Below, piece after piece: positions 1 to 32,033 of a stretch of DNA of 32,033 nt. Each line of letters opens with the position of its first letter. Position 1 is the first letter of the stretch. The stretch is taken from the IMG/VR virus record IMGVR_UViG_3300017773_000074, positions 1 through 32,033 of that record, one strand, 5' to 3'. This DNA is from a virus. The notes under the pieces are model-generated. The model ran no database searches. It saw only the letters and a list, made by a program, of their open reading frames with translations, and was not told where the DNA came from. The position numbers were made by a program, and so were the translations under genes.

Positions 1-84
1 ACTCGACGTTCGCCTAGCGATAGAGTTATCAAAAACTAATTTCTTATGCCTTTTTGTTACAAGTGGATAAAGTAACGTATTGTG

Positions 85-90
85 TATAAT
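85..90 (+). promoter_or_regulatory. Candidate -10 box upstream of the terminase genes
   Basis: A perfect TATAAT lies 22 bases before the terS start codon. No good -35 hexamer is found 16-18 bases upstream. A short dyad, GTTAC (56-60) with GTAAC (72-76), lies just upstream and could be a protein-binding site. This could start the rightward packaging/head transcript, but the -10 match alone is weak support. Confidence 0.35.
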
Positions 91-112
91 ACAAAAAACG
101 ATAGGAGTGCTT

Positions 113-538
113 ATGCCCAGTACAGGTGGCGTCAAGATAGGGTCTTCTTACGACGAGGCTCGTACTAGGAAGGTTAATGCAGAGGCTGAGATAGCAGAAC
201 TTGAGCTGCAGAAGATTCACGGTACATTAGTAATTGCTGAAGATGTGGTTTCTGCATGGAATGACGTTCTTGGGGCTTTTAAAGCCAAGCTTTTAGCTAT
301 ACCTGCAAAAGGCGCACCAGTGCTTTCTACTGAAACGCAAACGAGTACATGTCAGTCCATTTTGGAAGATTTAATACACGAAGCTCTTGAGGAGTTGTCT
401 AATTATGAACCAGCCGTTGACGCAACAGCTTCGACTGTCACAGCATCTGAGGACGTCGATAACGACACTAAAGCCACCGCCAAAACTAAGCGTAAGCCAA
501 TGGGCAGACCTAGAAAGACGACTGGACTCTCAAAGTAG
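113..538 (+). CDS. Terminase small subunit, Nu1-like C-terminal domain
   Basis: This is the DNA-recognition subunit of the packaging terminase and would recruit the large subunit encoded immediately downstream. The ATG at 113 is preferred over an upstream in-frame TTG at 80 because AGGAG (103-107) sits just before it. The 141-residue product matches in style the second half of lambda gpNu1: a helical segment rich in E, A and K (about residues 15-40), then a VVSAWNDVLGAFKAKLLAIP segment of the kind found in gpNu1. The N-terminal winged helix of gpNu1 is missing. The C-terminus is instead basic and contains GRPRK (131-135), an AT-hook-like core. The last 134 bases overlap the large terminase gene in another frame. 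The assignment rests on motif style and on being next to a clear GpA-type terminase. Confidence 0.75.
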   Translation: MPSTGGVKIGSSYDEARTRKVNAEAEIAELELQKIHGTLVIAEDVVSAWNDVLGAFKAKLLAIPAKGAPVLSTETQTSTCQSILEDLIHEALEELSNYEPAVDATASTVTASEDVDNDTKATAKTKRKPMGRPRKTTGLSK

Positions 539-2246
539 TGCCGAGCCGGGGCGTTGGTACACTTCACGCGCAGAATATCAAAGGGGAATAATGGATGCAT
601 GTAGTGATCCGGGTATACAAGAAGTGGTTGTTATGGCGGGAGCGCAGCTTGGTAAGACAGAAGCGATACTTAACATCATTGGATACCACATTCACCATGA
701 TCCTAGCCCAATCCTTGTACTTCAGCCAACGTTGGATATGGCTCAGACCTTTAGTAAAGATCGAATTGCTACTGGTCTGTTACGTTCGACGCCGTCTTTA
801 CGAAACAAGGTTAAAGATCCGAGAGCGAGAGATTCTGGCAACACAACCCTCCATAAAGTCTTTCCGGGTGGTGCGCTCACGATAGTTGGTGCTAACAGTC
901 CCAGTGGGTTAGCCAGCAGACCGATAAGATTAGTTCTTTGCGATGAGGTTGATAGATATCCCACTTCAGCTGGTACAGAAGGTGATCCTATACAGTTGGC
1001 ACGTAAACGCTCGGCTACTTTTTGGAATCGCAAGATAGTTATGGTTTCTACACCTACCCATTCGGGGGCTAGTCGTATTGAGGAAGCGTACCTAAAGTCT
1101 GATCAAAGGCAGTTTTATGTTCCATGCCGACATTGTGAACATGAACAGACTATGGAGTGGAGAAATGTGCAGTGGAAAGATAGCAATCCTGATACTGCTG
1201 CTTACATGTGTGATCAGTGCGGTACTCTTTGGACTGATTCTGATCGTCGTTGGTCTATTCGGAACGGGCGATGGATAGGTAAAACTGATTTCAACGGTAT
1301 TGCTGGTTTTGCTATATCAGGACTATATTCGCCGTGGACTCCTTTATCTGACGGTGTAAAGGACTTTTACAGTGTAAAAAAGAGTCCCGAGCAACTTCGT
1401 GTCTGGACAAACACATATCTTGGGCAACCATTTGAAGATTCTGGAGAGCAAATTGACGACTTTATGCTTGCAGAGCGTCGTGAATCGATGCCCAACGTGC
1501 CTGATGACGTTGTTTTGCTCACAGCAGGCGTTGACGTGCAGGATAACCGGTTAGAAATCTCAATTATTGGCTTTGGTAGGGACGATGAGTCGTATGTAAT
1601 CGACCACATTACTCTTTATGGCGATCCAAGCACTCCGCAACTGTGGACTAACCTTGATTCGATACTGAATAAGCAATTCGAAACCGAAAGTGGGCGTCAA
1701 ATAGCTATTCGAGGCAGCTGCGTCGATTCGGGCGGTCATTTTACCAATTCTGTGTATGCGTACTGCAAAAAGAACCAGGGGAGACGAATTTTTGCGATAA
1801 AAGGTATTGGAGGAGAGGGAAAACCACTGGTCGGACGCCCATCGAAGAACAATATTGCTAAATGTCCGCTGTTTCCAATTGGTGTAAGCACTGCTAAAGA
1901 CTTGGTTTTTGCCAGAATGAAGATATCAGAGCCTGGTGCTGGGTATATGCACTTTTCAGATGTATTAAATGAAGAATATTTCCGACAATTGACTGCAGAA
2001 AAGGTTATGACTCGATTCCATAAGGGCTTCAAACGACGTGTTTACGAGAAAATCAGGCCCCGGAATGAAGCTTTAGATTGTATGGTATATGCGATCGCTG
2101 CCTATGGTATACTCGGAGTGGATGTCAACAGTTTTGCAGATCGAGCGACAGTTAAGGAAGAAAAGTCGGTGGACGAACCTCAACAGCCTGCAAAGAATAA
2201 TTTCATTCCGCGTACTGGTCGTGGATTTACTAATTCGTGGCGATAG
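405..2246 (+). CDS. Terminase large subunit, lambda GpA type
   Basis: This is the ATPase-nuclease motor that cuts phage DNA and pumps it into the prohead through the portal. In the 613-residue product the Walker A-like AGAQLGKT is at residues 78-85 and Walker B LVLCDE ends near 181. A Cys4 zinc-ribbon-like pair (CRHC 241-244, CDQC 269-272) follows. The nuclease acidic residues are seen in GVDVQDN (near 377) and CVDSGG (near 441), and the GpA hallmark RNEALDC is near the C-terminus. The frame stays open upstream to a TTG at 387, but ATG 405 has GAGGAG at 389-394 with a 10-base spacing. The GpA-like SQWAD segment is encoded inside the overlap with the small subunit gene, so the overlap is real coding sequence in both frames. 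Confidence 0.95.
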   Translation: MNQPLTQQLRLSQHLRTSITTLKPPPKLSVSQWADLERRLDSQSSAEPGRWYTSRAEYQRGIMDACSDPGIQEVVVMAGAQLGKTEAILNIIGYHIHHDPSPILVLQPTLDMAQTFSKDRIATGLLRSTPSLRNKVKDPRARDSGNTTLHKVFPGGALTIVGANSPSGLASRPIRLVLCDEVDRYPTSAGTEGDPIQLARKRSATFWNRKIVMVSTPTHSGASRIEEAYLKSDQRQFYVPCRHCEHEQTMEWRNVQWKDSNPDTAAYMCDQCGTLWTDSDRRWSIRNGRWIGKTDFNGIAGFAISGLYSPWTPLSDGVKDFYSVKKSPEQLRVWTNTYLGQPFEDSGEQIDDFMLAERRESMPNVPDDVVLLTAGVDVQDNRLEISIIGFGRDDESYVIDHITLYGDPSTPQLWTNLDSILNKQFETESGRQIAIRGSCVDSGGHFTNSVYAYCKKNQGRRIFAIKGIGGEGKPLVGRPSKNNIAKCPLFPIGVSTAKDLVFARMKISEPGAGYMHFSDVLNEEYFRQLTAEKVMTRFHKGFKRRVYEKIRPRNEALDCMVYAIAAYGILGVDVNSFADRATVKEEKSVDEPQQPAKNNFIPRTGRGFTNSWR

Positions 2247-2249
2247 ATT

Positions 2250-2834
2250 ATGGCGAATAAGTTCAACGTAGCCGAAGCTTTAGATTCAGAGCCTACTAAT
2301 CTTGTTATTGGTGACTTTCTTCAATGGAAGCGCTCTGATTTAGTGAATGACTACCCTACAGCAGAGTATTCTGCTGAATATGTAGCTCGAATCGACGCTG
2401 GTGGGTCTTCAGAGATCAAGATAGCTGGCACCGAAGCAAGCAGTTACTATCTTTTCACTGTATCAAGTACCGAAAGCGACTCATTTGACGCAGGCATGTA
2501 CAACTGGCAGCTAGAAATCACTCAAACTAGTAGTGGTAATAGAGTTGTTGTAGATCGTGGTCACTTTCAGGTTTTGGTGGATTTAGACGCTAATTCTGCT
2601 GACCCGAGAAGTCATGCGGAAGTTATGGTTGCCAAAATCGAATCGTTGCTGCAAGGCAAGGCCGACTCTGATGTCTCTAACTACTCAATTGGCAATAGAT
2701 CACTGACTAAGCTTAGTTTTGAAGAGCTGATGAATGCGCGTGAGTATTATCAGCGTGAAGTTGTCCGTCACATGAATGAAGAGAGGGTTCGACACGGTAA
2801 GACCGGCTCTTCTACAGTAAGGGTGAGGTTTTAA
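2250..2834 (+). CDS. Putative head-tail joining protein with gpW-like C-terminus
   Basis: The gene lies exactly where lambda gpW lies, between large terminase and portal. The 194-residue product has two parts. Residues about 20-115 are beta-rich and Ig-like, with alternating hydrophobic/polar strands. The C-terminal part (about 125-180) has a helix containing KIESLLQGKA, then a short NYSIGNRSLTKLS strand and a helix containing EELMNAREYYQREV, the pattern of the gpW fold that plugs the connector below the portal. The gene ends with TAA directly abutting the portal ATG. The gpW assignment comes from position and pattern. The N-terminal extension is not in lambda gpW and may face the capsid interior or the tail. 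The ribosome binding site is weak, suggesting coupling to the terminase gene. Confidence 0.6.
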   Translation: MANKFNVAEALDSEPTNLVIGDFLQWKRSDLVNDYPTAEYSAEYVARIDAGGSSEIKIAGTEASSYYLFTVSSTESDSFDAGMYNWQLEITQTSSGNRVVVDRGHFQVLVDLDANSADPRSHAEVMVAKIESLLQGKADSDVSNYSIGNRSLTKLSFEELMNAREYYQREVVRHMNEERVRHGKTGSSTVRVRF

Positions 2835-4325
2835 ATGGCGCTTTTTGACTTTCTACGCCCAAAGAAGCAAAGCCCAATGCTCAATAAGCGAGAATTTTCC
2901 GGTGCAAATGTCAGTCGGCTGTTTCACGACTTTAAAGACTCTAATCGCAGTGCTGACAGTGAGCTTCAGCCTGTTATACGTCGACTTCGTAATAGATCAA
3001 GAGATTTAGCTCGGAATAATGAATATGTGAAGCGATATTTGCATTTGCTTAAGACAAATGTGGTCGGCGATCGTGGATTTACTCTTCAAGTAAAGGCTAC
3101 CGGTGCTAGTGGACAATTGGACGAAACCGGTAATCAGGCGATTGAAACTGCATTTAAAGCCTGGGGCAAGGTTGGCCGATGCACTGTAGACGGAAAGCTT
3201 TCTTGGATTGATGCACAAAAAATGGCTATAGAGGGCCTAGCTCGTGATGGCGAGGTATTTATAGTAAAGCATCGTAATGGTTCTTTTCGTGACTCATTTG
3301 CTATTGAATTTATTGAGCCTGATAGAGTAGATGAGCAGTTAAGTCGACGTGAACCAAACGGTAATGAAATACGCATGGGTGTGGAATTCGATGAGTTCCG
3401 TCGTGCTGTCGCTTATCACATGCTCTCATATCATCCCGGCGACTATGATTATACGAGCGCAAGCAAAAGTACAAAGCACGTTCGTATTCCTGCGGATAGA
3501 GTTATTCACTTGTTCATGCCGATACGAGCCGGGCAGACGCGAGGCGAGCCTTGGACAGCAGGTGCATTATCAGCAATAAAGCAGTTATCTGGATATAGAG
3601 AGGCTGCAGTAGTCAACGCTAGAGTTGGCGCATCGAAGATGGGCTTTTTTACTTCTCCTGCGGGTGATGGATTCGCTGCTGACGCTATGGATCAAGAAGT
3701 CCCAATAATGGACGCGGAACCGGGGACATTTCATCAGCTCCCAACGGGTGTTTCTTTTACTAGCTTTGATCCACAGTTTCCAACCAGTGACTTTGACTCA
3801 TTCCACAAGTCTGTGCTTAAAGGGATAGCTAGTGGTCTAGGTGTTTCTTATACCTCATTGTCTAACGATCTAGAAGCTACATCCTATAGCTCTATACGAC
3901 AGGGTGCTTTAGAAGAGAGAGACTTCTATCGTCAAATACAACAGTTTCTAATGGAGCATTTTGTACGACCTATATATGAATCTTGGTTAGAAGCTGCAAT
4001 GGAGTTGAACTCGTTTGATCTACCTTTGCGTCAGCTAGATAGATTTTCAGATGCTTCGGAGTTTCGTGGAAAGGCTTGGTCATGGGTTGATCCACAGAAA
4101 GAAATGAATGCAGCAATTTTAGGTTTAAAGAATGGAATTCTTTCATTGCAGGATGTTGCTTCTCAGTATGGAAAAGACGTTGAGGAGCTTTTGGCGCAAA
4201 TTAAGCGTGACAAGATTCTTATGCAACAGTTTGACGTTGAATACGCGTTAGAGCCATATTGCGCTAGTCAGGTGAGTATTGAGCCAAACATCATAGGAGG
4301 CGATGATGGCGAAGTACAAGGGTAA
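2835..4325 (+). CDS. Portal protein, lambda gpB family
   Basis: This would be the dodecameric portal that forms the DNA channel at one capsid vertex and docks the terminase. The 496-residue protein has the family's features: a basic N-terminal segment, NNEYVKRYLHLLKTNVVGDRG early on (each residue stretch typical of portals that follow GpA terminases), then GLARDGEVFIVK, FIEPDRVDE, and IHLFMPIRAGQTRGEPW, followed by a C-terminal helical region with LEATSYSSIRQG and WSWVDPQKEMNA. It begins directly after the TAA of the gpW-like gene, and its last 23 bases overlap the start region of the protease-capsid ORF. Family length is usually about 500 residues, so this is full length. No separate gpC is needed because the protease is carried by the next ORF. 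Confidence 0.93.
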   Translation: MALFDFLRPKKQSPMLNKREFSGANVSRLFHDFKDSNRSADSELQPVIRRLRNRSRDLARNNEYVKRYLHLLKTNVVGDRGFTLQVKATGASGQLDETGNQAIETAFKAWGKVGRCTVDGKLSWIDAQKMAIEGLARDGEVFIVKHRNGSFRDSFAIEFIEPDRVDEQLSRREPNGNEIRMGVEFDEFRRAVAYHMLSYHPGDYDYTSASKSTKHVRIPADRVIHLFMPIRAGQTRGEPWTAGALSAIKQLSGYREAAVVNARVGASKMGFFTSPAGDGFAADAMDQEVPIMDAEPGTFHQLPTGVSFTSFDPQFPTSDFDSFHKSVLKGIASGLGVSYTSLSNDLEATSYSSIRQGALEERDFYRQIQQFLMEHFVRPIYESWLEAAMELNSFDLPLRQLDRFSDASEFRGKAWSWVDPQKEMNAAILGLKNGILSLQDVASQYGKDVEELLAQIKRDKILMQQFDVEYALEPYCASQVSIEPNIIGGDDGEVQG

Positions 4326-6963
4326 AGACATAAATACTAAACCAACCGATGAGATGAAAGAGGAGGCTAGACGTGGACTTGAGTGGCGTAAAGAATTCGG
4401 GAGAGGTGGCACTGAGGTCGGGGTTGCTCGCGCTCGTGATATTAGTAATGGGCGGGAGCTTTCTGTTGATACTGTGCGCCGTATGCACTCTTATTTTGCT
4501 CGACACGAAGTTGATAAGAAAGCTGAAGGATTTCGTCCTGGTGAAAAAGGATACCCGTCAGCGGGCCGAATCGCCTGGGCATTGTGGTCAGGAGACAGCG
4601 GACGAGCCTTCGCCGCCAGAGTCGTCAAGTCAGCCGACGCAGCAGACGAGCGATCAGAAGTAAGTGGTAGCGTAAAGAAGACGCTATCTCAAAAAGCAAA
4701 GGATCATAATGACGAGCATGGTGATACAGCGTCAAAAAAGACAAGCGCGAGAACTCTTGCTGCTGTGTTTAAGCGTGGTGTTGGTGCATACAAGACTAAC
4801 CCACAGTCTGTTAGACCTAGTGTCAACTCACCAGAGCAATGGGCTTACGCTCGTGTAAATAGTTTTTTATATGTTCTTAGAAATGGTAAATTCAGAAGTG
4901 GTAAGCATGATACTGACTTACTTCCTACTGAGCATCCCATGTCTTCTAAGGGACGTGAAGGTAGTGTGAATGAGGAGCGCATTATGGAAGATAACAGAGA
5001 TTTTGAGGATATTGTGGAAGAAGCAATTGATCAGGCTGAGTCTGATAGAGAAATTGCTAAAGACCTTCCAGAAAATGTCGAAGAAGAGACTGGTGAGCGT
5101 CATATTAAGAACGTCACTGAGACTGAAGACGAAATTATTGTTACTTATGGTAAAGCTATTGAGCCTGCTGAAGAGCGTACTGAAGCTAATGGAACTGACG
5201 TTTCTTATCGTGCTATGGGTATGGATAAAGGCCCTATAGACGAGGATGAGCGTCGTGTTCGTATGGCTATTTCTTCAGAGGAGCCAGTAGAACGCTCGTT
5301 TGGAACAGAAGTACTAGAACATAGTGAGGAAGCCGTTGATTTGTCATTCCTCAATAGCGGTCGCGCCCCGCTGCTACTGGATCATGATCCAGAGCGACAA
5401 ATTGGCGTAATTGAATCGGCAGAACTTGATGGCTCGGCCCGGCGACTCCGGGCGACGGTGCGTTTCGGAAGAAACGGGCTTGCCAAAGAGGCTTTCGATG
5501 ATGTCACTGATGGCATTCGTGCCAACATCAGTGTCGGATACGCAATAAAAAAGATGGAAAAGGATACGCGAAGTAGCGACACGTATGTAGCTAAGTCGTG
5601 GAGACCATTAGAAGCTAGTTTGGTGTCTATTCCTGCTGACGTGACAGTTGGCGTTGGGCGTTCAAGCGAACCTTCACGCAAACCCGTAATTAAAACTGAC
5701 TTTAAGGAGATTACCATGTCAGATACAATTGATGTTGCGGCAGAGCGGGATCAGGCCCGCAAAGACGCACAAAAAGACGCAGCCGCTATTATGGAGCTTG
5801 CTGCACGTCATAACCGTCATGACCTCGGTGTCAAGGCGCTTGAAAATGGCAACAATATTGCTGATTTTCGTGGCATTATGCTCGACGAAATTGGCTCTAC
5901 TCGCGCCTTAGAAACTCAAGAGATCGGCTTAAGCAAGCAAGAAGTTAAGAACTTCTCACTTGTTCGTGCTGTACACGCTCTTGCTAACCCAACTGATCGT
6001 GCCGCACAAGAAGCGGCAGCGTTTGAATTTGAGTGTTCACGCGCTGCAGCTAATCAATACGGCAAGACATCTCAAGGCATTATGCTTCCGACAGACGTTC
6101 TGCGTAGCTGGTCGAAGCGTGATAACTTGAATATGGGCGGTGAAAGCGATTTGTCTGCTGAAGATTACCGTGGAGGTGATTTCATCGATGTATTGCGTAA
6201 CGCTTCAAGTGTAATGCAGGCAGGCGCTCGTACTCTGAACGGTCTTTCCGGTGACGTGAAGATTCCTAAGAAAACAGCTTCGGCATCAGCGGGATGGATT
6301 GCTACCGAAGGTGCTGATTCTGCTGAGTCACAAATGACTGTAGGTTCAATTTCGATGTCACCCAAGACGCTGGGTGCCAGAACAGATGTCACTAGACAGC
6401 TTCTTATCCAGAGTTCTATGGATATCGAAAACCTCATGCGTGACGACCTCGCTCAAGCAATGGCACTTGCTATTGACCTTGGCGCGTTGCAAGGATCTGG
6501 TTCATCTGGTCAACCTACTGGTATCAAGAATGTTTCTGGTATCAACACGGTAGACTTCGGTGACACACCGGTTCTAGTACCTTCGTTCGCTAAGTTGATC
6601 GACATGGAAACTGCGGTTGCACAAGACAATGCAAACTTCGGTAACTTGGCTTACATCATGAACGCAACAATGTACGGTGCATTGAAGTCTGTAGAGAAGG
6701 CTTCTAACACTGCACAGTTCGTTGTCGAGCCTGATGGTCGCATTAACGGTCACCGTGCCATCGTGTCTAATCAAGTCACCGCTGGTGATGCTTTCTACGG
6801 AAACTTCAATGACTTGCTCATCGGTTTCTTCGGAGGCTTGGACATCGTAGTAGATCCATATACCAACTCGAACAGCGGCACAGTTCGCGTAGTAGCGTTG
6901 CAGTCTATGGATGTGGCAGTACGTCACGCAGTTAGCTTCTGTCTCGGAAACGACGATCAGTAA
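4306..6963 (+). CDS. Fused prohead protease (S78 type) and HK97-fold major capsid protein
   Basis: One 885-residue reading frame joins four parts. Residues about 13-105 hold a domain with DISNGRELSVDTVRRM, SYFARHEVDKKAEGF and GRIAWALWSGD, recurrent in phage head polyproteins. Residues about 123-215 hold a second domain with ARVNSFLYVLRNGK and DLLPTEHP. An acidic linker follows. About 315-455 is a prohead protease of the HK97 gp4 class with the probable catalytic His in LLLDHD (about 360) and Ser in NISVGY (about 409). The rest, from 5716, is an HK97-fold capsid protein. ATG 4306 is chosen over the adjacent ATG 4303 because AGGAGG ends at 4300. The protease would cleave the scaffold and itself from the capsid part during maturation. 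The exact cleavage site cannot be read from sequence. Confidence 0.9.
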   Translation: MAKYKGKDINTKPTDEMKEEARRGLEWRKEFGRGGTEVGVARARDISNGRELSVDTVRRMHSYFARHEVDKKAEGFRPGEKGYPSAGRIAWALWSGDSGRAFAARVVKSADAADERSEVSGSVKKTLSQKAKDHNDEHGDTASKKTSARTLAAVFKRGVGAYKTNPQSVRPSVNSPEQWAYARVNSFLYVLRNGKFRSGKHDTDLLPTEHPMSSKGREGSVNEERIMEDNRDFEDIVEEAIDQAESDREIAKDLPENVEEETGERHIKNVTETEDEIIVTYGKAIEPAEERTEANGTDVSYRAMGMDKGPIDEDERRVRMAISSEEPVERSFGTEVLEHSEEAVDLSFLNSGRAPLLLDHDPERQIGVIESAELDGSARRLRATVRFGRNGLAKEAFDDVTDGIRANISVGYAIKKMEKDTRSSDTYVAKSWRPLEASLVSIPADVTVGVGRSSEPSRKPVIKTDFKEITMSDTIDVAAERDQARKDAQKDAAAIMELAARHNRHDLGVKALENGNNIADFRGIMLDEIGSTRALETQEIGLSKQEVKNFSLVRAVHALANPTDRAAQEAAAFEFECSRAAANQYGKTSQGIMLPTDVLRSWSKRDNLNMGGESDLSAEDYRGGDFIDVLRNASSVMQAGARTLNGLSGDVKIPKKTASASAGWIATEGADSAESQMTVGSISMSPKTLGARTDVTRQLLIQSSMDIENLMRDDLAQAMALAIDLGALQGSGSSGQPTGIKNVSGINTVDFGDTPVLVPSFAKLIDMETAVAQDNANFGNLAYIMNATMYGALKSVEKASNTAQFVVEPDGRINGHRAIVSNQVTAGDAFYGNFNDLLIGFFGGLDIVVDPYTNSNSGTVRVVALQSMDVAVRHAVSFCLGNDDQ
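5716..6963 (+). CDS. Major capsid protein from an internal in-frame start
   Basis: Within the protease-capsid ORF an ATG at 5716 is preceded by AAGGAGA (5704-5710) at ideal spacing. It sits exactly at the protease/capsid junction, just after the protease domain ends. Translation from here would give a 415-residue protein: an N-terminal charged helical delta-like segment (AERDQARKDAQKDAA), then the HK97-fold body with LRNASSVMQAGARTL, GWIATEGADSAESQMTVG, QPTGIKNVSG and a C-terminal DIVVDPYTNSNSGTVRV stretch typical of the family. Initiation here would supply the large excess of capsid subunits over protease that a shell needs, as in lambda gpC/Nu3. The fold call is firm; use of the internal start is inferred from the ribosome binding site. 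Confidence 0.75.
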   Translation: MSDTIDVAAERDQARKDAQKDAAAIMELAARHNRHDLGVKALENGNNIADFRGIMLDEIGSTRALETQEIGLSKQEVKNFSLVRAVHALANPTDRAAQEAAAFEFECSRAAANQYGKTSQGIMLPTDVLRSWSKRDNLNMGGESDLSAEDYRGGDFIDVLRNASSVMQAGARTLNGLSGDVKIPKKTASASAGWIATEGADSAESQMTVGSISMSPKTLGARTDVTRQLLIQSSMDIENLMRDDLAQAMALAIDLGALQGSGSSGQPTGIKNVSGINTVDFGDTPVLVPSFAKLIDMETAVAQDNANFGNLAYIMNATMYGALKSVEKASNTAQFVVEPDGRINGHRAIVSNQVTAGDAFYGNFNDLLIGFFGGLDIVVDPYTNSNSGTVRVVALQSMDVAVRHAVSFCLGNDDQ

Positions 6964-6975
6964 GTTTAATGATAG

Positions 6976-6996
6976 CCCGCCCTTCGGGGCGGGTTT
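6976..6996 (+). terminator. Hairpin terminator after the capsid gene
   Basis: CCCGCCC (6976-6982) pairs perfectly with GGGCGGG (6987-6993) around a TTCG tetraloop, followed by only TTT. The stem is very stable but the T-run is short, so it may attenuate readthrough into the joining and tail genes, or protect the 3' end of the capsid mRNA, rather than stop transcription fully. No new promoter is evident before the next gene. Confidence 0.7.
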
Positions 6997-7013
6997 ACTC
7001 TAGGAGATAAAGG

Positions 7014-7238
7014 ATGAAATACGAAGTAATTAAAAGTTGTGTTATCCAAGGTCAAAATTATCGAGTAGGTCAGCATGTTCATGTGGACGGGTTCTTAGAG
7101 CAGGAATTGCTTGGAATTGGTCGTATTGCTCCTATCGACGAATCAGAGGTTACTAATCGAGCCGTTGGTGTTGAAGGCTCTGAAGAGAAACCAAAGAAAC
7201 GCACTCGGGCCAAGAAGGCTGCGCCAAAGGCTGAGTAA
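7014..7238 (+). CDS. Small head-module protein with basic tail, possibly FI-like
   Basis: A 74-residue protein between capsid and FII-like genes, the position of lambda FI. Residues 1-50 look like a small beta domain (YRVGQHVHVDGF, LGIGRIAPID). The last 15 residues are Lys/Arg/Ala-rich (KPKKRTRAKKAAPKAE), suggesting an unstructured tail that touches DNA or the capsid interior. AGGAG lies a few bases before the ATG, and the stop overlaps the next start as TAATG. Similar small proteins with an alanine/lysine tail are common after capsid genes in marine phages. No specific function can be assigned from sequence, and similarity to gpFI is positional only. Confidence 0.7.
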   Translation: MKYEVIKSCVIQGQNYRVGQHVHVDGFLEQELLGIGRIAPIDESEVTNRAVGVEGSEEKPKKRTRAKKAAPKAE

Positions 7239-7543
7239 TGGGAATTGAGACTGCTACAGAGCGCGAGGTTCTCCTTGCCGACTTCGGTGAGACGATGAGC
7301 TATACGCCCTCGGGCGGTAGTGCTACTAATATTACGGCTATCTTTGATAATGCGTATCAAGCCGTAGACGCTGGTGGCTCTATCGCTTTTGCAGTCTCTC
7401 AACCCAAAATAATGTGCCGTACAGTAGATGTTAGTAGCGCTCAAGAAGGCGATACAATTGTTTACAAAAACGCAACATACACAATGACCATCGTCATGGA
7501 TGATGGGACTGGCATGTCAGAAATCATGCTTGAGGCCGCATAA
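7238..7543 (+). CDS. Head-tail joining protein, lambda FII-like
   Basis: The 101-residue product shares the layout of lambda gpFII: ITAIFDNAYQAVD in the first half, then a strand with PKIMCRTVDV, a turn with QEGDTIVYKNATYTM and a final strand pair ending SEIMLEA. In lambda this protein forms the ring to which the finished tail binds. The gene starts inside the previous stop (TAATG) and ends with another TAATG into the tail terminator gene, so expression is probably coupled along the three genes. Length is close to gpFII (117 residues). The call rests on pattern and gene order. Confidence 0.7.
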   Translation: MGIETATEREVLLADFGETMSYTPSGGSATNITAIFDNAYQAVDAGGSIAFAVSQPKIMCRTVDVSSAQEGDTIVYKNATYTMTIVMDDGTGMSEIMLEAA

Positions 7544-7980
7544 TGGCCCATATAAGGAAATTGATTAGAGATAACGTAGTGACAAGTCTGACCGGCTTAA
7601 CTACTACAGGATCTAACGTATACGCTAGTAGGGTGTATCCATTAGCTCCTAATAAGTTGCCCGGTTTAGCTATTTTCACTAACAACGAAAACATAAGTTA
7701 TAGAAGTATCAATCCACCAAGAACTCTCATTAGAACTATGACGGTCAACGTGGAAATATATGTAAAAGCAGTTACCACTTTTGATGATGACATTGATGGT
7801 GTGATAGCTGAAGTAGAAGCGGCGCTGTACACTGATATCACTCGTGGTGGTTACGCTGAAGATACAAAGATTACGTCAATAGACGTACAGTTTTCGGGCG
7901 ATGGTGATCAACCGGTAGCGGGCGCTCGATTAGATGTGGAGGTAACTTACCTTGCAACTGAAGGATCGCCGACTAGTTAA
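7543..7980 (+). CDS. Tail terminator protein, gpU-like
   Basis: This 145-residue protein fits the tail terminator class that caps the tail tube and fixes tail length. It starts with a helix (IRKLIRDNVVTSLTGL), then a strand with YASRVYPLAPNKLPGLAIF, a characteristic feature of these proteins, a strand MTVNVEIYVKA, a long helix DDIDGVIAEVEAAL and closing strands ITSIDVQFSGDGDQPVAGARLDVEVTYL (given here only as landmarks, each part of the beta-alpha-beta fold). It sits directly before the tail tube gene, the normal position for gpU. No gpZ gene lies between the FII-like gene and this one, unlike lambda. Confidence 0.75.
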   Translation: MAHIRKLIRDNVVTSLTGLTTTGSNVYASRVYPLAPNKLPGLAIFTNNENISYRSINPPRTLIRTMTVNVEIYVKAVTTFDDDIDGVIAEVEAALYTDITRGGYAEDTKITSIDVQFSGDGDQPVAGARLDVEVTYLATEGSPTS

Positions 7981-7998
7981 GCTTTGTGTGGTAAAATT

Positions 7999-8021
7999 AG
8001 ATTACAAATCTGAGGAGATTT
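7999..8021 (+). promoter_or_regulatory. Mutually exclusive hairpins around the tail tube ribosome binding site
   Basis: Two small perfect inverted repeats share one arm. AGATT (7999-8003) can pair with AATCT (8007-8011), leaving the Shine-Dalgarno GAGGAG (8012-8017) free. Alternatively AAATCT (8006-8011) can pair with AGATTT (8016-8021), placing GAGG in the loop and AG in the stem. The ATG follows at 8026. This could tune translation of the tail tube protein, which is needed in high copy. It is a sequence-level observation only. Confidence 0.35.
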
Positions 8022-8025
8022 AAAA

Positions 8026-8415
8026 ATGGCAACGTATACTGGAACTTCTGGAGCAGTTTACGTCGACACGGCTGAAGTCGGTGAGGTCAGAGATTTTTCT
8101 CTTGAGCAATCTGCTGAAGTTGTTGCTTCGACTACAATGGGCGATAGCTGGGTTGAGAACAAGGCAACTCTTAAAGCGTTCAATGCTTCTGTAAATATGT
8201 TTTGGACAGGCGGCACTGATAACCAGGATGACTTTGTTCTTGGTACAGAAATCGCTTTTGTCTTGTATCCCACGGGTAATACCACTGGTCAGAAAAAAAT
8301 TGCTGGTCAGGCTATCGTGACGAGCATCAGTCAATCACAGTCTTTTGATGGACTTATTGAGCTTTCAATAAGTGTCACAGGAACGGGTGCTTTGGCTGAG
8401 ACGACAGTTACATGA
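8026..8415 (+). CDS. Major tail (tube) protein
   Basis: The 129-residue product is a tail tube subunit of the gpV/TP901-1 type, a beta-barrel that stacks as hexamers around the tape measure. It begins ATYTGTSGAVYVDTAEVGEVRDFSLEQSAE, in which the first strand pair and the early EVRDFSLE turn are typical. This is followed by STTMGDSW, a central ASVNMFWTGG strand and a final SFDGLIELSISVTGTGAL strand. The gene lies between the tail terminator and the tail chaperone genes, the standard place. It has its own strong ribosome binding site, with possible hairpin control just upstream, and overlaps the G gene by four bases (ATGA). Confidence 0.88.
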   Translation: MATYTGTSGAVYVDTAEVGEVRDFSLEQSAEVVASTTMGDSWVENKATLKAFNASVNMFWTGGTDNQDDFVLGTEIAFVLYPTGNTTGQKKIAGQAIVTSISQSQSFDGLIELSISVTGTGALAETTVT

Positions 8416-8738
8416 GTGTAATTGAGAAGGCAGTACAGCATTTCTCATCTAAAGAGCGTCGTGAAATACATGTCCCAGAATGGGACGTAACGCTTTTTAC
8501 TCGTAATCTGACTCTAGAAAACAAAGGCTTGTGGTTAAAGCGAGCCGATGGCGACTCGACCGAGTATATGGTCTACGCCGTCATCTATGGTCTAGAGTAT
8601 GAAGATGGGTCTGCGGCTTTTGATGTTGGTGATAAGCTGCAATTAAAAAGTCACGTAGATCCTGACGTTGTCACTCGTCTCGCTACCTTTGTTTTGGAGA
8701 CCTCTGGTCCCACGGAAGAGGACCGCGAAAAAAACTAA
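8412..8738 (+). CDS. Tail assembly chaperone G
   Basis: A 108-residue protein between tail tube and tape measure genes, the position of lambda gpG. It has an N-terminal helix (IEKAVQHFSSKER), strands containing HVPEWDVTLFTRNLT, a helical middle (MVYAVIYGLEYEDG) and an acidic end. Such proteins coat the tape measure before the tube assembles. Near its end is the heptamer A AAA AAC (8729-8735) in the zero-frame phase required for -1 frameshifting. Stopping at the TAA at 8736-8738 gives this short form; the frameshifted form is listed separately. The call depends mainly on context and on the frameshift signal. Confidence 0.82.
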   Translation: MSVIEKAVQHFSSKERREIHVPEWDVTLFTRNLTLENKGLWLKRADGDSTEYMVYAVIYGLEYEDGSAAFDVGDKLQLKSHVDPDVVTRLATFVLETSGPTEEDREKN

Positions 8739-8953
8739 TAGATGCCCAAGGGAAGAACACTGAGTTGTTTTTCATGTTTCAGCTGGCAGAACACCTTGGG
8801 CAACCTCTTAGTGTCATACTGCAAATGTCAGCGGACGAGTATTATCACTGGTTCACTTATCTGCGAGTAAAAGCAGAGGAGATTGCAAAGCATGACTCCA
8901 GAAATCACAACGCTAATCAAGCTGGAAACAGTCGCGGAAACAGACGGCGCTAA
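8412..8953 (+). CDS. Tail assembly chaperone GT, made by -1 frameshift at 8735
   Basis: A -1 slip at A AAA AAC joins the 108 residues of G to 72 residues in the overlapping frame, giving a 180-residue fusion. After the slip the frame reads LIDAQGKNTELFFMFQLAEHLG, with WFTYLRVKAEEIAKHD further on, and ends in a basic tail. It stays open from the slip site to the TGA at 8953, and no good start codon with a ribosome binding site exists within it, so frameshifting is the natural way to express it. In lambda the GT fusion links gpG-coated tape measure to tail tube subunits. The last part overlaps the tape measure gene start. Confidence 0.85.
8729..8802 (+). promoter_or_regulatory. Programmed -1 frameshift signal
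   Basis: The slippery heptamer is A AAA AAC (8729-8735), a canonical X XXY YYZ sequence in the G frame and directly followed by the TAA stop. Seven bases later a perfect 9-base-pair stem can form between TGCCCAAGG (8743-8751) and CCTTGGGCA (8794-8802), enclosing 42 bases. Spacing and stem strength are right for a stimulatory element. The combination is seen directly in the sequence. Confidence 0.85.
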
Positions 8954-11351
8954 GAAATTTGACGACCGTCTGAAACAAAATCAGCGCACGATAAATAGCG
9001 TTACTAAAGATCTGCAAATTCAAGAAAGGATGCTTCGCAAGAAGGGCAGGTCATATCAGTACGTCAAGGCCCATGTTGGCGGGGCGACCAAAGCAGAGCT
9101 AAAGAACATTCTTGCGATGGAGAAAAACATCGCTCGAATGCAACAACAAGAAGCTCAGATGAGCAAAAACAATAAAGGGCTTCGCCTGATGCGCGGTGGC
9201 TTGGGTCAGATCGGCCATCAAGTACAAGACGTCGCAGTCCAGCTCCAAGGCGGTACGGACGCGATGATCGTCTTTGGTCAGCAGGGTTCTCAGGTTGCCT
9301 CTTTATTTGGTTCAAAAGGCGCTATGCTCGGAGCTGTATTCGCTGTTGGTGCCGCTCTATACACTTCATTTAAACCTGCTGTCGATGATTCTAAGGATTC
9401 GTTAAAAAGTCTTATTAAAGAGACTAAAGAGCAAGCTAAAGCTTTAGGAATTCTAACTGCAGCTCAAAAGGCACACGAAGAAGCAAAAAAACAAGACACT
9501 GTAGATGAGGCGACAGAGAACAATAGAAAGCTTAATAATCAGCTAGAATCTCAGCAAGACAAGCTCAATAGAGCAAAGACCGCTTTAAAAGAAGCTGAGG
9601 TGATGAATCGGGCGTTTAACGGCGGCGTGTTAGTTTCTACAATGGGACTGAGGAGTCTTAATGACGCAGTCGTAGAAGCAAACAGAGAAATTATTAATAC
9701 TAAAGGCGCTATGGATGACAATATATCGGTTATCGATAGTTATACAAAAGGCACATTAGAGGCCGCAGAAGCAGAAAAAGATCGTTTAAAAGCAGTCATG
9801 GATATTGTTGATGCCGGTAAAGAAGAACTGGCAACTACGGGCATGACTGAGCGTCAGCTCGCTGTATATCAAGCAACTCAGGCAGGAGCGACTATTGGTC
9901 AAATTGCCACAATAGATGCAACGCACAAAAAAATTGAGGCTCAAAAGGCAGAAATAAAAGCTTTAGAAGAAGCGGAGAAGGCTGAAAAGAAAAGGCAAGA
10001 TTCTATCAATGCTCTGATAAAGACTTCAGCCACACAGGTGGCAACTATCGGTATGACCAAGCGTGAGCTTGATATATATAAAGCCACGTTACAAGGAGCT
10101 ACAGAGCAAGAAATTGCATCTTTAAATGCTTTACACGATCTGGTTGACGCACGAAAAAACGCTTCATCTATTGAGTCTTTAATAAAGTCTTTAAAAGATC
10201 AGTCTGCTGTTATAGGTATGACTAATCGAGAGCTTAGTATATATAACGCGACCCAGAAAAACGCTACAGATCAAGACTTAGCTTCTATAAATGCTTTGCA
10301 CGATCTTATCGATATTCGAAAAGCACTTACTAAAGAAATTAAGGAGCAGGAAAAGGCTCAAAAGGCTTTGACGCGAGCAGAACATGACGCATTTACTAGT
10401 GGCTTGAATAGCATCTTGAGTCGTATTGAAGACAAGCAGTTAGCTGCAAGAATGGCGGCAGAAGAAGAAATAAACATTGCTAAAGAGGCTGCGGATAAAG
10501 GAATCATTACAGAGCGTCAGTATGCAGCAGCTGTTCTGTCTATTCATGCAGACTTGCATGACAAGCTTGGTGTTCTAAAAGGCACCAGTGGTCAAGGGCC
10601 GGAGCGAACTATTGTAGATATTGGTACTGACTTCGACGCGATGATGGAGGCGCAGAAGACAGAGCTAGATCTGATGCTGGAGCATCAACAAAAGAAGCTT
10701 GATTTAATCACTGAACATGAACAAGCAGTCAATGATGTAAGACTTAACTATGCACAGATGCGTAAAGATATTGCTGATGAGACAGCAGCATACGAGCTGG
10801 CTGCACAGTTGATGACGCAACAACAAGTCCTTGGGGTTATGCAGCAGCAAGTTAGCCAGCTTGGTGGGATGTTCGATCAGGCCACTGGTTTAGGAAAAGC
10901 CTTTTTCGTAGCACAGCAAGGATTAGCAGCAGCGCAAGCAATAATAAGTGGTGAGTTAGCGTCGATAAAGATACTAGAGGCTCATGCAGCGATACCCGGC
11001 GGGATCATGTTCGCTACCGGTATGGCGTCTATGGCGAAAGCGATGGGTTATGCAAGTGCGGCGGCAATCATGGGTCAGACTGTAGCTTCATTTGAGGGTG
11101 GCGGTATGACCTTTAATGGCGTTCGATCGGGTGGTATGGATGGCAAGGGCGGTCGTCTTGCAATGGTTCACCCAAATGAAAAGATCACTGATCTTGAGAA
11201 AACAAATCAGACTGACAAACCCGTAAATGTTAATATAAATATCCAAGCAGTAGATGCTAAAGGCATCGATGAGTTGCTAGTAAAGCGTCGAGGGATGATT
11301 ACATCCTTAGTCCGTAACTCATTAAGCAACACAGGAGCTAGACTTGGATGA
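8892..11351 (+). CDS. Tail tape measure protein
   Basis: This 819-residue, mostly helical protein sets tail length and lies in the tube lumen. The ATG at 8892 is preferred over an in-frame TTG at 8883, because GAGGAG (8876-8881) is too close to the TTG and about 10 bases from the ATG. The N-terminus has charged coiled-coil helices, a hydrophobic segment near residues 143-161 (GAMLGAVFAVGAALYTSF), then three related segments starting near residues 318, 388 and 443, each with GMT-R-L--Y-AT and a following A-H or ALHD. The C-terminus has a Gly-rich FEGGGMTFNG and a GGRLAMVHPNEKI motif typical of lambda-type tape measures. It follows the GT frameshift gene and overlaps gene 11348 by four bases. 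Confidence 0.92.
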   Translation: MTPEITTLIKLETVAETDGAKKFDDRLKQNQRTINSVTKDLQIQERMLRKKGRSYQYVKAHVGGATKAELKNILAMEKNIARMQQQEAQMSKNNKGLRLMRGGLGQIGHQVQDVAVQLQGGTDAMIVFGQQGSQVASLFGSKGAMLGAVFAVGAALYTSFKPAVDDSKDSLKSLIKETKEQAKALGILTAAQKAHEEAKKQDTVDEATENNRKLNNQLESQQDKLNRAKTALKEAEVMNRAFNGGVLVSTMGLRSLNDAVVEANREIINTKGAMDDNISVIDSYTKGTLEAAEAEKDRLKAVMDIVDAGKEELATTGMTERQLAVYQATQAGATIGQIATIDATHKKIEAQKAEIKALEEAEKAEKKRQDSINALIKTSATQVATIGMTKRELDIYKATLQGATEQEIASLNALHDLVDARKNASSIESLIKSLKDQSAVIGMTNRELSIYNATQKNATDQDLASINALHDLIDIRKALTKEIKEQEKAQKALTRAEHDAFTSGLNSILSRIEDKQLAARMAAEEEINIAKEAADKGIITERQYAAAVLSIHADLHDKLGVLKGTSGQGPERTIVDIGTDFDAMMEAQKTELDLMLEHQQKKLDLITEHEQAVNDVRLNYAQMRKDIADETAAYELAAQLMTQQQVLGVMQQQVSQLGGMFDQATGLGKAFFVAQQGLAAAQAIISGELASIKILEAHAAIPGGIMFATGMASMAKAMGYASAAAIMGQTVASFEGGGMTFNGVRSGGMDGKGGRLAMVHPNEKITDLEKTNQTDKPVNVNINIQAVDAKGIDELLVKRRGMITSLVRNSLSNTGARLG

Positions 11352-11704
11352 GCGGAACATATCCACTGAACCCATACTTTGAGAGTGTGAAGTATAAGAA
11401 GCGCCACTATAACTTGATGAGTGAGAGCTTAAACGGTAGAACTCAAGTCCGCTCTTTATCGTCGTCTAGAAGAGAGTTCACGCTCGTTTATCCACCGCTT
11501 AGTCGCACTGAGATGGATACAGTGTTCAACTTCATTGATTCCCAGGAAGGTCCATTAGGCACGTTTAGTATCTCTTTGCCAGACCCTGATTCCGCATCAT
11601 CTACCTACACTTTGACTGCTCGCCTAGCTAACGAGGTGCAAGAATTTAATCTTGGTGTAGATAATTTATATAGATACGAAGTCGATATTATTGAGGTGTT
11701 GTAA
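11348..11704 (+). CDS. Minor tail protein, gpM-like
   Basis: A 118-residue protein immediately after the tape measure gene, the place of lambda gpM. It contains NPYFESVKYKKRHYNLMSESLNG at its start, an early SSSRREFTLVYPPLSRTE segment and then a short helix FNFIDSQEGPLG. Family members of this kind have a central LVY-PL---E strand-turn-helix and a closing LYRYEVDIIEVL strand. The protein would be part of the ring at the distal tail end on which tube assembly starts. It overlaps the tape measure stop by ATGA and the next start by TAATG, so expression is coupled on both sides. Function is inferred from position and pattern. Confidence 0.65.
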   Translation: MSGTYPLNPYFESVKYKKRHYNLMSESLNGRTQVRSLSSSRREFTLVYPPLSRTEMDTVFNFIDSQEGPLGTFSISLPDPDSASSTYTLTARLANEVQEFNLGVDNLYRYEVDIIEVL

Positions 11705-12264
11705 TGGCTAGAGGATTAACGACTGCGGTCAAGACGGCTCTAGCTACTGATAGCTTTCGATTAGCTACATTGATCGACATTCACTTTTCTACTGTACGAC
11801 GCATTACTGACTTTGGTAAAGACGTCACGTACAACTCAAATATTTACTCTTCGAGTGATCACTTACTAGAAATTGACAACACGTCGGAAACGGCGGGTCT
11901 TCGCGTCAACGGATTTAACATCACTCTGTCTGGCGTTGATCGTACCTATGTCGATCTTTTTCTTTCTAACGATTACATAAACACGAAGTGTGAGATAAAC
12001 AGGGCCGTTTGCACGATAAGTAACAATGTAGTCAGTGTTACTGGTGTAATTCCGTTTTTCACAGGTTATATCGTTGGCTTTGATATTAAAGATACTGACT
12101 CAAGTTCAGAGATCACATTCGAAGTGGCTAGTCATTGGAAAGACTTTGAGAAGGTGAACTGTCGTAGAACAAACAGCAATTCGCAAAACAGGTTTTTCCC
12201 GGATGACAAAGGCTTCAATTTTGCGAGTCAGTCAGTCACAGATATGAAATGGGGACGTAAGTAA
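11704..12264 (+). CDS. Tail tip protein, gpL/DUF2163-like
   Basis: A 186-residue protein in the position of lambda gpL. It begins with a helix (LTTAVKTALATDSFRLATLIDI), then strands with FGKDVTYNSNIYSSSDHLLEI and a GLRVNGFNITLSGVDR segment, the pattern of tail-tip proteins in many marine siphophages. Near the C-terminus is NCRRTNSNSQNRFFPDDKG, resembling the end region of the phage BR0599/DUF2163 group, including one Cys that in gpL-type proteins helps bind an Fe-S cluster. Only two cysteines elsewhere are visible, so a cluster is not established. The stop overlaps the next gene by TAATG. Confidence 0.6.
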   Translation: MARGLTTAVKTALATDSFRLATLIDIHFSTVRRITDFGKDVTYNSNIYSSSDHLLEIDNTSETAGLRVNGFNITLSGVDRTYVDLFLSNDYINTKCEINRAVCTISNNVVSVTGVIPFFTGYIVGFDIKDTDSSSEITFEVASHWKDFEKVNCRRTNSNSQNRFFPDDKGFNFASQSVTDMKWGRK

Positions 12265-15200
12265 TGGGTTTTTGGACTGTATTCGCAATTGTATTAAGTG
12301 CGGCATCTTTTACTGCGTCCTATGTGCAAGCTAAAAAGGCACAGAAGAGAGCCAAGCGACTAGCCGATGAAATGGCGGGAGTGTTGCTTAATAAAGAATC
12401 TAACATTGAAGCTATCCCGGTAGTTTACGGTGAGCGCCGAGTTGGCGGTGTACGCGTATTTATGTCGACTTCGGGAAGTGATCGAAACGAGTATCTTTAT
12501 GTCGCGCTAGTGGTGTCTGAAGGTGAAGTAGAGCAAATAAGTGATTTAGAGATTGATGAAGTACCGGCAACTGATAGTCGATTCCAAGGTCTTGTCAGTT
12601 ATGACTACGAGCTAGGTACTGACGATCAAACAACAAATTCTGTTTTAGATGACGCGTTGATCACTGTAGATGATAGTGATCCTAACTGGGAATATCAGGG
12701 CATTGTCGTCACCAACCAAGCATTCGTAGATGATTTCCGTCTACGTGGAGTCGCGTATGTAGCGATTCGACTAAAGTATGATGCCGAAGTCTTCAATGGC
12801 GTTCCTGACTTCACAGTTAAGGTTAAAGGTCGTAAAGTTTACGATGCTCGGAAAGACAGCACGTCTACTCACTACGATTCATCTTTGGGAGTTTCTACAC
12901 ACCGGGAAGCCACTACTAGCACTTGGGAATGGACAGACAACCCTGCGCTTTGTCTTCGAGATTATTTGACAAATGACCGATTCGGCAAAGGATTAAGTTC
13001 CTCTGATCTTGATGAAGCAGAATTTGTACAGGCAGCAGACGATTTAGACTCTTTCACAGTAACTCCTTACTCCGGCTCCTCTAGCGGTCACAAGTTATTC
13101 CGATTGAATGCAGTGATCGATACAAATGAAGAAATCTTCACTAACGTAGAAAAGATCCTTTTATCTTGCAGGGGTTTCCTACCGTACACCTTTGGTAAGT
13201 ATGGACTTAAGATAGATCAAGCAAGCATATCGGTGATGACCCTTGACACAAGCACGATCATTGGTGATATCAATATTGTTGGATCTCGGAAAGAAGATAG
13301 ATTTAATCAGGTTATTGTAAAATTCCCTGACGCCAACACTCGGTTCCAGCCTAACAATGCAGTCTGGCCTAATCAATCAAGCACCAATCCTACGCTAGTA
13401 TCTGATGGTGGTAGTGGTTATCTAACAGAAGCAGAGCTGCATGATGAGTTTCTCGCAGACGATGATGAATTGCTTCTTGATGAAGTCGATCTTGAGTATT
13501 GCACGGATTATTATGCGGCCAGAGATTTAGCGCGCATCTTACTGTGGCGATCTCGTACCGCTATCAACGTTGCGCTACAAGCCACTTCTGAAGCTATGGA
13601 ACTCACAGTAGGTGATGTGGTTCGTATTACACATCCGACGCCAAACTGGACAGCAAAGAAGTTTCAAGTCGATGAAATGAGCATCAACTACGATGGAACG
13701 GTCACGCTAAAGTGCGTTGAGTATGACAACACCATCTATACATACGACCCAGCGGCCGAAGAAATTGAAGCTATCGACATAATTAGAGGTGATCCTGGCA
13801 ACGTCCAAGCCCCTACTAATGTGACAGGAACTAATACAGGATCTGCGTTACTAGCCGACGGCACCTTTCATGCAGTGTTAAACGTATCTTGGACGGCTTC
13901 GCTGGATGCAACGGTCATTGAATATGAGGTTAGATATAAGCTAGATAGCCAAACGCCATACAAGTATTTAAAGACAACAGATACCACGGTACGAATAGAA
14001 GGGATGGCTCCTGGCACTTACAACATCGCTGTGCGGGCGCTTGACGCATTTGGTGGTAAGTCAGCATTCACTACTGGTTCAAACGTCAACACTGGCATTG
14101 ATAACACTATTCCCGGAGATGTTACGAACACTGGCGTTACTGCCGGTATCGGAAATTTAGTGGCTTCATGGGCAAACCCAAATGACACTGACCTTAAGCA
14201 AATTCGTGTTTATGTAGCCACCACTAATACGCAGCCAACTAATCCCACGGCTGTTGTTACAGGTGAGGCATACACGGTCACCAATATTGTTGGTTCAACT
14301 GATGCCGCTCGCAAACGGTATTTTTGGCTACAAGCAGAGGATTATTCTGGCAATGTCGGTAATACAACTTCCTCATTTAGCGGTATAGCAAATCAAGCTA
14401 CGGGCGATGATATTGGTGATGGTGAAGTAGACACGGGTCAGATAGCAGATGAAGCCGTTGATATTACAAAGATCGACAACACGCTTCAGTCAACGAACTA
14501 CGCGCAAGGCTCTGCTGGCTGGAAGCTGACTAAAGACGGCACGTTTGAGGCTGGCGATGGTGATTTTAGAGGTACGATAAAAGCTACTGTCTTAGACGTA
14601 GAGGACGCTAATGTTCACGGCACATTAACGGCAACAAATATATCTGCTGGTATTGTAACGGCAGAGTCACTTGCTGCTGATGTGTTTGCAGAGTTTGATG
14701 ATAGATACGGCGGCAGTGGCGGTTTTTATCGAGCCGATAATGATGAGTTTTTTGACGGATCAGCTACTAAATATGTAACGCTGACTACAGTCACACACGA
14801 CAGTGCAAAGTCGATTAGGTTTCAGTGCAACCTTGTTCACTCATGGGGGACTACATCAGGCTACGGCGGCACTAACGGACTAAAGCTGAGAGTCACGTTT
14901 GAGTACAGCACTAATAACACAACGTGGGCCAAGGTGCCTGGATCAGGTGAGAACAGTAACGATTATTACGAAAGGTCAGCGACTGCGACTATCTACTCTG
15001 TAACGAGTGCTTTCGATCTTGCCGCAGATATACGCTATGAGATGACAGGCAGTAGTCTAAGTGACAACACTGCTTACTATTTCCGCGTCAAAATTGAGTA
15101 TGTGTCAGCAACCAACGCATTCACCTCTGCGGCGGCTGGTTCAGCTAATGGTGTTCCGATCAAATTTAACGCGCAACAGACCGCGGGTCTTACTGCGGCG

Positions 15201-18200
15201 GCTGGAGACGCAGACACGGTAGATGGCCTACAGGCTAGTCAGTTCTTGCGCTCAGACACCTCAGATACGTTCTCAGGGAATTTAACAGTCACTGGGAGCC
15301 TAACCGTACAGGGTAGTCAGACTCAGCTAGATACCCAGACGTTGACAGTTGAGGACAACAATATCGTTCTTAACCATTCCACGGGTGATTCATCTGGGTC
15401 AGCAGACGACTCAGGCATAACGATTCAAGATGCCGTCAATTCAAGTACGGATGCCAGTATTCTATGGAAAGCGACTGGAGACTATTTTCAGTTCAGTCAT
15501 CCCATAAATGCTATCAGTTCGGCGAGCAATGCCTATGCAGCCGAGTTCCGTGGCGCACCACAGCCGTTTGGCTCAAGTGGGGTCGTGTCAAACGGCGTCA
15601 AGATCACCGCGGGTAGCTCAAGCAATGACACTGTTCTATTGGTGCAGGAGCTAGACAATACAGCAATTCTTACGATCAACGGCTTTGGTCAAACCACGTT
15701 CGCAAACAGCGTAACAATTGACGGTGAAAGCGTTACAGGGACGAAGATTGGTCAATGGGACACAGCCTACACCTACAGCCAAGTCGGACACCTTCCTCTC
15801 AGTGGCGGTGCGCTCACTGGCAACTTAACGATACCAGTTAGTAATAAGCTGTATTTTGGAGGAAGCAACCACACCTACATAACTGAAGATACTGATGACC
15901 GTCTGCGCTTTTTCACGGGCGGCGCGGAGTTTATGCGCTTTACCGAAAGCACCGCGGATACAATAAATTTTTATCAAAAGATAGCTCAGACGCCTCCAGC
16001 AAATACAAACGAATCGTGGAAATTAACGGTTGCTGACAACATCGCAAATCAAGCATTCACTGCAATGTTGCTTGACTACAATATAAGCGGCTCTGATGCA
16101 TTAGTAGACGGAGAAGAAGAAATAAATCGCGCCCACAAAGGCTTCCTTATTGACGTAGATAGTAGCGCCACAGGCGGCACTATAAGTGCCGAACATAGGG
16201 TGTATGGTCAACAGATAAACGTCAGGTGTACTGGTGACAGTGATGTCATTTACGGACTTCACAATGTTGCAGAAGCACAGCAAACAGCAGGTCAAGTAAC
16301 CCATTTATACGGCATTTTCAGTGAGGCGAGGGGAGACGTAACCTCGGGAACTCTGAGCAACCAATATGGTGTTTATGGGTACTCAAGTTTAGGTAACGCC
16401 ACTGGCTCTGTCATAAGTAATGCGTATGGCGGTTTTTTCAAAACGGCATCTTTAGGGTCGCAAGACTCAAACATTAATAAGATGGTTGCTGTTTATGCCG
16501 AGGCTGAAGTTGCCATCTCTAGCGCAAGCACTACCGTCTCAACCGCTATGTGTGTGGAAGCACAGTTCGACAACAATAGTGGTGGCGATGTCACCATAAC
16601 CAATGGCTATCTGTTTTATGGTAACTATGCGGGAACATTACCAACAACAGCTTACGGCGTGTACATCGCTGACACTGTTCCGAATAGGTTTAACGGCAGT
16701 ATTGAGACAGGTCTTGGATCTACAACTACAGCGTCGTATGGGTTTAATGGCGACATCAATACAGGAATGTACTCGCCAGCTAACCACGAGGTCGCCTTTC
16801 TTGCGAATGGACAGCAGAAGCTAAAAGTTTCAGGAACAGGCGTTGACGTAACTGGCACGATTACTAGCTCTGGAAAAGGCACTTTTGCCAACCTCCGCCT
16901 AACCGGCACAACTGATCACTTAGACATTACTGAGGCGAGTGGAGACTGGCTAATAAACAATGCACAACAAGGCAACGGGATAAAGATTTATGACGGCACA
17001 AGTGGCGTTCATATTCACTATAACGCCTTGCCGCTCGCTCGTTTTAGCGATACTGGTGTTCACATAGGCGACGCTGTGGCTATAAATAGCTATGGCGAGC
17101 TTCAAGTAAATCAAACTGTGAACAACGACGAGTCTGGAATAGCCGTTCTTGATTCTACGAACTCTCGGTCTATGCGGTTGTGGTGTGACACGACCACAGC
17201 CTATATCAATAGCGGTAACGGTGGCTCTGGCGACCTAAAACTTAATGAGGCGGTAACAATATCGTCCACTGGCAACATCACCACCAGTGGTAATTTGACG
17301 GTGCAAGGTGAATATACAGGCACGGTTTCTTTCAGTTCCATTACTACCAGTGGCATTTTAGATTTCACGGCGAACCCCGCTTACATTCGCAATAACGAAG
17401 ACAACTCCGGTCAAATTATTATTAGCGCCAAAAACGCATCTGGCGTCGCTACACAGGTTAGATGGGATGTGGCGAATGATAGTGCAGGGGCATTCCGTCC
17501 AGACGTTACTGGCTCAAGCAACTTAGGTCTGACTAACCGTGTTTGGGACACCCTGTACGTCAACAATATCCGCTTGGGTTCTGGCAATACTTTGTTTGTA
17601 GATGAGAGCCGCAACGTTACGGCAGGCGCTATCACCAGCAGTGGGCGAATAGACATAACCACAAACTCATCTGTGAGCGAACCTTACGCAGCATTTGGAA
17701 TCACCCAAACCTCATTGACTAGTTCCGCAGGACTTTTCCTTAATCCCGCTGGTGGCAGAAAGTATGAAATACAGGCAACCGCTGGGAATGAGTTAATCTT
17801 TTACGACAGAGCCAGCTCTGCTTATCGCTTACGGATAATGGCGAACGGTAATTTGAAGATTGAAGGCGGTAATCTTCAGATGTCAGGAACTACCGTTATC
17901 GATTCTCTTCGCAACCTTACCAACATAGGCACTGGAACGTTTGGCACGCAGGTCGCCCTTGCAAAACTAGGAACTGCAACATCATCAAGCGCGCAATTTA
18001 GTTCAGCATCAGTGGCATTTGAAGCAAGCGGATGGGATGTAAACAATGCTTTTGCAAGAACTGGTGTCTGGACGATCAAAAATGTACCAACAGCGAGTAA
18101 TTTCCCAGATTTTGATCTTAATTTTTATGAAGAAGGTAATGGGTTAAAATTTCAATTGCACGGCAGAGGATCGAATACTTATGTAGATCCTTTAGCCGCA

Positions 18201-20072
18201 TCGTTTTATGGCGATGTAAATATCAATGCTTATAGCGCCAGTTCAACTGATGGTGGTGATGGAAATTTAACTGTAGCAGGCGCAATCGGCGCTGGCGGTG
18301 CGGCAGAAGGTTTTTATGATCTCAAGGTTTACGGACTAGCGCGCTTTCAAGGTGCGGCAAATTTTGTTTCAGCGACAAACCCAATACAGGTAGGCGGCCT
18401 TACCATCGTTGACGCTAGTCGCAACCTAACTAACATCGGCACTATCTCTAGTGGGGCCATTACTAGCAGTGGAACGATAACGACAAGCGGCAGTTTTGTC
18501 GGCGTTAACGCTATCGTAGACAATGTTATTGCCAAGACATCAGGCGGCAATATCTTATTTAAAACAAATGGCGGCTCGTCTATTGCTAGGTTTAATAATA
18601 ACCAAAGTGCTGATTTCTTTGGCGCGATTAATAGCAGTGGGCTAATTAAAGGAACAAGGTCGATAACGTCTGCCGATGTTGATTACTTGCGTTTGCAGAT
18701 GTCGTCGTGGTCACAACACGCGGGTTACCTAAAGAGTCTCGTTTGGCATGACGGCGCAAACAATATTGCAGGCATTGGGGCAGAATACGACCAAAGCAAA
18801 ACCAATATACATTTTCACAGCCAATACAACGCCGGTTACAAGGGAACGAGCGTTAAGACGTTCAGCGTGTTCGGCAACGGTAACGTAGACGTTTTGGGTA
18901 CTACTTTATCCGTAGGCAATTCTACGGGGGGTAATCAATTCTTTAAAAGACCAAGTGCAAATTATATTTTTGCAGATCAGACAGGCGGCTATCTAGTTTT
19001 CGGAACTAACGGGTTAAGCACAAGCCTATCGAATGCGTCACTAACGCTTGATGCCTCTAAAAATGCAACGTTTGGAGGCACCATCAATAGCGGGGCTATC
19101 ACCAGCAGTGGGATAGTTGATGCCCCCTATTTTATTGGAGGCTCAGGGGCATACAGAGTTAAGTTTTCGGTTTGGACTGGCACTACATACGGTATAGGCA
19201 TGAAAACCGGCTTTACCTACGGTGGTCTCGGAAATCAATACGCAATGTGCTTTCAGATGAATTCTACCGCTACTCGTGGTTGGTGGTGGGGCAATAATAT
19301 CCAAACAGATGCCCAAGGCGCGATGGCGCTTACAACAGAGGGCAAGATGACAGTAAGCCACTCAATGCGGCTTGGATATGGCGCCAATGACACCACAACC
19401 CCCGGAGCGACTCATGCTTTAGATGTCAGCGGGTCTATCTATGCTTCGAGTGATATTTATGCGGATGGCGGAAACCTAATCATAGGCGATGACGCATTTA
19501 GTAATGATGGCAACTATGTTGGCCTTAAAACCTCGGCAATGACTGGTGCTTACGACTACATGATTATTTCTGCGCCGAACGACGGCAATACCTATATAAG
19601 CGCTAAAAATGGCAACTCTGTTTATATTCGCGGCGGCGGTAACTTGGCTTCCAACGAAATACGAGTTCCTGACAGCACGTTTATTCAGGTAGATACAAAC
19701 AACTTTAATGTTGAAGGAAACATTACTGCGTTTCACTCTTCAGATGAATCGCTAAAAGAAAACATACGCGTCATTGATAGCCCCATTGAGAAAATTAAAC
19801 AGATACGAGGCGTCTATTTTGATTGGACTGACGACTACATCAAACAACAGTCAGGCGATGGTCAGATTGACATTCGTAAATCCGACATAGGTGTTATAGC
19901 GCAAGACGTACAGCCCGTACTAGATGAGGTTGTCACTACCCGCAAAGATGGGACGATGGCCGTCAGATATGAAAAAATGATCGCGCTTTGTATTGAGGCG
20001 ATCAAAGACCAGCAAGACCAAATCGATTTACTTAAAGATATCATTGAGGATATGAAAAATGGCAATAACTAA
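12264..20072 (+). CDS. J-like tail tip and receptor-binding fibre with S74 self-cleaving chaperone
   Basis: At 2602 residues this is the largest protein here and probably the main host-recognition protein. Order: a hydrophobic N-terminus (1-22) and basic helix; a tip domain starting with IPVVYGERRVGGVRVF; a hub-like part to about residue 500; two FN3-like domains (about 510-612 and 613-712); a DGTFEAGDGDFRGTIKA segment as in gpJ-type proteins; then a long beta-rich fibre with repeated NLTVTG, ITSSG and FNGDINTGMYSP motifs. The C-terminus is a peptidase S74 chaperone. SSDESLKENI supplies the Ser (2493) and Lys (2498) of the self-cleavage dyad, so cleavage before Ser2493 would release about 110 residues after trimer folding. 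The K and I genes of lambda are absent before it. Starts with TAATG coupling. Confidence 0.88.
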   Translation: MGFWTVFAIVLSAASFTASYVQAKKAQKRAKRLADEMAGVLLNKESNIEAIPVVYGERRVGGVRVFMSTSGSDRNEYLYVALVVSEGEVEQISDLEIDEVPATDSRFQGLVSYDYELGTDDQTTNSVLDDALITVDDSDPNWEYQGIVVTNQAFVDDFRLRGVAYVAIRLKYDAEVFNGVPDFTVKVKGRKVYDARKDSTSTHYDSSLGVSTHREATTSTWEWTDNPALCLRDYLTNDRFGKGLSSSDLDEAEFVQAADDLDSFTVTPYSGSSSGHKLFRLNAVIDTNEEIFTNVEKILLSCRGFLPYTFGKYGLKIDQASISVMTLDTSTIIGDINIVGSRKEDRFNQVIVKFPDANTRFQPNNAVWPNQSSTNPTLVSDGGSGYLTEAELHDEFLADDDELLLDEVDLEYCTDYYAARDLARILLWRSRTAINVALQATSEAMELTVGDVVRITHPTPNWTAKKFQVDEMSINYDGTVTLKCVEYDNTIYTYDPAAEEIEAIDIIRGDPGNVQAPTNVTGTNTGSALLADGTFHAVLNVSWTASLDATVIEYEVRYKLDSQTPYKYLKTTDTTVRIEGMAPGTYNIAVRALDAFGGKSAFTTGSNVNTGIDNTIPGDVTNTGVTAGIGNLVASWANPNDTDLKQIRVYVATTNTQPTNPTAVVTGEAYTVTNIVGSTDAARKRYFWLQAEDYSGNVGNTTSSFSGIANQATGDDIGDGEVDTGQIADEAVDITKIDNTLQSTNYAQGSAGWKLTKDGTFEAGDGDFRGTIKATVLDVEDANVHGTLTATNISAGIVTAESLAADVFAEFDDRYGGSGGFYRADNDEFFDGSATKYVTLTTVTHDSAKSIRFQCNLVHSWGTTSGYGGTNGLKLRVTFEYSTNNTTWAKVPGSGENSNDYYERSATATIYSVTSAFDLAADIRYEMTGSSLSDNTAYYFRVKIEYVSATNAFTSAAAGSANGVPIKFNAQQTAGLTAAAGDADTVDGLQASQFLRSDTSDTFSGNLTVTGSLTVQGSQTQLDTQTLTVEDNNIVLNHSTGDSSGSADDSGITIQDAVNSSTDASILWKATGDYFQFSHPINAISSASNAYAAEFRGAPQPFGSSGVVSNGVKITAGSSSNDTVLLVQELDNTAILTINGFGQTTFANSVTIDGESVTGTKIGQWDTAYTYSQVGHLPLSGGALTGNLTIPVSNKLYFGGSNHTYITEDTDDRLRFFTGGAEFMRFTESTADTINFYQKIAQTPPANTNESWKLTVADNIANQAFTAMLLDYNISGSDALVDGEEEINRAHKGFLIDVDSSATGGTISAEHRVYGQQINVRCTGDSDVIYGLHNVAEAQQTAGQVTHLYGIFSEARGDVTSGTLSNQYGVYGYSSLGNATGSVISNAYGGFFKTASLGSQDSNINKMVAVYAEAEVAISSASTTVSTAMCVEAQFDNNSGGDVTITNGYLFYGNYAGTLPTTAYGVYIADTVPNRFNGSIETGLGSTTTASYGFNGDINTGMYSPANHEVAFLANGQQKLKVSGTGVDVTGTITSSGKGTFANLRLTGTTDHLDITEASGDWLINNAQQGNGIKIYDGTSGVHIHYNALPLARFSDTGVHIGDAVAINSYGELQVNQTVNNDESGIAVLDSTNSRSMRLWCDTTTAYINSGNGGSGDLKLNEAVTISSTGNITTSGNLTVQGEYTGTVSFSSITTSGILDFTANPAYIRNNEDNSGQIIISAKNASGVATQVRWDVANDSAGAFRPDVTGSSNLGLTNRVWDTLYVNNIRLGSGNTLFVDESRNVTAGAITSSGRIDITTNSSVSEPYAAFGITQTSLTSSAGLFLNPAGGRKYEIQATAGNELIFYDRASSAYRLRIMANGNLKIEGGNLQMSGTTVIDSLRNLTNIGTGTFGTQVALAKLGTATSSSAQFSSASVAFEASGWDVNNAFARTGVWTIKNVPTASNFPDFDLNFYEEGNGLKFQLHGRGSNTYVDPLAASFYGDVNINAYSASSTDGGDGNLTVAGAIGAGGAAEGFYDLKVYGLARFQGAANFVSATNPIQVGGLTIVDASRNLTNIGTISSGAITSSGTITTSGSFVGVNAIVDNVIAKTSGGNILFKTNGGSSIARFNNNQSADFFGAINSSGLIKGTRSITSADVDYLRLQMSSWSQHAGYLKSLVWHDGANNIAGIGAEYDQSKTNIHFHSQYNAGYKGTSVKTFSVFGNGNVDVLGTTLSVGNSTGGNQFFKRPSANYIFADQTGGYLVFGTNGLSTSLSNASLTLDASKNATFGGTINSGAITSSGIVDAPYFIGGSGAYRVKFSVWTGTTYGIGMKTGFTYGGLGNQYAMCFQMNSTATRGWWWGNNIQTDAQGAMALTTEGKMTVSHSMRLGYGANDTTTPGATHALDVSGSIYASSDIYADGGNLIIGDDAFSNDGNYVGLKTSAMTGAYDYMIISAPNDGNTYISAKNGNSVYIRGGGNLASNEIRVPDSTFIQVDTNNFNVEGNITAFHSSDESLKENIRVIDSPIEKIKQIRGVYFDWTDDYIKQQSGDGQIDIRKSDIGVIAQDVQPVLDEVVTTRKDGTMAVRYEKMIALCIEAIKDQQDQIDLLKDIIEDMKNGNN
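17628..19112 (+). repeat. Repeated fibre-encoding segments within the J-like gene
   Basis: The 18-base string GCTATCACCAGCAGTGGG occurs exactly at 17628-17645 and 19095-19112, with a diverged copy at 18455-18472. Each encodes an AITSSG motif that follows a NIGT or NSGA strand. Related units encode DSLRNLTNIGTGTF (near 17903) and DASRNLTNIGTIS (near 18413). The repeats suggest the fibre shaft grew by duplication and could recombine to vary length. Confidence 0.6.
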
Positions 20073-20328
20073 CACGCGAACAGTTCAACGATGCGAAGTT
20101 TACCCACCGATGAGTGCTGACGATCATCCGACTGTGATGGTCGTTTACACGCACACTTTCGACGACACAGATGACGCAGAGCTTCCAGTCACCACAGACA
20201 AGGTTGTTCACTTAACGCGGTACGTTGTGACTATGGATGAAGATGGTACAGAAACTTCTACGGCTACAGACATGACCAGTCACGACCAGATGGTTCAAGA
20301 CATTGCGGCGGCTGTTTGGGCTGACTAA
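20059..20328 (+). CDS. Small tail-associated protein of unknown function
   Basis: An 89-residue acidic protein that starts inside the end of the J-like gene (14-base overlap), with GAGGA about 8 bases before its ATG. It has an alternating strand pattern (VMVVYTHTF, VVHLTRYVVTMDEDG) and a C-terminal helix DQMVQDIAAAVWAD. Its stop overlaps the next start by TAATG. Small proteins of this kind are frequent downstream of fibre genes and may be fibre assembly factors or minor tail parts. No family is recognised. Confidence 0.65.
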   Translation: MAITNTRTVQRCEVYPPMSADDHPTVMVVYTHTFDDTDDAELPVTTDKVVHLTRYVVTMDEDGTETSTATDMTSHDQMVQDIAAAVWAD

Positions 20329-21638
20329 TGGCTAATCATACCGTCACGATAAGTGGCGATTCGGAGCTTGGTGAGATACAAGTTCAAAGTGGCGGGTCAT
20401 CTAATAATCCAATAGATTTGGATGAGGGCGATACCCTAACTGTTACGCATTCCTCTGGCTCACAGATAAGCGGCAGTATTCCCGTCCAAGGATGGGCAAG
20501 CAGTCACTGGACTAACGTCAGCACGGTCTATATTGCTCGCGGATCATCTGCTGTTAAAACTGTAAAAACAGGCGCGACGTACAACACAACGGATGTAATC
20601 AGTGCCGTCCAAACTGGTTATACGACGGGTCTGATCTATGTAGAAATAAATGATCCTACGCCACCGGCAGATACGACTCCTGATGATTTTAGTTCAGACC
20701 TAGATACGGTCACGAATGCTAATAGAAGCCAAGAGTATTTTCTTGGGTCGTTTACGATTTCAGGCATTAACGCGAGCGTGACGTGCAGCGTCTCCGGCAC
20801 CGGCAATCCAGAAAGCAGGGTTGGCTCTGACGGCGACAAAGACACGACTAACAAAACCGTAAGCAACGGCGACACGATATTTATTTGGGCAGACTCATCA
20901 GGCTCCTATAGCACGCAGACCACTGTAGCGGTGACTGTAGGCACTCGCACAGTTAATAAGACGATTACCACTGCGGCTGATCCAGAGACTCAATACGACC
21001 GCATACCATTCCCCGTTTCGAGTGGGGCTATTAGCATGAACGATCTGCGGGAATTCTTTGGCCCTCGATTAGGCTCTGTATCTCTAGGTAACTACTATCG
21101 CGGCGGTTTATATGTGCCGTCAAATACAACTGGCTCACCTAATAACTCAGGAGTGCCAGCATCAGGGGCCATACAATTAGACGACTTTTATAGCTCCTTT
21201 ACAGCTATATTTTTCTCTACGCCACCGCCAAATCTACAGGGCTTTGGCTTCGGAAATGATTCGGTTGTATTAAATTGGAGTCGCAATAATTGGGAGATGG
21301 GATTCGGCCCCGATATGGAAGACGGTATGGACTACCGTATCACGCACGAGGTCACGTCTTTCTTGTACAACTTGGGTACGCTGAATACGTTTCAGATTAG
21401 CTTTGACGGCGTTGTCCGAGATCTTAAAGTGGCAGGCAATCGAACATCTCATACGTTTGCGTATACAGATTCATACGGCGCTAGTGAGTCCGCCATAACG
21501 GTGACTGCTACTATGTCGAACAACGGTGAGATGGACGCCGCCGGTCTCATTACCCTGGAAGCTCGACACCCTAGAAGTACGTCCTATACTACTACTGCGA
21601 CTTTCACATATTATATAAACCATACAGGCGGCAACTGA
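20328..21638 (+). CDS. Tail or virion accessory protein with Ig-like and phage-decoration domains
   Basis: A 436-residue, Ser/Thr/Gly-rich, beta-strand-rich protein. Residues about 1-115 form one beta domain and 120-215 an Ig-like domain (FTISGINASVTCSVSGTGN, TIFIWADSSGSY, TRTVNKTIT). Around 225-285 is a segment with AISMNDLREFFG, SLGNYYRGGLYVP and ASGAIQLDDFYS, a linker motif common in tail-fibre and virion proteins of many phages, in which short S-(L/M)-D segments recur around a Y-RGG turn. The C-terminal part (about 290-436) is another beta domain and may bind a surface ligand. It is the last gene of the tail operon. A virion surface role is inferred from composition, the linker motif and position. 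Confidence 0.7.
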   Translation: MANHTVTISGDSELGEIQVQSGGSSNNPIDLDEGDTLTVTHSSGSQISGSIPVQGWASSHWTNVSTVYIARGSSAVKTVKTGATYNTTDVISAVQTGYTTGLIYVEINDPTPPADTTPDDFSSDLDTVTNANRSQEYFLGSFTISGINASVTCSVSGTGNPESRVGSDGDKDTTNKTVSNGDTIFIWADSSGSYSTQTTVAVTVGTRTVNKTITTAADPETQYDRIPFPVSSGAISMNDLREFFGPRLGSVSLGNYYRGGLYVPSNTTGSPNNSGVPASGAIQLDDFYSSFTAIFFSTPPPNLQGFGFGNDSVVLNWSRNNWEMGFGPDMEDGMDYRITHEVTSFLYNLGTLNTFQISFDGVVRDLKVAGNRTSHTFAYTDSYGASESAITVTATMSNNGEMDAAGLITLEARHPRSTSYTTTATFTYYINHTGGN

Positions 21639-21639
21639 C

Positions 21640-21668
21640 TTGAAAAACCTTTTATGTGACATTACATT
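21640..21668 (+). promoter_or_regulatory. Candidate sigma-70 promoter before the lysis region
   Basis: TTGAAA (21640-21645) and TACATT (21663-21668) are separated by 17 bases and match the consensus at five and four positions. The site lies in the only gap after the tail operon, about 30 bases before gene 21698. An imperfect dyad, CCTTTTATGT with ACATAAAGG, surrounds the -10 and start region and could be an operator. Confidence 0.45.
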
Positions 21669-21697
21669 ATGTGTTCCACTAACATAAAGGATGAGTA

Positions 21698-21913
21698 ATG
21701 TCTGAACAACAGCAAGTAACAGAAGAGCAGTTCGTACTGGGTCAGCGAATGGAATCGTTGGCACGGCAGAACGCACAGCAAGCCATTCGTATTGCTGATT
21801 TAGAGGCGCAAATTGCGCTCATGCAGGCTAAAGCACAACAGCCAGAAGCGGCAGAGCCTCCATTGGCAGGAGAGCTTCCCCTGGATAGTGAGGAAGAAGA
21901 CGCTAAACACTAA
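21698..21913 (+). CDS. Small coiled-coil protein
   Basis: A 71-residue protein, preceded by AAAGGA at normal spacing. Residues 5-48 are predicted by eye to be one helix with heptad spacing (LGQRMESLARQ, AIRIADLEAQIALMQ), rich in Gln, Ala and Glu. The last 20 residues are acidic and proline-containing. It is the only gene between the promoter candidate at 21640 and the strong terminator at 21935, so it may be expressed alone, for example at a different time from its neighbours. No function is recognised. Confidence 0.7.
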   Translation: MSEQQQVTEEQFVLGQRMESLARQNAQQAIRIADLEAQIALMQAKAQQPEAAEPPLAGELPLDSEEEDAKH

Positions 21914-21934
21914 AAGCAAGTGATGTTAAAATAG

Positions 21935-21958
21935 GCCCATCTGTAGGTGGGCTTTTTT
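21935..21958 (+). terminator. Rho-independent terminator
   Basis: GCCCATC (21935-21941) pairs with GGTGGGC (21946-21952), with one wobble pair, around a TGTA loop, followed by six T residues (21953-21958). This is a textbook terminator placed 21 bases after the stop of gene 21698. Confidence 0.85.
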
Positions 21959-22165
21959 ATGCGTTACGTATCGGCATTAAACGCCGTAATACTTTACCTT
22001 TACCTTGAGACTGTAGATGTTGCCTATGTAAATCGTGTTGTCACGCCGCACAAGGTTTGTATCTATAAAGAGCTGCACACAGGCTCAAATCAAAAGTATT
22101 GGTGGTATGTGCCTTCTCTAAGATATAAGTGTCCTCCATACGTGAGGCACATTACGGGGGCGTAA
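21959..22165 (+). CDS. Small protein of unknown function
   Basis: A 68-residue reading frame starting with the ATG that directly follows the terminator T-run (the frame also has a GTG at 21947 inside the hairpin, which is unlikely). There is no visible ribosome binding site. Support comes from its TAATG overlap with the next gene and from a plausible composition: a hydrophobic first half (VSALNAVILYLYLETVDVAYV), then a Tyr/Trp/Cys-rich half (YKELHTGSNQKYWWYVPSLRY). It could be a small secreted or membrane-associated protein, or a non-coding stretch whose frame is open by chance. Confidence 0.45.
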   Translation: MRYVSALNAVILYLYLETVDVAYVNRVVTPHKVCIYKELHTGSNQKYWWYVPSLRYKCPPYVRHITGA

Positions 22166-22626
22166 TGATTGATCCAATCACCGCGGCGGCGGCTGCGACG
22201 AGGGCTTATACCATGGTGCGCGCGCTAGTCGAAAATGGGCGCGAGGCACATGATGTTATGGGGCAGATCGCAAATTGGTATGGATCGGCGTCAGACGTAC
22301 TCTATGCAGAGAAAAAGGCGCAGAATCCCTCGCCATTTAAGCGCGTTGTATTTAGTAAGTCAGTAGAGGCAGAAGCAGTAAGGATCTTTTCGTTACGCAA
22401 AAAAATGGAGGCGCAACAGAGGGAGATTATCGGCATGATTAACCTTGCCTATGGCGCTCAAGGTCTTCAAGAATTTAGGGACATTCGAAAGCAAGTGGCT
22501 AAAGAGCGGCAAGACGCAGTCTATCGTCAGATAGAAATGCGGGAAAATATGCTTATGTCATTGGCAATATTTGTTTTGTTAGTCGTCCTGTCTGGCCTTA
22601 TTATTATGATTGTAAGTAAGGTGTGA
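22165..22626 (+). CDS. Membrane-anchored lysis-region protein
   Basis: A 153-residue protein beginning MIDPITAAAAATRAY, a start seen in a recurrent family of phage proteins of unknown role found beside tail and lysis genes. The body is helical and charged, with SVEAEAVRIFSLRKKMEAQ, then a basic coiled-coil region. The end is a clear membrane segment (MLMSLAIFVLLVVLSGLIIMIVS). The C-terminal anchor next to a holin and lysozyme suggests a role at the inner membrane. ATG 22165 is chosen because it is coupled to the previous stop and matches the family start; an upstream in-frame ATG at 22129 is less likely. Confidence 0.7.
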   Translation: MIDPITAAAAATRAYTMVRALVENGREAHDVMGQIANWYGSASDVLYAEKKAQNPSPFKRVVFSKSVEAEAVRIFSLRKKMEAQQREIIGMINLAYGAQGLQEFRDIRKQVAKERQDAVYRQIEMRENMLMSLAIFVLLVVLSGLIIMIVSKV

Positions 22627-22635
22627 GAATTTATA

Positions 22636-22863
22636 ATGTCTAAGACTGATGAGCTTTTAAGCCGCATTGACAATAATCAAACCGGCATTGAGAAGAATGA
22701 ATCAAATCTTAATAGCCATGAGCGTGAATGCGCCATACGTTATGAGCTAATAAACAGGCAGCTTGACCAAGGCGGCAAGAGATTTGACAGGCTGGAGACA
22801 ATGCTTATGTCTATGTATCCATTCATAGTTGCGACGATAGCGGTCGCGGAGTACCTACGATGA
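22636..22863 (+). CDS. Small coiled-coil protein with C-terminal membrane segment
   Basis: A 75-residue protein. Residues 1-55 are a charged helix with heptad spacing (ELLSRIDNNQTGIEKN, HERECAIRYELINRQLDQ, RFDRLETMLM), ending in a short hydrophobic stretch (MYPFIVATIAVAEYL). The HERECAIRYE region resembles the short XhlA-like proteins found in lysis cassettes of several phages. Such proteins anchor at the inner membrane and may help the holin. It overlaps the holin gene by ATGA. The role is inferred from layout and position. Confidence 0.65.
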   Translation: MSKTDELLSRIDNNQTGIEKNESNLNSHERECAIRYELINRQLDQGGKRFDRLETMLMSMYPFIVATIAVAEYLR

Positions 22864-23336
22864 AGCTTGATGACATTAAAGGTTTGGTTGGAAGTCTGGC
22901 TCCCACCCTCGGAGCGGCTCTAGGCGGCCCCGTGGGAGGCGCGGCGGCACAAATGCTGGCCGACGTACTGGGGTGCGATCCAACGCCTCAGAAGCTAAAT
23001 AAGGCGCTCTCACAGGCAACGCCTGAACAGCTTGCTGAGATTAAAAAAGCAGAACTTGACTTTGAGGCGCGCATGAAAGAGCTTGATGTGGATGTGTTTG
23101 CGTTAGAAACAAAGGATATTCAAAATGCCCGAGACTCTTTCTCAGAGGATTGGACTGCTAGAGCAATCGCACTTATGTCCGTTCTGCTTTTTGGTGGCTA
23201 CGTACTCCTCGTTACTCTTCAGCCTGCTGATGAAAACGACCTCAATGTCGTCAACTTGGTGTTGGGTTATCTCGGGGGCATTGTGTCTTCTGTAGTCAGT
23301 TTTTACTTCGGCGCTAGTAAATCGAGTTCAAAATGA
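22860..23336 (+). CDS. Holin, three-segment type
   Basis: A 158-residue membrane protein. An N-terminal Gly/Ala-rich stretch (LAPTLGAALGGPVGGAAAQM, residues about 13-32) precedes a helical soluble middle (PEQLAEIKKAELDFEARMKELDV). Two strong membrane segments follow: ARAIALMSVLLFGGYVLLVTL near 95-115 and VVNLVLGYLGGIVSSVVSFYF near 128-148. This matches the three-segment holin family also known from gene-transfer-agent release. The protein would make inner-membrane holes that let the lysozyme reach the wall. Its stop overlaps the lysozyme start by four bases, a normal holin-endolysin arrangement. Confidence 0.82.
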   Translation: MKLDDIKGLVGSLAPTLGAALGGPVGGAAAQMLADVLGCDPTPQKLNKALSQATPEQLAEIKKAELDFEARMKELDVDVFALETKDIQNARDSFSEDWTARAIALMSVLLFGGYVLLVTLQPADENDLNVVNLVLGYLGGIVSSVVSFYFGASKSSSK

Positions 23337-23758
23337 AGCAATTATTAGATCAGCTAAGGCTGCACGAAGGTGTTCGCACACACGCATACAAGTGTTCTGC
23401 AAATATGATTACTGTTGGTGTGGGTCGTAACTTGGATGAAAACGGCGGCATTGGCTTGTCAGACGACGAAATAAACATGCTGCTGGAAAACGATATCGAG
23501 CGATGTAGTGCTGAACTGTCTTTCAATTTCGATTGGTTCAACGAGCTTGACGATGTAAGACAGCACGCAATCATTAATCTTTGCTTTAATTTAGGAATAA
23601 CCCGGTTGCGAAAGTTTATTAAAGCTGTTGCTGCCATGAACGTACACGCGTACGAAGTTGCGGCCGAAGAGTTTTTAGATAGCGCTTGGGCTAGGCAAGT
23701 GGGGCAGCGTTCACTCGACGTTACTTACATGATTCGCACTGGTAAGTACCCTAACTAA
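23333..23758 (+). CDS. Endolysin, T4-type lysozyme (GH24)
   Basis: The 141-residue protein is a muramidase that would cut the N-acetylmuramic acid to N-acetylglucosamine bond in peptidoglycan. The active site is visible as LHEG (Glu12), YKC (Cys21) and MITVGVGRNL (Thr27), with spacing equal to Glu11-Asp20-Thr26 of T4 lysozyme, so the usual Asp is a Cys. The C-terminal lobe has NLCFNLG and a Trp-Ala-Arg-Gln-VG-RS segment that are family features. It has no signal peptide or membrane segment and so depends on the holin encoded just before it. Length is close to that of T4 lysozyme (164) minus a loop. Confidence 0.92.
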   Translation: MKQLLDQLRLHEGVRTHAYKCSANMITVGVGRNLDENGGIGLSDDEINMLLENDIERCSAELSFNFDWFNELDDVRQHAIINLCFNLGITRLRKFIKAVAAMNVHAYEVAAEEFLDSAWARQVGQRSLDVTYMIRTGKYPN

Positions 23759-23763
23759 AAAAG

Positions 23764-23792
23764 TTGCACACAACCCTTTTTGTTAGTAATCT
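23764..23792 (+). promoter_or_regulatory. Possible promoter between lysis and recombination genes
   Basis: TTGCAC (23764-23769) and TAATCT (23787-23792) are 17 bases apart, in the only gap between the lysozyme and gene 23816. The -10 match is weak; TTTAAT at 23792-23797 is a better -10 but then has no -35 at proper spacing. A change of gene module here makes a promoter plausible. Confidence 0.3.
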
Positions 23793-23815
23793 TTAATAAA
23801 GACAAAGGAGGGGTT

Positions 23816-24097
23816 ATGCAAAAATCAATATGTATCAACGCTGATATCAATCAGTATCAAACAGTGCTATTTGAAGCGCCAATCCACAAAAACCAAGACG
23901 GAAAAGTTTGGTTGCTCGTAGATTATGATGACTGCATGTGGCATCACGAAATCGAGCAAGATTACATTTGTGGTGAAGAAGGTGGCGTGCCATTCAAGCA
24001 GTCTTTTCAGACTCTCGGATATTGTGAGGGATTTTGGGAAGGTTACAGAATTCTAAATGCAGAGGAAATTATCTCTGATCAATTGGGGTTTGTCTGA
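23816..24097 (+). CDS. Hypothetical protein at the start of the recombination operon
   Basis: A 93-residue protein. ATG 23816 is chosen over an in-frame TTG at 23780 because AAGGAGG lies just before it. The sequence is acidic, with many aromatic residues (VWLLVDYDDCMWHHEIEQDY, FWEGYRILNAEE) and three cysteines, and looks like a compact alpha/beta protein. It is coupled by TGATG to the ERF gene, so it may act in the same recombination process or regulate it. No family is recognised. Confidence 0.7.
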   Translation: MQKSICINADINQYQTVLFEAPIHKNQDGKVWLLVDYDDCMWHHEIEQDYICGEEGGVPFKQSFQTLGYCEGFWEGYRILNAEEIISDQLGFV

Positions 24098-24741
24098 TGA
24101 TTGAAACTAGTAACAGTATCGATGAGCTTGCTAGTTGTTTAAGTCTAGCTCAGAAAGACATGGGTGCAGCACTCAAGGATGCAAAAGCGCATCACGGAAA
24201 GTATGCTGACTTAGCCTCGGTTGTTTCTGCAATAAAAGAGCCTTTTGGCAATTTTGGTCTGTCTTACACTCAGTTTCCGATTGTCAATGAGGACAGCGCT
24301 GGTGTTGTTACCGTATTGATGCATAGAAGCGGTCAATATATGCGTTCTTACTACGCTATCCCACTGATTAAAAAAGATGCTCACTCTGTTGGGTCTTGCA
24401 TAACATATGCTAGACGATACGCGTTGCAGGCTGTCGCTGGCATTCCTGCCGATGACGACGATGGTGATAAAGCAAGTCAACCATTAGATGCTATGGCACT
24501 TCACAACCAGGCTTGTGCTAAAAACGTGTGTAGCATAGCTGAAGTCAAAAAGAAGATTGCTCAAGAGAGCTGGGAGTCAGCTGCTGAGGCATATCATGAA
24601 ATGAGTAGCGATGATCAAGAGTGCCTGTGGATTGCGCCAAGTAAGGGCGGTGTATGGACTACTCATGAAAGAAAGATGATACACAGCGATGAATTTAACG
24701 CAGCTGTGAAGGTTATGTTTGAGGAGCGAAGCAATGGATAG
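24097..24741 (+). CDS. ERF-family single-strand annealing protein
   Basis: A 214-residue recombinase of the P22 Erf class, which pairs complementary single strands during phage recombination and genome concatemer formation. Diagnostic segments are GKYADLASVVSAIKEPFGNFGLSY with a following F/P turn, then VVTVLMHRSGQYM, and the strongly conserved CITYARRYALQAVAGIPADDDD. The C-terminal part (about 130-214) is variable and helical, as usual. The gene lies next to an SSB-tip protein and upstream of NinB/NinG-like genes, a common recombination set. It starts with TGATG coupling and overlaps the next gene by eight bases. Confidence 0.9.
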   Translation: MIETSNSIDELASCLSLAQKDMGAALKDAKAHHGKYADLASVVSAIKEPFGNFGLSYTQFPIVNEDSAGVVTVLMHRSGQYMRSYYAIPLIKKDAHSVGSCITYARRYALQAVAGIPADDDDGDKASQPLDAMALHNQACAKNVCSIAEVKKKIAQESWESAAEAYHEMSSDDQECLWIAPSKGGVWTTHERKMIHSDEFNAAVKVMFEERSNG

Positions 24742-25099
24742 TAAAAAGAAGACATATCCTCGTGGCATTTATGCCAATCGCACGGAAAAAGTACCTAGTT
24801 TTGTGCGATCTAACGTGAAGATTGATAATGCGAAGGCCATCGAATGGCTTCAGTCACAAACGGCTCCATACACGCATTTACAGATCTTAGAATCGCATCA
24901 GGTAGACGAGTACAATAATACTGTTTATATCTGCGTTGACGATTATCAAATGGAGCGTCAGCGCGAAAAAGCCAGTGAGGGCTTAAAGCAAGCAAACCAA
25001 GTTCTTCAGCAGCAGAGCGCAAAGCCTGATGAAGATGAGTTGCCATTACCACAGTTTGGACATAAAGATGAAACAGCAGAAGACGACATCCCTTTTTAA
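24734..25099 (+). CDS. Putative single-stranded-DNA-binding-like protein with SSB-type C-terminal tip
   Basis: The 121-residue product starts at ATG 24734, with GAGGAG (24721-24726) at good spacing; a longer in-frame start at 24719 is less likely. The N-terminus has YPRGIYANRTEKVPSFVRSN, a beta-like part follows (KIDNAKAIEWLQSQ, THLQILESHQVDEY, TVYICVDDYQ), then a Gln/Ala-rich linker and an acidic end finishing DDIPF, the tip by which bacterial SSB recruits partner proteins. Small proteins with this YPRGIY start and DDIPF end recur beside ERF or RecT genes. A classic full-length OB-fold SSB is not apparent. Binding to single strands and tethering of replication partners is inference. Confidence 0.7.
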   Translation: MDSKKKTYPRGIYANRTEKVPSFVRSNVKIDNAKAIEWLQSQTAPYTHLQILESHQVDEYNNTVYICVDDYQMERQREKASEGLKQANQVLQQQSAKPDEDELPLPQFGHKDETAEDDIPF

Positions 25100-25292
25100 C
25101 GTGGGAGAAAGCCTTAGAAAGGCACAAAAAAAGCAGAAGGTGACTAACAAGTCTCTTTCTGAGAATTTTGGAGTAAGTCTTGTGCAGGTCGGTCGTTGGA
25201 GAAACTGCACTGACATGCGTATTGGTCACATAGAAGCCATTTCTAATTACCTTGGAATGGATGTGTACGAATTTTTAGAGTTGGGTAGGTGA
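25068..25292 (+). CDS. Small XRE-type helix-turn-helix DNA-binding protein
   Basis: The frame is open from 25029. The start at 25068 gives 74 residues and overlaps the previous gene by 32 bases; the downstream GTG at 25102 is an alternative that would begin right at the HTH domain. The core runs GESLRKAQKKQKVTNKSL then SENFGVSLVQVGRWRN, with the recognition helix around VSLVQVGRW, and ends with IEAISNYLGMDVYEFLEL, the classic Cro/CI-type arrangement. It could be a Cro-like or activator protein controlling the early genes. Operator-like dyads at 29361 and 29630 are possible targets, but nothing links them directly. Confidence 0.75.
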   Translation: MKQQKTTSLFNVGESLRKAQKKQKVTNKSLSENFGVSLVQVGRWRNCTDMRIGHIEAISNYLGMDVYEFLELGR

Positions 25293-25293
25293 A

Positions 25294-25458
25294 ATGAGTG
25301 AACATCCCTTTGATTGTCCTGTTTGCCTACAGCGTTATTGGAGAGACGACTCTTCTATCTATGACGATCGGTACGACGATAGCGTCTGTTGCAACTGTGC
25401 AGAAGAGCCTATTTGTGAATACTGGTTAGAGGAGCAAAAAAAAGCCCCCTTGGGATAG
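25294..25458 (+). CDS. 54-residue CxxC protein, probable zinc-binding
   Basis: A short frame beginning one base after the HTH gene stop, too short for usual gene-length cut-offs. It has CPVC near residues 8-11 and CCNC near 32-35, with a further Cys at 41, a layout suited to one zinc site. The middle is acidic and Tyr-rich (SSIYDDRYDDS). The last codons (KKAPLG) lie inside the strong hairpin at 25444-25463. Start spacing and the tight fit with the previous gene support reality. Such tiny CxxC proteins are frequent in phage regulatory regions and often bind host proteins. The role here is unknown. Confidence 0.6.
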   Translation: MSEHPFDCPVCLQRYWRDDSSIYDDRYDDSVCCNCAEEPICEYWLEEQKKAPLG

Positions 25459-25463
25459 GGGGC
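25436..25463 (-). terminator. Terminator for minus-strand transcription
   Basis: GCCCCC (25444-25449) pairs with GGGGGC (25458-25463) around an eight-base loop. On the plus strand the hairpin is preceded by eight A residues (25436-25443) and has no T-run after it. On the minus strand the same sequence is a hairpin followed by T8, a strong terminator. No minus-strand gene is visible to the right of it, so a minus-strand RNA, or protection from antisense transcription, is implied. Confidence 0.65.
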
Positions 25464-25800
25464 AAATCATGTAAGGAACCACTCTTACTCTTTGCTAAAG
25501 GGGTTGAAGCAAAGAAAAGACATAATAGTCTTATGAAAGATAGAAGTCACCCCCTAGTCGAGCCTAGAAAAATAATGCTGTCTCAAGTTGCAGCTGCTCA
25601 TAAAAGACTGAATCAACCCCTTACCTTTGAGGGCGGGGACAAACAGCGGTTAATGTTGCCAAGTAGTTAGGGCGTCGTGATGGCAGAGCGATAAATGATC
25701 TGCGCTGATATTTGGGGTTGAGGGACTAGCGTTATAAAAATTTGTATAGGGCAACTACCGCCCTCTAATGACCACTATTGTCTGAAGAAAGGGGAAAAAA
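25459..25800. ncRNA. Structured intergenic region, candidate non-coding RNA
   Basis: A 342-base stretch with no confident gene but dense complementarity. Perfect local stems: GTAAG 25471-25475 with CTTAC 25484-25488; CTTTGC 25490-25495 with GCAAAG 25509-25514; AAGAC 25517-25521 with GTCTT 25528-25532. Long-range pairs: AAGGGGTTGA 25498-25507 with TCAACCCCTT 25613-25622 (10 bp, its left arm being the loop of the second hairpin); GTCTTATGA 25528-25536 with 25598-25608 (two-base bulge); GAGGGCGG 25629-25636 with CCGCCCTC 25758-25765. GGGGTTGA recurs at 25714-25721 and could compete for 25613-25620. A regulatory RNA or a complex leader for gene 25801 is possible; strand is uncertain. Confidence 0.4.
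25533..25670 (+). CDS. Possible 45-residue protein inside the structured region
   Basis: A frame of 46 codons including the stop, beginning at the base of the hairpin 25517-25532. The product is basic, with PLVEPRKIMLSQVAAAHKRL and a short LTFEGGDKQR segment. The ribosome binding site is weak (purine-rich AAAGAAAAG upstream of the hairpin). It overlaps the long-range pairings, so it may be a leader peptide whose translation alters RNA folding, or simply a chance frame. Confidence 0.3.
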   Translation: MKDRSHPLVEPRKIMLSQVAAAHKRLNQPLTFEGGDKQRLMLPSS

Positions 25801-26175
25801 ATGATTACTAAAACTGGAGAAGACTGGCAGCCAACAGACGAGCAATTGCTGGGATGGCAACACGCCTACCCAGAAGTCGACATATTCGCAGAGCTTAACG
25901 TGATGGCTGTATGGCTTGAGTCTAACGAGCCAAAGCGAAAGACAGATCGCGGAATGCCTCGCTTTGTTAACTCATGGCTCTCTCGGGCAAATCAAAAGGG
26001 CGGCAGTCCGTTTGCGCAAGAAGCAGAGAAAGAAAGCGGCAAGATACCAATTAAAAAGTGGACCCAGCTTGACGATTGCAGTCACGATTTTATGCAAAGC
26101 GAAAGCTATCGGAAGTACTGCCTTGATCGGTTTGGTCAGTATGTAACCTTTAGCGGTGAGAGGGTGACGCGATGA
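25801..26175 (+). CDS. Putative replication-associated protein
   Basis: A 124-residue protein, preceded by GAAAGGGGAAAAAA before ATG 25801. The segment VMAVWLESNEPKRKTDRGMP followed by RFVNSWLSRANQKGG matches a W/L-x-N-x-R-K/K-T-G-F-x-x-W-L pattern found in C-terminal parts of phage replisome-organiser and DnaT-like proteins, where it helps load the host helicase. The rest is charged and helical (residues 1-30 and 75-124) and has no recognisable ATPase or DNA-binding motif. This is the only replication initiation candidate in the window, so the phage would rely on host polymerase and helicase. The stop overlaps the next start (ATGA). Confidence 0.5.
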   Translation: MITKTGEDWQPTDEQLLGWQHAYPEVDIFAELNVMAVWLESNEPKRKTDRGMPRFVNSWLSRANQKGGSPFAQEAEKESGKIPIKKWTQLDDCSHDFMQSESYRKYCLDRFGQYVTFSGERVTR

Positions 26176-26693
26176 TCGTTCATCTAAACAAACAAGAAAT
26201 GGCGCTTACGGAGCAAGCTGGTAAGTTGCGGTGGCAGTTAGCACGCGCGGCAGGGGTCAAGGACAGAGTCGTAGATAAAGACCGTAATCCATACGATATT
26301 GACTGTTTGGGTGTTCGTGCGGAAGTCGCTGTAGGTAAATTGCTCAATTTAGACTTTTCTGCTGCGACATTGGGCATTGATTCGGGCGGTGATTTATTTG
26401 TACCGATCAAAGACGATGATTTTATGTCTTTGCAAATTAAGGCAACATTTCATAAAAGCGGAAATTTGTTATTCCGACATGACTGTAAATTTGAGTTTCA
26501 AACGGCTTTGCTTGTCTGCCAAATGTCTTCTGATGTTTACGACGTGGTGGGGTGTATGGGAGTTCAGCAGATACAAGCCAGGAAAATCAAAGTCGATAAA
26601 GGCAAGGGCTATGTTGGATGGCAAATTAATCGTACTGATTTAGCACCGGTAAGCGACTTGTGGGCATATATACAGAAGAGGCGTTACTCATGA
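26172..26693 (+). CDS. PD-(D/E)XK-like nuclease-fold protein
   Basis: A 173-residue protein with the arrangement of a restriction-endonuclease-like core: a helix with Glu51 in GVRAEVAVGKLLNL, Asp74 in IDSGGDLFV, and Gln88-x-Lys90 in SLQIKAT, giving E, D and QxK at spacing typical of this fold. Strands after the motif (LLFRHDCKF, TALLVCQM, YDVVGCMG) and a C-terminal helix SDLWAYIQKRR fit as well. It could be a structure-specific or recombination nuclease acting with ERF, NinB and NinG neighbours. Substrate cannot be told. It overlaps genes on both sides by four bases, so expression is coupled. Confidence 0.55.
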   Translation: MIVHLNKQEMALTEQAGKLRWQLARAAGVKDRVVDKDRNPYDIDCLGVRAEVAVGKLLNLDFSAATLGIDSGGDLFVPIKDDDFMSLQIKATFHKSGNLLFRHDCKFEFQTALLVCQMSSDVYDVVGCMGVQQIQARKIKVDKGKGYVGWQINRTDLAPVSDLWAYIQKRRYS

Positions 26694-27130
26694 ATGGGAG
26701 CTTTTGGTTAGTACGTCATAAATACCAAGTACAAGATCGCATTAAGACTTTCCAAAGGTTTTTAGAAGAAACGTGGAATTGGGATGAGCCTATAGCCTGG
26801 AAGGTAACTGTCTATCGAGATCCTCGCAGCGTCTCTCAAAACGCTCTCATGCATATGTGGTTCGAGGAAATGGCAAACCACTTCACTGAGCGGGGTACTG
26901 AGGTAGATAAGGACGGTATGAAAGAGCTAATGAAATACAAGTTTCTAGGCACCGAAGACATCGTTATAAACAATACTGTAATACCGGGTCAATTACGAAA
27001 AACCCGTGGACTTGATAAAGGGGAGATGCAATTCTTTCTTAGTCAGATACAGGAGTGGGGCTTAGATCATGGCGTTAAACTCACAGCGCCAATGAACTCC
27101 ACTTACATGGAAATAATGGGGAGGATGTAA
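26690..27130 (+). CDS. NinB-like recombination mediator
   Basis: The 146-residue product resembles lambda NinB (Orf), which binds single-stranded DNA and helps load annealing proteins in place of RecFOR. The key stretch is WKVTVYRDPRSVSQNALMHM, matching the VTI----RS--QN-KLW pattern of NinB, followed by WFEEMANHFTERG. The later part has an MKELMKYKFLG helix and a KGEMQFFLSQIQEWGLDHGV segment equivalent to the EFAELLELIQAFG helix. ATG 26690 is used, because it is coupled to the stop of 26172 by ATGA; an upstream in-frame start at 26660 would overlap more. It is followed by a NinG-like gene, as in lambdoid phages. Confidence 0.78.
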   Translation: MNGSFWLVRHKYQVQDRIKTFQRFLEETWNWDEPIAWKVTVYRDPRSVSQNALMHMWFEEMANHFTERGTEVDKDGMKELMKYKFLGTEDIVINNTVIPGQLRKTRGLDKGEMQFFLSQIQEWGLDHGVKLTAPMNSTYMEIMGRM

Positions 27131-27131
27131 A

Positions 27132-27515
27132 TTGGGAATCAAGAGGACTAACGCAGACATATGGTGTAGCAAGGCAGTAAGGTTGCGCGATGGAGCGTGT
27201 GTGTCGTGTGGTAGTACTGAAACAAACCAAGCTATGCACATCTATGGGCGCAGAAACAAGGCTGTCCGTTATTCACTCGATAACTTACTAACGGGCTGTT
27301 ACACCTGTCATCGGCTTTTTGGTGAGTCGCCCGTAGCGTTCATCGATTTTTGCACTCAACACTTGGGTGAGGGCCATATGGAGATTCTGCGCGAAAAGTC
27401 TCAGGGTATTATGAAAGACAACAAGGTGACTCGTGACGAGATTGCAAAGCATTATCGAGAACAGGTTCGTATGAAAGAGTTAAATGAGGATCATCAATTT
27501 ATAAGCTATAACTAA
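27132..27515 (+). CDS. NinG/Rap-like HNH-type recombination endonuclease
   Basis: The 127-residue product carries a zinc-binding HNH-like core: CVSCG, then HIYGRRNKAVRYSLDNLLTGCYTCHRLFG, in which the first His, the Asn and the CxxCH serve as metal and catalytic residues, as in lambda NinG (Rap), a nuclease that resolves branched recombination intermediates. The C-terminal third is helical and charged. The start is a TTG at 27132 with GAGGA six bases before it; no suitable ATG lies upstream of the conserved DIWCSKAVRLRDG segment. It follows the NinB-like gene with a one-base gap, and the pair matches the lambda ninB-ninG arrangement. Confidence 0.85.
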   Translation: MGIKRTNADIWCSKAVRLRDGACVSCGSTETNQAMHIYGRRNKAVRYSLDNLLTGCYTCHRLFGESPVAFIDFCTQHLGEGHMEILREKSQGIMKDNKVTRDEIAKHYREQVRMKELNEDHQFISYN

Positions 27516-27525
27516 GGAGAAGATT

Positions 27526-27744
27526 TTGTCAGGTGTAAGGAATCAAGGGGATTTAATGACGTTCCAAGAGATAGCAGATGAGATTGGAATTTCTAGACAA
27601 GGGGTCAAGCATGTCTATGACAAGGCGATTAGGAAAATTAGAGGAGATGCGAAGTTAAAAGAGTATTGGCACTTTATGCTGCTTGATTCGTCATCAGATT
27701 TGTCTGACGTTTTAAGTCATGGAAACGTGACAAAAGAAACATAA
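27526..27744 (+). CDS. Small sigma-region-4-like regulator
   Basis: A 72-residue protein starting at a TTG, with AAGGAG upstream at good spacing. Residues 10-40 read LMTFQEIADEIGISRQGVKHV followed by YDKAIRKIR, a region-4 type helix-turn-helix as found in sigma factors, where EIADEIGIS is the first part and QGVKHVYDKAIRKI the recognition helix. The rest is short and acidic and has no other sigma regions. It is probably a transcription regulator that contacts a -35-like element or RNA polymerase, perhaps switching early to late expression. The gene lies at the end of the NinG transcript, before a promoter candidate at 27749. Confidence 0.7.
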   Translation: MSGVRNQGDLMTFQEIADEIGISRQGVKHVYDKAIRKIRGDAKLKEYWHFMLLDSSSDLSDVLSHGNVTKET

Positions 27745-27748
27745 AAGG

Positions 27749-27776
27749 TTGCATAAAGGCATAGATTGGTTAGGAT
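27749..27776 (+). promoter_or_regulatory. Weak promoter candidate before gene 27807
   Basis: TTGCAT (27749-27754) and TAGGAT (27771-27776) lie 16 bases apart in the 62-base gap after the sigma-region-4-like gene. Each hexamer matches the consensus at about four positions. It shares the GTTGCA start with the candidate at 23764, which is the only additional support. Confidence 0.25.
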
Positions 27777-27806
27777 CAGATAGTCAAAACAAAAAAGGGG
27801 AAGTAG

Positions 27807-27986
27807 ATGTTCGCGGTTAATGAATCAGATGATTTTTTAATTGCTGTCCAAGCAGCACAGACGATGGCAAGACACCTTCGTCAAGACATGGTAATACTTA
27901 AGGAATGCAGAGTTGTTCCATTAGTAACAACAGATGAGAAACCTTTAGAAATTATAAGGTACAGTGAAAGTAGAGGAGCCGTATGA
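27807..27986 (+). CDS. Small protein of 59 residues
   Basis: A short frame with AGGGGAAG just before ATG 27807 and an ATGATG overlap with the next gene, both good signs of a real gene. The protein begins with a helix (LIAVQAAQTMARHLRQDMV) and ends with a likely beta hairpin (CRVVPLVTTDEKPLEIIRY). It looks like a compact alpha-beta protein of the sort common in early regions. No function is recognised. It is just below usual length cut-offs and is easily missed. Confidence 0.65.
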   Translation: MFAVNESDDFLIAVQAAQTMARHLRQDMVILKECRVVPLVTTDEKPLEIIRYSESRGAV

Positions 27987-28495
27987 TGGATGTAATAGAG
28001 AGAGAAGAAATCGCTGATGTATTACGTCAGCAGCCGCAGGTGTTGCAGTCTGAGGATTTTGATCATATCACTGTCAGCGATGTTATCGGTCTACATGTGC
28101 CAGATTACATACACAAGGCGCTTCCATTGCGAGATGCTTTCACTCTCGGGCTACAGCCAGAGTGGGTCGATTTTTTCGACAGTCTACAATCTACTTATTG
28201 CCAGCTAATATCAAAAATGCATAAGAACGAGATTGTCAGCAATCATCTACATCCTAAGTTCTTGGATAATTGGTTCAAAGACAGCCCAGAAATGGAAGGT
28301 GCATATACTGTGTTGAGAGGTATATCAGGATGGGCAGCTGAATCGCATGACGAGATAATGGAAGCGATGGTAGACATTGCAATGGGTATACCGGCAGGAC
28401 ATACCATGCATGAGCGTCGAATTAAGTCTAAAGGTAACGTGGTAAACTTAACCGAGTATCGACTCAGGACATTGTTAAATGCCAGTATCCATTGA
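27983..28495 (+). CDS. Hypothetical protein, possibly coupled to its downstream neighbour
   Basis: A 170-residue protein starting at 27983 or at the next ATG (27986), with GAGGAG a few bases upstream. The sequence is mostly helical, with a Pro/His-rich middle (HVPDYIHKALPLRDAF, FFDSLQSTYCQLI) and an acidic helix ESHDEIMEAMVDIAMG. There are no catalytic motifs or membrane segments. Its last 17 bases overlap the gene at 28479, which may be a displaced tail protein, so this gene could be a partner or assembly factor. That is speculation from layout only. Confidence 0.7.
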   Translation: MMDVIEREEIADVLRQQPQVLQSEDFDHITVSDVIGLHVPDYIHKALPLRDAFTLGLQPEWVDFFDSLQSTYCQLISKMHKNEIVSNHLHPKFLDNWFKDSPEMEGAYTVLRGISGWAAESHDEIMEAMVDIAMGIPAGHTMHERRIKSKGNVVNLTEYRLRTLLNASIH

Positions 28496-29162
28496 AGGCT
28501 TCTTAGGCCAGCCGCCACAAGTACAAAAGTTCGTAGACAAGCAGTTGCGTTTTGCAGGTCGAGAGTCTATGAACAATGCTTTGTTCCACACCTGGTCTTA
28601 CCTTAAAAACGATATGGATAATCATATAAAAGGCGGCGCTGTAAAGTATACAAAGACCGGCTTGTGGCGGACTAAAGCTACGAGACAGAACTTGAGAGCG
28701 CACCTTTACTTTAAAAGAGACCGTTATTACATCAACCACATAATCAAAGGTGGTCAAAAGCCTGCTAATTACGGTCAAAAATCAAACGCTAAATATCTTA
28801 TAGACATCATCTGGAATGATGAACACAAGGCTCCAATTACAGGTAAGGGCAACATCTTCCCTAGTTACCTAAAAAAGGCTGAGACTAAGCCAGTTCCTTA
28901 CAAAGGCGGCTATTTATGGGGAGGCTATCTTAAAGGAAGGCCGCGTAGCGATAAGTATCGAGGCATTTGGTATCGTAAGGGGCGCGATCTGCAGATGGTC
29001 GTAAGTTTCGCTCGTAAGAGCAGAAAGCAAAAGATCACCTACCCAGCTGATAAAATGGCCGAAAAAGAGTTCTATGATCACTACAATAAAAACGTAGGTC
29101 GTAACGTCGCTAGGGCTATGGCAACGGGAACCGGCTTTGGTATGAAGGGACGTGCTGGATAA
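28479..29162 (+). CDS. Putative tail completion protein, gpZ-like
   Basis: A strongly basic 227-residue protein. The start has FVDKQLRFAGRESMNNALFHT, a helix pattern like minor tail protein Z; the middle has TKATRQNLRAHLYFKRDRY followed by INHIIKGGQKP (H-x-GG); the end has GIWYRKGRDLQMVVSFARKS and a final helix ADKMAEKEFYDHYNKNVGRN, resembling the I-x-R-x-G-x-L and C-terminal helix of gpZ proteins. The gpZ gene of lambda lies between FII and U, and no such gene is there in this window. So this may be the missing protein that completes the tail top. It sits at the end of the replication operon, an unusual place. An RNA- or DNA-binding basic protein is the alternative. Confidence 0.45.
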   Translation: MPVSIEGFLGQPPQVQKFVDKQLRFAGRESMNNALFHTWSYLKNDMDNHIKGGAVKYTKTGLWRTKATRQNLRAHLYFKRDRYYINHIIKGGQKPANYGQKSNAKYLIDIIWNDEHKAPITGKGNIFPSYLKKAETKPVPYKGGYLWGGYLKGRPRSDKYRGIWYRKGRDLQMVVSFARKSRKQKITYPADKMAEKEFYDHYNKNVGRNVARAMATGTGFGMKGRAG

Positions 29163-29168
29163 ATTAAA

Positions 29169-29320
29169 TATCCCACGGATACTTTTCTGGTCCCTGCCCA
29201 CTCATAAGCATTAGCTTTTTTGTATTTACTATCCCACGGATACTTTTTCGGTGCCTGCCGAGGCAGATGACTGTGGATTTTTGTATTTACTATCCCACGG
29301 ATACTTTTTCGGTGCCTGCC
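29169..29320. repeat. Three tandem copies of a 30-base repeat at 61-base period
   Basis: Copies lie at 29169-29198, 29230-29259 and 29291-29320. Each begins TATCCCACGGATACTTTT and ends CCTGCC. Copies two and three are identical; copy one differs at several bases after position 16. The period is exactly 61 in both intervals. Each copy contains the dyad TATCC-CAC-GGATA. The intervening 31 bases share their last 13 bases (TTTTTGTATTTAC) but differ in the first 17-18. A T5-6 tract precedes copies two and three. Iterated binding sites, replication iterons or repeated RNA hairpins are possible; the shared spacer ends argue against CRISPR. Confidence 0.8.
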
Positions 29321-29570
29321 CGGTCAGAATACCCCGGTTTTTTGTGTGGGTATTGATATCTGGTCAAAATTTGATCAATTCGGGGGTTTTGGCTCGAAAT
29401 TCGGTCATTTCCCCGCAAAACCCGTTGCGATGCCCGGCGCGGTCGATGATATGCGCGATTTAAGGGGGCGCGATTTGCTGCAGCTGCTGTAGTGCTGATT
29501 TGAGTTAGAGGCGAAATGCGGAATTGTTCTTGGCACTTATATAGGCAATAAAAAAACAACCTTTTATGTA
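29321..29570. other. Non-coding region between the repeat array and the right-end promoter
   Basis: No convincing gene. It holds ATACCC/GGGTAT flanking the T-run after the third repeat, a long dyad GGGTTTTG (about 29384) with CAAAACCC (about 29417), a palindromic TTGATCAA (29371-29378), two copies of GCGCGATTT about 16 bases apart near 29452 and 29467, and a GCTGCAGCTGCTG run near 29478. The structure and lack of genes make this, with the repeats, a candidate replication origin or regulatory region. Confidence 0.5.
29361..29377. promoter_or_regulatory. Operator-like dyad 1
   Basis: TGGTCAAAATTTGATCA is a 17-base imperfect palindrome centred on one A, with seven of eight arm positions matching. 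It shares TGGTCAAAATTT (and the preceding C) with the second site at 29630. Length and symmetry suit a dimeric HTH repressor. Confidence 0.4.
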
Positions 29571-29600
29571 TTGTTTTGTCGGATGGTCCGGGCTTATAAT
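29571..29600 (+). promoter_or_regulatory. Sigma-70 promoter for the right-end gene cluster
   Basis: TTGTTT (29571-29576) and a perfect TATAAT (29595-29600) are separated by 18 bases. Transcription would begin near 29607, about 70 bases before the first start codon. It is the best promoter in the window and faces the cluster of small genes ending at the terminator at 31987. Confidence 0.7.
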
Positions 29601-29629
29601 CGACCCATCGGCAGGGGGGCGGCCCTGAC

Positions 29630-29646
29630 TGGTCAAAATTTAACCA
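29630..29646. promoter_or_regulatory. Operator-like dyad 2, downstream of the promoter
   Basis: TGGTCAAAATTTAACCA is a 17-base imperfect palindrome, seven of eight arm positions matching, in the untranslated leader about 23 bases after the predicted start point. A repressor bound here would block the promoter at 29571. A 13-base identity with the site at 29360-29372 supports a shared binding protein. Confidence 0.45.
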
Positions 29647-29675
29647 CCGCCCAAAACAGATTGAAGGGGTTACAC

Positions 29676-29834
29676 ATGACGCAATACCACGCAACGATTG
29701 AAGGCTTAACGTTTCGTATCAAGCAAATCGGTAAGGGGTACTTTGCTTTTGACGCTGTCACTGGTGTCTATGTTGCAAGGGGTGTTAATCACTGCGATCT
29801 ATTCGCGCGAATTAATCGTGCTATCCAACACTAA
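29676..29834 (+). CDS. Small protein at the start of the right-end cluster
   Basis: A 52-residue protein. ATG 29676 has AAGGGG (29664-29669) upstream; an in-frame extension to 29571 would begin inside the promoter and is rejected. It has a beta-hairpin-like layout (FRIKQIGKGYFAFDAVTGVYVA) followed by a short helix (LFARINRAIQH). It is the first gene after the promoter and so probably expressed early and highly. No family is recognised; tiny first genes in such clusters are often inhibitors of host functions, but nothing here proves that. Confidence 0.65.
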   Translation: MTQYHATIEGLTFRIKQIGKGYFAFDAVTGVYVARGVNHCDLFARINRAIQH

Positions 29835-29846
29835 AGGGGTTTAGTT

Positions 29847-30146
29847 ATGAATCAGAAAATTTCGACCGGGTATGAAATCACCAAAGGTGCCGCAGAAAAG
29901 GCGCAACAAATGGGATGGGATGTAGTCAATATAAGCGTTAGCCAATCCGCGCAGGTCGCTATCATCACCAGTCACCGCCCTAATAAGTACCGCCCGGCGC
30001 AGTGTTACATCACCCACGAGTACAACCCTGGTGCAAATCACTTGTATTGGGGGCATTACGATTTGACCGAAGAGAAGGCTAGTGCGGATCATGCAAAGCG
30101 CTTTGCCCAATATGCTCAAACCTTCGGGGGTGCTGAAAATGGATGA
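29847..30146 (+). CDS. Hypothetical protein of the right-end cluster
   Basis: A 99-residue protein with AAAGGGG before its ATG. The N-terminal half has a helix (KGAAEKAQQMGWDVVNISV) and a strand pair (QVAIITSHR). The middle is Tyr/His-rich (YITHEYNPGANHLYWGHYDL), and the end is a helix (ADHAKRFAQYAQTF). It seems a single alpha/beta domain. The 3' end overlaps the tiny membrane protein gene by eight bases. Function unknown. Confidence 0.68.
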   Translation: MNQKISTGYEITKGAAEKAQQMGWDVVNISVSQSAQVAIITSHRPNKYRPAQCYITHEYNPGANHLYWGHYDLTEEKASADHAKRFAQYAQTFGGAENG

Positions 30147-30240
30147 TTTATGGATAGTATTGGCCGCGCCTTTGGTCGCGTATTTCTTAATGATCGCGGT
30201 CGTAATATTTTCGCCGATGTTTAAAGGGGGTAAATCATGA
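30139..30240 (+). CDS. 33-residue single-span membrane protein
   Basis: A very short frame with CGGGGG eight bases before the ATG, an eight-base overlap with the gene before and an ATGA overlap with the gene after. Residues 4-27 (LWIVLAAPLVAYFLMIAVVIF) form one membrane helix, with a short basic end (FKGGKS). The tight fit between neighbours supports translation. It could modify the host membrane or a membrane-bound partner, or be a superinfection-exclusion peptide. Role is unproven. Confidence 0.6.
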   Translation: MDDLWIVLAAPLVAYFLMIAVVIFSPMFKGGKS

Positions 30241-30560
30241 AGCTAAAGACAACGAAAGAACTCGCCGCGTTTATGGCAGGCATTGAAGCCGGGCGGATGT
30301 TTAACCTTTATCACTCGCACTCTAACGGGTCCGGCGTCTACTGGCATAACACCGAGAGCGAGACCGATGGGTTACGGCTACAGCTTCACAGCGGTCAGGT
30401 CTACTTTGAGTGCTATGACGATTCAGAAGATATTTGGCGCGATCCACGGCCCGCAGCAATCGAGGGTATTATCTGCCGGTCCTATACAGACGCGCAGGCA
30501 GCTAAAAAGCATTACGCGCAGTGGCAAGCCGAAAAGCAAGCGAAGGGGGGTAAGTCATGA
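30237..30560 (+). CDS. Hypothetical acidic protein of the right-end cluster
   Basis: A 107-residue protein with AAAGGGGGT before ATG 30237. It starts with a helix (TKELAAFMAGIEAGRMFNL), then has His/Ser-rich and Tyr-rich strands (HSNGSGVYWHNTE, GQVYFECYDDSEDIWRD), and ends in a helix typical of phage early proteins (DAQAAKKHYAQWQAEKQA). Its stop overlaps the GP88-like start by ATGA. No known domain is evident. Confidence 0.68.
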   Translation: MKLKTTKELAAFMAGIEAGRMFNLYHSHSNGSGVYWHNTESETDGLRLQLHSGQVYFECYDDSEDIWRDPRPAAIEGIICRSYTDAQAAKKHYAQWQAEKQAKGGKS

Positions 30561-31249
30561 AGCTATTATCTCGAACAGGCAACACTAAACTAGTAAAAAC
30601 CGCAAAGGGCGAACCGGTAGTGTTGGCTGGTCTTTCCATGATGCCAAACCGTGAGATATGCCCGGCAAGTAAGGCGGCAGACTGTTTTGACAGTTGCTTA
30701 AAGCACTCCGGCCTCGCGGCTGTTTATAAGTCGGTAAATGCGGCCCGGCAAAAAAAGACTGACTGGTATATGGCGGACTCTGAAGCATTCTTGTCGCAGC
30801 TGCGCCGGGAATTGGGAAACCTCGCACTGTATGCAATCAAGAACAATAAACAGGCTGTGGTACGTCTTAACGTGATTTCTGATGTGGCGTGGGAACGGCA
30901 CGGAATCCCGCAAGAATTTCCCACGATAGAATTCTATGACTACACAAAGCGAGCCGATCGACTAGGAAAGACTCCGGCCAACTATAAATTGATGTTTAGC
31001 TATTCAGCTGCGCCGAAGTACGCAGCGCAGGTAAACAAAGCCTTAGAGACTGATATCCCTATCACTGTGGTGTTTCGTGGCGGCTTGCCTGCTGAGTATC
31101 TAGGCCGTCCGGTTATTGATGGCGATAAAAGCGATCTAAATAATCTTAAGGCTAAAGGTCATATCGTGGGTTTACGGGTTAAGGGTAACGACGCCAAAAA
31201 CTCAGTGTCGCCGTTTATTGTCGACGCCAACATTATTTCAAGGGGCTAA
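30557..31249 (+). CDS. GP88-like protein, possible Fe-S or TIM-barrel enzyme
   Basis: A 230-residue protein of the GP88-type phage family. Early is ICPASKAADCFDSCL with Cys35, Cys43 and Cys47 in C-x7-C-x3-C spacing, which could hold a metal or Fe-S cluster. The core has VRLNVISDVAWERHGIPQEF followed by PTIEFYDYTKRADRLGK and NYKLMFSYSA, a strand-helix pattern expected of a barrel with Asp and Tyr/Thr/Lys at strand ends. Near the C-terminus are VVFRGGLPAEYLGRPVIDGD and HIVGLRVKGN. The family is widespread in phages but has no established activity. It is the largest and only recognisable gene of the cluster. Start ATG overlaps the previous stop; a strong AAGGGGGGT lies upstream. Confidence 0.75.
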   Translation: MKLLSRTGNTKLVKTAKGEPVVLAGLSMMPNREICPASKAADCFDSCLKHSGLAAVYKSVNAARQKKTDWYMADSEAFLSQLRRELGNLALYAIKNNKQAVVRLNVISDVAWERHGIPQEFPTIEFYDYTKRADRLGKTPANYKLMFSYSAAPKYAAQVNKALETDIPITVVFRGGLPAEYLGRPVIDGDKSDLNNLKAKGHIVGLRVKGNDAKNSVSPFIVDANIISRG

Positions 31250-31251
31250 TT

Positions 31252-31470
31252 ATGAATACGTCACAGTTTGAAAGGCTGCAGACTGCAGCAGGTGGGACGC
31301 TTGCCAGTGAACGGGCGATATTAAGGGCGTTTCGAGATTTGCTTAGTGACAAGGGTAAGGGCCGGGACATGCGAGATATTCGACACGTTCAAGCGCGGGA
31401 AGCTTTAGGACGTCACCGCAAGGATCAAGCGCGGTATTTTGAGATGATAAATGTTAAGGGGGTGATGTGA
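31252..31470 (+). CDS. Small basic helical protein
   Basis: A 72-residue protein, rich in Arg and Lys, starting two bases after the GP88-like stop, with AAGGGG upstream. It is helical throughout (TSQFERLQTAAGGTLASERA, ILRAFRDLLSDKGKGR, VQAREALGRHRKDQARYF). The charge pattern suggests a nucleic-acid-binding or protein-binding small factor. The stop overlaps the next start by TGATG. Function unknown. Confidence 0.65.
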   Translation: MNTSQFERLQTAAGGTLASERAILRAFRDLLSDKGKGRDMRDIRHVQAREALGRHRKDQARYFEMINVKGVM

Positions 31471-31670
31471 TGCGTACTTATATCGTTAGCTGGTGTTTCT
31501 ACGCACTTGGGGCCGATGATTCTAATGATTATTGGGAAACGGCAGAGTCATATGTTGACGCCCGCAGGGCGTACCGCAGGGCTTTAGACGCTGGTGCAGA
31601 CATTGCCAGCATTTCGCAAGTTATCGACTCGACAGACTATGAGGGGGAAAGCTCGCTATGCCTTACGTAA
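31470..31670 (+). CDS. Small protein of the right-end cluster
   Basis: A 66-residue protein. ATG 31470 shares its first base with the previous stop (TGATG); a GTG at 31467 is a less likely start. AAGGGGGTG lies just upstream. It has a strand (TYIVSWCFYAL), a helix (YVDARRAYRRALDAGADI) and a short final strand (ASISQVIDS). The R-A-Y-R-R-A-L-D pattern is common in small early proteins of marine phages. It ends in a 13-base overlap with the next gene. Confidence 0.62.
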   Translation: MRTYIVSWCFYALGADDSNDYWETAESYVDARRAYRRALDAGADIASISQVIDSTDYEGESSLCLT

Positions 31671-31966
31671 TAGAATGCGATCGAAAAGGAATCCTTCCGT
31701 TACAGTTTGACAACCCGGACGCTGCGAGCGATTGGCTAGATGAAAACGAGGCCGACACCGTGATTGAGTACGCGGAGATGATGTTAAAGGTGTATAACGC
31801 GGGGATGTGGTCACAATACCCGGATTCTGAGATTTACCCTTACATGATGCAAATAAATAACGCCGTCGATGAACCATCACAGGCGATAGATAGCGCGCGT
31901 CAATACTATTTCGAGTCGCGAATGATTCGATACCACGAGTTCGAGGGTATAAGCCCCTCGCGATGA
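31658..31966 (+). CDS. Acidic protein, last gene of the right-end cluster
   Basis: A 102-residue acidic protein with GAGGGGGAAAG upstream of its ATG. The N-terminal strand (YVIECDRKGILPLQF) precedes a helical, Asp/Glu-rich region (DAASDWLDENEADTVIEYAEMM) and a Tyr/Met-rich second half (YNAGMWSQYPDSEIYPYMMQ). An acidic surface of this kind is compatible with DNA mimicry, for example against restriction or host nucleases, but there is no specific evidence. The terminator follows after 20 bases. Confidence 0.65.
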   Translation: MPYVIECDRKGILPLQFDNPDAASDWLDENEADTVIEYAEMMLKVYNAGMWSQYPDSEIYPYMMQINNAVDEPSQAIDSARQYYFESRMIRYHEFEGISPSR

Positions 31967-31986
31967 TTCCCCTTCTCGCCTGATAT

Positions 31987-32010
31987 GCCCGCCTAAGTGC
32001 GGGCTTTTTT
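31987..32010 (+). terminator. Rho-independent terminator at the end of the right cluster
   Basis: GCCCGC (31987-31992) pairs perfectly with GCGGGC (31999-32004) around CTAAGT, followed by six T residues (32005-32010). It closes the transcript from the promoter at 29571. If the molecule is circular it would also isolate the terminase operon. Confidence 0.88.
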
Positions 32011-32033
32011 ATGCGCGTCGATTAAGCATCGGC

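Follow-up and report, generated by a model that had tools for sequence, protein, structure and literature searches.

A conserved pseudoknotted RNA of many marine phages, very probably a leader, with a probable small RNA on the opposite strand

The stretch of phage DNA between a Cro-like HTH gene and the ORF at 25801 accommodates two RNAs: a plus-strand leader at 25553-25796 and, on the minus strand, a probable sRNA at 25517-25436. The leader is about 240 nucleotides long, has homologues in more than 100 viral contigs and is almost certainly a real conserved structured RNA. The window, meaning the whole stretch of DNA analysed and the source of all coordinates given here, is a 32,033-base virus record with phage genes. 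A preliminary description of positions 25459-25800 had proposed a new regulatory RNA, possibly a leader for the gene at 25801. What stands of that proposal is a conserved, covarying, non-coding RNA that ends directly before a ribosome-binding site and has no Rfam match; the 5' half of the region belongs to the separate minus-strand sRNA, and regulation is a role that we infer.

Along the window lie a GpA-like terminase, portal, tail, lysozyme, ERF recombinase, the Cro-like HTH gene, the studied region, ORF 25801, NinB and NinG. The nearest relatives of the terminase are those of Roseobacter phages CRP-811 to CRP-831 and CRP-406 (56-58%); the three examined, CRP-811, CRP-821 and CRP-406, differ in their early genes and are not matched by the leader model. 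ORF 25801 (25801-26175, plus strand, 124 aa) is preceded by a likely Shine-Dalgarno sequence, AAAGGGG at 25788-25794. Its product matched no Pfam or PHROG entry, and it has 55 relatives in viral contigs.

In these relatives, a block matching 25553-25796 is conserved at 76-80% identity with a sharp 5' edge, and lies upstream of the ORF, in some cases at a distance of a few hundred bases with other genes in between. Positions 25459-25552 are outside this block and are conserved in a single relative (L051). The block is non-coding: a 45-aa ORF at 25533-25670, considered as a coding reading, is lost in relatives, which have 1-nt indels and some 4-6 stops in each frame, and no conserved reading frame is open in them on either strand.

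The fold of the leader is a double pseudoknot in which helices A and D cross helices B and C, accompanied by smaller helices. Along the RNA the elements run P1 (with F), A5, C5, D5, B5, H1 (with h3), an optional H2, D3, A3, B3, C3 and a tail. P1 pairs GCTG at 25577-25580 with CAGC at 25591-25594 and is 92.7% paired; the AGT of its conserved loop (25586-25588) forms pseudoknot F with ACT at 25607-25609 (85.4% paired), so that P1 and F together occupy 25577-25609, and both show both-side changes at every pair. Helix A joins TCAACCCC (25613-25620) to GGGGTTGA (25714-25721). It is followed by the invariant ACCUUU at 25623-25628, whose CC may form a 2-bp helix J with the GG before GACAAA; read by eye, this helix covaries in cultured phages as CC/GG in most, CG/CG, GC/GC and CU/AG. 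Helix C (GAGGGCG at 25629-25635 with CGCCCTC at 25759-25765) is 96.2% paired, with both-side changes at 4 of 6 pairs. Helix D (CAGCG at 25644-25648 with CGCTG at 25703-25707) is 99.7% paired and occurs as CAGCG/CGCTG, CAGTG/CACTG, CAGTT/AACTG and CAGGG/TCCTG, and helix B (GTTGCC at 25655-25660 with GGCAAC at 25750-25755) is 89.1% paired. Hairpin H1 (25675-25702; TCG at 25675-25677 with CGA at 25689-25691) and h3, in which its loop CAGA (25684-25687) pairs with TCTG at 25699-25702, are less well supported, with 59% and 42% of cells paired respectively, partly because of misalignment. The element closes with a conserved tail, TAATGACCACTATTGTC, at 25766-25782. Two further helices that had been noticed, CTAGTC/GACTAG and CAATAG/CTATTG, are unsupported across families.

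Where hairpin H2 is present, differing stems surround a shared loop, AGAYACCCA. This loop, AGAUACCCA, is nearly constant despite the differing stems (L132, L057, L173 and others) and may resemble the 790 loop of 16S rRNA.

Covariation among relatives clearly bears this fold out. When the helix strands were sought by geometry in 91 loci, they were nearly always complementary and widely different in sequence. When 60 distinct rows were aligned with a CM, pairing reached 81.7% of cells against 31-49% with the partners slid, both-side changes occur in 414 cells against 148 in shuffles, and the covariation score was reached by 0 of 500 shuffles; this alignment took A, D, P1, H1 and H2 into its fitting but left out B, C and F, whose pairing is 89%, 96% and 85%. 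Aligning with MAFFT only led to the same covariation answer. Helix A occurs in 47 distinct strand combinations, and its own strands match at 10.0 of 12 positions against 5.9 of 12 when swapped, a test in which the best register was picked per sequence and which thus favours the own value. Its pairs include 57 GU against 10 AC, an excess which indicates that the plus strand is the folded RNA.

The complementarities listed in the preliminary description all sit where they were placed, as far as each was checked, and those within the conserved block proved to be part of this fold. The eight-pair stem between GAGGGCGG (25629-25636) and CCGCCCTC (25758-25765) is helix C, paired in 96% of cells, and the pairing of 25613 with 25714 is helix A; both exceed chance by far in their covariation. 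Within the region, GGGGTTGA does occur only at 25500 and 25714, and TCAACCCC only at 25613. The switch between two exclusive folds that had been built on these copies does not hold, as only the copy at 25714 belongs to the conserved fold. Likewise, the 10-base contact of AAGGGGTTGA (25498-25507) with TCAACCCCTT (25613-25622) is present in the sequence but not conserved, and L051, the only relative that aligns at 25459-25552, has no complement for it. The bulged helix between 25528 and 25598, with one strand in the same unconserved part, is also without conservation. Of the preliminary description's own tests, covariation comes out clearly in favour and folding energy against: the free energy of the region as a whole is unremarkable beside dinucleotide shuffles on both strands (z -0.86 and -0.84), and judged by energy only the region would have been discarded.

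Homologues were collected by pattern and model searches. A 16-base pattern was found in 68 contigs, among them four without the element (L094, L107, L111 and L117), and a core pattern in 113 stretches, including families too divergent to be linked by blastn (L125, L126, L128, L129, L132, L136, L141, L152, L155 and L166 among others); one core-pattern match, L139, was due to chance. CM R1, built from 24 divergent sequences with the window's own type left out, finds the window at 25561-25785 with 114.8 bits (E 2.9e-30). Searches of 369 and 385 cellular genomes, run without a positive control, gave no full-length match, and 17 pattern matches in cellular genomes (L174-L190) were chance-like. A contig of a cellular genome classed as a Gammaproteobacteria MAG (L196, 1026-1144, minus strand) apparently has the 3' part of the element only (GATCACC to CTCTAAATGACTACTATTGTC).

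Cultured phages also carry the element. With ORF 25801 as the query, tblastn reached Vibrio phages 1.122 and 1.275; the gap of 600 bases that precedes a C-5 methylase there contains a divergent form, seen by eye and missed by the CM. The window element and two divergent members, compared with phage records by blastn, gave no relevant match; AT-rich members did reach such records, and blastn from the 1.122/1.275 form and L136 led to Vibrio breoganii phages 1.131, 1.132 and 1.189, Pseudoalteromonas phages BS5 and HS2, and Vibrio phages NF, 1.071, jenny 12G5, K66-K75 and others. For CM R1, the cores of 1.131, BS5 and HS2 are weak hits (E 8e-5 to 3e-4). In a shuffle test written after the helices had been seen in these sequences, correctly ordered helices A, B and C beat all 150 shuffles in 1.131, BS5, 1.071, jenny 12G5 and 1.275, and 149 of 150 in HS2; phage NF (L202) failed the strict form of the test (42/150). 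The divergent homologues lie in gaps (L199 2500-2690, L200 and L201 2960-3150, L203 and L205 2960-3240, L198 3400-3660), several of them directly before DNA methylase genes. TTGCAT-17-TATAAT stands upstream of the element in 1.071 and K68. In phage 1.275 (L198), a terminator-like structure at 3140-3235, made of a long hairpin and a T run after it, immediately precedes the leader.

In the regions read, the cultured-phage records have no RNA annotation on the element; in K68, an annotated small hypothetical ORF, possibly a spurious gene call, covers the conserved core of the leader (L204 2844-3053). Rfam 15 has no family at gathering score in the window, and a permissive scan of the leader part returned only algC (RF02929) over 25736-25796 at 22.8 of the required 33.8 bits as a match of note. 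The leader of L132 and L129 drew no match of note in permissive scans, and scans of divergent contigs and cultured phages found only one tRNA each. The element is not described in the literature searched, which was incompletely covered and excluded preprints. Leader RNAs as such are familiar; neither this fold nor its distribution among phages appears in those sources.

The position of the element is very regular. The conserved tail ends a median of 19 nt before the start codon, and no more than 26 nt before it in 61 of 66 distinct loci. The first genes downstream, with a start required within 30 nt, fall into 24 unrelated families in 94 loci. An RNA whose 3' end lies near the start codon of so many unrelated genes is best read as a portable 5' leader, and it very probably acts in cis. 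The operons behind it contain helicase, primase, RecT, methylase and head genes, as judged by reading their sequences. The W-family phages have the element after the Cro-like HTH gene, a small gene intervening in some cases. The distance to the next gene is longer in BS5, 1.131, L102, L140, L153, L164 and L166, the spacer being about 100-200 nt in BS5 and 1.131. In L136 (13694-13995, minus strand) the leader comes directly after a tRNA gene and before a DNA methylase gene.

Our leading explanation, put forward tentatively, is that 25553-25796 is the large 5' leader of a phage operon and acts in cis on translation initiation of the first gene. In its fold, helices A/D interlock with B/C, and the conserved joining segments ACCUUU, GGGRAYAAA and GAUGA come together at the double-pseudoknot junction. 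The leader would be transcribed together with the downstream genes, and its folding state, or a bound protein or ligand, would set translation initiation of the first gene and hence expression of the operon. That control is exerted at this step rather than by another cis mechanism has close to an even chance. Translation initiation is ranked ahead of antitermination of the put type because the tail so regularly adjoins the ribosome-binding site, although this tight spacing may partly come from compact genomes, and the longer gaps in some relatives count against it. When the alignments were inspected by eye, no alternative pairing that would mask the Shine-Dalgarno sequence was seen to be conserved.

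Antitermination is the reading ranked second, and an unlikely one: the nascent RNA would fold and bind RNA polymerase, enabling it to pass the terminators of the downstream operon. The precedent is HK022 putRNA, a cis-acting RNA of phage early operons that alone acts on RNA polymerase (PMC9378689), and the operon-level position of the leader, the irrelevance of the first gene, its frequent place ahead of replication operons and the variable spacing in BS5 and 1.131 all agree with such a role. However, putRNA has about 70 nt and two stem-loops compared to the about 240 nt and several pseudoknots here, a spacing of 10-26 nt to start codons would not be needed, and the terminator prediction over 25000-26600 came out empty on the plus strand, the stretch between the leader and ORF 25801 included. 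The same lack of a terminator after the element in the window, and a ribosome-binding site that almost always adjoins it, make it improbable that this is a trans-acting non-coding RNA encoded upstream of genes by happenstance, even though its complex fold, its independence of the neighbouring gene and the spacer of BS5 and 1.131 would suit one.

Slightly less probable still is a ribozyme, self-cleaving or processing, whose action would trim the leader immediately ahead of the ribosome-binding site. Invariant unpaired segments gathered at a multi-pseudoknot core and a conserved 17-nt tail after the last helix are features in its favour, but the element matches no Rfam family, ribozymes included, and no catalytic signature was recognised. 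That the element works as DNA, for instance as a replication origin or a primase site that folds when single-stranded, is highly improbable: it is non-coding and lies beside replication genes in several phages, yet GU pairs far outnumber AC pairs, its position before start codons is directional, and it also precedes head genes and methylases. A broader idea, which we regard as rather unlikely, is that the leader is a previously unrecognised, widespread phage RNA machine, be it a leader ribozyme or an RNA acting directly on the ribosome or RNA polymerase, which unrelated marine phages place as a portable control cassette before the first gene of an operon.

On the minus strand, 25436-25517 probably encodes an sRNA of two hairpins, one with a C-rich loop, and a terminator. 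This segment folds better than shuffled sequence (z -3.55, 2/200 shuffles), and an intrinsic terminator is predicted at 25444-25463 on the minus strand although all neighbouring genes are on the plus strand. A promoter-like GTGACT-17-TATTAT, recognised by its match to the consensus, lies at 25522-25550 (minus), with its -10 inside the palindrome AAGAC..GTCTT. The three short hairpins that had been described at 25471-25532 are real (GTAAG/CTTAC at 25471/25484, CTTTGC/GCAAAG at 25490/25509 and AAGAC/GTCTT at 25517/25528) but belong to this opposite strand and not to the leader. W-family relatives have the same arrangement on their minus strand, namely a promoter-like -10 in a palindrome, two hairpins and a terminator at the end of the upstream gene, and their terminator stems show compensatory changes. 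The Rfam model anti-hemB (RF02837) scores 35.8 bits on the minus-strand RNA (E 7.6e-7), below its gathering score of 49.5. The RNA resembles anti-hemB and other C-rich-loop sRNAs in having two hairpins and then a terminator, with a C-rich loop; unlike anti-hemB, it is phage-encoded and its score is sub-threshold.

It is conceivable, if somewhat doubtful, that the C-rich loop pairs with Shine-Dalgarno sites, including that of the leader's own gene, and so represses translation. In the window, the loop CCCCUUU is complementary to AAAGGGG at 25788-25794, the Shine-Dalgarno sequence of ORF 25801, and such pairing could form in many relatives. In W-family phages the base beside CCCUU agrees with the matching target base in 36 of 44 (Fisher p 1.7e-4, a value that is overstated because related phages share ancestry). 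However, the match may reflect that ancestry or the general purine-richness of such sites, AAGGG-like sites being common in Shine-Dalgarno sequences, and the complementarity is not kept in L051.

The leader is a large fold supported by covariation, absent from Rfam and present in many marine phages, cultured Vibrio and Pseudoalteromonas isolates included. For one carrier, PSA-HS2, time-resolved RNA-seq has been published (PMC7082346). The independence of the leader from the downstream gene suggests a general route by which phages control whole operons through RNA, a proposition that is testable.

Among the large RNAs linked to bacteria and phages, GOLLD and ROOL are far larger than the leader and are not known as operon leaders. 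The leader shares with them the character of a large, ornate RNA (PMC12286853), and it has no Rfam match. Riboswitches and orphan structured leader motifs (PMC2864571, PMC11109978) are comparable in having a conserved pseudoknotted, aptamer-like 5' leader fold that ends at the ribosome-binding site; in contrast to these, the leader is phage-borne, matches no Rfam family and precedes 24 unrelated first-gene families instead of one pathway. Like the putL and putR RNAs of HK022 it is a structured RNA heading phage operons, with action in cis inferred in its case, but putRNA has two stem-loops in about 70 nt (PMC9378689), whereas the leader builds interlocked helices from about 240 nt.
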